From Hydnum rufescens UP504 (Eukaryota; Basidiomycota; Agaricomycetes; Cantharellales; Hydnaceae): a stretch of 64,000 bases of DNA. The stretch covers positions 231,027 to 295,026 of the forward strand of contig MU128931.1 in NCBI GenBank assembly GCA_014904985.1, given 5' to 3'. Shown one piece after another: positions 1 to 64,000 of the stretch. Numbering within the stretch: position 1 is the stretch's first letter; the number at the start of each line of letters is the position of its first letter. The translations under genes were made by a program, and so were the position numbers. Below the pieces are notes generated by a model. The model was not told where the DNA came from and ran no database searches. It saw only the letters and a list, made by a program, of their open reading frames with translations.

Positions 1-2
1 TC

Positions 3-445
3 CTAGAACGGACCAGGTCCGACCTGGAGGAAGTGTGGGGCGCACCACCCCCGTGAGCCATTCGAGATAATTCCTGTGTAAGGCTTGCACTCGTTGACCT
101 CTAGTAACCCGCCACAGAATATCCCCGTGTTCATCGCGGGCCTCCAGCGGCTGGACTCCCTTCTGCTCACCTTTGGCTTGACGCTCATTCTCTCCTCACG
201 TTACCTCGTAGCTTTAGCCCGGAACTCGAAACCCTCATTCCCAGATGCATCTCCCGGTCATTGTAGCTGCCATTTCCGCAACAATGCCCACATTCTTCAC
301 GCTCGTCGCTCTCTGCACCGTGTTGAATTTGATGTGGACGGAGGGACTTCCGACGATGGGTGTGCATACCGCTTCGTACGTGGCGCTGCTCGTCGCTCTT
401 GGACTGTTCTTTGGTGGGTTGGCAAGTTGGGGTGCCCTAACGTGA
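3..445 (+). CDS. Partial membrane protein, C-terminal exons
   Basis: The 5' part lies outside the window and the protein is not recognised. Three exons read through if GT-AG introns at about 53-104 and 208-244 are removed, ending with a stop at 443-445. The second exon carries a hydrophobic run (LLLTFGLTLILSS). The third has two more (VIVAAISATMPTFFTLVALC and ASYVALLVALGLFFGGLA), so the product should be an integral membrane protein with at least three helices near its C-terminus. The second intron would be only 37 nt, which is short, so the exon model is tentative. No conserved motif allows a family name. Confidence 0.4.
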
Positions 446-785
446 TATCCCCCCTCCCCCTTTTCTCATCACAAAGAGAAAACCATTAAAAAAAAGCTGT
501 CCAATGTATCCTCAGCGCGGTGTAAGCTCTCCTAATTCCTTGCATCTTCCTTGCATTGTCACCACCACACACAGGACACACGGACACAAACATTACTCTC
601 GAATAGTAATTGTGCACAGTGGTATCAATCTGTCCTGGGTCTTGAATAGTCATAGCTCCTTTCCTTGTGATCAAAGTACAATGAAAACAAATCAAAAAAA
701 AAATACATCTCACGATCTCATGAATAAATAAAACTGGGACCAAGTAATACATACACTCGGTCAACGCACCGTGCTGTATGTACTG
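446..785. other. Intergenic, no gene seen
   Basis: A/T-rich stretch between the stop of the plus-strand membrane protein and the stop of the minus-strand YVH1 gene. The two genes converge here, so it should hold both 3' ends. It has several A-runs and a few short ORFs with no recognisable content. Confidence 0.6.
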
Positions 786-2851
786 TCAAGACACTTCGTC
801 AACTTTGGATCTCGAGATGCAAAATCCCTAAATGAAAAAAGACGGAAAGGACGGTTTTACAGTAAGCATCACGGAAGATCGCCGATCGGGGCAGAATCCA
901 ACCCCGGTTTTTCTTGTTGGTGCGTTGTTGGTGAGGTTTAAAAAAAAAAAAGCATACCGGAGTCACCCAAGTCTTGCATCCACATTCCACCCCGGCCCAG
1001 TCGTAATTCCCCAGTTTCGAATTGCATCTCTCGTTGGGGCATGTAATCTTTCCTGCCATATGTCCGTCCTGTAAGAAGGGATCCATCCATTTCATCTGAA
1101 TCGAAAAAAAAAGGGGGCCAGACGTTGAAATAATGAAAACCGGAAATCGGGAATTATGATCAGTCTCGCTTGAGACAGAACGTGACAGGAGAGAAAAAAA
1201 AAAACTTTACTGGTTCAATAAAGTATCCAGAACAGCTTGCATTCACCAAGATCGGTCGAGGGCTTGACATCGAGTTGGAACGAGATATGGGGAGCGAGCT
1301 CGGGGTTGAGGTTGGAGTTGAAGTATTAAGTGCGACAAGGAGAGAGGAGCGCCTCAGAGCAGCGAGGGACGTCGGCAGCTGTGCGGATATCTCGCTCGGG
1401 GAAAGTAAGATTGGTGGGGATGGCAGGGGGGACGTCGATCGACTGGATAGGTCTTCCACGGCTTGATTATCATCTAACTTGTTGGGGCTTTCATCCCCCT
1501 CGGCAACATCCCCAGCAGCCTCCTCGTCAGAGTCTGTCACTGCAGACTCGACGTTCACGATGGAAGTCATGGCGAGACCACCAGGGAAACCAGAGATCCG
1601 ACCACTGAAGGACGTCGATCGACGTGAATTCCCAGGCCGCACGCCATCCGTGTCTATGGAGCTCACACTGCTCATAGTCAAACCGCCGAGGGCACCAGGG
1701 CGCGACGACTCTGTGAAAGAACCAGATCGCGAGGGCCTACGGGAACGAGACGGTTCGACATCGCTCGCTTGCACGTCCGTATTGATCGAACTCATTTTCA
1801 GGCTCGAAATTCCGGGACGCACAGCCGGCCTACTACTTTCGCCAAAAGATGAGGCTCTAGATACCTCCTGCGGAGTCGCGATCGGTGTAGGCGGGGAGAG
1901 TTGACCGTGATCTATCATGTGTTCGCGGGCCGCTAGCTCCCGTCTGTCAAGTGTCTGACGTCGGTAGTCGACCCACCAACGAGATCGTAGAAAATGTGGA
2001 TCACCTGCAGGCCTTGCATCTAATGCGACGATGGGGACCACCTGGAGTCGCTGGTGCGGAAGCACTGGGCGTGCGTGGAAATCCAGCGAACATGTCCGTA
2101 CGGATTTCCGAGGCATCGCCGTCTGATTACAAGAAGATCTTAGTTAGCGCAGTGACGGGCCAGCGCGATGACGACTCACTTAAGACTTCTCGCACTGAGC
2201 GATCCATGTAGAAATTCCGTACGCTCTTGTCTGCCCGTGTGACTTTGAAAGACGCATCATGAAAAATGTCAAGCTGCTGCATGAAGCCTTCGTTCGGTCT
2301 GTCTCGAAAAAGTACAGCGTCAGGAACGACAGTAAAGTAGAAAGCCTCTGGGAAGCCGTACGCGACAGAAGGCCGGACTTTCCGGATGAGTTCCAATGCC
2401 GCATCCCTATCCAGTTTCAGCGAATACATCAAAAATCCAGCGACGATAGCAACGCTTCGACCTGGTCAAGGACTCAGAAACCAAGAAATCGCGCACGCTG
2501 GCTCGTCCTACTGACTCATTCCAGCCTGACAATGGACAAGAACCCCGTCATTTCGGGCAAGAGCCGCTTCAATAAGTGCATTGCATGCAGGAATATGCTC
2601 CAGGATATCAGCCGTGGGCACGTCGTCTAGAGGAATCTGGTGTCTTTGTAACAGCTGACGTCCTAGATTCAATAATCGGTGCATCCTGGAACCACACCAT
2701 TCGAGCTCACTGGGTTGACCTTGACTCGACCCCGCATAGCAGACAAAACGAATTTAATATTGTTCTGCTCGAGCGCATGCTGAGCCACAGCGGCCGATAT
2801 GTCACCTATCCACAGGCCTGGAATCACTTCATCCATCACATTGTACTCCAT
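786..2851 (-). CDS. YVH1: YVH1/DUSP12-type dual-specificity phosphatase with C-terminal zinc domain
   Basis: Multi-exon minus-strand gene starting at the ATG at 2851 (MEYNVMDEVIPGLWIGD). The catalytic loop is rebuilt across an intron as HCQAGMSRS, the CX5R signature, followed by a PNEGFMQQL helix. After RCKACRRELAAREHMIDHG there is a linker of about 220 residues rich in Ser, Arg and Pro. The second half of the YVH1 zinc module follows: CSGYFIEP, an intron at about 1096-1210, WMDPFL, then CPNERCNSKLG and CGCKTWVTP. A last intron leads to GFCISRSKVDEVS and the stop at 786-788. In yeast and human, YVH1/DUSP12 acts late in 60S ribosome maturation, releasing Mrt4 through the zinc domain. The long linker is unlike the short human one. 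The gene lies head-to-tail downstream of GFA1. Confidence 0.9.
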
Positions 2852-3015
2852 TGAGGCAACGAGAAAACGAGACCGTAGCACTCAAGAAGTCACGGTGGCA
2901 ATGGCCGGATGCAACCCTAACGGCAGTAAAGATTGATTTATACTTAGGAAAATTGTAGTAGTAAGTGCACAAACACAGTCCATGTACGGAGACGAGAAAA
3001 GCCAGAATTTATCTA

Positions 3016-5497
<2,482 letters not shown>

Positions 5498-5672
5498 GTC
5501 GTGCGAGGAGTAAAGTGAGAAGTTTTAGAAGAAGTGAGCTGGTTGTAACAAACGCGCCCACGAGTTTATATGGTAACGGTATCCACGGCAGTGACCGGAG
5601 ACGTAAAAATGCCATAAATAATGATAAATAATATTTAGCCTGTGGGATACAGTACAGAGCCTCTTCTCGGGG

Positions 5673-6765
5673 TTACATGTCGTCAACGCTCCACTCGTAT
5701 GCCTCCAGGCCCCGTCTTTGCCGTTCGTTTCCACGTTGGAAGAGCCTCTTTTCGAATCCATTGCTGCGATCTATTAATAATCAGAGATCAGCGAGAATAG
5801 GGAGAATTCAAATATCAAGGTTTCCACATACCGACACCGTCCCATCTATAGCCAGGTTTTATGCCAAAACGATTTGGTGGGGGCGGAGGACCTGTATATT
5901 CTGGTTTCCGCGGTCCTTTCGATTGTTTTTTCTGTAACACGAGGTCAATATATGGCCCTGACTCGATAAGACTTGTTCCGAACCGATAAAAATGCAGCTG
6001 CGGGATCATTCCACCGCTCCTGTGCTTTCTGCCACCCGTTGAGATCTTCGTCATCCGCATATCTGTAATCATAACTTAGATTTTGGGGCGAACGATGGCA
6101 AAAAGAGGACTATACCTAGCTAGACCCCTCGTCTTTTCTTTCTCCAGCTCCAGACGCCTCTTTTCCTCTTCTTCTCGCTGCACAAGACCCTTTCCCCATT
6201 CCATCTTCAGCGCCTCTTTCTCCTGTTGTAATCGTTTCTCCCGAGCAGCAGCCGCTCTTTCCGCTTTGGTATCGATCTTCTTCCCAGACTGATCCCGATA
6301 CACAGTCTCCTCGGCTTCGGCAGGTTTGGTAGTCTGTTTGCCCACAGTTTCCCCCCGAATCCGTTTGATTTGGTCTCCGCTGAGTAAACCCCCAGTAAGG
6401 GGTATAGAATCAGTCTGAACCACGACAGGCTGTTCATCCGCTGGTGGAGGGGTCGGAACTCGGATAGTCTCCCATCCGCCGTCTTCTGTACGTCTTTTTT
6501 TGAAGCTTCGGTCAGAAGCGACGATGGCATCGCCTCGAGCGATATCATCTTCCTCGTCGTCATTCGCACCAGAAGGCAGGGCACCTCCCCACCCTGCATC
6601 GTTGTCCTTGATGAACGAGGTTGATGCCGTCGATGCCTCATCCAACACCTTTTTCTTTTTCTTCTTCTTTTGGGTATCAGACGACGAAGCACGGGAGAGA
6701 ATGGCCTCAGCCTTTGCACCAGACATGTACTTGGCCGCTAGATAAGCTTGTTTCGAGTCAGACAT
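5673..6765 (-). CDS. BUD13: Pre-mRNA-splicing factor BUD13 (RES complex, CWC26)
   Basis: Starts [20 protein letters not shown] at 6765. A Lys-rich tract (QKKKKKKK) and a disordered acidic/proline region come first, then a charged helix ([18 protein letters not shown], about residues 160-215). The C-terminal BUD13 homology block is rebuilt over introns: [36 protein letters not shown], then [18 protein letters not shown] and the stop at 5673-5675. [20 protein letters not shown] is the diagnostic BUD13 motif. The protein belongs to the RES complex (Bud13-Pml1-Snu17), which helps retain and splice introns. It is divergently arranged with the rhodanese gene, with 60 bp between the start codons. 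Confidence 0.93.
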
Positions 6766-6825
6766 GGTGGACAGCGCGTTGAGAAATAATTTCCGTTTCG
6801 GGTGACGCCGAAACGCTGAAGACCA
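6766..6825. promoter_or_regulatory. Very short divergent promoter, BUD13 / rhodanese
   Basis: Only 60 bp separate the start codons of BUD13 (-) and the sulfurtransferase (+). The two genes must share a bidirectional promoter or use promoter elements inside each other's 5' ends. No TATA-like box is evident. Confidence 0.5.
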
Positions 6826-8206
6826 ATGCTAGTGCTACGCATCACCACTACTACAGCCTACTCGCTAGCCAGGCGTCTATATTCTAGCAACGCTCCGGTG
6901 CCCCTCGTTATTTCTCCAGTTGATTATCCCCATCTAGCAGGGTCTGTTATTCCTGTCGATGTCTCATGGCACATGCCTGGTTCAGGTAGAGATCCTCGCG
7001 CCGAGTTCTTCAAGGGGAAACGCATCCCTCGTGCACGCTTTCTTGATCTGGATAAGGCCGCTAGCTCTCATCCCTTAAACTTGCCACACATGATGCCTTC
7101 GGAGACCTTGTTCGCCCAGACATGTCGTATGTTAAAGTGATGATATCTACGGGATGGGCTGCCCTTGAGTGAGAAACTCCCGACTGCATAGGGTCTCTTG
7201 ATATCAATAAAGATTCGCACGTTGTTCTGTGAGGCGAATATTCCATGACCCTGATGGAGACACTGACAATAATCATCCTAGGTATGATACTCTAGGTGTA
7301 TTCAGCTCACCTCGTGCACTTTTCATGTTCAAGGTACCGTTTCTTGTCTCTCCTATCGTCTTCTATCATCGCACCTTTTCTGCTCTTCAGGCTTTCGGGC
7401 ATGAGAAAGCGAGCGTCCTCAATGGGGGTCTCCGTTTTTGGGAATCTGGGGGTTTTCCACTTGAAGATAGCGACCATGCCTTACAAATTGAGGTGAGTAC
7501 GGCCCCGTACTCCGTAGTGGTGCGCAAGAATATGTACTTTCACGTTTACAGCCCTCCGATTATCCCGAACCGACGCTCAATGCCTCGACCTTACGAAGTA
7601 TGTATATATCTGATGCCAAGGCCCAGGAACAATCCTCAACTGATCTTTGCAGCATATGAACAAATCGTGGAAAATTCAAAACAGCCCCTATCGGCTAGCC
7701 GTGGTGTTGAATTAGTTCTCGACGCGCGTGCGGCACCCAGGTATCCCTTTTTGAACTGCTCGCCTGGACCTGACTCATGGACGTCGACAGGTACCACGGG
7801 ACTGCTCCAGAACCACGTCCTGGCCTGCCATCTGGCCATATACCCCATTCCATCTCTCTTCCCTTCAATGCGCTCCTCGAATCACATACTTTTGGGTCTA
7901 ACACATTCACGACGATTCGCGAACCAGATGATCTTCGTAAGATAATCGTAGATATCCTAGGTTCTGATGAGGCACTCCAGCCCCGCGCCGCGAGGCGCAT
8001 TGTGAACACGTGCGGTTCTGGCATGACAGCCGCCATTATCTGGCTGGCTCTGCAAAGATTGGGAGTGGACTCTGCCCTCTACGACGAAGTGCGTCCCATT
8101 TGAGAATAGGCACATCTGCTCTCGCTAATACTATGGCTATATATTTTTGTAGTCCTGGATGGGATACGCAGGGAGATCAGAGAGTGAGATCGTGACAAGT
8201 AAATAG
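6826..8206 (+). CDS. TUM1: Two-domain rhodanese / 3-mercaptopyruvate sulfurtransferase, probably mitochondrial
   Basis: The N-terminus MLVLRITTTTAYSLARRLYSS is basic and hydroxylated like a mitochondrial presequence. The first rhodanese domain shows VDVSWHMPGSGRDPRAEF, IPRARFLDLD and, in later exons, YDTLGVFSSPRA and VLNGGLRFWESGGFPLE. The second domain shows VLDARAAPR, LPSGHIPHSISLPFN and the active-site loop TCGSGMTAAIIWLAL with the persulfide-carrying Cys. A last exon (SWMGYAGRSESEIVTSK) ends at 8206. CG(S)GxTA is typical of mercaptopyruvate sulfurtransferase and the yeast homologue Tum1, which donates sulfur for tRNA thiolation. About six introns are needed. It converges on eIF4E, whose stop lies 86 bp downstream. 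Confidence 0.88.
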
Positions 8207-8292
8207 AGTCTGCTGCAATTACGCCTAGATACAAACTGGCAAACATGATGTCTTCGCCCGCTACGAGCATAGATCCTAAATCCTCGAAAAGA

Positions 8293-9478
8293 TTAAATGA
8301 CCCATTTCTTAGCGCCTTTGGGTTTCTTCTCGCTGTCCTTGTGACTAAGAAACTCTACTTCCGTCGACAAGTTTCCCCCTAACCGTTGTCCCTCGGTGTA
8401 ACCAAGAACGGAAGTTTTGAAATGTTTCCCTATGGCTTCGATACGCAGGCGCAGTGATTCACCGAATTCACTAGGGTGAGTGTCGGGGGGCAACGAGTCC
8501 GGGGAAGGATTTGAGGACGGTGCGAGACGTGTCCAGATGGAAAGTCGATAGAAAGATGGTCGGGCGGAAACGATCACACCGGTGATGATCGATTTCGGCG
8601 GTGCCGGTTTAGGGGCGTCTGGGGGAGACTGGCAGCTTCTTTGGCAGCGTCGGATAGAGCTGGATCGAACGTCTCCCCGATAGCGGCCAACATCTGGGAA
8701 GAGGGAGGGGTGAATAAGCGCCTTGGAGTAGAGGCTAGTGAGAGAAATCTTGGCGTACAGTATAGAGCCACATTTGATCGATGACGCTTCGATTTTTGTC
8801 CCTCGGCAATTGAATGCTCCACTTGCCACCGTCTTTGTTTGCTGCATCTTCCCATGCCGGAATGATCCCCTCCTGCAGGTGATATTGAGGGATATAATAA
8901 AGAGGGAAAATGGTAGATACACACCTTGAATAGATAATAGTTGGCCTTCGGGGGTAAATTGGATGGGGGTACAATATTGTTATACAGCCTATCAATTACG
9001 AATAAGGCCAATGTGTAAGACAAAGGGGGAGTATAGGAGAAACTTGCCCCCAGAACTCTTCTACGCTATCGAGAGATATGACCTTTTTGATGTCGTCCAT
9101 CCAACCCTGGGCAGCCGAGGTTGATGGAGTTGCTGGAACGGAGGTTGAGGGGGTCGGTGGGGCCCCATTCCGATTTTTGGTATTTGGAGAATCGAACCAT
9201 AATGTCCATGAGGAGTATAGTGGATGCTAAGAATGAAATTCATATCGTCCATCAAGGACATGAAGAAAAAGAATATTGACCTTGACGGTAAATGTCCGTG
9301 GGTCTTCGAATACTGTGCGATCCGAATCAATATCAGGGGCAGAGGCCTCCAGCTCGAGAACCTGTTCTTCGTCGATCTGTCCGGCCTCGGGTTGGGGAGG
9401 GGGGGAGTCTGCGATTGCAGCGTTGAGAGCATTCTGGGCAGCGTTCTGGGCGGATGTAGGAAGCGTGGAGCCTGCCAT
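8293..9478 (-). CDS. eIF4E: Translation initiation factor eIF4E (mRNA cap-binding protein)
   Basis: Starts MAGSTLPTSAQNAAQNA at 9478 with an acidic, Ala-rich N-terminal tail of about 60 residues. The cap-binding fold is spread over several exons: VFEDPRTFTVK, a DDIKKV-type segment, NNIVPPSNLPPKANYYLFK, GIIPAWEDAANKDGGKWSIQ, IDQMWLYT, ITGVIVSARPSFYRLSIWTR, and KHFKTSVLGY. The regularly spaced Trp residues (WED, KWSIQ, MWLYT, IWTR) are those that stack on the m7G cap or support the fold. The stop is at 8293-8295. The protein recruits capped mRNA to eIF4G in the cytoplasm. Its 5' end faces the mitochondrial carrier gene over about 150 bp. Confidence 0.93.
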
Positions 9479-9626
9479 GCTTGTGCAGAGAGAGGGTGAG
9501 TAGTTCCGTTTCAAAGTTTTCCGATGCTAGTTATGATATATCCCTCCCGGCTCCTGCCGCCTGCTCCAGTTCCATTCCAGTTTTGACTGTCCTGTGTCCA
9601 CTCTGCCTCAGGAATACCTGGGCCCT
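9479..9626. promoter_or_regulatory. Divergent promoter, eIF4E / mitochondrial carrier
   Basis: 148 bp between the start codons of eIF4E (-) and the carrier (+). It contains pyrimidine-rich stretches. I see no recognisable protein-coding content. Confidence 0.45.
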
Positions 9627-10860
9627 ATGCAGGCCTCCAATCGCGACTGGTATGCTAAGCCACTGGCAGCCGCGACCGGCGCCACTCTCACGGCTTTGAC
9701 AAGTAAGGGCAATTTCATCCCCCAATATGTCATTTTTCAACAGTTCCCCACATAGTGACCCCGTTCGACGTCATAAAAACCCGTCTACAAACTCAATTAC
9801 CTAATGCATCAACAACACCTACTCACCAGACCCCCTTATTTCCAAAGCCTCCCCCGAACACTTGTTGCCAGCGCTCACCCGCTGACTGTATTCGAAATTC
9901 TCATTCTCTGGCCCCCTCTGTTTCCCATCCACAGTCATCACAATTATGGGGATCACGTCCGAATCCAACCAATCCCAATCCTCAAGTCGTCTGCTTGTGG
10001 GATGGCCGTGCCATTAGAGCCCAGCGAGTACAAGGCTTCTGGGACGCAGCATGGCGTGTATGGACTGTTGAGGGCGTCGCCGGGTTGTGGAAGGGCGTGG
10101 GAACCACTTTGTAGGTTATTTCAAACATTTACAACGACACTAGTCTCTAATAGGCGTTGCAGAGCGATTGCTGTCCCAGCCCAAACGGCGTACATGGTAA
10201 CATATGATACGCTACTGACGCAGGTGCTACCAACACACAATTTAGCACCGTTTGCTGCTGGTATCATGGCCCGTACAGCAGTGTCTGCCACGTTCTCTCC
10301 TCTCGAACTTCTTCGTACGCAACTACAAGCCTCCCATCATTTTCACGGTACGTCACGAAATTTGCGTTCCGCCATCCTGAGGATACGGACTATGGTCGAG
10401 ACGCAAGGCGTCCAGAGTTTGTGGCGAGGCTTGTCCTCCACACTTTGGCGTGACGTACCGTTCAGTGGGTTTTACTGGTTCTCTTACGAGACTGGCAAAA
10501 GAGCACTCGCTCGACGAGGCTACGAAGGGCCTGGGGCAGCGTTCGTTAGCGGTGCTACCAGCGGCTCCATGGCTGCGATCCTCACATCTCCATTCGACGT
10601 CATCAAAACCCGGCGCCAGGCGTTCATCACCACCCCATCGAGTACCAGTTCAAGCACGATTTCTATCGCTGCTAGAATTGTGCGAACAGAAGGGTATCGA
10701 GGTCTATTTGCTGGCCTAACGCCTCGACTGGCCAAAATTGCTCCGGCGTGCGGTATAATGATATCGTGTTACGAGGTGAGATGGCCTGGTCTCCGCGGTC
10801 TTGTCTTGATATCGCTGACGATTTCCCGAATAGGGTTTCTCCAAATACTTATCCCGGTGA
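9627..10860 (+). CDS. MTM1: Mitochondrial carrier, SLC25A39/40 (MTM1) type
   Basis: The ATG at 9627 opens MQASNRDWYAKPLAAATG, which splices to the first carrier signature VTPFDVIKTRLQTQ. The second repeat has FSPLELLRTQLQ with SLWRGL, and the third has TSPFDVIKTRRQAF with GLFAGLTPRLAKIAP. Between them lie GFWDAAWRVWTVEGVAGLWKG and AVPAQTAYMVTYD. A cysteine pair (NTCCQ) in the first matrix loop and the PAQT.YM..YD motif point to the SLC25A39/40/MTM1 subfamily, linked to mitochondrial glutathione import and manganese/iron homeostasis. A last short exon (GFSKYLSR) ends at 10860. Three repeats make it a full-length inner-membrane carrier. The subfamily call is less certain than the carrier call. 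Confidence 0.82.
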
Positions 10861-10998
10861 TTCCCCTAAACATTCTCACGTCGTAGATGAAGCTCCTGTT
10901 GTCATACATAGAATTTACAATAAAGACAAACATGCATAGTTCAGCCTATCGTTTTGGCTTGCTGGATAGTGCCGGCGGAAGCAAACTCTCGCCACAGT

Positions 10999-11822
10999 AT
11001 GGACAGGAAGGAGCTCGAGACATACCAAGTTCAGGTAAAGCTTGGATCCTGCAGCACTTTGCGCCCAATGTGCTAATGATTCTGACAGCTGTCTCAAGTC
11101 GAGCTTGCTCTCGTGTCTGAACCAAATAATGCTGATCTGACTTCCTTGCGCAACGAACTGAAAGAACTTATCGCTTTGACGGAGCAATCTATCTCTCAAG
11201 CGGAGCGAAAGCCGTCTACCAGCAAAGTCTCCGCTGGAAAAGGAGTTGCAGCCAACGTCCCCGCCTTCCAATCTGGCGATGAGGTCCTAGCCAAATATTC
11301 CGGTGACAACGCATGGTATCCCGCCCGTATCGCTTCTGTCGGCGGTTCAGAGGACCATCTGGTATACAGCGTTGTCTTCAAGGGCTACAACTCTACCGAA
11401 GTCGTCCAGCCCTCCGCAGTGAAGCCGATCCCTCCGGGCTATAATCACAACACAGCAGGGCCATCTGGGGGAGGCAAGCGCAAGGCCGAGGAAGAAGCGG
11501 AGAAAGAAAGGAAGAAGAAGAAGAACGAGAAGAAAGCCGAAGTGCGCGCGATAAAAGCCAAGGAGCAGAGCAGTAAGCAAGCCTCGTGGCTTAAATTCGC
11601 GAAGAAGTCGGAGAAGAAGGGTACGCCGATTGCTGGGCTTGCTGGGACCAGTATCTTCAAGACACCCGAAAATCCTCACGGACGGGGTATGCTATAGCTT
11701 GCTTTATCGTTTCTCTCTGGCACTCATTCCCTTGTCTTTCAGTCGGTGTAACAGGTAGCGGTAAAGGAATGACAGAGTACGCGCAGCGAAACAAACACAA
11801 ATATGTTGCTGACTCGACGTGA
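10999..11822 (+). CDS. SMNDC1: Tudor-domain splicing factor SPF30 / SMNDC1
   Basis: Short first exon MDRKELETYQVQ, then LSQVELALVSEPNNADLTSLRNELKELI, a helical N-terminus typical of SMNDC1. The Tudor domain follows: FQSGDEVLAKYSGDNAWYPARI, then VYSVVFKGYNSTEVV, with the aromatic residues that bind dimethyl-arginine. A lysine/glutamate-rich nuclear tail (about residues 130-165) precedes WLKFAKK and SIFKTPENPHGRVGVTGSGK at the C-terminus, after one more intron. It ends at 11822. The family works in spliceosome assembly, recruiting U4/U6.U5 tri-snRNP. Spacing of 138 bp from the upstream carrier stop suggests its own small promoter. Confidence 0.9.
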
Positions 11823-12894
11823 CTTCGGGGGTCCTGGCATGTTTGTACTTTCTTGCCTTCTTAATGACCGTGTGAGGATCCAATCTGATCCATTTGTTTT
11901 AGTAGCTAGAGCACTACAGTATTGATCCATTTCCCGTCCGCTAAATGACTAGCGGCACTTGTACGGTTTCTTCATTAATTATGCACTGTTGCATATGGCT
12001 CATTCATGCGCTTATTACCATTTGTACATGGTGTAGAACAGACCTCGAATAGGAGACGTTGCTTGATGTCGAGTTTGTTACCTTCGGTATTCCCTCGAAG
12101 GGAAGATACGCCGCTACGATCTGACATCAGTTGACATCTATGTCTGCAGGGCCTCGAGGTTTCTACGATCAATGAACTCATATCCAGAAGAGGTTGGCGT
12201 TAGGATGCCTCTGTGGACTCTTGGATTAAAAGACAAACGTAACAATGGAATCTGGTGATACGTCTCTACGAACACTGCTAACAAATAGAAAAAGCCTCTT
12301 GCCTAGTTCCAGGTTGGGCTTCCCTGGCCCCCGATCGTGCACGGAGTGGAACTGAGGCAATACTTGTACTCCGTCCGTGATCCTCAACTCTTTCTGAATC
12401 CAGTTCTGTTCCGTGAAACACCCCGGATCTGTACCCTCTAGTCAGTCAGGCTGTAGAGCACGCACCAGATCAGACAATAGAGCGTATGAAGCACTAGTAA
12501 CTTCACTGCATACTGAAACTTCATCAACCAACTCCGCAGCATCTTATAGGATGATGGTGTATCCGCCCAAACCTTGATCTGGGGACCACTATCTCCCTTA
12601 AAGCTGAAGGCGGGGAAGACTGAATGAACTTATTGTAATAAACATCTCAATGAGCGTTTAATCGACACAGACCAGGACTCATGCACAGCTGGGATCCACC
12701 GCGATGTCCTTAATATATCAGGTATACTGAGAGTAGAAGCGTATGCCACCTCCCGATTAAAACACCCATTGAGAAAATACTGTCCTGTGGCCCCGACGAG
12801 GTTCGAGGACCGTGGATGCAACGAACATTCGCGATCGAAGAAAACAGACATAAACAACAACCTCAGTCAAGGATCAAGATCAAGCAGGCTAGGG
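11823..12894. other. Intergenic, no gene seen
   Basis: About 1.07 kb between SMNDC1 and SGT1. Short ORFs on both strands carry no recognisable motif and codon structure is not apparent. It probably contains the SMNDC1 3' end and the SGT1 promoter. Confidence 0.55.
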
Positions 12895-13861
12895 ATGGCG
12901 ACAGAACCCAGGTATCTCGAATCGATCGAGCGTGCTACTCGCGTTTGTTTACGCACGCCTCTCTAGACACGCCTTTTTCGAGACGGACGAAAAGCTAGAG
13001 CTCAACGTGTTCATCAAGGACCCGAAGCCCGATCAAGTCAATATCGTCTTCGAGGCCAGAAAGGTATCGTACCGAACCATTCAAATGCGATCGATGCGAT
13101 AAGAAAATGGAATCCTGACATCCATCACATACGTTACATGCGTATATAATATGGCATTAGCTTAGCTTCCAATATGGAGAACAGCTCCTCGTTCTCGATC
13201 CTCTCCGGGGCGAAATCGACGTCGAGAAGAGCGGCTGGCGTGTCGGGAAAGTGAAGATAGAATTATGGCTGGTCAAGAAAGTTGCAGCTCGATGGGGTGG
13301 CCTTGTGGGCGAGGCGGCGGTTTCAGGTGAGTTAGGACCAAGGTTCTTGCACACCTTTGGATAAGAGAGTCTCACTCAATCGGCTCGATTTTCTTCTTTA
13401 CAACAGTGGGGACGGCGGCTGTACAGTCTAGACCAACTGCCGCAGAATCGAGCAGGCCAAAGAAGAACTGGGATATCCTGGCTACCGAAGCATTGGAGAA
13501 GGAGAAAGATAAAACGCAAAGCGAGGATCCCAATGCCGGCGGTGACACCGCTGTCAACAGTCTCTTCCAACAAATTTATGCAGATGCCGACGAGGACACG
13601 AAACGAGCCATGCTCAAAAGCTATACTGAGAGTGGTGGGACCTCTCTATCCACGGATTGGAAAGAGGTGGGCAAGACTATACTTCTATCAAATGCTATGT
13701 CTCCGGGCTCATGTGAGTTCTTGCGGGTTCTCCAGGTGTCGAAAGGGAAGGTGAGTAACCTCTGGACTGCTGTCCATCTGCGATAAGTATTCCTAGTCTT
13801 ATATTTCTTTGTCTAGGTGGAGGGAAAACTACCGAGTGGTACTGAAAAAAGGCCGCTTTAA
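12895..13861 (+). CDS. SGT1: SGT1-like co-chaperone (CS and SGS domains, no TPR)
   Basis: A 17-nt first coding exon (MATEP, 12895-12911) joins RHAFFETDEKLELNVFIKD at 12967, the start of a CS domain. The domain goes on with QVNIVFEARK, LSFQYGEQLLVLDPLRGEID and KVKIELWLVKKVAARW. The SGS domain follows: PKKNWDILATEALEKEKD, NSLFQQIYADADEDTKRAML, SYTESGGTSLSTDWKEV, then two tiny exons and the end PSGTEKRPL at 13861. SGT1 links HSP90 and SKP1 and is needed for kinetochore assembly and, in plants and animals, for NLR receptor stability. The N-terminal TPR domain of yeast and plant SGT1 is absent, and the upstream sequence shows no sign of one. The SGS tail is short. Confidence 0.88.
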
Positions 13862-13982
13862 GGTGGGGAAATTTTGCTTTGCTGTCGAGGGTTTCATGCA
13901 TTGTACATTATGAGTCGCAGTTGGCAATTGTTTGTATTTGTGTACTATAGGGCGGCTCCTCCCGAAACGTGTTTCACTTGAT

Positions 13983-14799
13983 ATGGCGCCAATGTGGGTG
14001 ACTGCGCGGTCAATTCGGTCGGTCGCGCACTTTTGGCTTAAAAAAAGCTTGTGTTCTACAGAAAGGATAGGTTTACGATCCATTCCAAGGCGGTGGTGTG
14101 TCAAGATGTGGATCTTCGAGGCGAAATTACAATAGGCTCTGGTATATGTCTCTGCATCCCTGTGGTCCCCTTCGTGTCTCATTCGTGGCAATCCGCCCCT
14201 TCACACACACACAGGCACAGTCGTTCATCCCAAAGCGACGATATTCGCGATCACTGGTCCTATCGTAATCGGGGCGAACTGTATCATCGAAGAGGCCGTC
14301 ATCATCATCAATCGGTACATACACAGCCGACTTTACTGGCCCTTTTTCACGGCGCTTATTCTCCCTCCCTCTCCCCCGTTTCTTGTACAAGGAAAAAAGA
14401 AGTCATGCGCATTGGTGATGAAAATTTATTCGAGATCGGGTGCCGTAAGGTTCCTACAATCGTTAAATCTGATGACAACCTGGACTGACTTAACTAACCC
14501 CCTTCACAGGCGTAGAATGCCCTTCGATTGGCGATTTCAACACAATTTCAACTCGCGCACGAGTCCACTATACATTACGGCTCACATCCTACTGCGTGAT
14601 AGGTGCCGGCTGTCTCGTCGTACTCCCCGAAGAGGAGGTCCTGGAGGAACACACCGTGATCTATGGTCCTGCGTCCGAGAGGCGAGTATGGAGTGGACGC
14701 GGACACATACAAGAACTGGATCTCAGACGAAAGCACTCCGAGTATCTACGGGAGACTCTTCCAAAGTTCAATCGACTGAGAAGAGGCGATGGAGCCTAA
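13983..14799 (+). CDS. DCTN6: Dynactin subunit 6 (p27), left-handed beta-helix protein
   Basis: A four-codon first exon (MAP plus two bases, 13983-13993) is needed to read into KDRFTIHSKAVVCQDVDL. The exons then give the hexapeptide-repeat segments GEITIGSG, VVHPKATIFAITGPIVIG, ANCIIEEAVIINR and VMRIGDENLFEIGC. After that come VECPSIGDFNTISTRARVHY, SYCVIGAGCLVVLPEEEVLE and HTVIYGPASERRVWSGRG. The spaced small hydrophobics are those of the gamma-carbonic-anhydrase-like beta-helix in DCTN5/6. DCTN6 caps the pointed-end complex of dynactin and helps dynein bind cargo. The stop is at 14797-14799. The tiny start exon is inferred from frame and splice sites. Confidence 0.85.
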
Positions 14800-14922
14800 C
14801 ATATTACATTGCGCCCAGAAAACATATACAATATTAATATCACCAGGCAGTAAACCGCATTGACATGAATCGACACCCAAAGCTCTAGAAGATGAAATAA
14901 CGAGGGGGGCTACACTGTAATT

Positions 14923-16445
14923 CTAGGGCTTACTCGTTTGATTGGCGAGCCTCTCGCTCAAGACCCACAGATCGCGCGCCAGTTGCTTGTCCTCACCCAG
15001 TCGCGTGGTGTCGGCTGGCTTGCCATACGGGACCATATACCTTCCTCGGAACGGCCCAGGGTGTGATCGTATCTCAGGGGACGTTGCAGCGAAGAGGGAG
15101 GTGAATGATCCTTCGTCAGCACTCATCCAGAACAAGGTCGCGATCACCCCCCAGATAGCAGCGAAAAAGGCACTGAAGGTCCCCAACAAGGTATTCATTC
15201 CCTCTGCAAGCGGACATGATGAACAAACAAAAAGTCAGGAGAATCAACGTGCGCATACCAGTCACAACAACCCCAGGATGAAGGCAAGTAGTAAGGATCG
15301 GGATGTTTTGTTGATCCAAGACTCTCTGCAGTTCGGCAGTAAATAACACTGTAGCGAGTTTAGATGTGGCTAATCGTGCACGTCAGGGTCGGAGAGATAC
15401 CCGAATGATGACCCGGACACCTACCGTAGCGGGTAAGGTCATTCATTGCACTGTCTCCGTACTAGGACCATTACTGTAAGATCAGCGAAATCCTCGAAGA
15501 CGATCGGGAACAAATACCTTGACGTTGAAGTCTTCGATTGATTTGAATTGCAGGTTGGAAGGCACAAACAAACGATGCGTCTCCGAGCTAAGCTGAGGCA
15601 AAGACGTGAGCATGGTACGCTAAAAAAAGCCCATGGAAGGAGCGCTTACATTGACAATGCGGACATCACTGTTTTGCTCTAAAGATGTTTTGGAGAGAAG
15701 CGGAAGGAGGGTAAGTGTGAAAACAAACTATAGGGGGGGGATTTGAGATTCTTCGTGGTTCTGACAAAGCAGCGTGATCGTTACTGACGGGTCCCAGATG
15801 ACTGTTGGAGTTGTCAGATAAATGGTTAATATCATAGAAGTAGTTTACCAACTTAGTCGCCATGACAGTACTGAGCCCCACCTCGTTAAGAGCGAATGGA
15901 TGTTGCAGCCTATATAATCATAAATGACAATAAAAACCACGGAGGGGCCATAGGGATGGTTTCCACGCACCCTCCAGCGTTGTTAACTTGTGCGAAGAGA
16001 AAGAATAAGTGAGATGAGAAAGGCAAAAACAGGTGCACTTCATACTCAAGATGTCCAGTCGATTCTCCTTGCTCATCAACTCCGCAGCAGCCGCCTTGGC
16101 ACCTGCTGGCGTAGAGAGGTCACAGGCAAGGAGCTTGACCTCGCCCACGCCATCATGACCGAGTCGCAGGCCCAAAGTAGCGAAATATTCGTCAAGTCTC
16201 CTCTTCGCGTCTTCTGCCTTGCGAGCATTTCGACAAGCCATCCAGACAGTTGCCCCATGATGTACGAGATGCTTGACCTGGATAGACGCCGCACGTTAGA
16301 GATGCTGAACATTAGGCGCTCGACAGACAATACTGACGGTATGATATCCTATACCAGAGTTTCCACCTGTGACCACGATTCTCTTTCCAGCGAGGTTGGG
16401 TATGTCTTTTGGGTCAAATCCGGGACTCGAGAACAAACTCCCCAT
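14923..16445 (-). CDS. Short-chain dehydrogenase/reductase (retinol dehydrogenase-like)
   Basis: Starts MGSLFSSPGFDPKDIPNLAG at 16445. The Rossmann nucleotide-binding motif is VVTGGNSGIG, followed by WMACRNARKAEDAKRRL, LACDLSTPAGAKAAA and, across introns, LDILINNAGG. The catalytic Ser lies in VRIVNVSS. The YxxxK pair is YATSK, split by an intron, before LATVLFTAELQRVL and TTCLHPGVVVTG. The C-terminal exon ends QLARDLWVLSERLANQTSKP at 14923. The order and motifs match classical or extended-type SDRs of the retinol dehydrogenase/WWOX/Tic32 group, which use NADP(H). Substrate cannot be told from sequence. About six introns are needed. Confidence 0.85.
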
Positions 16446-16649
16446 GTCTAAGTTGTGAAGATGCAAGCCGCTTTGTGAGCTATAAGTGTGGGGTCTCGGA
16501 TTCAAATTACCTGTGGGGCGCGGGAACAACACGAACAAATAAATTGGAACAAACGGCACAGCATGCAAGGATATTAAGATACACATTGAAGTGCAGAATC
16601 TACGTGAGATATAGTGTGAATGACCCCACCCAATATTCCTGGAATGGCC

Positions 16650-18108
16650 CTAAGACAAAGTAAGTTGATGCCAATGCTGGCTTTTGACATGATCACATTG
16701 GAATGTCAATTGGAAGGATTTGCATTCACACGAGTAAGTAGGGGTCGGATCGTCAGGGCGTGAACCATGCTTGGAGCTTGGGCGTGCTGTGGTTGATCTG
16801 GACGGACCAGACTGCTGAGGCATGTCCAGTGGGAAGCTAGGCGAGACGGGAGTTGTCGGCACAGATGAAACGGTAGTATATGCACGTTTTTTGCGAACAC
16901 GAGAAGGCCCCGGATTGGGAGGAATAGTCAACTGCTGTGGGTTCATGGGTAAATGGATATCTGAGGATGAGGCCCGGGGTATGGAAGGCAGAGGCGGGGC
17001 CGAACGACTGCTGAATCGGTCTGGACGCGACGTCCCCGCGCCAGACGATATTGCGCGTGGACGACGGACCGTCCGGTCTTGCGAAGGACCAGCGTCCGTA
17101 TTCGCTCTTGGGTGCAATTGGGAAGAACTGTTCCTGTGTGCGCTTCTATCAGCCTTAGGCAAATCGGTGTCTTGTGCAGCCATAGACAAGACTTGGAAAA
17201 GATGCTCAAAGTCGTGTTCCGAAGAACCAGACTCGTCGGTAAAGGACTGAGGTGAGTGGCGAGGGTGGGCACGCGTGCGAGTAGAGATGCTTGAAGGGGC
17301 AAGTGAAGTCGAAGTAGAACTGAATGTTGAGGCCGACGACCGTTGGTCAACCCGACTGCGCAGTGAAGATTTTGATGCTGTGGAGCGTGGGCTGGCGACG
17401 TGGGCGGGAGGGAGTGGAGGGAACTGAAGATCTGGCTCTGGTGCGCTCGACTGGTCTTCCTGATTACCCAAAGCAAGCCACTCGTCGATTCCAAGGTCAT
17501 TTCCTAGTTGGATGACAGAGCGGAGAAGGCGTGCATCCCAGGTGCGGTACTCATCCACCTCGAGGATGGGTTGGTGGATTTGATGGTTGCTAGGGAGTGC
17601 AGCTTCGGGAGGAGGGGATTTAGCAGCTGCTGAGCGGGCTTCTGCAAGAGCATTTCCGCGCAGTGTGCCAAAGGGAGAAATTGGGCGCGCCTGGGGGAGG
17701 AAGGGAACAGGGGACGGAGGGGAAGGCGGGGTTGGGGACGGACTTCGGGATGGGAATGGTGGAGAGAAAGGAGGGGATGTGCCAGTCGGTGTGGGCTCGC
17801 TATTGGGCGCGCTGCTTACGTGAACGAATAATTATGAGAAATCGAAAAACGCGGGAGAAGGAGAGAAACGGACACTACTTGGTCTAATTCCATCCCACGT
17901 CGTGGGACCTGCAGACACGCAACAGATGTCAGGAACGAGCTTGATGTCTTCGTATCGAACTCACGTAGTCCTTGGGGGTAGAGGTCGCAAGATTTCCGTG
18001 GCTCTTCTTTGCGCGGAGTTTCTGTGAACCATCCTTGATGAGGGAACGAAGGGAGGCAAAGGTTGAGCGACTTGGAGAGGGCGGAGGCTGGGAGTCAAGG
18101 AGGAACAT
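16650..18108 (-). CDS. Unrecognised Ser/Pro-rich protein
   Basis: I do not recognise this protein. A start at 18108 (MFLLDSQPPPSPSRSTFASL) is followed by an exon ending TSTPKDY. The second exon (about 17580-17820) is almost all Pro, Ser and Thr. The large exon carries the only ordered-looking block, EVDEYRTWDARLLRSVIQLGNDLGIDEWLALG, and a Ser-rich disordered stretch. It ends with an aromatic/cysteine segment (YSCECKSFQLTFQCDHVK) before the stop at 16650. The composition suggests a largely disordered regulatory or scaffold protein. The exon joins and the last few residues are uncertain. Confidence 0.6.
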
Positions 18109-19284
18109 GGCTACAAACTCATGAAATTAGCATAAATCAACATTCATATTTTTCCCTTAATGAATGAGCCGAATTTCCTCCTTTGCCTCGGCACTACCTC
18201 CATATCTCACCTCCAGTGATAAAGTATCAAATAAGAGACCCAAACCATAGCCATCCTCTGTTGCAATGATCGGTAGCAGTCGCCCAAAGCTTGAACGAGC
18301 AAACGCTCAAAATCGTACCGTGCCTGCCCCGCACGTGACATGGTAGCCATGTGTCACTGCGACCGGTCCGGAGTCCGGTACACTTCCTCCATCCTAGTCA
18401 CTGTCCTAGTCTTTAGTGGGTCAGTTTGGCAACAACCAAAGATCTATATTTCTGCGTTGTTTTAATGAAGTAAATATTTCGCCAAAATTTCGATGACACC
18501 TCACGCATACAGCCATTTTCTTGCCAAGGACCTGAACAATCGCATGAATCTGTTTTCTTTTTTGCTTTCAACGGTTTGGGGCTTTAGACGTCAGAAAATC
18601 TCCCAAAAGATACGTTTGGATTGAGAGTAATAGGCATCTAATATCTACTCCATGTCGATAGCGCAATATCGATGATTCAAAGGCAAAACAGTGTTTCCTC
18701 GGGTTAATCCAAATCAGAAAATATATGCTGAAATACCACTACGAAATATCGATACATGTTGAAAATGATTGGAGACTGTCCATGATACCGGATTCTATAC
18801 TATTGGGAGGCATGAAACCATTCACCATTTCATCTATCATATCCATCCCAGGGAGCCATAAAGGGGTCAGCGAGGCTGGTGGGACTCACAGACCTGGTCA
18901 GGCGCCCTTGGACTTCAAACATGAAGGAATATCAATGTTGAACAGACTGTACACAATGTACCACACATGTGGGCAGCTGATATTAAACCTCAAACTAGCA
19001 AATTACCATAGCACCAATATAAAGAGTGGGGCAGTCGGTAATGCTATTTGTGCATTTTCATTTAAGATAAAGCTTGGGAGCCCACAAATATTTGTGACTA
19101 TTGACAGATCTGAGCATTCTTTCTGTACGGCGGCAAGGGCACGACAACATAGTATGCATATTAAATTTAATGATACAGTATCCTCTGGGGAGAGCAAAAA
19201 ATTGCACTGTAATTCAACAACAACCAAATACAATATTACACAAACATTTCGGAAGACAAAAATATCACTGAATCCTCATGTCTT
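18109..19284. other. Intergenic, A/T-rich, no gene seen
   Basis: About 1.2 kb between two minus-strand genes. The 3' half is A/T-rich and contains a plus-strand ORF at 18725-19321 with no recognisable content, which I do not annotate. The promoter of the upstream-facing Ser/Pro-rich gene must lie just after 18108. Confidence 0.55.
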
Positions 19285-20951
19285 TCACGTCTCCCTGGCG
19301 TCTCCGAGATCGAGGCGATAAAGCAGCTCACTTAATTTCCGTTCTCTTTCGCGTGCTTCCTTTTCTAGACGTTCCACACGCTTTTCTAATTCGGTGCGCT
19401 GTACCCCCTCGCCCTGTGATGCCGGATACATTTTCGGTGAGGAACCCACTTTGAATTCGGGGACGCCGTCAGCGGTAAAATGGGTGTGCCCAGATTGATC
19501 GTCAGCGAACGTTTTGCTTGGCCGATGCGGGAAAGAGATGGAGACAGGAGATGGTAAGGGAAAGAGATGTGATGGGAAGCCTACGTGGTTTGAACCAGGG
19601 GGCGAGGGGTATAACTCTTGACGAAAAGCGCTCGTCGGGGATAAAGGCCGAGAAGGGAGAGGTACAGTGGGAGGAGGGCGCATTGGCTTCGAAGGGCGAA
19701 CTGATCGAGTGCCTGAGTTTATCGAGCTGTTATCGCGAGTCTGGCGATGTGTACCAACACGCCGGGCATGGGAACGTATCGACTTGGGGCTTTTGTGGTC
19801 GCCGACTTCCTGTTCAGAGTTTGAGGTATCCACGCCATCCTCGTCGCCCCACTGCTCAAATTTGGACGATAAACGGTCGTCATCCCCAAGTTCTGAGACG
19901 GATAGGTATGATGATGCCACGGGGCTAACATTGCCTTGTGACGGTGGTATTCCAATCGAACGGGGAGCGAGATCTCCATCCAGAGTCAGCCACGCAGGAA
20001 CAACATCCACGGCAGCAGCTTCCAGCTCTCGAATGAAGCGATGCTCGTCGGAATCGTTAGTTGGGGCATAAACCGGGGCAGCGATGTCTCGATCTGGGCG
20101 CGGGTTTCGGGGGGACATTAGGTCTTGCAATGCAAGGGAGGAGACCGTAGCAAGGCTTGGATCTGGTGAAGAACTGGATCTCAGAGGAGGGGGGCGTGAG
20201 GGGGTGGAATCAGCAGGGACATTCCCTAGCTGAAGCAGAAGATACTCTGCAGCAGGCGTCAAGGGGTTCGTAACATCTCCCCTCCGGTCAATGGGGTTCA
20301 CCGTTGGATTCCCTTCTTTCCCCTTTCCCTTGTTCTCTACTGGCACATCCAATTCAGATTTGGGAGCTACGACGCTAAGGCCGCTACCATGCCCAGAGGA
20401 ACCCTTGTGTAGTGCATTAGTTGTGGCGCCTCACTCATCCGCTACGGACTCACGACCAAGGGGTCCGAAGGCTTCTTCTTTTCGCGGTGATCAACTGTTT
20501 TGGGCTTGGTGAAACGGAATAGGTGTGAACGACTCGCTTTGATGGTGGAACTTCCGCGAGAACTGCCTGTGTATACACTACCACCGTCTTGACCGCGTCC
20601 CGCATTTTTCGGACGGGGCTCAGGTGTAACGTAGAACAAAGACACGGGACTTCTCGGTCTTCGTGGCTCCATCACATCAGGGGATGCTTGAGCCAGCTTG
20701 ATGTGAAGGCCTCCATAGATAACGCACAGCGATAACCCTTCCAATATTGCTTCCGGGCCGGCGCGATTACATAATACTAGATCCATGCCACTAAATGGGC
20801 GCTCATCACCATGGTGACCCCCGCTATCAGCATTTCTTAAAAATATCGGATTCAAGGACCCATCCCGACGCTCTACCGAAATCACGGCGCTTCTATGACT
20901 GCGGGCGCCTGAGGAATCTGAATTCCCTGTGCAGTTGGTGGCATCGGCCAT
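19285..20951 (-). CDS. Unrecognised protein with C-terminal coiled coil
   Basis: I do not recognise a family. The first exon (20951 down to about 20455) holds an ordered block: RSAVISVERRDGSLNPIF, GMDLVLCNRAGPEAILEG and LSLCVIYGGLHIKLA. After one intron (donor GTGAGT near 20450, acceptor near 20400), the rest is mainly disordered Ser/Pro/Arg sequence with short conserved-looking pieces such as TPAAEYLLLQLGNVP and RFIRELEAAAVDVVPAWLTLDGD. The C-terminal 30 residues form a heptad-like helix (RTELEKRVERLEKEARERER). The stop is at 19285. The start codon overlaps the uncertain 3' end of the RAD51C-like gene, so the two may be very close or partly overlapping. Confidence 0.6.
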
Positions 20952-21002
20952 GATCGAGATGTATTCGAAAGCAATGCAGTGGAAAGCTCTGCATGCCTGC
21001 AG

Positions 21003-22242
21003 GTCATCATATTATCAGGAAAATACTTGCCGAGTTCGGAGTGGAAGGGGGCCACTGACCGGGTACCTTTGGATTCGTGACGCGACAGCACCACACGTCT
21101 TGAGCGCGAATCGGGCAAAAACGTGCTATCTGGGAAAGATGTCAACGTGCGTTAACTTGCCTGGGAGACAGAACCACCAACTTAATTGTGGGGACAGATA
21201 TGCCCATGCCCCGTGATCGAATGTAGATTGCTCTCCGTCCACTCCGGCGAATTTTGTAGCCAGGGATGTTGTCGTGACGACCTTGTATTTAGGAAAATTG
21301 GCTACGAACGGCACTGAAAACAGCAAGTACTCACGGCTAGGCTGTGATGGGTACATACTCGGGACAGCGCTTCTTTGACGACACTCATTACCTGCCCCTT
21401 CGTCTTGGATGGTAATGGCCCGATATGCACGGAAAGACTCGAAATAACTAAAAGAGATATCTATCGGGGATTCTGTTCATTAGCATGAGACCAGCGTAGA
21501 GATTGGGGGGCAACGACCTTTGTATGTCTCTCTAGATACGATGGGATTGTATTTATAGCGGCCAGCATCTCCGTTAGATTCACGGCCCGCATGTAATGAA
21601 CGCAGGTGCCTTCTAAGGCTCCTCAATATCCCACAAAAGGAAGGATTCTTCATAGCTTACCTATGTGGTGGTCGCGATGCCCGGAATAGAGCTCTCGGTA
21701 AATGCGTTCTCGGGACAATTGTCCCTGATTATCTGGGCATCCGGGGTCAGTATGTGTCAGTATTTGCCAAGTACATTCTTTCAACGGTTTACCAAGTATG
21801 AGGACTTCTTGTCCAAGTTGCAGTGCTTCTCGTATTAGTTGGAGGGCGAAAATACTTCTACCACTACCCGGCGGCCCGGAGACGTCGACAGCACAAGAGA
21901 AAGGCAATGACTCGCGTCCAAAAACCGGAATTGAGACAGGTAAAGGTTTGATTTCTTGCGAGAGTAAAGCCGATGCAGATGTTGTCTTAAGGTCATGGCC
22001 ATCCCCATCTTTGTTCACGGTGTAAAATAAAGAGTCTATGGAGGACAAGGGCACAGATATTTCTGAAATGCAAAGCTTGAGGCGAGGACGCCGTGTGGAT
22101 AGCGCCGGGACTGACCATCGGCAAGGGTTTGGGGAGTCGCAGCCATAGAGTGGATGTCTTCGACAGTCTCATAGCCTGCAGTAGAGAGTGCAGATAACAC
22201 GGTGTAAGGAAGAGGGAGGGTCCAGAGGGGACGTGATTCCAT
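21003..22242 (-). CDS. RAD51 paralogue, RAD51C-like recombinase (3' end approximate)
   Basis: The N-terminus MESRPLWTLPLPYTVLSALS, then TAGYETVEDI, matches the helix-hairpin-helix-like start of RAD51C. The next exon holds a Walker A-type loop, VDVSGPPGSGRSIFALQLI, with Arg in place of the usual Lys. It also has SQEIKPLPVSIP and an IYRELYSGHRDHHIGKL segment like the RAD51C region before the second strand. Downstream exons give SYFESFRAYRAIT, a TTSLATKF motif like VILTNQMTTK, and STFLPDSRSRRVVLSRHESK, resembling the core end. RAD51 paralogues help load or stabilise RAD51 filaments during recombinational repair. The last exon cannot be resolved, so the end coordinate is approximate. Confidence 0.68.
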
Positions 22243-22376
22243 AGAGGCGTTAGGCAGTATGTTTATTATTATTTACAGTATCAACACTCTCGCGAAACCC
22301 TCCGATCCGCAGTTAGAACATACACCTCAAGGCGACAGGATTATACAGCAATATAAAACACAATGATAGGCTCTAG

Positions 22377-23152
22377 CTACTCCTCAGCTTGCCTGATTTC
22401 ACGCTCTAGCCTTTCTCGTTCAGCCTGACGTAATCGCATCAGAGTCACGGACTCGTAGTCCACAGAAGACTTGGGATGAGCAGGTGTAGACAGCGTTGAC
22501 ACCTGTAGGTCCAAGTTGGTGAGGTGCACCCAGGAGTCGGTATACCTGGGGCTCACCGGAGTCTCTGGATTCGGTGCAAGCTTTGCCTCTGTAGCTAATT
22601 TCATCTTCCGCCGTTGCTCCTCCTTTCGTTGGCGAAGCCGCCTCCCTTCTTCTTGCGCCCTTGCCAAGTCTTGCTCTGCCGTGTGCTGTTTCTGTTCCTG
22701 GTCGGCCCGCCGTTTCTTGAATTCACGTTCGCCAGCCTCGAGTTCTTCTTGAAGAGCCTTTCGTTTCGCGTCGTACGTGGCGAAGCGATTCTTTCTCGCT
22801 TCCTGGATCCGTATCGTAGCATCAAGAGCATTCCGCCGCATAGGATCTTGAAGCAGCTCATATGCCTGAGTCAGTTCATGGAACTTCTGCCCTGTGATGG
22901 AAGCCTCAGTATCGTAATCGATGACGGCCTGAGAGGTCTCGTGAATGTACCTGCTTCAGGATTGTCTGGATGCTATAATACGGCCGATCAGAACAGGCTA
23001 CATGGGGTAAAGCGGTAGCAAACGGTCGAGTAACCCACGCGATCAGGATGTACTCTCAGGGACTGCTGCCGATATGCTTTCTTGAGATCTGCTTCGGACA
23101 CATCGTTCACAACCCCGAGAATTTCGTAGGCAGTCCTTTCTTCTGTCGACAT
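22377..23152 (-). CDS. DNAJC17: J-domain protein, DNAJC17 / Cwf23-like
   Basis: Starts MSTEERTAYEILGVVNDVSE at 23152. The J domain includes ADLKKAYRQQSLRVHPDR with the HPD tripeptide that stimulates Hsp70, then an intron and NPDNPEA. The C-terminal exon is a long charged helix (RKALQEELEAGEREFKKRR, EEGRRLRQRKEEQRRKMK). It ends with YESVTLMRLRQAERERLERE, which resembles the DNAJC17 end. Its stop is at 22377-22379. DNAJC17 and fission-yeast Cwf23 are nuclear and associate with the spliceosome. The RRM found in the human protein is not evident. Confidence 0.8.
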
Positions 23153-23211
23153 TGTAGTGGAATCGGTAGTTTCCTTTCTTACATAATATAGATATTATAC
23201 AATCTCAGCCA

Positions 23212-24541
23212 TCAGAGCGCGGACATCTCGGACAAGGCCTGGGACATCATCTGCGAGGACAGCGTTTGCAACCACTTGAGAGATGTCGACATTGCTATCC
23301 AATATCTGCGTGGTGTCAATTGGACGGATAATAATTGATGGGTCCCAAGATATACCTTAGCTGCCCCCAAACGATGTGTTGCAGGGTGGAATACCAGGGA
23401 CAAGACGTAGGGTTTCTTTCCTTCGTAGGAAATTGTTAATTCGTTTTCCGATGGAGTTGCCAAGGTCCCCACGTGGAAGAGCGTGCTATAGAGATCGATA
23501 ATAGACCGATTCCTAGATCGCTCTTCAGTCAATATGCGCGTCCTAATTAGAGATGGACCCCACCAGGAGCACAATTTGATGATTCCTGCTTTCTGGTTAG
23601 CATCGGTGGTCTGAAGGTGCTTCGCGATTCCCTCGGCTTTGACGCGCTCCGGGCCAAGTTCCTCCAGCACGGGGACGAGCTCTGAAAGGGATCCCTTGAC
23701 GAGCGCCGCTCGCTTCTTCAATTGACTCTCTTCCTCGTTGAGACCGACAAGATGCGCATCTTGAGCTTCCAAAGTCTCGGTAACCTGGGCTATTGTCATG
23801 TGCTACGAGGGACAGCAATAGATCAGACACCCTGGAATAGTCTCGTGAATTATATAGGTACATGCTTTGTGTGGAGGATAGGTCGCCCGAATCATGGCCA
23901 GTTCACGCTGCATTTGGTGGATTTCCTGTATCTTCTGGGCGCCTTCTTGGAGTCTTGCTTTTACGCGCCCAAGTCTGTCCTCGATACTGGCAGAAGTCGA
24001 TTGAATACGGTTGTAGTGGTTTTCAGCATCGGCTTTAGTAGCCTTCAGGGCGGCTTTCGCTGTGAGATTGTTCTGCCCTATCATTGAGTGGGGAGTTAGG
24101 ACATTCGTACCAAGCGAAGGGACCGACACACTTACGGAATTCTTCATTATCTTCATGCGTGATGCGCTCGGGATCAGAGAGGAGCAAACCGAGAAATTCT
24201 TTTTGGGCCAGCTGCTCCTTGTATTTAAGCTTATACCAGCGTCCATATTCCTAGGAAGCAGGGATCAGGCTATCTCTAATAGTGAATGAAGTTGCTGCAC
24301 CTTTTCTTTGTTAACACGATGCTCAAGGACTCTGGGATTGGTGCGAGAGTCTCGGACTTCTGGGTCCAACAAGTTTGCTGAGCCAACGCGCTCAGTGAAG
24401 CCACGGTGGATTTCTAAGAGTAGCCCGTCACTGTGGAACCGATCGGACAGACTACGCGCGCCCTTAGGACATTACTCCAAACCATGAGACGCTCACTCAC
24501 GCATTGAAAGTTGCTTCAGCATTAGAATCGTAGGCGGACAT
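23212..24541 (-). CDS. Coiled-coil protein, possibly Sos7-like kinetochore protein
   Basis: Starts MSAYDSNAEATFNA at 24541. Later exons give LLEIHRGFTERVGSANLLDP, RVLEHRVNKEK, WYKLKYKEQLAQKEFLGLLL, then a long coiled coil (KATKADAENHYNRIQSTSAS, IEDRLGRVKARLQEGAQKIQ, VTETLEAQDAHLVGLNEEES, QLKKRAALVKGSLSELVPVL). The C-terminal part contains IDLYSTLFHVGTLATPSENE and YVLSLVFHPATHRLGAAKV, ending at 23212. The layout of an N-terminal conserved block, long coiled coil and small C-terminal domain recalls the fungal kinetochore protein Sos7, but I base this on architecture and not on a diagnostic motif. It could be another structural coiled-coil protein. Confidence 0.55.
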
Positions 24542-24616
24542 GACCAGAAGCCCATACAAGCACGACTCGGCGATGTCCGGGACGCGTTTACGATTAGATA
24601 ATACTGTACATGACTA

Positions 24617-25062
24617 TCATAGTGGTGAGCTCTTGGGAACGGGAGCCAATCTAGTGTACAGTGCCCTATCTATTGCTCCCCGGAAATGTCTCGAACGGCT
24701 TGGATTCGTCTTCGAATGCACGTATGGCTTAAGCTGGGAGAGAAGTAAATGATTGGACACAAATGGAAAGAAGGGTACATCGCATACTGGAGTGTCGATC
24801 ATATCTTCAACGGGGGGAGCCACGAAAAATCTGACTTTCTCGTCCAGCAAGCGATATTTTCCTCGCCCCCGTATTATGTGTTTGCCAGGAGCCCCAGTTC
24901 GGTGTCCCCCGGGAAGGTATGCGGCTCGTGTGCCTGGACTAGATTTCAGAATTAGCTACAACGAGAAAGAAGTGACACACCCTTGTAGTAATCTTTGTTC
25001 CCCAGCTTGGGAATCATCGGCAAGCGAGAAGCTTTGCTGAAAAGAGTGCATGTTGGGAGCAT
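24617..25062 (-). CDS. MRPL27: Mitochondrial large-subunit ribosomal protein mL41 (MRPL27 in yeast)
   Basis: Starts MLPTCTLFSKASRLPMIPKL at 25062, a short basic presequence-like start. GNKDYYKG then joins TRAAYLPGGHRTGAPGKHII across an intron. KYRLLDEKVRFFVAPPVEDM follows, then a second, in-frame intron leading to LKPYVHSKTNPSR. The order GNK.YYKGT..G.H...GKYR..DEKVR.FV.P....LKPYV is the mL41 family pattern. It ends at 24617-24619. The product is a structural protein of the mitochondrial 54S subunit. The gene lies 75 bp upstream of the coiled-coil gene on the same strand. It is the last housekeeping gene before the accessory region. Confidence 0.87.
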
Positions 25063-25929
25063 GGTATCGGCAGGTACCGACACTTCTCACAGTACGTAAT
25101 CGTGTTACAATAACAACTGTCTCGAATGTCTAGTCCCTCCTCGAACGGAGCATTTCTGGTCGGTCATTGAGATAATCCTTGCTCCGCTGTTTCCGACCTC
25201 TCTCCGTTGATCTGGAGTGGCCACCCACTGTCAACTCTAGACCTTTACTTGCGATGCACACATGATCTGGTAGAAACTACATACCACTCATCGGACGGCG
25301 ACTCCCTAGCCACCGGTCCCTATGTGTCGACACACTTGCCCCCCCAGTATGAAGCAACACAACCTGATTCCCAAATTACCTTTGGATATTAGGAACACGA
25401 TAAGGTGAGTCCCTATCATCTACCCTGGACCTCCCAGGATTGCCACTGCGGGAGGACGATGCTGCCGAGAGCGATGCTGCTAATAGTGAGACCATTGAAG
25501 ATGATGTTCTCTCTTGGAACTCGTGCACTCAGACACTGACAATGCCCCCAGGCAACACCGCCTGCTGCACATTCTACGAGCCCAATATATCTTTGTCAGA
25601 TATCCTTAGTCTGTCTGGTCTATTGAGGGAATTCAGGATAGAACAAACATGTGAAACTCCATGCAGTGCACCCATACACCCAGAGTGCCAGGCAATGGTA
25701 CAGTGTAAGAGCACTTACATGATATTGAGTTGGTATCCTAGTGTGTGTCTACATGAGCAACCTTGCATTAGTGAGACATATCCCCATTCCCATGGCTCTC
25801 AGCCAATCTTCACATTGCTAGCCCTCTGGCCTCCTCAACCTGCAGATTGCCTATGTCCTCTCACACCTCTAATCACTCAGATCTGTGGAAATTCCATTCT
25901 ATGCATGTCCACACCAACCCAACTTCACC
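25063..25929. other. Intergenic boundary between housekeeping and accessory regions
   Basis: About 0.87 kb from the mL41 start to the stop of NLR1. A plus-strand ORF at 25440-25940 (166 codons) is Cys-rich and shows no known motif. It overlaps the NLR1 3' end in antisense, so I do not call it a gene. Confidence 0.5.
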
Positions 25930-28900
25930 TCAAGAGTTAAATGGGTCGGGTGGTGCAGCAAGAATGATCACACGGCCGTCCTTGCATCCGATGGCAATCC
26001 GAGGCTGAGTCAGGCTGCTGGACACAGCAATGGCTGCATTGCTGGAGTAGTAATAGGAAGGGATGTGGCAGAGATGTCTAATGCAGCCACTTTCAGGCTG
26101 TACCACCTGTACCCACTGATCATGAAGAGACCAAATGAGGGGTGCCAAGCCCACAGGCCTAGGGGCTATTGAGGAGGATATGGAGAATATGCACTGGGGA
26201 GGTTGTGAAGTCAAGTCCCATTTAAAGGCCTCTGTACCAGTGCCTAGGGTCAAAATAGAACTATCAGGAGAAAATGTAATGGTGGTATCCTGCTCATGGT
26301 GGCCTTGAAGTACTGAGATGAGGGTGCCAGATGTGGTATCCCACAACCACAGACTGCCATGATTGGAGCTTGATGCAAGGAGTAACCCATTGGGTGAAAA
26401 TGCAATGCTTGTAACTGAGCCAGAATGGCCCTCCAGTTTGGCAATGGGTGCACCAGACGTGGCATCCCACAACTGGAGAGTACCATCATCAGAGCCAGAA
26501 GCAAGGGACAATCCATCAGGTGAAAATGCAACAGTCCAAACCCAACTAGAGTGGGCCACCAGTTTGGCAATGGGTGCACCAGATATAGCATCCCACAAAC
26601 ATAGGGTACCATCACGGGAGCCTGATGTGAGGCATGATCCATCTGGTGAAAATGCAACAGTTTGAACCCAACTACTATGCCCCTCCAATTTAGAAATGGG
26701 TATGTGAGACATTGCATCCCACAATCGTAGGGTCCCATCATGGGAGCCTGATGCAAGGTGCAATCCATTGGGTGAAAATGCAACAGCCCTAATTGAACTG
26801 GAGTGGCCTTCCAGTTTGCCAATGTGCATGCCAGATATGGCATTCCACAAACAAAGGGTACCATCACTGGAGCCTGATACAAGGCACAATCCATCAAATG
26901 AAAAGGCAACACTTGTAACCAAACCAGAGTGAGCTTCCAGTTTCACAATAGGTGCCCCAGACATAGCATCCCACAAAAGTAGGGTACCATCACTGGAACC
27001 TGATGCAAGGCACAATCCATTGGGTGAAAATGCAACACTTGAAACTGAACCAGAATGGCCTTCCAGTTTTGCAATGGCCAGACCAGAGATGGCATCCCAT
27101 AACCTGAGGGTACCATCACGGGATCCTGATGCAAGACATAATCTGCCAGGTAAAAATGCAATGGTCCACACCCAACCAGAATGGCCCTCCAAGTTGGCAA
27201 TGAGCATGCCAGACCTGGCATTCCACAAGCATAGGGTGCCATCACTGGAACCTGATGCAAGGTGCAATCCATCAGATGAGAATGCAATGGCTGTGACTGA
27301 ACCAGAATGGCCCTCCATTTTGGCAATGGGCACACTGGATATGGCATCCCACAACCATATGGTATGATCATTGGAGCCTGAGACAAGGTGCAATCCATCA
27401 GGTGAAAATGCAATAGTCATGACTGAACCAGAATGACCCTCCAGTTTCATGATGGGAATGCCAGAGATGGCATTCCACAACCATAGGGTATGATCACTGG
27501 AACCTGATGCAAGGTGTAATCCATTGGGTGAAAATGCAACACTTGTGACTAAACCAGAATGGCCACATAAAGTACTCAAGGTCTGCGGCCATTCAGATTC
27601 TACACCCTGCAACACCTTGATGCAATCTTTTGTGCCTTGACCATATGTTTGGTAAAGCACAGTCTCCCGGGGTGTGAAAGGCAGTGCAGAGTAATACACA
27701 TGAAGTGCACTTTCTCTTATCACTTCCCCATGAGTGAGAATGAATCGATAGGCATCAGACAGCATGGTGACTAAAATTGGTTCACATTTTGAATTTATCT
27801 GTCATCAGAACCCTTTCAAAGTCAGCTGCCGGACTGAGGATCAATAAGAAATCCACATACCGCCCAGCGGTGTGCCTCTTGAATCGAACTCACTGCAGTT
27901 GAGGTACTACTAATCAGGCTCATTGCTTCAAACCACCATAAAAGCAATTGCATCGAGAACATGTCCAGTGCCTCCACCAGTTTCCTTTCTCCCAACTCGA
28001 CGTGTGATAGATGAGATGCCCAATACCGGCATGCATACTGCACCTCAAGAGGCAAAGCATCGCTCACTTTCCGTTCAAGCCCATCTACCTCCCTGTTTAG
28101 CAGGGTCGGATCAGAGATACTAGCCACATCCCGCTTGAGATATTTCTCCATCAGTTCGAAGCATCGGGTAGCATGCCGTAGCTCCTGCTCTGGGACAGGA
28201 ACAATAACGAACTCCATCATCGAGCATCGCAAAGGATCCAGAATAAATTCGAGAAATGAGGGGTGGTAAATCCGAGGCGCGTCGTGAATATTGGAAGGCG
28301 GGACGATGACTGAGTGAAGATGACGCAAGGTAGCCTCAACAACCTCTCCTTCGTACTGAACGAATCGAGCGAACGAGTTCTGTGGCAGGGGCTCTCGCAA
28401 TAGTACAATACTCCCAACAACGACTTGAAACCGCTTCACATTCTCTTGACGATTATATGGGGAAAGGGAGTTTCGGAGCACACCCTTGTACAGATCGTCC
28501 AGCTGAGAATATGGAGTGGCCCCGGTGTCTTGGACAGAGCCTGTGTCAAGTATAAGACTTAGATGTCGGCGAGGATCTTGCACCCGATCGTCGCCGATGA
28601 ACCGGATTGCCGTAGCCGCGTAAACGAATAGCTTCCCAGACTTCTCTACGAGTGAATTCATCTGGGTCTCGGTGGCCCAATCGGTAGGCATACGAAGGTC
28701 AAGTTTCTTCGGAATTTTCGCCAATTCGGTGGAGATGTAAAAGCGAATGTCTTGCTCAATGACTGACGCGTCTACATCATGAAGGACCGTCTTCTCCAGG
28801 TTCGTCTCTTTCTTGAACACTAAAGATAGGTGAGGTTGTGGACGGCTCGTGATCAAGATACGTAGGAAAGGGATCTGGATCGCACACGAGAACACAAGCT

Positions 28901-29812
28901 GTAGAATACCGGCGGCACCCTTCTCTTCACACTCGTCCAGAGCATCAAGGACGATAAGTGTTGGGCGATGACCGGGATTGATTTTGAGCAGAGGCGTCAA
29001 GATTAATGCCTGGAACTGGGATGACAGCTCCTGGTCTCCGAGTGTCGGATCTTGTCTTAGGGCCTCTACGATAACATTGTTGAATGCGGGGTCCGATCGT
29101 GCGAGTTGGAAGGCGAGGGTGGGCACTACGAGCCGCGAATCTCGCAAAGGTTTGTCGCTCCGAGAGAAGAAGAAACTAGCACCTAGCATAGCCTTCTGTT
29201 GGGCATGCACGGCGACCGTTTTTGCGATCGTTGATTTTCCGATGCCAGCCAGTCCACTGAGCCAGTACACGGGCGGTCTTTCCCCATTCCCGCTCCCCGA
29301 CCACGACATAATCTCCTGCAATATGGCAACACGAGTGCCCTCAAGACATGACGATGGAGCATCTTCACGGGCAGAGTCATGCCTCGCATAGTTCGCTCGA
29401 GGGAGAGACATTAAAAGGGTATCGGGGAGTGGCCCATCTAAAATAGCATTAAGTATGGGTAAGGAGTCCAAAGCTTGAGGGAGGCACTGACAATTATGGG
29501 AGTGGAGGTGGACATCCCCTCCACGACCACCAGTACCACCATCCTTCCCAGCCCCCCCACTACCGGTACCTGGGGACACGCACGGATGAGGATGAGGACA
29601 AGGGAGTGGAAAGCAACTCACTGATCATAGGGAATATATCTCCCATCGTACTCAACAATGGCAGCGAGGAGACTCCGCCCCTGGCAAGAGATCGACTGGA
29701 CATATTCGTTCGTAGAATTCGAGGTTGGATGCCTCAAGGAGTTGCGGACCAATCGTTCTATGTTTGGAGCGAGTAGTTTGACAGAAACACGGATACAAAT
29801 AACGTCCCAGCG
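25930..29812 (-). CDS. NLR1: NACHT-WD40 STAND receptor (HET-E/HNWD-like), N-terminus unresolved
   Basis: Two large exons join in frame across an intron at about 27766-27850 (donor GTATGT, acceptor GACAG). The first contains a Gly/His-rich linker (GTGGRGGDVHLHSHNCQC), then a NACHT domain: VYWLSGLAGIGKSTIAKTV (Walker A), GASFFFSRSDKPLRDSRL, PTLIVLDALDECEEKG (Walker B), LRILITSRPQPHL, and winged-helix/linker segments. The second starts with PILVTMLSDAYRFILTHGEV and carries ten 42-residue WD repeats, a decayed eleventh and a C-terminal tail. Fungal STAND proteins of this type control heterokaryon incompatibility and may act in antibacterial or antiviral defence, where the WD array senses ligand and NACHT oligomerises. 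A short upstream exon (IPYD end at about 29640-29812) can be spliced on. The effector domain was not identified. Confidence 0.88.
26305..27564 (-). repeat. Ten 126-bp tandem WD40-coding repeats of NLR1
   Basis: Ten consecutive 42-codon units of the form GHSGSVTSVAFSPNGLHLAS plus GS.DGTLWLWDA.SG.PIAKLE run without length change. Only residues at a few positions vary (for example the pairs before VAFSP, the residue after LWD, and the one before AKLE). The regular unit also keeps long ORFs open in other frames on both strands, which are not genes. Confidence 0.9.
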
Positions 29813-30289
29813 CACAGCAGGCCATCAAACACCTCATCAGATAGTCCGAGCGATGAAATGCCGCTTGGCGTCTTACCATCATACCAGTGGTTAATGGTAA
29901 GAGTGCCAACCAGTGTTTCATCACCGACATACTTACATCACAAAGACACAGCTGCGATGGGGATCTGCCAGAGGACGATAAATTGGCCTGGACGCGGCTC
30001 CCATATCCCCCTCGATCCAGGAGTCCTCCAGGACAGAACGAGGACAAATTCCGTGACAATTGTGACCACACCCGTTTCCGGCGCTAACTGCAAAATCATC
30101 ATACAGGTGCGAGATACGAGCGGCTAGATGCATAGATAGACCAATGGATGTGTGGCTGTAAAGACCAGGTTCTAGAGTGCGTCGTGCGGAATAACTGCTC
30201 AAATTGTGCTCAATCTCGTGATAGCTCCCGTGATTTCGAATGAACCGACTGGATTTTCACGGTTCCTAAGCCTGAGGACTGCTGAAGCT
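29813..30289. promoter_or_regulatory. Divergent spacer between NLR1 and kinase relic; may hold unresolved NLR1 5' exons
   Basis: The NLR1 minus strand carries open segments here (for example a TLVGTLTINHWYDG piece), which could be N-terminal exons, but I could not join them. The 20-mer GTCGTGCGGAATAACTGCTC at 30181-30200 recurs exactly in reverse orientation at 36202-36221, in the spacer of the mirror-image kinase/NLR2 pair. Confidence 0.45.
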
Positions 30290-31200
30290 ATGGATGCCTG
30301 CCACCTGCTAACTCTATTCCAGTCTCAGGGCTTTGGCTATCTTCTCACTCATCCAGGAGAGACCTCAACAACGGGCACTACGAAATAATCAGCACCATTC
30401 TTTGTCCCGCATCTCTCAGACTCGGCTCACATCGATTTCTGGTCCTGGCTTCATTCAAAGGAATACTGTGCCTTGAAGGCCTTGACACCCGATGGGACAG
30501 CAAGAACTCGAAATTATGCGTGCTCTTGATGGTAATGATTGTCTTCCTCTTCTTCTTGACCATTTTGAACATCATGGACCTTGCGGATGCCATCTGTGGC
30601 TCATGGTTGAGTCTCTTATGACCGATGTCAACAGCTTCGTGCGGAATGCACCTCGCCACGCCTTTCCAGGGTATACGGTCAAAGTGGTAATTATGTGTTA
30701 GACGCATTGAAGGCACTGCATTGAGCCAAGATCGTCTTTACCGGCTAGTCATTTTCGCCCCAAATGTCTCTCTCTGAACTAGAGCTAAAGGGGATTATAG
30801 ACACTACGTGGGACAGTATGCTGTTCTGTATCGGCCACAATCCTGACCCTGACTGAATCGAGCGTGAATTGGAATCAACCCCCCTCGAAACCGATGGGGA
30901 CGTCCAGGTGGGTGGTGTATCGTATTCGGTCATAACCCTTGAACCATGATTTTCACTGGAGCGACCGGCATAATCTCCCTGGCTCCACGTCATCTACCTC
31001 ATTGATCTTGGTCACTCTGCGCTTTCGTCAATTTCCTTTGCCTCAGAGGTCTGCTACTTGTTTCCCAGTGATGTGAGTTACCAAGGAATGGACAATGAAG
31101 GTCGTCCCCTTTCGCGCTACGAGCTCGCGTGGTCATCCTACAGGCATCCTTCGGTTCTGAGATTGTCATTTGGGTCCTTGGATACGTCGTACGCACTCCG
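30290..31200 (+). pseudogene. SRPK-like protein kinase relic (kinase 1)
   Basis: Starts MDACHLLTLFQSQGFG, aligning with kinase 2 at 36117 (DARRLLTLSQSQGFG). Frames then break repeatedly. NGHYEII is in one frame, FFVPHLSDSAHIDFWSW and EYCALKALTPDGT (beta-3 Lys kept) in another, and NDCLPLLLDHFEHHGPCGCH and LWLMVESLM in a third. LIDLGHSALSSISF (DLG motif) and LRARVVILQASFGSEIVIWV follow, where kinase 2 keeps the APE-type LRAPEVILQAPFG. Multiple frameshifts and loss of the APE motif mark it as a pseudogene. It diverges from NLR1. Confidence 0.75.
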
Positions 31201-31939
31201 TCTCTATTTTCAAGTCAAGATCTGATGGTATTTCGCAAATTGTGGCTGATTCGTGTCCATCTCGGGTCCATATTGTTCTGATCGGTGCCTCCAAATCCCT
31301 ATTTTCACATCGTTCCGTCTGACATGCATTTATAAGCGGCGGACTCGCCCTCAAATTCGTAAGGGCTATCATTTCCTCTAGAACTCACCGCATGATCCTC
31401 AGCAGATCTATCGGGACAGCATTAATGTTGCCATTCATTACGAATGACGCCCGAGGAAGCAAATTTACTGGGTACCCTCGCCATGATTCTGCTTCAGGAA
31501 CCACATCCAACGCTTCTTATAGGATCTGGGACATTGAATATAATCTTTGGCTCCATACTGGTCACCATTTTTTAGTGCCTTCTTGTGCAGCTAGCTCGGG
31601 CTGTCTGTGCTCCGTCGCAGAGTGAATAATGCTTCTCAACAGAGAGTAGGTGATATTACGTCATCGTTCCTCTTCCTTCCCTAATTCTATGCTTGGGCAG
31701 GAGTAGCAACTGTGGTATTATCATGGGTGATATGATATATTGCAAGATATATAGGGGAATACCTAGTGATCCTAGGTGAATATTAAGAATCCAATGTCAA
31801 TATCGAGATCTTAACGTACCGCTCTCCGGTTGAGACTCGCTTTGAGGCACGCCGCTCGATAGTATCAAAGTGGAAGATGTATCATTTGTCTCAAATAGGA
31901 GTCATGTCATTCGCACTCATGCAGTTTTTGAACCAGCCT
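31201..31939. other. No gene recognised between kinase 1 relic and NLR3 relic
   Basis: About 0.74 kb with short ORFs only (for example 31392-31625, plus). No recognisable motif. It may contain the decayed 3' end of kinase 1. Confidence 0.45.
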
Positions 31940-33060
31940 CTATAGCGATCTCTTGGAAGAACATTGATTATTGCAACGGGTACACCGGACAGGGAATCAT
32001 ACAATCGAACAGTGCGATCTCAAGGGCTGGATGCCAGAAGGCACTGTTTGATTGTGGGATGCCATGTGCGGAATACCGGTTGCAATCCCCTTGAGCGCAG
32101 AAATTTGAATGGTTTCCTTCGGTGCGTTCTCCGTCATTCCGTACCCCAATACCGACACGCACGCATTCCCGGGGATAAAGCCTCTCTTCCCTCCGGTTCA
32201 AACCCATCGAGCTTCCTGTTCACCAGGGCCGGCTCGGCGACGTCCTGCTCGAGAAATCTTGCGACGAATGCGAAGCATCGGATGGCACAGCATCGGTCCG
32301 GCTCTGGGAGTAGTACAATGGAAGCCCGCATCAGAATGCAGCGAAGAACCCCTAATGAAGTCCGAAATGAAGGGTGATTGATAGGACGAGCCTCGTCGTC
32401 GACCGGAGAGCAGGTTGCAGGGAGGAATCAGTGTGGCCCATCTCGTACGGGGTGAACTGCGACAACGAGTGCCACGGGAGAGGTTGCGCAACGATTTCCC
32501 CGGTGCGATTGGAGCGCACTTTTAACCCTTGCGGCTAGAGTCGGAAAACAAATTAGGGTGTAAGGTATTCCCTTGTAATTATCTAGCTGCATATAGATGA
32601 GGTCACTCCTACCTCGTCGGCAATTTGGAAGTTGAGGGTTCCACGTACAAGCATTAGGAATGAATCGATGTGCATGCAGAAATCAAGGGCTGCCTCAACT
32701 TGGCGAATTTATCACATCTAAATCGGCGGCCATAAGCGGAAACCGGGAAGGACGATCACGTAAAAGTGGATCGAAGTTTCGATATCAGCCGCCCGAAGCA
32801 GGGATCTGGTCGAGTCGCGATCAAGATACGGAGAAAGCTAATTCAAGGGCATTCAGATTCCCTTCTAAAAACAAAAGTTGACGTATTTTCGCGGCACCCT
32901 TCTGGCTGACTTCATCGTGAGCGCTGGGCGGCTCCCTGGAGAGGGGATGCGAGATAAATCCCCGGAGTTGAGGGGGAAGTTCCTCGAGTACGAGTGGTAT
33001 ATCTTCTCAAAGTGCCTTCTTGTTGAATGAGATGTCAAAGTAAGGAAGCCCAATCAGTCA
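31940..33060 (-). pseudogene. NLR3: decayed NACHT-WD40 fragment
   Basis: Minus-strand segments match NLR1 in order. The piece QKGAAKIRQLLFLEGN near 32900 aligns with DECEEKGAAGILQLVF. INHPSFRTSLGVLRC aligns with IYHPSFLEFILDPLRC. The segment ASIVLLPEPDRCCAIRCFAF at 32134-32331 aligns with the VIVPVPEQELRHATRCFEL region, followed by LVNRKLDGF and ACRYW. A WD-like DRTVRLYDSLSGVPVA lies near 31990. Stops and frame changes separate the pieces, and Walker A was not found. It is a relic lying between the two receptor/kinase pairs. Confidence 0.65.
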
Positions 33061-34823
33061 GCTGGGAGGATACGCGGCTCTAGCTTGGAAAGGAAAGCAG
33101 CACAATCCTGTCTACCATTAGGGTCAATACAGTCAAGGGATGTGGGAGGGAAATACATAGAAAGGGAACAGGAAAAGGAGAAAGGTAGAAAAGAGGGGGA
33201 GGAGGCACCAAGACGAAGGGATTAAATATTCCCTGGTATGATAAGCAAGGCTAGACAGGAGTGGGCCTCGACTGGATCTAGAACCCATCCCGCACAGAAA
33301 GGAACACGGGGTCCAATTGCGCCGAGGCTCTGTGGATGCAAGGGCTAACCGCGATCTGCAGAGAGGAGCGGGGACTCATGGACTCTTTCAACCTGACGTG
33401 GCCCAGCTCCCCAAAGGGTACTGACCGACTAGACCCGTCTAATATCATTCTCCGTTAAACTGATGAAAAGCGACCCTCGAGAGCCGTGATTCGTCTCCTT
33501 CGCAATCAGAAAAGGAAAACCTCGTGTCCTCCCCTTTCTCGATCAGGGATGCTTTTCACACTGTTAATCAGATACCATCCAGACCGTTAGTGGATAATGA
33601 TTCTCCATCAATACAATCCATGGCATGGCTCCGATATATGGACACGAGCCCTGTCAAGATATGATGATGACGCGTGCTTGCTGTCGCAGTCGTAACCTGC
33701 GCAATCCACTCCAGGAAGAGGCCAGAATCCGAGATCGCGGGCCAAGGAATCAGGATACTGACCGATATTAATGGAATCAACCAACCCACGGAAAGCGACA
33801 CCTTCCGCAACCGCAGTAGCATTAGTCAAGAAGGAATAAGTGCGCAAGATAGTAAGGAGTCAAAAGGCTGGTACAGGTGATATTTGATATCGCAGTAATG
33901 AGAGAGAGATCGCCTTCGTTGGCCACTTTGACAATGGATTGTGGTCAACGAGAGTTGCTTGGACAATCAAGAGGAACTTGCTATGAAAGTCAGTCGAGAC
34001 CCAGGTATGTTTCTGTCGGACCCCAAAATCTTGGAACCCAATTGCTGGTGTGCGTACGAACATCGAGCGGTGGCGAGCTACAGCAAGGAAACCGCCGCTT
34101 TCATTAATCTTTGGTTCCCATCTTGGGATTCATGAATGGATGGGAAGCTGCAAGAGGGTGAGGACCGTTGCGCAATCGACGCAGTGCACAGCAGTTTCCG
34201 TTCCCAGCACTGTTCCTGCCACGTAGAGCCTACAGCTAGGCTAGCTGACGATTTCTGAGCGGATTCGGCCAGCTGAGGCTGAGCCATGCTAGCCAATCTA
34301 AAATTTTCTGTGCAAGCACGACAATGAGAAGAATGGAACCACTGGCACAACGAAAATCAAAACGAAGGGACACGAAAGGATCATTAATTGTCATTCTTTG
34401 TCCACGAGACAGACAACTTTTTGTATGTGGGCCCCGGACGGAAAGTCAGGTATATCGAACACTGGAACAGTGTTCTGCGTTCGTTAGCCACATGCCCCTA
34501 CCGTTCAGCTCACACCCGCCATATGAGCCGCATTCCCTCTCGCCTCCTGGTTCTCCACGACGTTTGGATCACCGACGTCGATCGGAAGGAGCGATCCGAA
34601 TCAATCGGAAACAGTAACCCCATGTGTCCGGTGCTTGGTCGAGAGGAACAAAACTCAAGAATGACAATAGTAATCGCAGGAAAAGGCTCTGCGCATCCAA
34701 TCGTGGCCCAGCAGTGCATCGGCCAAGTGCACTATTCAGGATTCAGCGGAAGACAAGTGCCGATGAAAGTAGTCGCAGCTTCGAGCCGGTCCGGCTCCAA
34801 GATCTTGTAATTCTGTGGCACCT
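33061..34823. other. Centre of the inverted receptor/kinase duplication; no gene recognised
   Basis: About 1.76 kb with only short ORFs on both strands (for example 33608-33847 minus and 34388-34810 plus) and no recognisable motif. It may hold decayed remnants of the duplicated genes. Confidence 0.45.
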
Positions 34824-36117
34824 CTACGAATGCTCATAGGATACTGTGTCTCGATACTGCAAAGCTGGCCTATGGAAACAATGAATATGCGCACGAAATA
34901 TATGGAAGACCTCACCACACCTTGTGCAAATAAATGCCCGCACTTGCTGGATTGAGCGAGAAACTGACTGGAATGTTTTACCCGTCAGCCCCACCACGTC
35001 GACGAGATGTTGGTCCTCCATATTCCATGCTTGCCTTCCTCTAGGTCGAATGCCCATTGTCCTGTCAATAACTCAAATGTCTGCGAAATATGATCAGATT
35101 TTGAGCTTTGAACTACAGACACAGAGCGCCCAAATTTCAATCTCATTACCAAAGGGTGCCTGTAGGATGACTTCGGGTGCTCGGAGTGCAAAAGGATTAA
35201 CGACCTTCATCGTTCATTCCTCATCGACCCACATCGCGACGCAACTAACATCGGATCTTCGATGCAGGGAAGATTGACGAAAACGCACAGTGGCCGAGAT
35301 CAATGAGATGGATGGCGTAGAGCACAGCTAGATTACGCCCTTCGTCTCAATGAAAATCATGTTTCAATGGTTGGGGCAGAACGAACGGATATGATACACT
35401 ATCCACTTCCACGTCCCCATCGGTTTCGAAAGGTGTTGATTCAAACTCACGGTCGAGTCGGTCAGAACCATTCCCGACACAGAACAGCATATTATCTGTC
35501 TTAATGTCTATAAGGGCCTTTAGGTCCAGTTCAGGAAGACATTTCGAACAAGAATGACTGACCGGTATGGATAATCTTTGCTTGATGCACCGCCTGCGGT
35601 GCCTCCAACACATGTATGTCTTGAACGTACGCACCGACAAGGCGTTGTGGGGTGTGTTGTGCCGGGGGCTGGTCGGACATATTACCGTCATAAGAGGCTC
35701 CATTATTAAGCATAGATGTCGTCCGTGAGGTCCAGGACGTCAAAAGTGACCAAAAAGGAGGGGTAGCCAGTCATTATCATCAAGTTCTGTGACAGCCTGC
35801 ATAATTTCGAGCTCTTGAAGGATGCCTATCGTGTTTCCTTCTGTCGCATCGTCCGTCAAGACTCTTATGGCACGGTATGCTTTTGGATGAGACCTAAACC
35901 AGGAATCGACGTGAGGCCAGTCTGAAAGATGAGAGACAAAGAATGATGGTGATTGTAGGTCGGCACAGAGAAAGGTGGAGAAAGCAGTGCCTCTTACAAG
36001 CATCCCAGTTATTTCGTAGCGCCCATTCTTTAGAGTGTCTCCCGGACGAGTGGCAGGGCATCCAAAGCCCTGGGATTGGGACAGGGTTAGCAGGCGACGA
36101 GCATCCACAGTCGCCAT
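34824..36117 (-). pseudogene. SRPK-like protein kinase (kinase 2), near-complete with one frameshift
   Basis: Starts MATVDARRLLTLSQSQGFG at 36117. Kinase landmarks in order are LKNGRYEITGMLVRGTAFST (glycine-loop region) and AYRAIRVLTDDA (beta-3, Arg where Lys is expected). IGILQELEIMQ follows, then IIHTDIKTDNMLFCVGN (catalytic loop rebuilt over an intron), LIDLGHCAF (DLG in place of DFG, as in SRPKs), ALRAPEVILQAPFGNEIEIW and TFELLTGQWAF. Between WAFD and the RPRGRQAWNMEDQHLVDVVG segment the frame slips by one base near 35040. SRPKs phosphorylate SR proteins, and fungal paralogues are often expanded families. The Arg and the slip suggest a pseudokinase or an early pseudogene. It diverges from NLR2, mirroring kinase 1/NLR1. 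Confidence 0.72.
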
Positions 36118-36660
36118 TCGGTTCAGCCGCCGTAGGGTTAGGATCAGCCGAAATCCAACTGATGGTTCATTGGAAATCCGGAGAGTCAGAAACCACAGTC
36201 TGAGCAGTTATTCCGCACGACACACTCAGGAGCCTAGCCTTTACAAAAGAGAATCCTATCCCATGGGTTTGTAATGGTTTTGCAGTCAACACCACTGTCA
36301 CAATTGAAGCGGAGTTGTTTTTTCCTGTTATATCCCGGGGTCCTTGGGTAGATGGCGACGTACGTAGAAGCCGTATCCAGGCTCTAACGTCATATCCACA
36401 TTGCGTCTCAAGCTCTGCGATGTGGCAATATGTTGGATTATCTAAGACCCGTGTCGATTTAATCATTTAGAGATCACAAACAGGCTGCCCGATAGGGCGC
36501 CAACTGTTCTTCGCACTCCAAAATCTTGGAGCCCACCGGATTGATCACACACAATTATATACCGATCGGCCGATAACTCTCTCGGATATCCAACCTCGAA
36601 CTCTGCCAGTGAATCTATCCAGCCGATCGTCAGAATCTCATCCCAGCTGTTCAGTAACGA

Positions 36661-39472
36661 TGGGAGACCCTGTAATCAGTGAGTTTCCTTTCAATCACTC
36701 ACCCTCAACCTTATCCTCACCCATCCCCGTCCTCAGGTACTGGCCATGGGGGTGTTGGGTTACATGGTGGTATTGGTGGTCGTGGAGGGGATGTCCATCT
36801 CCACACCCATAGCTGTCGGTGCCTTCCTCAAGTATTTGGACTGCCTGCTCATACTTAATGCCCCTCCAGCTGAGCCAGGATCCCTTGATACTTCCCTCTT
36901 AATGACTCTTCCTCGAGCGAACTATGCGGGCTATGATTCCGCCCGTGAAGACTCTCCATCTTCATGTCTCGAGGGGACTCGTGTTGCCATATTGAAGGAG
37001 ATTATGTTGTGGTCGGAGAGTGCGAATGGGGAACGGCCACCTGTGTACTGGCTCAATGGACTGGCTGGCATCGGAAAATCAATGATCGCAAAAACCGTTG
37101 CGGAGCGTGCCCAAGAGAAGGCCTTGTTAGGCGCCACTTTCTTCTTTTCTCGGAGCGACGGACCCTTACGGGATCCGCGGCTCGTATTGCCTACCCTCGC
37201 TTTCCAACTCGCGCAATCGGATAGTGCGTTCAAGAACGTCATTGTAGAAGCTCTAAGACAAGACCCGACACTGGGGCACAAAGAGCTATCGACGCAGTTG
37301 CGGAAATTAATCTTGTCCCCTTTGCTCAACATCAACCCCCTTTGTCGACCAACACTTATCATCCTTGACGCTCTCGACGAGTGTGAAGAGAAGGGTGCTG
37401 CAGATATTCTTCGACTTGTATTCTCACACGCGATCCAGATACCTTTCCTGCGCATCTTGATCACAAGCCGTCCACAACCCCACCTATCCTCAGTGTTCAA
37501 TAATACTCAGAACCTGGAGAAGACGGTTCTTCATGATATAGAAGCCTCGGTCATTCAGCAAGACATCCAATTTTATATCTCCGTCGAATTGGCCAAAATT
37601 CCGGAGAAACTTGACCTTCGTATGCCTGCCAATTGGGCCTCCGAGATGGAGAGGGACTCACTCGTAGAGAAGTCCGGGAAGCTATTTGTTTACGCGGCTA
37701 CGGCACTCCGATTTATTGGTGACGATCGAGTGCCAGATCCTCGTAGACATCTAAGTCTTATACTTAACACCCGCTCGGTCCAACAAGCCGGAGCCACCCC
37801 ATATTCTCAGCTGGATGAGCTGTATACGGGGGTGCTCCGAAACTCCCTTTCCCGATATAATCATCGAGAGAATGTGGTGCGGTTTCAGATCGTCATTGGG
37901 AGCATTGTGCTATTACGCGAACCCCTCCCGCTCCATTCGTTGGCTCAATTCGTTCAGTACGAAGGAGAGGTTGTTGAGGCTACCTTGCGTCATCTTCACT
38001 CAGTCATCGTTCCACCTCATAATATTCACGAGGCACCTCGTATTTATCACCCTTCATTTCTCGAATTTATTACCGATTCTTCCCGATGCTCGATGACGGA
38101 GTTTGTCATTGTTCCTGTGCCAGAACAGGAGCTGCGGCATGCGTTCCGATGCTTCGAACTCATGGCAAAATATCTCAAGCGGGACGTTGCTGGTATCTCA
38201 GATCCATCCCTCCTAAACAGGGAGGTAGATGGACTTGAACAGAAAGTGAGAGATGCTTTGCCACTGGAGGTGCAGTATGCCTGCCGGTATTGGGCGTCCC
38301 ATCTATCACATGTCGAGTTGGGAGAGAAGAAAATGGCGGAAGTCTTGGAGATGTTCCTGATGCAATCACTTTTATGGTGGTTAGAAGCAATGAGCCTGAT
38401 TAATAGTGTCTCAACTGCAGTAAGATTGATTCAAGAGGCACACTGCTGGGTGGTATGTGTATTTTTTTTATTGATCCTCAGTCCAGTGCCTGACTATGGG
38501 ATGGTTCTGATGATAGACAAGTTTGAAATCCAAGCCAATTCTAGTAACAATGCTGGCCGATGCACATCGGTTCATTCTCGCCCATAGGGAAGTCATAAGA
38601 GGAAGTGCACTCCATGTGTATCATTCTGCATTGCCTTGCACACCTCCAGAGACTCTGCTTTATAAAACATATAGCAAAGATGGAAAGGATTGTGTCAGGG
38701 TGTTGCAAGGTGTGGAATCAGAATGGCCACAGACCTTAAGTTCTTTACTTGGTCATTCTGGTTCAGTCACAAGTGTTGCATTCTCACCCAATGGATTATG
38801 CCTTGCATCTGGCTCTGAAGATTGTACCCTGGGGTTGTGGGATTTTGTGTCTGGGGCACTCACTGCCAAACTGGAGGGCCACTCTGGTCCAGTCTTAAGT
38901 GTTTCATTTTCACCCAATGGACTGTGGCTTGCATCAGGCTCCAAAGATTGTATCCTACAGTTATGGGATGTTGTGTCTGGCACACCCATTGCAAAACTGG
39001 GGGGCCATTCTGGTTCAGTTATAATGGTTGCATTTTCACCTGATGGGTTGTGCCTGGCATCAGGCTCCAGTGATGGTACCCTACAGTTGTGGGATACCAT
39101 GTCCTGGGCACCAACAGCCAAACTGGAAGACAATTCTGGTTGGGTTACAAGCATTGCATTTTCACCCAATGGATTGTGCTTTGCATCAGGTTTCAGTGAT
39201 GGCACCCTACAACTGTGGAATGCCACATCCAGTGTGCCTGTTGCCAAACTGAAAGGCCACTCTACTTGGGTTGGGACTGTTGCATTTTCACCTGATGGAT
39301 TGTGGCTTGCATCAGGCTCTGATGATGGCAGTCTATGGTTGTGGGATCCAATGTCCAGTGCACCCATTCAACTGGGGGATTATTCTGATTCAGTTATGAC
39401 CCTTGCATTTTCACCTGATGGATTATGCCTTGCATCTGGCTCAGATGATGGTACCCTACACTTGTGGGATCC
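36661..39472 (+). pseudogene. NLR2: NACHT-WD40 receptor, frameshifted at 5' end and truncated by an LTR
   Basis: Close paralogue of NLR1 in inverse orientation. NACHT motifs are VYWLNGLAGIGKSMIAKTV, FFFSRSDGPLRDPRL, TLIILDALDECEEKG and LRILITSRPQPHL. An intron (donor GTATGT near 38455, acceptor near 38518) leads to KPILVTMLADAHRFILAHRE and six WD repeats. The reading frame of the Gly-rich linker (GGIGGRGGDVHLHTH, at about 36740-36830) differs from that of the NACHT exon. This is caused by one extra base at about 36828-36832 relative to NLR1, and a 2-nt loss lies further upstream near 36645. The sixth WD repeat stops at GTLHLWDP where the LTR of element A begins (39473), so the rest of the array is displaced. 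Confidence 0.8.
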
Positions 39473-40085
39473 TGTCAGGGCCACGCTGCGATGAGAGCAC
39501 CAGACAAATATAAACACAGATAACTCCAACTAAGTCCGGCATGAGTCTGGGTAAGTCCAGGAGAATCCGGGCAAGAACGAGATAACGAGATTGAGACGGA
39601 GAGGCAATCCAGCAGCCCGGAAGGGACTAGGCGGAAACGAGCACAGCGGTCCTTAAGCTCACGGAGTCAACTGGAAAGTACTCGGACTGTAGTCTGGAGT
39701 GGAAGTGGAAATCCTGAGATTAACATTAAGGGAATAGGTACAGTGAGGCTAACCTGTAGTCCGGAGTGGAAGCGGAAATCCTGAGAGACCAAAGCTGAAT
39801 CTCTGGATTTCGCCCCGGACTACTTATACATAGTTCCTATACTACGGGGGATTGATCACTTAATGAGAGGTGGTTACAGGGGGGCAGGCACAAGAGGGGA
39901 GCGGGCAGGGGACAGGAAAGTGGAGGGGACAGGGACAGGGCCAGGGGTAAGTGTGTGAGAACCGGAAGTAAAGGAAATGAGGAAATGAAGGGGAAATGAA
40001 ACGGAGGCGGGGACAAACCGGAAACAAACCGGAACAAATCCGGAAACAAATCCGGAATTAACTGGGAAACGGATGAACTCTGACA
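39473..40085 (-). repeat. 3' LTR of element A (chromodomain Ty3/gypsy, minus orientation)
   Basis: 613 bp with TGTCAG at the left and CTGACA at the right, reverse-complement matching the LTRs of element C (51107-51658 and 55940-56475). It is longer than those because it carries a partial internal duplication of the segment around 39680-39795. It interrupts NLR2. The partner LTR lies beyond the right edge of the window. Confidence 0.88.
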
Positions 40086-40169
40086 TTACCCCCCTCTTGA
40101 GCCCGATCGTCCCGAGCGGGTGGGAAGGATCGATCCACGGAAACATCCGGAGTTCTTGTGCCACGTAAT

Positions 40170-41028
40170 ATGTCAGGCAATAATCGTTCTCTGTTTGAAG
40201 AAGCTCGTCTCCGCCGTGAAGAGGCTGCGCAGGCGTTGAGGGAGGCACAGGAGGAGGAGGCCAGGCTCGCGGAGGAGGAGCGGAAGAAGGAGGAGGCGAA
40301 GCGGAAGGCGGCTGAGGCGGCGCGTCGTAAGGCAGCTGCAGAGGCCAAGGCTGCCGCGGAGGCGAAGGCTACTGCCAGGAGGGTCCAGGAGGACTCTGTG
40401 AACCAGCTGTGAGTCCGTGTCTTGGTGAAGTTCCGCTTACTTGGTAATAATGTCTTCCAGGTCTACTGTGTGCATTCGCTGTATTCAGCACCGGATCCCT
40501 TGTGTCCCCCAGGACAAGCCGGGAACGCGGGCGTGCCGGCCGTGCTTCATGGCGAAGGTTCGATGCACGCTGGGCGATGAAGGGGCGTCCGGAGCCGAGC
40601 CATTGACGGGTCGGGGCCGTGCTCGTGCTCCTGCAGCGGACATCCAGCTCTGACTTGTGGTAGCCGTGGAGCAAAGCGCGCTTGCGCACAAACGGTTGGC
40701 CGAGATGTTGGAGAAGCAGGCCCGGGCCGCGGAGGAGATGGCATTCTTGGTGGGGGAGATGCGAGACTCTCTCCAGGCCATCGCCTGGCACCTGGTCCCT
40801 CGCCAGGTGGTTTCTCACCCTCCAGTCCCAAGTCCGGAGTGGATGGGGATCAGGTCTGGAACGGTCGAGCCGGCCTCTGGTGGGGGTCCGTTGTCCAGAT
40901 GCGGGATCAAGTGTCAGTGTACCGAGGAGCCCATCAATATAACGGATAGCGAGGGTGGTAACGACGATGTTGATGGCAAGGACGATGACATGGATGATGA
41001 GGATGATGATGACGAGGATGATGAGTAG
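40170..41028 (+). pseudogene. Antisense Zn2Cys6-like gene of element A, nonsense-mutated
   Basis: Opposite strand to the element's pol. Exon 1 encodes MSGNNRSLFEEARLRREEAA and a long Ala/Glu/Lys coiled coil. An intron (donor CT|GTGAGT at about 40409, acceptor TTCCAG at about 40461) joins NQL to STVCIRCIQHRIPC. The cysteines then give CX2CX6CX10CX2CX6C. A TGA at 40651-40653 stands where the element C copy has CGA. Downstream the frame goes on through a helical segment to an acidic tail (DDDMDDEDDDDEDDE). The basic patch GIKRQRTEE of copy C is GIKCQCTEE here, by two CGT-to-TGT changes. The product would be truncated after the zinc cluster. Confidence 0.75.
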
Positions 41029-41108
41029 TCCGAGCTGTTGTTCTGTCTTCCACTCCTCCTTTTTTCCTTTTTCTTTCCTCCTTGTAAATATGTTGTTCCT
41101 TGAACCCG

Positions 41109-41527
41109 TCAGTGCGTCGACCAGTCTGGGAGGTCCATCGGAGACTCCGTAAGGAACTGGGTGGTCCGGAACGGTATGGATGCGAACTCCACGGCATTAA
41201 TGCGTCTTGGGGCCTCCGGATGAGTCTGGTGGAATTCCTGAACGGCCTCCGGGGCGTTGTCCAGGTTGGCTTTGGGGACCCATTCATTGTCGGAAGCCGG
41301 GTACCCCTTCCACTTCACTAGGTACTGGAGTTTCCGGCAGAAATACCTGGAATTCTTGATTCGCTCGACTTCATACTCCTCTTCACCTCCTCGTAAGATT
41401 GGGGGTGGTGGGGGGTGAGCTGTGTGCTCTGCAATCGGGTCCGGTTGGAAGGGGCGGAGTTTGGATACATGGAACACTGGGTGGATATGCATGGAGGCAG
41501 GGAGTTTGAGATGGATGGCAGAGCAGG
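41109..41527 (-). CDS. Element A integrase C-terminus and chromodomain (left part, split by element B)
   Basis: Segments LKLPASMHIHPVFHVSKLRP and PPPPPILRGGEEEYEVERIK precede a chromodomain: FCRKLQYLVKWKGYPASDNE, WVPKANLDNAPEAVQEFHQ. This is the C-terminal end of a chromovirus integrase, which can target integration to modified histones. At 41528 the sequence is interrupted by element B, and the rest of this integrase continues at 62999. The stop region (DLPDWSTH) is near 41109. Confidence 0.85.
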
Positions 41528-42094
41528 TGTAATATAGCTCTTTAGTATACGAAGTCCTTCTTTCTATTTTAGGACACTTATGTAATAGCATGGTCCACGA
41601 TGATTGTAGTCACGGATGTTACCGAATGGAGAGTAACTTCTTGCCCAGACCTCTACACTCATGCGAGACCTGCGAAACCTTCCCATCACGTCACTATCAA
41701 TGTGACCCGCTACTGACGCACCCCCCTCTTTCTGTTCTAGCGGCCGCTCGGACAGCTGGCCTACTTGGCGAGTCTCGTATCGACGCGACTCTGACTGTGA
41801 GTACAGCCCTTTAGCCTACTCACTGACTTCTATCCCTCTCCTTAGATAGTCGTTATGCCACTTGGCTAACGACTACTTACTTGCCTTCATCATCCTCCCT
41901 CTTCCCCCGCACTCTTTTCTCCCGGACTCAGAGCGAAGCAAGTGCCTAGCTCCGTGCCCGGTTCCCCCGCTCGAGGCTAGTGCTGAGAGCAGCAGGAATT
42001 CTACTCTTCTCAATCCCTTTCTTCTCCCCATCGACTCCGCCTTGTCTAACGACGACTATCGCATATGTTCGCAGTCGAACAATGCGCTATTACA
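41528..42094 (+). repeat. 5' LTR of element B
   Basis: 567 bp, TGTAATA...TATTACA ends. In the first 200 bp the differences from the 3' LTR are all transitions, many at CpG or TpG/CpA positions, and the two LTRs have equal length. The sequence just after (TTGGTTCCCTCTAGCC) is the likely primer-binding area, but I cannot assign a tRNA. Confidence 0.9.
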
Positions 42095-42194
42095 TTGGTT
42101 CCCTCTAGCCAACAAGGCAGTCGAACCAATCCCAACGCCACGCACTCCCTCCACTCTTCCCTCCCCTCTCTACACACACGAGTCCCTGTCGACC

Positions 42195-43437
42195 ATGGGT
42201 CACCGGTCGAAGTCTCCGAAGCTCAACCTCCACATGAGAATCGCTCACCATGTCCTGTCTTCGGATCACGAAGATGTGCTCTATCACCCTGCCACACATG
42301 AATGTGTAGCTATCCCTCCCCAGCTCCGGTCACTAGCCCGGTACCTTGAGATTGTCAAGAGACTCAATGAGCCGGTAGGAGACTACACCAACCCCTTTTC
42401 AAGCGCACCTGTTACAACGTTCCAATTCATCTCCATATGGACGAAGTTCGCGCCTGCCCAATATCACACCTCATACTTCCTATTCGAGGAGGATCAGCAG
42501 GAGTGGTATGTGGATTGGGAGCTCCTCATTACGATCCAAACCGCGCTAGAGAGGCTGCAGAATGTCATTACCGACATCATAGCAATAGTAGGGGAAGAGC
42601 CCCATACCTTTGTAATAGATCGGGATTCCAAATTGACCGAGCAACTCTGGACATCTAAGGAGCTTAAAAAACTTATGATGGCCGACAAGCTGTTGAAACT
42701 ACGGGCAGAGTTGACCCTTGCGAGGCTGTACAAGCTGAGGAAGCTCCACCAGGGGGAGAGTCTATCGACCCCCATGGCCTCAGAGGACTCACTACCTCCT
42801 ACCCCTGAATTAAGGGAACGGCTGCATAAGGCCTGGCATGACCCACGCCTGCCCACTAAGAAAATTGCCAGGCGAGCTGTAGCTGTGGGATGGGAGGCTC
42901 TAGAAGCTGACGTCGACGGGGTTCGCCCCATAGTACAAGTGTCCAGACACCCATTTTCTGGAAATCAGGCTGCCAAGTATGGAGAGTATGACTTCAAGAT
43001 GGAGGAAGCTCTTGAGGTGCAGCCCCTGCCTCAGATCGATGCCGAGCCATATGGCCTAGGGCTCTTTGTATCAGCCACCACCCTAGAGGAACAACAGGCG
43101 AGTACCAGCCACTGGACAACCCTCAGTCCGAACGCAGGGCCGGGATCCATACTCGACATGCCAGCCTGGCCAACCCCCCCTTCAGAGTTAGCCGTGTTCT
43201 CTCGCTTGTCCAACTATAGAGCCTCCTCCATTGATCTGGAGTTGTCCCCCTCAAAGTGGCAGGAAGTGCCTCTTCAAGGTTCGAGCACTCCCACGCCCAA
43301 CCCTCGTAATCGATTTGTGACCTTTTCCCAACAAGTGTCCACCCTGGGGGAAGGGCTGCGTAACGCCTTATGGACCCTGTCGAAAGCCAATTTGGGAGTT
43401 GGCGGGGACTATTCGGGACTCCCTCCAAGTGGAGGCG
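42195..43437 (+). CDS. Element B gag, N-terminal part (unusual extension)
   Basis: The first ATG downstream of the LTR is at 42195 (MGHRSKSPKLNLHMRIAHHV). The frame is open from inside the LTR, but that part is LTR sequence. About 410 residues follow, with helical segments such as WELLITIQTALERLQNVITD and LMMADKLLKLRAELTLARLY and no known gag motif. The ORF stays in phase up to the foldback insertion at 43438. The remainder of gag resumes at 47936 in the frame expected if the foldback and its 8-bp duplication are discounted. Confidence 0.65.
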
Positions 43438-43799
43438 CACCTAACGCACCCTCAAAAAGGTACCTCTTAGGTGGGTTCCAGTTGCATTGGCCTTTGACCT
43501 AAGAGGTGGTTTTTATATAGGCACGTCTAGGCGGTGTCTAAAGGTGTTCAAAAGATGAAAAATTTCTAAGTCCCTATAATAGGTGCGCCTATCTGTGCCC
43601 ACCGCAGGTGCCACTCCCAGGCTTTTTAACTATTTGATAGGCATTTTGGGGTTGATTTAGGCATGCCTAAATCAGTTGTGTCTAATGATGTCTAGAGCTT
43701 AATTATTGACTTTGAATTGAAGAGGCCTATCCAGGGTTGATTTAGACATGCCTAAATCAGTGATATCTAGTGATGTGGAACAGGTTGACCATCACCAGG

Positions 43800-44165
43800 A
43801 GGTGTCTAATTGTGTGCCTAAGCAAGTCTAAGCATGTCTAGGGTTGTCTAAGCTTGTCTGGGCATGTCTAGGTGTCTAGGCATGTCTAAGCATGTCTAGG
43901 TGTGTCTAGGTGTCTAGGCATGTCTAAGCATGTCTAGGCATGTCTAGGTGTCTAGGCATGTCTAGGCATGTCTAGGTGTCTAGGCATGTCTAGGCATGTC
44001 TAGGTGTCTAGGCATGTCTAGGTGTCTAGGCATGTCTAGGCATGTCTAGGTGTCTAGGCATGTCTAGGTGTCTAGGCATGTCTAGGCATGTCTAGGTGTC
44101 TAGGCATGTCTAGGTGTCTAGGCATGTCTAGGCATGTCTAGGCATGTCTAGGCAGGTTTAGGCAG
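43800..44165. repeat. Expanded TGTCTAGG(CA) tandem array, left foldback arm
   Basis: About 350 bp of alternating 10-mer TGTCTAGGCA and 8-mer TGTCTAGG units, with degenerate copies at the left edge (GTCTAAGCATGTC-type). The matching array in the right arm is much shorter. Confidence 0.9.
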
Positions 44166-47100
44166 GTAACTTGGGACTGAGTTTAGTACAAATATTATGT
44201 AATTATTCCTAAATGGTATCCAGTTACATAATACATGTATCCTATCTTAAAAAAATGCCAAAATGCGGAAATTAAATGAAGTACATCCAAAGAATATTTA
44301 GGCATCCAGCCCAATGGGGGCCCAGGACCAGGGGGAGGTGCCTGGGATGGATGGATGGACCCCTGGGGACCCTGATAAAGTGAAAAAATTAGGCCCAGGG
44401 CCAATGGTTAATCCCTGAAACAATGAGGGCAGCAAGAACAGCTCCGGAACCACCGGAAGTTGCCGGAATCTAAGCGCTGAGCGGATTGGTCTGAAATTTG
44501 GCACATGACTAGAGACCATCTGCCTGCAAACCATATTAAAATTGCAGCCAAATCCATGCATTAGTTATTGAGATATGAGGCAAACAAGTTTGGATATTGA
44601 AAATTCATTTTCTCCTCCCATAGAATAGCTGGGGACTTGAAAATTTACAGGGAGCATAAAATATAGTGTACTAATTATGTGCCAAACATTATTCCAATCC
44701 ATCCAGGTTAAGGCAGTGAACTGGACAGGGGGTACCAGAACCACCGGAAATTTCCGAAAAAGAACCACTGGGCAGATCGCTCTGAAACTTGGCACGTGAT
44801 TAGAAGCTCCTTAGGCAAAGATCATATCAAAATTTCAGCCATACCCATCCACTAGTTATGGAGTTATGGGCCAAACATGTTTGAACATTGAAAATTAATT
44901 TACTCCCCCTACAGACAGGATATGAACTTGAAATTTTACATGGGGTATGGCCATATGATGAACTACATATGTGCCAAAAATCAGCTTTTTTTGTTTACTT
45001 TTAGGCATGCCACTCCCTTGGCAGGAAAAATGGGAACAAAACCCTACCATGAATGTGAGCCACTCCACCTCAGGCCTAAACTGGGTGGAATAAGCTTTGA
45101 TTAGTATGACCCTGACTATATCCAAAAATAGAATGAATTGGATGTGTGGAAGTGCCTGAAATTGAGGGGGAGGGGGAGGAAGGTCAAAAGGGAATTACAT
45201 CAAATGTAGAGCTGGGGTGGCTCTGATATTATACCACTAGTCTAGCACATATATAGGGAGTACACATACCAAATATCAGCCTAACTGGACTCCATTTAGG
45301 CACTGCTCCACAGCCCTCCCCCCAAAACAACAATTTCCCCCCCAGAGTCTTCCATCCATGCAATGGCCCTGAAAATTCACCCTTTGGTCATCCAAATACA
45401 TTTATAACACCCCCAAAATTTCAGATTCATGACTCCAGTGTGAGAGTTTCCATAATATTTTCAAGTTTCCCTGACATACCCCCTCCAATTGGGGCACTTC
45501 CAGAGCTCCAATCACTCCCATTTTTTGTAGGCCACACCCGGCCACCATTTGAGGCTCAGGCCCAAAATTTCAGCCCATTCTAAGCACTTTTGACATTGGT
45601 CACATGACCAAGATCCTCCTCTCCCCCTGCTTCACTCAGTGATCCAATCTGTATGAAAGTTGTTGCCATCTGTAGTAGTAGTATGTAACAGTGTATGATT
45701 CAAATTTCAGAACATCCCATGCAATATTGATTGAGTTATTCAAGAAATATTCTAGATCTATTCAATTTGGGGGTTCAGAGGTACGGTATATAGTGAAATT
45801 TCACTATATACCATACCTCTAACCCCCAAATTGAATAGATCTAGAATATTTCTTGAATAACTCAATCAATATTGCATGGGATGTTCTGAAATTTGAATCA
45901 TACACTGTTACATACTACTACTACAGATAGCAACAACTTTCATACAGATTGGATCACTGAGTGAAGCAGGGGGAGAGGAGGATCTTGGTCATGTGACCAA
46001 TGTCAAAAGTGCTTAGAATGGGCTGAAATTTTGGGCCTGAGCCTCAAATGGTGGCCGGGTGTGGCCTACAAAAAATGGGAGTGATTGGAGCTCTGGAAGT
46101 GCCCCAATTGGAGGGGGTATGTCAGGGAAACTTGAAAATATTATGGAAACTCTCACACTGGAGTCATGAATCTGAAATTTTGGGGGATGTTATAAATGTA
46201 TTTGGATGACCAAAGGGTGAATTTTCAGGGCCATTGCATGGATGGAAGACTCTGGGGGGGAAATTGTTGTTTTGGGGGGAGGGCTGTGGAGCAGTGCCTA
46301 AATGGAGTCCAGTTAGGCTGATATTTGGTATGTGTACTCCCTATATATGTGCTAGACTAGTGGTATAATATCAGAGCCACCCCAGCTCTACATTTGATGT
46401 AATTCCCTTTTGACCTTCCTCCCCCTCCCCCTCAATTTCAGGCACTTCCACACATCCAATTCATTCTATTTTTGGATATAGTCAGGGTCATACTAATCAA
46501 AGCTTATTCCACCCAGTTTAGGCCTGAGGTGGAGTGGCTCACATTCATGGTAGGGTTTTGTTCCCATTTTTCCTGCCAAGGGAGTGGCATGCCTAAAAGT
46601 AAACAAAAAAAGCTGATTTTTGGCACATATGTAGTTCATCATATGGCCATACCCCATGTAAAATTTCAAGTTCATATCCTGTCTGTAGGGGGAGTAAATT
46701 AATTTTCAATGTTCAAACTTGTTTGGCCCATAACTCCATAACTAGTGGATGGGTATGGCTGAAATTTTGATATGATCTTTCGCCTAAGGAGCTTCTAATC
46801 ACGTGCCAAGTTTCAGAGCGATCTGCCCAGTGGTTCTTTTTCGGAAATTTCCGGTGGTTCTGGTACCCCCTGTCCAGTTCACTGCCTTAACCTGGATGGA
46901 TTGGAATAATTTTTGGCACATAATTAGTACACTATATGTTTATGCTCCCTGTAAATTTTCAAGTCCCCAGCTATTCTATGGGAGGAGAAAATGAATTTTC
47001 AATATCCAAACTTGTTTGCCTCATATCTCAATAACTAATGCATGGATTTGGCTGCAATTTTAATATGGTTTGCGGGCAGATAGTCTCTAGTCATGTGCCA

Positions 47101-47436
47101 AATTTCAGACCGATCCGCTCAGCGCTTAGATTCCGGCAACTTCCGGTGGTTCCAGAGCTGTTCTTGCTGCCCTCATTGTTTCAGGGATTAACCATTGGCC
47201 CTGGGCCTAATTTTTTCACTTTATCAGGGTCCCCAGGGGTCCATCCATCCATCCCAGGCACCTCCCCCTGGTCCTGGGCCCCCATTGGGCTGGATGCCTA
47301 AATATTCTTTGGATGTACTTCATTTAATTTCCGCATTTTGGCATTTTTTTAAGATAGGATACATGTATTATGTAACTGGATACCATTTAGGAATAATTAC
47401 ATAATATTTGTACTAAACTCAGTCCCAAGTTACCTG

Positions 47437-47550
47437 CCTAAACCTGCCTAGACATGCCTAGACATGCCTAGACACCTAGACATGCCTAGACATGCTTAGA
47501 CATGCCTAGACACCTAGACATGCCCAGACAAGCTTAGACTTGCTTAGGCA
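47437..47550. repeat. Short counterpart array, right foldback arm
   Basis: About 110 bp of the reverse-complement units (CCTAGACATG, CCTAGACA). The shortage relative to the left arm is close to the whole length difference between the arms. Confidence 0.88.
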
Positions 47551-47935
47551 CACAATTAGACACCTCCTGGTGATGGTCAACCTGTTCCACATCACTAGAT
47601 ATCACTGATTTAGGCATGTCTAAATCAACCCTGGATAGGCCTCTTTAATTCAAAGTCAATAATTAAGCTCTAGACATCATTAGACACAACTGATTTAGGC
47701 ATGCCTAAATCAACCCCAAAATGCCTATCAAATAGTTAAAAAGCCTGGGAGTGGCACCTGCGGCGGGCACAGATAGGCGTGCCTATTATAGGGACTTAGA
47801 AATTTTTCATCTTTTGAACACCTTTAGACACTGCCTAGATGTGCCTATATAAAAACCACCTCTTAGGTCAAAGGCCAATGCAACCGGAACCCACCTAAGA
47901 GGTACCTTTTTGAGGGTGCGTTAGGTGTGGAGGTG

Positions 47936-49593
47936 CCCATATGCATCGTGTTGGGGAGGCACCCCGCACCCGTTCGCCACTAGCCAACTACCTCATCAAC
48001 CAAGCGGAATCTGCTGAAGGAGGAGCCGGGCAGGCAAGGTCCCTCTGGAACACAGCGACTGACACACCCGCCTTGCCAGCCCCAGGAGTGTCAAGGGCCC
48101 ATGGGTACTATGCTAAGATGCTCTCTGCTCTCCCAACCAGGCCGCCAGCGACCCTCTTCCCTCATGAGCAGGCCACTGCTCCCGTACCCTTCGCATTCCC
48201 GCCAATGAAGGGGCTTCTCATCTCTCAAGCCTCGAACAGGAGCACCGCACTCTCGGGCCCCCTCTACGCCAGAATGTCTGAGCCGATCCCTACGGAGTCT
48301 AAAGGGAAAGGCCCGATGCCTCCCCCCTCACACCCTACCAGCTCTAAGGGCAGTGAGCCGGGACCGTCAAGGGGTGGTGGCGGTGGTGGTGATGGCGGCA
48401 GTAGCGGAAGTCCAGGACAAGGTGGCCCAGGCCCAGGATTCCCTCCCAGTGGAGGATCCCCTGGCCCTACTGGCCCCCCAGGACCGCCCGGCCCCCCTGG
48501 CCCCCCAGGACCTCCAGGGCCCCCAGGAGGCACAGCCAATGTCCTGCCCCAAGGAATCACCTGGGATCACTGCCTCAAGTGGACTGTGGTGCCCGAATGG
48601 GATGGTGACAAGGATACAGCCATCGATTGGCTCTACGAGTGCAACGACCTCGTAAATTTAGGCCCTGAACTAGAGCGTATGATGCCTACAATCACGTCCC
48701 TAAGGTTCAAAGGAGCTGTGGCGACAGCCTGGCGAGCGCACTTGACACCAGTCAAGCATACCATCCTTCAATCATGGGACAATTTACGTGAATGGGTGCT
48801 GCATCGCTACCTCGGCGAAGCCTGGTATACCTCTGAACGCCTCAAATACAATAGCAAAGTATTTCGAAGCACCAACCATCCTCAGGAGTTGCCTGCTGAG
48901 TACATTCAGCGACGTATCCTGTTATCACACATCTTCCTTCGGTTTACTGCGAACAGCCCAGAGGAGACAGCTTCAGTGATGGGGAACACTCCCACACCAT
49001 GGGACATCATCCTGCGGTGGAGCAAGAGGCCGCCAATCAAGTCAGTCCTCATGCTTGCCAAACAATTCGAGCCCACACTAGTGATGCAGTGGAAGTCCAC
49101 ACAGCATTATCAATGGCGAACGGAAGCAGGAAACTCGAGAAGGGCCAACTTTGTGGCCCAGGACGACGCTACAGGAGAGGCTGAAGACGATTCAACCTTT
49201 TCGGCTTTCGAAGACGATCCTGAGGGAGCCTTCCAGTACTCTAGTGAGGAAAAGGAAGGGAACAATACCTCGAACGCGTTTAGCATAGGGCGACGGCAAG
49301 GGGGGCGAACTGGCATTCCACGATCCCGCCCTCAACCCAACAGCAAAATAGCAGACAGTGTGGAAAAAACCTATCCGTACCCCCGCGACGACTCGGTAGT
49401 TAGCCACCACAAGCCTGGTCAGAAATGCTTTGCCTGTGGAAGTGACAAGCACTGGGTGAGGGACTGCAAACACCATGGGGCGTATTCTAGTCGTCTGGAA
49501 AGGAAGACTCTTAAGAAGGAGCATAGGCACTATGAATCCCCTAGCTACAAAGCAGCTTACGCTGCTATAATCGATGCTACGCCAAATTTTTAA
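47936..49593 (+). CDS. Element B gag, C-terminal part: collagen-like tract, capsid-like region, zinc knuckle
   Basis: In phase with the N-terminal gag part once the foldback is discounted. A Gly/Pro tract at about 48340-48535 ends in six consecutive GPP triplets. A capsid-like region follows (WDGDKDTAIDWLYECNDLV, LRFKGAVATAWRAHL, WDNLREWVLHRYLG). A single CCHC knuckle CFACGSDKHWVRDC lies near 49425-49470. The ORF ends TAA at 49591-49593, just after a slippery heptamer. Confidence 0.82.
49584..49590 (+). promoter_or_regulatory. Candidate -1 ribosomal frameshift site between gag and pol of element B
   Basis: The last gag codons are CCA AAT TTT TAA, giving A_AAT_TTT, a canonical X_XXY_YYZ heptamer directly before the stop. 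A shift of -1 enters the frame of the downstream protease ORF, which is open across this point (TTA ATT GAG GAG CTA ATG). I have not established a downstream pseudoknot. Reinitiation at the ATG at 49605 is an alternative. Confidence 0.6.
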
Positions 49594-49604
49594 TTGAGGA
49601 GCTA

Positions 49605-51106
49605 ATGAAGCCCGCTCCGCCGTCTAGCTCCCCTGTATTTAATTGGAAGCCCACGTATGTAGAGACGCGAAGCAACTTGTTGCATAATGTAAACATAGCG
49701 ACAAATAATATACTACTTCCCCCACCGGTGAGAACCCCCTTGGACCCCCGCAAAAAGCAGCCTGACAAGCCAGTAGCAAAGGAAGCGCACATGGCAATGC
49801 AGCAACTTCCAACCATCGCCATAAGACCAGCTACGCCCGAAAAGGGGCTCAGAGAACTGGCTGAAACGCTGGCTATCCTTCCAGTGAAGGTTATCCGCTG
49901 TGCAAAAGCCAGAACCACACCCCCTGGCAAATCTGCTCTGGGCATTACAGCTCTTAGCGTCTATGGAGGACGCTTAGGGACACCCTCGGCTCCAGAAGTA
50001 CAGTTACAACTGGACTCAGGCGCAGATATTACGTTGATCTCAGAAGAGTGCTACAAGGCCTTAGAACGGCGACCGAAGCTACAAAAAGGAATGAAGCTCA
50101 GCCTGTTCGAGCTCACGAACCAGGCAAAGATCCTAGGCTACATCAACCTCCCCATCTTCATGCCCATGGCTGACGGACGACTGCTGGAGTTTGTTGAGGA
50201 GGCCTACGTGATACCGAAAATGAATGTCCCAGTCCTACTAGGAGAGGACTTTCAGGTCAATTACGAAGTTTCCGTGCTCAGGACAGCCCAAGAGACACGC
50301 TTGTCGATTAACCAGCCACAGGAGGCATTCGATGTGCAAGCACACTCGACTCCCCCAGTGGTAAAGGACTTCGAAGTGCATCCCCATCACCCCCCGGGGA
50401 TCAAGGATCGATCCGCCTACCTCGCCGCCTCAAGAGACCCCATAGGTGTCCTGCCAAAATCCTCGGCACCGCGGCTGGTACAAGCCACCAAGGATGTGCG
50501 GATCCGCCCCTGTTGGGTCGCCAAAGTCCCTGTTCAGGGACTGACCACAGGACAAGACGAGTGGTTTATGGAAAGAGTCACCCTCCCCACTCGTAATGGA
50601 TGTTTCCTAGCTGCCCCTTCCACTTTGATCAAGTCCGGCGAGCTTATAATACCCGTAGCCAATACGTCGCCTACCTGGGAATGGATTCGAAAAGGCGACA
50701 CTCTGGGTGTCCTACACGATCCGGATAAGTATCTGGACTGTGCACATGGGGAGCTTCACCAGGAGCACTTGGAAGCATATGCTCGAGTGGTTCAGAAGCT
50801 AGCTAAAGGATTGCTGGGGGACCAAGATATGTCAGATCAGGCTCTCACACAGTCTAGAGCCTTGGAGATCCCTCCAGAACCAGACAGGCCAGATGAGCTA
50901 TGGGGTCCCAAAACATCCGAACCAGCTGATCCCACAACCTACAATTCGAAGAAGCTGGAAGAACTCATTGATATAGCCCCGGACGCCCCTCCTGAGATAA
51001 GGGCTCAGACCCTGGCACTGGTCCGAAAGCACATCCAAGCTTTCAGCTTTGATGATTGCTTAGGAACGTTAGAGACGATAGCCAAGATCCACACAAAGGA
51101 GGATAC
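49605..51106 (+). CDS. Element B pol, protease and RT-linker part
   Basis: Aspartic protease active site VQLQLDSGADITLISEE at about 50010-50050, with flap/second-lobe motifs ILGYINLPIFMPMADGR and VPVLLGEDFQVNYEV. Beyond it comes a long linker (KVPVQGLTTGQDEW, LTLVRKHIQAFSF-type), ending at KIHTKED where element C is inserted. The codon phase resumes exactly at 56476 as DTHPVSM when C and its GATAC duplication are discounted. Confidence 0.85.
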
Positions 51107-51658
51107 TGTCAGAGTTCGTCCGTTTCCCGGTTAATTCCGGATTTGTTTCTGGATCTGTTCCGTTTGTTTCCAGTTTGTCCCCGCCTCCGTTTCATTTCCC
51201 CTTCATTTCCTCGTTTCCTTTACTTCCGGTTCTCACACACTTACCCCTGGCCCTGTCCCTGTCCCTGTCCCCTCCACTTTCCCATCCCCTGCCCGCTCCC
51301 CCTCTTGTGCCTGCCCCCCTGTAACCACCTCTCATTAAGCGATCAATCCCTCGTAGTATAGGAACTATGTATAAGTAGTCCGGGGCGAAATCCAGAGATT
51401 CAGCTTTGGTCTCTCAGGATTTCCGCTTCCACTCCGGACTACAGTCCGAGTACTTTCCAGTTGACTCCGTGAGCTTAAGGACCGCTGTGCTCGTTTCCGC
51501 CTAGTCCCTTCCGGGCTGCTGGATTGCCTCTCCGTCTCAATCTCGTTATCTCATTCTTGCCTGGATTCTCCCGGACTTACCCAGACTTACACCGGACTTA
51601 GTTGGAGTTATCTGTGTTTATATTTGTCTGGTGCTCTCGTCACAGTGTGGCCCTGGCA
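51107..51658 (+). repeat. 5' LTR of element C
   Basis: 552 bp, starts TGTCAGAGTT and ends CCCTGGCA (the 3' LTR ends CCCTGACA). Small indels separate it from the 536-bp 3' LTR, including one GTCCCT unit and a short TTTCCAG-containing stretch. Confidence 0.9.
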
Positions 51659-51737
51659 GAAGACCAAAGCTCTTTCACGAGCCCACCATCCGGATTGCTT
51701 AGTATTGCCGATTTCCCTCCTACCCCTCATTCCGAAA

Positions 51738-52831
51738 TGTCCAACAGTGCTCCAGTAGCCATTACCGCTGACCACCTCCAACACCTCCTCACTCAACTCC
51801 AACAACAGAATGCCGCCCTTCGAGAAGAACTGGATGACATGCGAAACCAAGGGACACACGTCGCAGGCTTTGTGTCTGCCGCAGTTCAGCAGACCCTCCA
51901 GCAACAACCCCCGCCTACCCAATCCACTTGTGAGGCCAAGGGGGCAGACCCCGAACCGTTCTCGGGCGACCGGAAGAAGATGGAAGGTTTCCTGCGCTCC
52001 GTCCGGCTGAATATTGCTCTCCAGCCCAGAGTCTACCCCACGGAGCTGCACAAAATCCTATACACCCTCTCCTGGATGAAGGACGGAACCGCCGGAGCAT
52101 GGGCGGAATGTCTTTCCACCTCTTTCCTGGACCCCGAGACTCATAACCCATATGAGACCTTCGAGGAGTTCTTGGTTGCCTTCAAGAGTGCCTTCGGGGA
52201 GCCAGATCGGGAGTTCACTGCCCGGTCCCAACTTCGGAACCTGAAGCAGGGAAAGATGTCTGCCGAGGAGTACACTGTGCACTTCGATGCCTTGGCAGGT
52301 CGAACCGGCTTCGGAGAGGAGGCCCTTATCGATGCATACCAATGAGGACTCAACAAACGATTGCTGGAGAAAATGCACCTCAGCGACCTACCAGGGACCC
52401 TCGGAGGATGGCAGGACACGGCACGTCGGCTGGACAACTTATACCTCTGGTTCCGACAGGCCACGGTGAGCACGAACCCCTATGCACCGAGGAACCCTCC
52501 AACACCCATGGAGAAGCCCCGGACAACACCCCCTGCCCCCAGGCCAACCCCAGTGCCTCCTGTGGCAACACATTCCTCATCAACTTCATTTGCCCCCATG
52601 GACGTAGACTCCACACGGAAGCAAGAGGCACGACGTTGTTACAACTGCCAGAAGCTGGGACACATCTCTCATGACTGCCCGCACCCATGAAAGCCACGAC
52701 AGTTCATCTGGGCAACGGAAGACATCAGAGCAATTGTCCGTGAGGAACTACGGAAGCTGTTCCCACCCGCAAAGGACACACCGGAACCCTCAGGATCCAC
52801 TCCGCAGGGTTTTCCCAATGGTCAGCAGTGA
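51738..52831 (+). pseudogene. Element C gag with premature TGA codons
   Basis: Start MSNSAPVAITADHLQHLL, a coiled coil (LLTQLQQQNAALREELDD), then a capsid region (DPEPFSGDRKKMEGFLRSVR, YPTELHKILYTLSWMKDGTA, AWAECLSTSFLDPETHNPYE, RSQLRNLKQGKMSAEEYTVH). The CCHC knuckle CYNCQKLGHISHDC lies near 52637-52680. TGA at 52343-52345 (between YQ and GLN) and at 52688-52690 interrupt one continuous frame. Both fit CGA-to-TGA changes. The TGA at 52829 may be the genuine stop. Confidence 0.82.
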
Positions 52832-53382
52832 AGGATGCGTCCTGCTTGACCAACAGATTCACCCCCCTCCAAAACTGTACATACGGAATCGGAAATGACA
52901 TGTTTTTCTCCAATGATGAGAGTGATGATTCTGAAAACGTATCCACCTATACCAACCCTGTTTATAGCCCTCCACCCTCGATCTGCCTCCTTTCCGAAGA
53001 CCCTAGACGAGCCATGGAAGTCAAGGTGAAAATCCAATCACCCTGGACTGGAGCCATCTGTGCTGGAACTGCTCTACTGGATTCCGGAGCAACCGGGATG
53101 TTCATGGACCCGGCCTTTGCAAAGGAGAACGGATTAGACGTACGGTCGCTTGCCCGCCCCATCCCAGTCTATAACGTCGATGGAACACTCAATGAGATGG
53201 GATCTGTCTGTGAAGAAGTAGAAGTCATCCTCCGGATTGACGACCACTCCGAACGGGTGGTGTTCTCCGTGATCGGACTGGGTAAAACCAAATTGATCAT
53301 AGGGCACACCTGGCTCCACCACCAACTCCCCGGAGGTCGTCACAGTCGAAGGGCCCAGCCGGAGCCTGATGGCACGGATTAA
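52832..53382 (+). CDS. Element C protease region
   Basis: Aspartic protease motif TALLDSGATGMFMDPAFAK, followed by ARPIPVYNVDGTLNEMGSV, VILRIDDHSERVVFSVIGLG and KTKLIIGHTWLHHQLPG. The frame ends shortly after, where RT should begin, so the rest of pol up to the integrase is missing. Confidence 0.82.
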
Positions 53383-54904
53383 AAGGGCAACAGAGATCGA
53401 CGATAAAGTGGTCCAGATTGTTAAGGAGCTGAATGGGGATGGACCGAAGACACACCTCAAGGATTGGGAACTCCATGGCTCCACGGTTCTCTACCGAGGC
53501 CGCGTATATGTCCCGTTGGACCCCAAACTCCATCATGACCTCGTGCATGAGCACCATGATACTCCGACCACGGGTCATCCCAGACAGTGGAAGATGTACG
53601 AGCTGGTATCCCGCCACTACTGGTGGCCGGGGATGTCTCGATACATTGCAACCTATGTCTCTACCTGTGACACTTGCAACCGGATGAAAACCTTCCCTTC
53701 CACGCCGTCCGGAACACTCCACCCCAACCCTGTGCTGGACTGTTGATGGCAGGTCATATCCGTGGACATGATCACGGAACTCCCAGAATCACATGGATTT
53801 GACAGCATGATGATCGTCATCAACCGATTATCCAAACGAATCCATGCAATGCCCACAACCACCACAGTCGATTCTGCCGGGGTCGCCTGTCTGTTCCGAG
53901 ACAACATGTGGAGACATCATGGCCTTCTGGAAACCATTATCAGCGACTGAGGCTCCACCTTCACTTCCAAGTTCATGAAGGAGCTGAACTCACTCCTTGG
54001 CGTTAAAACAAATTTCTCGACAGCATTCCACCCCCAGACGGATGGACAGACGGAGCGTGTCAATCAGGAAATTGAGCAATACCTCCGGATCTTTGTTAAC
54101 CACCAGCAGAACGACTGGGCGGAATGGCTCCCTATTGCGGAATTCGCATATAACAACCGTATGCACTCCTCTACACGCCAGACCCCGTTCCGACTGGACT
54201 CCGGACAGGACCCCTGCCTTGGCACTGAACCAGTCTGTGCCAGGACGGTTGAAGCCACCTCGGACTTCATCACTCGGATGCGGAAGGCTACGGACGAAGC
54301 CCAGGCCACCTTACGGAGGGCTGCAGAAGACATGGCACGCTTCTATGATGCCCACTGCACGGATGCTCCAGAATACACAATTGGCGACCAAGTTTGGCTA
54401 GATGCACGTGACATCTCCACCGACCGCCCCACTAAAAAACTCTCCGACAAATGGCTTGGACCCTATAAGGTTGATAAAGTCATCTCCCGCTCTGCCATCT
54501 GTCTCAAACTCCCTGCCTCCATGCGTATCCACCCAGTGTTCCATGTATCCAAACTCCGCCCCTTCCGACTGGACCCGATTGCAGAACGCACAGCTCACCC
54601 CCCACCACCCCCAATCTTACGAGGAGGTGAAGAGGAGTACGAAGTCGAGCGAATCGAGAATTCCAGGTATTTCCGCCAGAAACTCCAGTACCTAGTGAAG
54701 TGGAAGGGGTACCCGGCTTCCGACAATGAATGGGTCCCCAAAGCCAACCTGGACAACACCCTGGAGGCCATTCAGGAATTCCACCAGACTCATCCGGAGG
54801 CCCCGAGACGCATTAATGCCGTGGAGTTTGCATCCATACTGTTCCGGACCACCCAGTTCCTTACGGAGTCTCCGACGGACCTCCCGGACTGGTCAACGCA
54901 CTGA
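53369..54904 (+). pseudogene. Element C integrase with chromodomain, two TGA stops
   Basis: An HHCC zinc region (HHDLVHEHHDTPTTGHP, ATYVSTCDTCNRMK), the catalytic core ([45 protein letters not shown]) and a C-terminal chromodomain (YLVKWKGYPASDNEWVPKA) all lie in one frame. That frame is broken by TGA at 53744-53746 and 53948-53950. At the second site element A keeps CGA (ISDRGSTF). The D,D,E residues of the core are otherwise in place. Confidence 0.85.
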
Positions 54905-54984
54905 CAGGTTCAAGGAACAACATATTTACAAGGAGGAAAGAAAAAGGAAAAAAGGAGGAGTGGAAGACAGAACAACAGCTCAGA

Positions 54985-55855
54985 CTACTCATTGTCCTTG
55001 TCATCATCATCCTCATCGTCCATGTCATCGTCCTCGCCATCAACATCGTCGTTACCACCCTCGCTATCCGTTATATTGATGGGCTCCTCAGTACGCTGAC
55101 GCTTGATCCCGCGTCCGGACGACGGACCCCCACCGGAGGCCGGCTCGACCGTTCCAGACCTGATCCCCATCCACTCCGGACTTGGGACCGGAGGGTGAGA
55201 AACCACCTGGTGAGGGACCAGGTGCCAGGCGATGGCCTGGAGAGAGTCTCGCATCTCCCCCACCGAGAACGCCATCTCCTCTGTGGCCCGGGCCTGCTTC
55301 TCCAACGCCTCGGCCGACCATTTGTGCACAAGCGCGCTTTGCTCCATGGCTACCGCAAGTCGGAGCTGGATGTCCGCTGCAGGAGCACGAGCACGGCCCC
55401 GACCCGTTGATGGCTCAGCTCCAGACACCCCTTCGTTGCCCAGCGTGCATCGAACCTTCGCCATGAAGCACGGCCAGCACGCCCGCGTTCCCGGCTTGTC
55501 CTGGGGGACACAAGGGATCCGGTGCTGAATACAGCGAACGCACACGGTAGACCTGGAAGACATTATTACCAAGTAAGCGGAACTTCACCAAGACACGGAC
55601 TCACAGCTGGTTCACAGAGTCCTCCCGGACCCTCCTGGCAGTAGCCTCCGCAGTAGCCTTCGCCTCCGCGGCAGCCTTGGCCTCTGCAGCTGCCTTACGA
55701 CGCGCCGCCTCAGCCACCTTCCACTTCGCCTCCTCCTTCTTCCGCTCCTCCTCCGCGAGCCTGGCCTCCTCCTCCTGTGCCTCCCTCAACGCCTGCGCAG
55801 CCTCTTCATGGCGGAGATGAGCTTCTTCAAACAGAGAACGATTATTGCCTGACAT
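54985..55855 (-). CDS. Antisense spliced Zn2Cys6-like gene of element C, intact
   Basis: Runs against the element's pol from ATG 55855, 85 bp from the 3' LTR. Exon 1 is MSGNNRSLFEEAHLRHEEAA plus a coiled coil of about 60 residues (LREAQEEEARLAEEERKKEE). The intron (donor GTGAGT near 55617, acceptor TTCCAG near 55565) restores phase to STVCVRCIQHRIPCVPQDKP. The cysteines are spaced CX2CX6CX10CX2CX6C, the fungal Zn(II)2Cys6 DNA-binding pattern. A second helical segment (ALVHKWSAEALEKQARATEE), a PSPEWMG motif, a basic patch GRGIKRQRTEE and an acidic tail (DDDMDDEDDDDKDNE) complete about 270 residues. Zinc cluster, NLS-like patch and acid tail together suggest a nuclear regulator. No known family beyond the cluster is recognised. 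Confidence 0.78.
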
Positions 55856-55939
55856 ATTACGTGGCACAAGAACTCCGGATGTTTCCGTGGATCGATCCTT
55901 CCCGCCCGCTCGGGACGATCGGGCTCAAGAGGGGGGTAA

Positions 55940-56475
55940 TGTCAGAGTTCGTCCGTTTCCTGGTTAATTCCGGATTTGTTTCCGGATCTGTTCCGGTTTG
56001 TCCCCGCCTCTGTTTCATTTCCCCTTCATTTCCTTGTTTCCTTTACTTCCGGTTCTCACACACTTACCCCTGGCCCTGTCCCTGTCCCCTCCACTTTCCT
56101 GTCCCCTGCCCGCTCCCCCTCTTGTGCCTGCCCCCCTGTAACCACCTCTCATTAAGCGATCAATCCCTCGTAGTATAGGAACTATGTATAAGTAGTCCGG
56201 GGCGAAATCCAGAGATTCAGCTTTGGTCTCTCAGGATTTCCGCTTCCACTCCGGACTACAGTCCGAGTACTTTCCAGTTGACTCCGTGAGCTTAAGGACC
56301 GCTGTGCTCGTTTCCGCCTAGTCCCTTCCGGGCTGCTGGATTGCCTCTCCATCTCAATCTCATTATCTCGTTCTTGCCCGGATTCTCCTGGACTTACCCA
56401 GACTTACACCGGACTTAGTCGGAGTTATCTGTGTTTATATTTGTCTGGTGCTCTCGTCGCAGCGTGGCCCTGACA
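55940..56475 (+). repeat. 3' LTR of element C
   Basis: 536 bp, TGTCAG...CTGACA. It is preceded by a purine-rich tract. A promoter for the antisense zinc-cluster gene, if there is one, would lie in this LTR or the 84 bp between it and ATG 55855. Confidence 0.9.
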
Positions 56476-57965
56476 GATACCCACCCGGTCTCGATGCCTA
56501 TGTATGGAGCTTCACCAGCGAAAAGGCAAGTTATTGACGAGCAAATGGACAAGTGGATTCGCCAAGAGGTCATAGAACCGTCAAAGAGCCCCTGGGCAGC
56601 CCCGGTAGTCATCGCATACCGGAATGGGAAGCCTAGATTCTGTGTTGACTACAGGAAGTTGAACGCCATGACTATTCCTGATGAATTCCCAATCCCTAGG
56701 CAATCGGAGATCCTACAGGCCCTCTCAGGATCACAAGTTCTCTCAGCGCTAGATGCATTGGCCGGCTTCCACCAGATGGCAATGAGGGACGAGGACAAGG
56801 AGAAGATGGCTTTCAGGTCATACCGGGAATTATGGCAGTTCAGGCGGATGCCCTTCGGCCTGCGTAATGGCCCATCCATCTTCCAACGGATGATGCAGGC
56901 GATCCTCACCCCCTTCTTATGGATATTCTCACTGGTGTATATAGACGACATCGTTGTATACTCAAAATCTTATGAAGAGCACCTGCACCACCTGGACAAA
57001 GTGCTGCAAGCATGTGCAGAGGCGAGATTGACACTTGCACCCAAGAAGTGCCACTTCATGTACACTTCAATCCTACTATTAGGTCAGAAGGTCTCCCAGC
57101 TTGGACTATTGACCCACAAGGAAAAGATAAAGGCAGTAACAAACTTAGCTCACCCCCATAACAGGTCGTCACTGCAGACATTCTTAGGAATGGCAGTGTA
57201 CTTCTCTCATTTCATACCTCATTATTCAGAACGAGCTGCACCATTGTTTGAGCTGTTACAAAAGAACGTAAGCTGGCTCTGGGGGGCTGAACAGGAACAG
57301 GCCTTTGAGGACGTTAAGGAGGGCCTGGTCTCGACCCCGGTACTAGGACACCCTATGGCAGGGAAACCATACCGAATCTATTCGGATGCCTTGGACGTAG
57401 CTATAGGATCTAGCCTACAGCAAATTCAACCTATAGCAGTATGGGATCTGAAGGGTACCAAGACCTATGAACGAATCTTACGTGCCCACGCTGAGGGTGA
57501 ACCAGTACCAAGACTGGCCCGTCAGATCGCACAAAATACAGATGATGCACCTGAACCAGAGGCTTGGGCCCAAGATGTAGAAGAAACGATAGTCCATGTA
57601 GAGAGGGTCATAGCCTACTGGAGTCGATCACTAAAGACAGCCGAGCGGAACTATTCAGCAACAGAACGAGAAGCCCTGGGAGTGAAGGAAGCGCTAGTGC
57701 GCTTCCAGCCCTTCATTGAGGGTGAAAAGAACATTGTGATCACTGATCATGCTGCACTGCAATGGGCTAGGACTTATGAGAATGCCAACTGGCATCTAGC
57801 GGCGTGGGGGGCTGTATTCACAGCATATCCAGGCCTGGACATAGTGCATAGAGCAGGGATTGTACATTCCAACGTCGACCCCCTCTCAAGACTGAGACAG
57901 ATTCCGCCGCATCAATTGCCGGTGGAAGACAGCTCTCCCCCCTCCCAAGTCAGCTTCCTGAGCAG
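56476..57965 (+). CDS. Element B reverse transcriptase and RNase H
   Basis: Continues pol in phase after element C. RT motifs are KSPWAAPVVIAYRNGKPRFC, VDYRKLNAMTIPDEFPIPR, LSALDALAGFHQMAMRDEDK, RRMPFGLRNGPSIFQRMM and the catalytic VYIDDIVVYSKS. The connection and RNase H parts are FLGMAVYFSHFIPHYSERAA, KPYRIYSDALDVAIGSSLQQ, NYSATEREALGVKEALVRF and IVITDHAALQW. The frame then ends at a TGA at 57967. A one-base slip in the C-rich run at about 57935-57946 separates it from the integrase frame. Confidence 0.9.
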
Positions 57966-59639
57966 ATGATATATTCCTGGGAGGACGCGGTCGACAGACA
58001 ACCAGCAGCACAAGCGGCCTTTTTGACGACTAGATCCCAAAAGCAGAAACAGATAGCTACGAAGGAATCGTCATCTCCACCAGATGAAATGGAGGAAGCA
58101 GCGTGATGACGACACAGGACGGGGAACCCACCGGCACGAGAATGGCTTCCCTGAACACTGAACATAGCTGCCCATCCCTCATGAATAGAATCCTTTGTCA
58201 AAGGGTACCAAGAGGACCTGAGCTTTAAGAGGCATTGGGAGGAAGCAATGGTTGACGAGGTCGAGCTCTCTGTGGCTCAGAGATTTTACCGATCGGATGA
58301 AGGCCTTCTTCTCTTCCGTGATGCTGACTGGGTAGCCCGACTGTGTGTACCCAAATCAGAGACATGAAGAATCCTACAGGAAAATCATGAGCTACCTGGG
58401 GAATCAGCACATGCAGGCTCCTCCAGGCTGTTTCTCAGGTTGGCCGCGAGCTTCTACTGGCCAAGAATGTGGACAGACGTTGTAGAATTTACAAGGACAT
58501 GCGACGTCTGCCAGAAAATCAAGACAGACAAGCAAGGTCCCATAGGGAAGTTATGTCCCCACGCGATCCCTCTGCTCCCATTTGAAGTGGTGACTCTGGA
58601 CCTCATCACAGGCCTCCCGAAGTCGAGAGGGCATGACGCAGTGTTGGTAGTCGTGGACAAGCTCACAAAGTTCGTCCAATACATCCCCACCACCTCGAAT
58701 TTGAAGCAGGAGGGCTTCGCCAGCCTGTTTGTGGAACATGTTGTGCTCAAATATGGCATTCCTCACCAGATTATTGCAGACAGAGATGCCAGATGGGCCA
58801 AATCCTTCTGGGCATCAGTAGCAAAGCACCTGAATCTGGACCTGCTGCTCTCCACGTCCCACCACCCTCAAACAGATGGCCAGACAGAAAAGGCGAACGA
58901 CACCCTGGAGGTTGCATTACGAGCGTATACAGCTGGAGATCGCAGTTCTTGGGCCCAGTGGCTAGGGACACTCACGATGGCCCATAATTCTACCCCGCAT
59001 TCTTCTACAGGCTATTCGCCATTTTTCCTGTTGCACGGATACTCCCCCCGCACAAGTGCTAATGTAATAGATCCCACCAGCCAAGGCCTTGAATGCTTCG
59101 AACTCAATAGTGCGACGGCCATGACATTCATCAGTGAACTAGAAGTACACCGGTCACGAGCGAGAGATGCTCTAGCCCGCGCTCAAGCTAGGCAGGCCAA
59201 AGCTTACAATTTGGGAAGGCGTGATGAAGAGTTCCAGGAAGGAGATGAGGTTCTAGTGAACCCTCACTCCCTAGAGCTCGTCGATGTACAAGGGATGGGG
59301 AGGAAGCTAGTCCAGCGGCGCATAGGGCCCTTCCAGATCTCAGAAAAGCTCAACCCTGTAGTCTACCGCTTACACATACCACCCGAGTACAAAATGCACC
59401 CCATTGTGAACATCCACCATTTGACTAAGTACCACCGGGATGAGCGAAGTGGAGGAAGAGCAGAGCTCCCAGAATTAAGGGAGCTGTCAACGGAAGAAGA
59501 ATATGAGGTCAAAAAGTTAGTAGGCCACAGATACAACCCATTAAGGAAACGAAGAGAGTACCTAGTACGGTGGAAAGGGTATGGGCCAGAGCATGACACG
59601 TTCGAAACCGGAATCAGCGTTGCGGAATGCCTTCTCTGA
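57966..59639 (+). pseudogene. Element B integrase with five TGA stops
   Basis: One frame runs from MIYSWEDAVDRQPAAQAAF through a linker to the HHCC region (ENHELPGESAHAG, CDVCQKIKTDK). The core follows (VTLDLITGLPKSRGHDAVLV, IADRDARWAKSFW, HHPQTDGQTEKANDTLEVA). The C-terminus is chromodomain-like (RREYLVRWKGYGPEHDTFE). TGA codons at 58104, 58107, 58152, 58182 and 58365 interrupt the linker and the zinc region. From 58440 to 59639 it is open. All the stops fit CGA-to-TGA. Confidence 0.85.
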
Positions 59640-59797
59640 GGCTCAGGGAGTATCGCAAGACCCTAGAGTGACACTCCCCTAAAACGTTTATGCCATGAGG
59701 CTAACCGCAAGGCTGCGGATCACTATTTAGCTCTCCCTTTCCCTTCTTTATTCTCCCTTCCACTCCCCCTTCCTCACTTCTACGTTATTAGGACTGG

Positions 59798-62407
59798 ATG
59801 CAGCATCCCGGCCCCCGAAGACACCGGGGATTCCAGCATGGGCAGCGCTATGCTTTGCCAGGCGAAGATGCCGATCCCTCTAGCTTCCATTATGCCCAAT
59901 ACGGAGATGCTGAAGAAGATCCGGAGCACTGTCCAGCAGAATATTTCTCATACCAGCGCACCGCCTATTTCTACGTCTATAGTCTCACCCCGCTGAACCT
60001 CGCCGGCCCTTACCCCCATGTCCCGGGACTCGCCCCATTTGCCAGGGACCCCTATGGATATCGGTGGGAGCATCTAGATGAATGGGGACGGCTCGGGAAG
60101 TTCGAGTGGACTCTCCGAACGCAGCTCCTGCCAAAGGGTTACCCATTCCCACTACACCGTGCTTTCATCCCATTAGGTGTCAAAGAATTTGAATTCGACC
60201 CTCGTAGCGACCTCCTGCAAGCAAGGGGGCCCAATCAGAGCCTGAGGAGCCTCTCTATCCGGTACCTCCGGATGGCTCGAAATGCCGGGGCAGTCCTCTC
60301 CCGTTGCCTGCAACACATCGACCAAATGACTCGGACCCACCACATTATCCTTCCCTCTACCTATGACCAAGACTGGCACTATGGATCCACGTGGCGGTAC
60401 CTATTACACCAAGGAGCCATCCCTGCACCTGTCTGGAAGACAGTGCATGTCACACAAGAGCTCAGACAGCGGCTCCTGGATGGCTTAGGTTACGTTCAAA
60501 TGTCCTTCAGAGTCATCCTATATCTCTGGTGCTTCAAGGAAAGGCTTGACCCCCTGCGATTCCGAACCACCGTCAGCTTAGCTGGTCTTATCGTCTCGAG
60601 CCAGGATCGCCGATCCTGTCTCATTGGCGAAGGGCTCGCGCAACTAGGCGTACCCATTTGGACTATGAGGATCGAGAACGAGAATCCCAAGATAGAGTTG
60701 TATCCCCATGGTACCATGAGGATCTTGAATTTCTGGGCCGACGCCGAACGGAAGATCAAGGATAGGCACCCCTTTTGGAACCTGAGGGACCCCGATGCAC
60801 AGGAAGCTATCCAGGAGCAATTCGAGAGGGAACTGAAGGCTCAATATGATAGCCACCTGCTGAGCCCCCCCGAATCTGTCTGGATCGCCGAGATAGGCCA
60901 CCCCAAAGGCACTAATCATATGGGGCCTTACTACGTACATCACCCATCTTACTTCCGGAGACCGCAAGGACCACAGGGTGAAAATTACCTCGAGGGCCTC
61001 ATTCGCTGGTTAACCCAAGTTCAAGAAGGCAATTACCTACCAGTGCTGATGGAATTACAGGCCATACTTGGGGAGGCTACACTACCCCTCACCAAAATCG
61101 TTCCGCAAGGTCCCGTTACGCCACCCCCCGCATTCCTCCACCAGAACTACCCGACGTGTCGCGACTGGATGATACAATGCAGCCTCCAATGGCTCAAACC
61201 TGAACCCTTCCCGGAGCTGGTTGCAAAAAGGGCCCTGCTTGCTCGTCTGATTGACCCAGCAGTACAGACTCATGGGGCCCCCCCCGCGCTCCTGGAAAGA
61301 TTGGACAAGACGGACACCCTCTACCCCTCCATCCCAAGGTCTGCTAGGAGGCCCCATTCTAGCTCCCCAGAGGAACGGCACATCCGCCCCCATCATGAAG
61401 CCCCTAAGTACCCTGAGGAGGAATTAAGGCCCTATGAGGAGGAAGGTCAGTTTGCAGACCACAACTTCACTCTCCCAGAAGAGATATCCAGCACTCCAGA
61501 CCCCTCAATTGCGGAAACACCAGGCCTCTCCTCATCCTCGGACTCGATTGAGGTCTGGGAACGACCTGGGGCGTGAACAGACAGGTTCCCAGTGGAACTT
61601 TCTCCCTTTGTGTATCTTAACTCACAAGAACGACTCGAAGATGAACTGATGGACCGATATGGATCGGGAGTAGCTGAATGGCACTATGAGGAACCCTGCC
61701 TGGTCCTCATCTTCATAGATAAAGACCGAGCCCGCCGGGCCCTGGAAAGTCAATGCCAAGCCTCGCGAAGCTACCCATCCGAGCCCTCAGCCAGGGCCCT
61801 TCCGTATTCAGAAGGCAGGTTCCAGAGTTGGGATACGTACATCCGAGCTAGGTATACTGAGGACATTGATGGTCGACACATCGCTCGAACCCAAAAGTAT
61901 CCTGCCCCAGGGCTGGTCAAAGTGCGAGGAAGCTTCATGTGCCCCCCCGAAACCATCTTCAAATCCACATCACTCGAGTCCCTCTTCTTCCCGAAGGGTC
62001 CCCCCAAGGGACCCAACCCTGCACAAACCCTTATGTCTCGTTATCTCATCCTACCAGCCATGCTCACCGGATTACTCGAACAGAGGAGGGACCAACTATT
62101 AGGGATGAGCGCCTCGCTGGCAGTCCAGCTGTGTGGAGCCACTGGAGAGCTACTGGCCGTTCTCACTAACCACCTCTCGTACGAGGAGCCCCTACAATTC
62201 AATATACCGATCCCTCTGCATGGCTTTCATCGAGATGCCTTAACCTGGGCCGCGCGCGAAATTCCTGAAATCGACCCGACATCTATTGGAGCGCAGGGCA
62301 CGTACAGTAGTGAACAATTCAGATGGAATCGCCTCTACGAGCGCTATGAAGTTATCCTCGATGATCTCAATCTGGATGATATTGGGGTGCTAGACTACAA
62401 ATCTTAG
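59798..62407 (+). pseudogene. Element B envelope-position ORF of unknown function (one TGA)
   Basis: Sense ORF between integrase and 3' LTR, 592 codons to TGA at 61574, then a further 277 codons in the same frame to 62407. GCG-TGA-ACA fits a CGA-to-TGA change, so the original ORF was probably about 870 codons. The N-terminus (MQHPGPRRHRGFQHGQ) has no signal peptide. Conserved-looking blocks include PYGYRWEHLDEWGRLGKFEW, VQMSFRVILYLWCFKERLDP and RWLTQVQEGNYLPVLMELQA, plus FIDKDRARRALESQ in the second part. No membrane anchor typical of a viral envelope is clear, so I do not call it env. Its origin is unknown. Confidence 0.7.
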
Positions 62408-62426
62408 GTCCCACGCTGGGGGGCAC

Positions 62427-62993
62427 TGTAATATAGCTCTTTAGTATATGAAGTCCTTCTTTCTATTTTAGGACACTTATGTAATAGCGTGGTCTGCGAT
62501 GATTGTAGTCACGGATGTTACCGAATGGAGAGTAACTTCTTGCCCGGACCTCTACGCTCACGCAAAACCCGCGAAACCTTCCCGTCACGTCACTATCGAC
62601 GTGACCCGCTACTGACGCACCCCCCTCTTTCTGTTCTAGCGGCCGCTCAGACAGCTGGCCTACTCAGCGAGTCTCGTATCGACATGACTCTGACTGTGAG
62701 TACAGCCCTTTAGCCTACTCACTGACTTCTATCCCTCTCCTTAGATAGTCGTTACGCCACTTGGCTAACAACTACTTACTTGCCTTCATCATCCTCCCTC
62801 TTCCCCTGCACTCTTTTCTCCCAGACTCGGAGCGAAGCAAGTGCCTAGCTCCGTGCCCGGTTCCCCCGCTCGAGGCTAGTGCTGAGAGCGGCAGGAATTC
62901 TACTCTTCTCAATCCCTTTCTTCTCCCCATCGACTCCGCCTTGTCTAACGACGACTATCGCGTATGTTTGCAGTCGAACAACGCGCTATTACA
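62427..62993 (+). repeat. 3' LTR of element B
   Basis: 567 bp, identical in length to the 5' LTR, ending TATTACA and followed by the GCAGG target duplication at 62994-62998. Confidence 0.92.
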
Positions 62994-62998
62994 GCAGG

Positions 62999-64000
62999 AG
63001 ATGACTTTATCAACCTTATAGGGTCCAAGCCATTTGTCAGAGAGTTTTTTAGTGGGGTGGTCAGTGGAGATGTCGTGTGCATCTAGCCAAACTTGGTCGC
63101 CAATTGTGTATTCCAGAGCGTCCATGCGGTGGGCATCATAGAAGCGTGCCATGTCTTCTGCAGCCCTCCGTAAGGCGGCCTGGGCTTCGTCCGTAGTCTT
63201 CCGCATCCGAGTGATGAAGTCCGAGGCAGCTTCAACCATCCCAGCACAGACTGGTTCAGTGCCAAGGCGGGGGTCCTGTCCGGAGTCCAGCCGGAACGGG
63301 TCTGGCGTGTAGAGGAGTGCACACGGTTGTTATATGCGAATTCTGCAATAGGGAGCCATTCTGCCCAGTCGTTCTGCCGGTGGTTAACAAAGATCCGGAG
63401 GTATTGCTCAATTTCCTGATTGACACGCTCCATCTGTCCATCCGTCTGGGGGTGGAATGCTGTCGAGAAGTTCATTTTAACACCAAGGAGTGAGTTCAGC
63501 TCCTTCATGAACTTGGAAGTGAAGGTGGAGCCTCGGTCGCTGATAATGGTTTCTGGAAGGCCATGATGTAGAGGAGAGAATTTCCTTTTTTTTTCCAAGT
63601 CAGGGTCTCATCCCATCGTTCGTCCAAGTGGTGCGGGCTCGTTCCGGGGTGTCTCCACGGCTTTCCGACCATCTCTCTCTCATCGCGTTCCATATTCCGC
63701 TACTCTCCGGATCATTGCTTGGCAGTCAGACGGGCATCGGGTCAGCATCAGCTTCCCTGTTGTCCAGTCGATCTCCGGGTTGTGGTGGTGGAGCCAGGTG
63801 TGCCCTAATGATCAATTTGGTTTTACCCAGTCCGATCATGGAGAACACCAACCCGTTCGGAGTGGTTGTCAATCCAGAGGATGACTTCTACTTCTTCGCG
63901 GACAGATCCCATCCTCATTGAGCGTTCCATCGACATTATAGACTGGGATGGGCGGGCCAAGCGACCATATGTCTAATCCGTTCTCCTTTGCAAAGGCCGG
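62999..64000 (-). pseudogene. Element A internal region: integrase core fused to protease, RT missing
   Basis: Right-hand continuation of element A. Reading on the minus strand from the right edge come a protease end with HTWLHHHNPEIDWTTGKL and LTRCPSDC, a short linker, then an abrupt switch near 63569 into the integrase core ([40 protein letters not shown]). The C-terminal IN domain follows up to KKLSDKWLGPYKVDKVIS, where element B is inserted. RT, RNase H and the N-terminal half of integrase are deleted, at a different junction from element C. The 5' LTR is outside the window. Confidence 0.8.

Follow-up and report, generated by a model that had tools for sequence, protein, structure and literature searches.

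An antisense gene with a conserved intron and a Zn2Cys6-like cysteine cluster in chromodomain Ty3/gypsy retrotransposons of Hydnum rufescens

A lineage of chromodomain Ty3/gypsy retrotransposons in Hydnum rufescens carries, between pol and the 3' LTR, a two-exon gene encoded on the strand opposite to gag-pol, and the protein specified by this gene is under purifying selection between two element families, F1 and F2. We establish here that the gene and its frame exist, that its splice junctions are conserved, where it lies, that it is under selection, and that a single branch of the lineage gained or lost it. The gene was recognized in element C, which lies in a 64,000-nucleotide stretch of contig MU128931.1 (hereafter, the window), corresponding to C23:231027-295026 of the 63.2-Mb assembly of 539 contigs that was searched. 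Splicing at GTGAGT...TTCCAG, with removal of 52 nt, joins the two exons into a single frame of 272 amino acids. As originally predicted, the frame, the CX2CX6CX10CX2CX6C cysteines, the KRQR patch, and the acidic tail are all present on the minus strand at 55855..54985. The features of the gene are as follows.

54905..55888, no strand: cassette of F1 and F2 elements, lacking in the gene-less siblings fetched, located after the pol stop and before the polypurine tract (right edge approximate)
55605..55855, minus strand: antisense exon 1, 251 nt from the ATG at 55855, encoding a charged, Ala-rich AEAK-repeat helix (a probable coiled coil, as judged by eye)
55553..55604, minus strand: antisense intron, 52 nt, GTGAGT...TTCCAG
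54985..55552, minus strand: antisense exon 2, 568 nt including the TAG stop ending at 54985
55447..55542, minus strand: six-cysteine cluster CX2CX6CX10CX2CX6C, CVRCIQHRIPCVPQDKPGTRACWPCFMAKVRC, residues 88-119 of the spliced protein
55093..55104, minus strand: KRQR basic patch, a candidate nuclear localization signal
54988..55068, minus strand: acidic C-terminal tail of the spliced translation

The carrier, element C, is delimited by the following features.

51107..51658, plus strand: 5' LTR, 552 bp, starting with TGTCAG
55940..56475, plus strand: 3' LTR, 536 bp
51102-51106 and 56476-56480: 5-bp target site duplication GATAC, flanking the LTRs of element C
53951..54904, plus strand: C-terminal part of pol, i.e. 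the integrase end, SH3_Tf2-1, and chromodomain (PF24626, 1.9e-16; PF00385, 3.8e-15)
55927..55939, plus strand: polypurine tract and last bases 5' of the 3' LTR, AAGAGGGGGGTAA, which on the other strand form the leader upstream of the antisense ATG

A pol gene ending in an integrase SH3 domain and a chromodomain, TG...CA LTRs, and a 5-bp target site duplication identify the carrier as a Ty3/gypsy chromodomain element. Alignment of its two LTRs gave 521 identical columns, 15 mismatches (all transitions), and 16 gap columns. Inspection of the plus-strand translations by eye revealed a gag that includes a CCHC knuckle and is interrupted by stops, then protease, and finally integrase, preceded by a gap in which most of RT/RNase H is lacking. 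Element C itself is thus no intact element, and it apparently sits inside another gypsy element. The word 'intact' in the original prediction applies to the gene, which is open in element C, but not to its carrier. The gene had also been placed against pol; however, pol stops at a TGA at 54902-54904, and because the gene lies wholly downstream, between pol and the polypurine tract and 3' LTR, it is convergent with pol rather than opposite to it. This location, between pol and the 3' LTR and opposite in direction to gag-pol, is that of an aORF-3R. A leader hairpin upstream of the polypurine tract showed no excess folding (z -0.02 and 0.15), and an Rfam search yielded no match.

A second copy in the window belongs to a truncated sibling, element A:

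40170..41028, plus strand: antisense gene copy in element A, in the opposite orientation, with a premature TGA in exon 2

This copy does occupy the same place, as had been claimed, but because of the in-frame TGA in exon 2 it is evidence of shared position and not of intactness. Element A (39474-41527) is truncated at 41527, and its LTR has an internal insertion or duplication of ~50 bp near 39721-39785. Other repeats were seen elsewhere in the window. A near-perfect palindrome of ~4.5 kb is located at 43438-47930, with arms of ~2.3 kb that are 96-100% complementary and a 45-nt spacer; the arm segment 44817-45775 recurs head-to-head at many places (C112, C127, C49, C50, C164, C204) with ~97-100% or ~88% identity, indicating a dispersed palindromic repeat family. 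Positions 26299-27606 contain nine WD40-like tandem copies at a spacing of 126 nt (42 aa), with inverted paralogues near 38.7-39.4 kb; we take the repeats at 26299-27606 to belong probably to NACHT/WD40-type genes.

The exon-2 protein matched at least 109 places in the genome (matched pieces, split matches included, which are not all separate loci), and 54 antisense-gene loci were fetched and aligned. Two carrier families were distinguished, F1 (element C and its kin) and F2 (L051-L054), and L051 and element C share 60% identity in the exon-2 alignment. The intron is 52 nt long in all 51 readable loci (all of the 54 except L026, L047, and L050); in these, the 5' splice site is GTGAGT in 40 and ATGAGT in 11, and the 3' splice site is CAG in 50 and TAG in one. 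The start ATG is kept in 49, and eight of the 54 aligned loci, including element C, are fully open, i.e. they have the ATG, GT-AG splice sites, and no premature stop. Among the 29 F1 copies entered in the codon alignment described below, 20 of 23 premature stops are of the CpG-decay type. At columns in which at least three copies have CG, 42% of the dinucleotides are still CG and 58% are not, most losses being to TG or CA, and the ATGAGT splice sites are preceded by C, as expected from CpG decay at the splice site.

Identity between F1 and F2 is ~65% in the exons, ~28% in the intron core, 71% in the LTR, and 73% in the leader; despite the scrambled intron core, the splice junctions and the intron length are constant across both families. 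A homologue from the protein searches described below, P0004, reads through the exon-intron boundary and equals the L053 read-through in length, from which an intron of 52 nt is deduced on the basis of the protein letters. An independent exon-2 gene with its own ATG was rejected because that ATG is kept in only 28 of 47 F1 and one of four F2 copies. A weakly matching place at C119 proved to be an F1 copy in decay, with 80% DNA identity across the pol end and the gene. The view that the gene is a family-wide feature and no chance ORF was borne out, with further members in both F1 and F2 and conserved splice sites. We are nearly certain that this is a real antisense gene under selection; it is very probably spliced as drawn, and we infer its transcription and splicing from the aligned copies.

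To relate the gene to its carriers, we searched the genome with the pol C-terminus and obtained 126 places (618 first-look candidates, 125 scored), which were paired with 81 of the 109 antisense places. At 44 of the 46 pol places with at least 81% identity, the gene is present on the opposite strand within 1.5 kb downstream (the exceptions being C15:376078 and C27:44122); most copies of the family thus carry the ORF, as is typical of an aORF-3R. Below 81% identity, nine of 80 pol places were paired with an antisense gene, of which those at C42, C298, and C107 are F2 copies and five others are further gene copies. A gene ascribed to a 57%-identity pol lineage at C34 was rejected, since the place is actually an F4 element inside an F2 gene copy; at this locus (L071, C34:1800-5800), the F4 chromodomain element of 57% identity lies within the F2 antisense gene, apparently as a nested insertion.

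Ten of the 73 places without the gene were examined, seven of which constitute F3 and three F4, and the bounds of the cassette were obtained by comparing the junctions of these gene-less siblings with those of element C and L051. In F3, ~40 nt lie between the pol stop and the polypurine tract; in F4, pol runs into the tract; and in F1 and F2, a cassette of ~1 kb separates the two. A chromodomain tree was built from the 52 of 71 loci whose chromodomain match was sufficiently long (L065 and L066 are absent from it; L060 is labelled F1 but is an F2 copy, L057 is a very long decayed row, and F1 is not resolved), and a 99/100 branch in this tree splits nine gene-less rows (six of F3 and three of F4) from the 43 others. 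In the ten gene-less siblings fetched, no cassette separates pol from the polypurine tract, which places its gain (or loss) on a single branch. As the distant F4 also has no cassette, the simplest reading of these alignments is a single gain in the ancestor of F1 and F2, but a single loss may have taken place instead.

Selection was assessed in a codon alignment of 30 of the 54 loci (29 F1 copies and L051), from which frameshifted or partial loci were excluded (by name L010, L040, L044, L046, L047, L050, L052, and L054). The pooled dN/dS of F1 versus L051 was 0.226, and 0.198 after removal of CpG codons; within F1, where the value is pooled over decaying copies, it was 0.375 and 0.326, respectively. 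When the seven open F1 copies were compared singly with L051, dN/dS was 0.196-0.265 (0.153-0.241 with CpG codons removed) at a dS of 1.1-1.5, with differences concentrated at third codon positions (chi-square p 9e-7 to 4e-10). Divergence between seven F1 and two F2 copies over the first ~370 nt of exon 2 was 0.225/0.182/0.483 at the three codon positions, and in the same region of L001 and L053 the antisense frame is the only one of the six that is open in both (w 0.16). The excess of synonymous change that the original prediction sought among the copies was therefore found (F1 versus F2, dN/dS ~0.2 with dS >1). The antisense frame is far beyond chance, and its protein is under purifying selection between F1 and F2. 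With the pol C-terminus as a yardstick (w ~0.05 versus ~0.20), the antisense gene is less constrained than pol. In 42 of the 54 copies, gap runs in multiples of three made up 65 out of 70 in exon 1, 15 out of 176 in the LTR, and 10 out of 27 in exon 2; this frame-keeping gives weak support because exon 1 holds 18-nt repeat units, copies share events through common descent, and no such bias is seen in exon 2, presumably as many copies are decaying.

The loop of the cysteine cluster is X10 in F1 and X11 in F2, and L051 retains every one of the six cysteines; across the 29 F1 copies, Cys 1-3 are invariant and Cys 4-6 slightly decayed. A protein search with P0001 alone as the query yielded nothing at E<=0.01. 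Profile A1, run against 5.8 billion proteins, identified at least 11 relatives among the best 8000 candidates scored, all from JGI sources, with BLASTP identities of 44-59% (P0002-P0009) and 37-48% (P0010-P0012), or 33-62% in other alignments. The cluster is complete, and always with X10, in six of the 11 homologues (P0002-P0005, P0010, and P0011); the remaining five start inside or after it. A Lys four residues after Cys 5 is found in element C and in all six homologues with a complete cluster. The best-conserved part of the protein is the core after the cluster, QxRLAVAxEQSALxHKxSAEALE, which the 11 homologues have in common, and the invariant columns of a 13-row alignment likewise lie after the cluster and none in it, several rows being without the cluster. 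The genomic context of the 11 homologues was sought in viral contigs and not found there. A PDB search with P0001 gave five weak rows, the best of them (E 0.0027) to a designed coiled coil in which no single stretch passed by itself; profile A3 had no match in PDB, and an NCBIfam scan gave nothing relevant.

Canonical Zn2Cys6 domains have the spacing CX2CX6CX5-12CX2CX6-8C and several Arg/Lys residues between Cys 2 and Cys 3, and this basic stretch is visible in GAL4 and LAC9. The antisense protein resembles GAL4-type proteins (PF00172) in its cysteine spacing, which lies within the classical range, in its acidic tail, and in a probable helix after the cluster, as judged by eye. It differs from them in that the residues between Cys 2 and Cys 3 (IQHRIP, VQQRIC, or AAKGLA) form no basic stretch, that the second half of the cluster contains the invariant Lys, and that its matches to the Pfam profile are in swapped order and below the cut-off. 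Zn_clus scored 14.7 bits with the spliced protein and 15.5 bits with exon 2 against a cut-off of 21, and the L051 (F2) protein gave no Zn_clus row at E<=10. The first cluster half of element C and L002 was matched to the second half of the profile, and the second cluster half of L053 to its first half. Fifty-five Zn_clus places were listed for the genome, all above the cut-off, and no antisense-gene place was among them. When hhalign was run against five canonical domains, the probability was 62.5%; among 100 shuffles that preserved the cysteines, four reached this score (in a smaller first run, 0 of 20), and swapping the cluster halves raised the probability to 73.5%. Canonical membership was set aside because the Pfam score is below the cut-off; the hhalign score is slightly better than those of the shuffles, and we use the term Zn2Cys6-like cluster. 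Of the label 'Zn2Cys6-type' in the original prediction, the cysteine spacing stands, but the Zn_clus comparisons do not bear out the type. Calling the protein a zinc-cluster protein is plausible from its cysteine pattern, and the cluster probably binds zinc; a nuclear regulator that binds nucleic acid or chromatin is a reading we favour slightly. Both zinc binding and nuclear action are inferred from features of the protein such as the cluster and KRQR.

A candidate target was identified in the LTR:

55968..56014, plus strand: tandem array TTCCGGATTTGT of 11-12 bp units at the U3 end, reading CGGA on the antisense strand, with variable copy number

The array is located ~110-160 bp upstream of the antisense ATG and has a pitch of 10-12 bp. 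In the last 150 bp, CCGG counts exceeded those of dinucleotide shuffles (p<0.05) in seven of 10 copies tested, the exceptions being L005, L011, and L051. The array length ranges from 29 to 75 in steps of ~11.5 bp (32 of 54 loci with a delimitable array) and differs between the two LTRs of element C. Among gene-less F3 elements, the array is strong in L061-L064, moderate in L070, and not apparent in L065 and L067; in L061-L064 and L070, its CGGA/CCGG units lie in U3 at a pitch of ~10-11 bp. It is absent in all three F4 siblings. As specific evidence for autoregulation the array was rejected, since it is equally strong in the gene-less L061-L064; because gene-less siblings share it, it is at most a pre-existing target, and its presence in F3 without the gene means that the array is older than the gene or that F3 lost the gene. 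Action of the protein on its own LTR is conceivable, at somewhat short of even odds, and LTR binding and the sign of any regulation are speculative.

Antisense accessory genes are already known from plant LTR retrotransposons and Boty-like fungal elements. Zhao et al. in 2011 reportedly described Boty-like elements of Botrytis with an antisense gene, brtn. In the accessible parts of the sources, Boty-like elements with a chromodomain and brtn are described in PMC4227169, and brtn is also mentioned in PMC8365987 and PMC7264820. As far as these parts go, Boty is likewise a fungal chromodomain gypsy element with an extra antisense gene, and the descriptions of brtn, compared here by description and not by sequence, mention no zinc cluster or intron. 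The remark in the original prediction that antisense ORFs are described in some plant gypsy elements is correct for plants, but they are not confined to plants, as the excerpts on brtn indicate (PMC7264820, PMC8365987); because antisense accessory ORFs are known in fungi too, the placement is less novel than was supposed. In Retand, according to the available portion of PMC11963269, antisense ORFs occur in 97% of clusters and have a TRP28 domain thought to bind DNA. The plant Retand and Grande aORFs are, in the passages available, similarly antisense accessory genes in the interval between pol and the 3' LTR, present in most copies and proposed to be regulators, and nuclear localization is reported there for the Grande product. 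Unlike the Retand aORF, the protein described here has a six-cysteine cluster and charged helices and gave no hit to TRP28/Transposase_28 (PF04195) in Pfam scans at E<=10, and its carrier is a fungal chromodomain element. The conserved intron and the measured purifying selection between families go beyond the Retand and Grande descriptions in those passages.

Among retroviruses, HBZ of HTLV-1 and the APH proteins of HTLV-2/3/4 are, in the available text of PMC10186651, produced from antisense RNAs of the 3' LTR; spliced antisense RNAs encode HBZ/APH, HBZ is nuclear, and HBZ, APH-3, and APH-4 reportedly reduce LTR-driven expression. They resemble the present gene in these features, i.e. as spliced 3' LTR antisense genes whose products regulate viral expression, as stated in that text; HBZ, however, is a bZIP protein of animal retroviruses whereas the protein here has a cysteine cluster, and the likeness is one of analogy. 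In Arabidopsis, the excerpts of PMC5735166 and PMC10398659 describe VANC as an anti-silencing protein that keeps methylation off same-orientation motif arrays of VANDAL transposons, i.e. as an element-encoded protein paired with motif arrays in the element's own non-coding DNA; VANDALs are plant DNA transposons, and this likeness too is by analogy. No zinc-cluster antisense gene in a retrotransposon was found in the literature searched, which comprised papers outside subscription, and the word 'antisense' has a count of 0 in two surveys of fungal gypsy/LTR elements (PMC3248453, PMC2864245).

Since selection preserved the gene, the element probably makes its own protein to control itself. In the explanation we propose, a cassette of ~1 kb would have been acquired downstream of the pol stop and ahead of the polypurine tract, and an antisense transcript would start in or near the 3' LTR and lose the 52-nt intron. 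The product would comprise an N-terminal helical AEAK-repeat region, a six-cysteine cluster probably binding two zincs, a strongly conserved helix, the KRQR basic patch, and the acidic tail. It would most likely act in the nucleus as a dimer, binding DNA or chromatin and regulating the LTR of its own element, as a functional analogue of retroviral HBZ/APH; plant Retand aORFs and fungal Boty brtn are further analogues. For this reading as a whole, an accessory regulator gene of a fungal chromodomain (Ty3/gypsy) lineage that works via a nuclear zinc-cluster protein on its own LTR, we consider the chances evenly balanced. A more specific version, in which a half-swapped Zn2Cys6-like protein, captured or evolved, is made from a spliced antisense transcript of the 3' LTR and binds a pre-existing, slippage-prone CGGA array, is doubtful, as is its corollary that the element would contain a complete feedback or anti-silencing loop, evolved convergently with HTLV HBZ and plant VANC.

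The protein might serve the replication cycle directly instead of controlling the LTR, through export of RNA, assembly of particles, import into the nucleus, or targeting of integration, and its cluster would then contact RNA or protein. The charged stretches, KRQR, and the non-canonical cluster are compatible with many roles, and the invariant columns of the 13-row alignment, several rows of which are without the cluster, lie after and not inside it. However, gene-less sibling families also reached many copies, so the antisense gene is dispensable for the basic cycle, and antisense expression would be an odd route to a structural part; we regard this role as rather unlikely. Anti-silencing, by which the antisense product on the CpG-rich U3 array would keep host cytosine methylation off as VANC does, is unlikely. 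The heavy CpG decay of the copies (the 58% above) and two genome places matching a DNA methylase family make methylation silencing a plausible threat, and the units of the U3 array are closely packed and vary in number, as is the case for VANC targets in the accessible parts of PMC5735166 and PMC10398659, but gene-less F3 siblings carry the array as well.

That the functional product is the antisense RNA, acting through dsRNA or transcriptional interference with the ORF incidental, is very improbable: possible regulatory roles of antisense LTR transcripts are discussed in the available part of PMC7264820, but codon-level selection and conserved splice sites are traits of a protein gene. Retroelements capture gene pieces, according to the same part of that source (PMC7264820), but a neutral passenger derived from a host gene fragment is scarcely credible in view of the selection between two diverged families and the same position in F1 and F2; furthermore, no host progenitor was seen among the places inspected, as those read in the protein searches with F1, F2, and P0010 are the same, and the divergent places fetched were element copies, mostly decayed. 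The probability of a chance ORF or a mirrored sense-strand feature is close to nil, since the mirrored sense frame of L001 and L053, with a w of 0.23 like a codon-wobble reflection, contains 3 and 1 stops whereas the antisense frame contains none, and the splice sites are conserved on the antisense strand.

To the known antisense accessory genes, as represented in the available parts of the sources, the present analysis adds a comparison of gene-bearing with close gene-less families, selection at the protein level, and a conserved antisense intron; it also points to a candidate domain and, within the same LTR, to a specific candidate target. Should the protein act on the LTR, one and the same design of antisense feedback would have evolved independently in fungal retrotransposons and in retroviruses.
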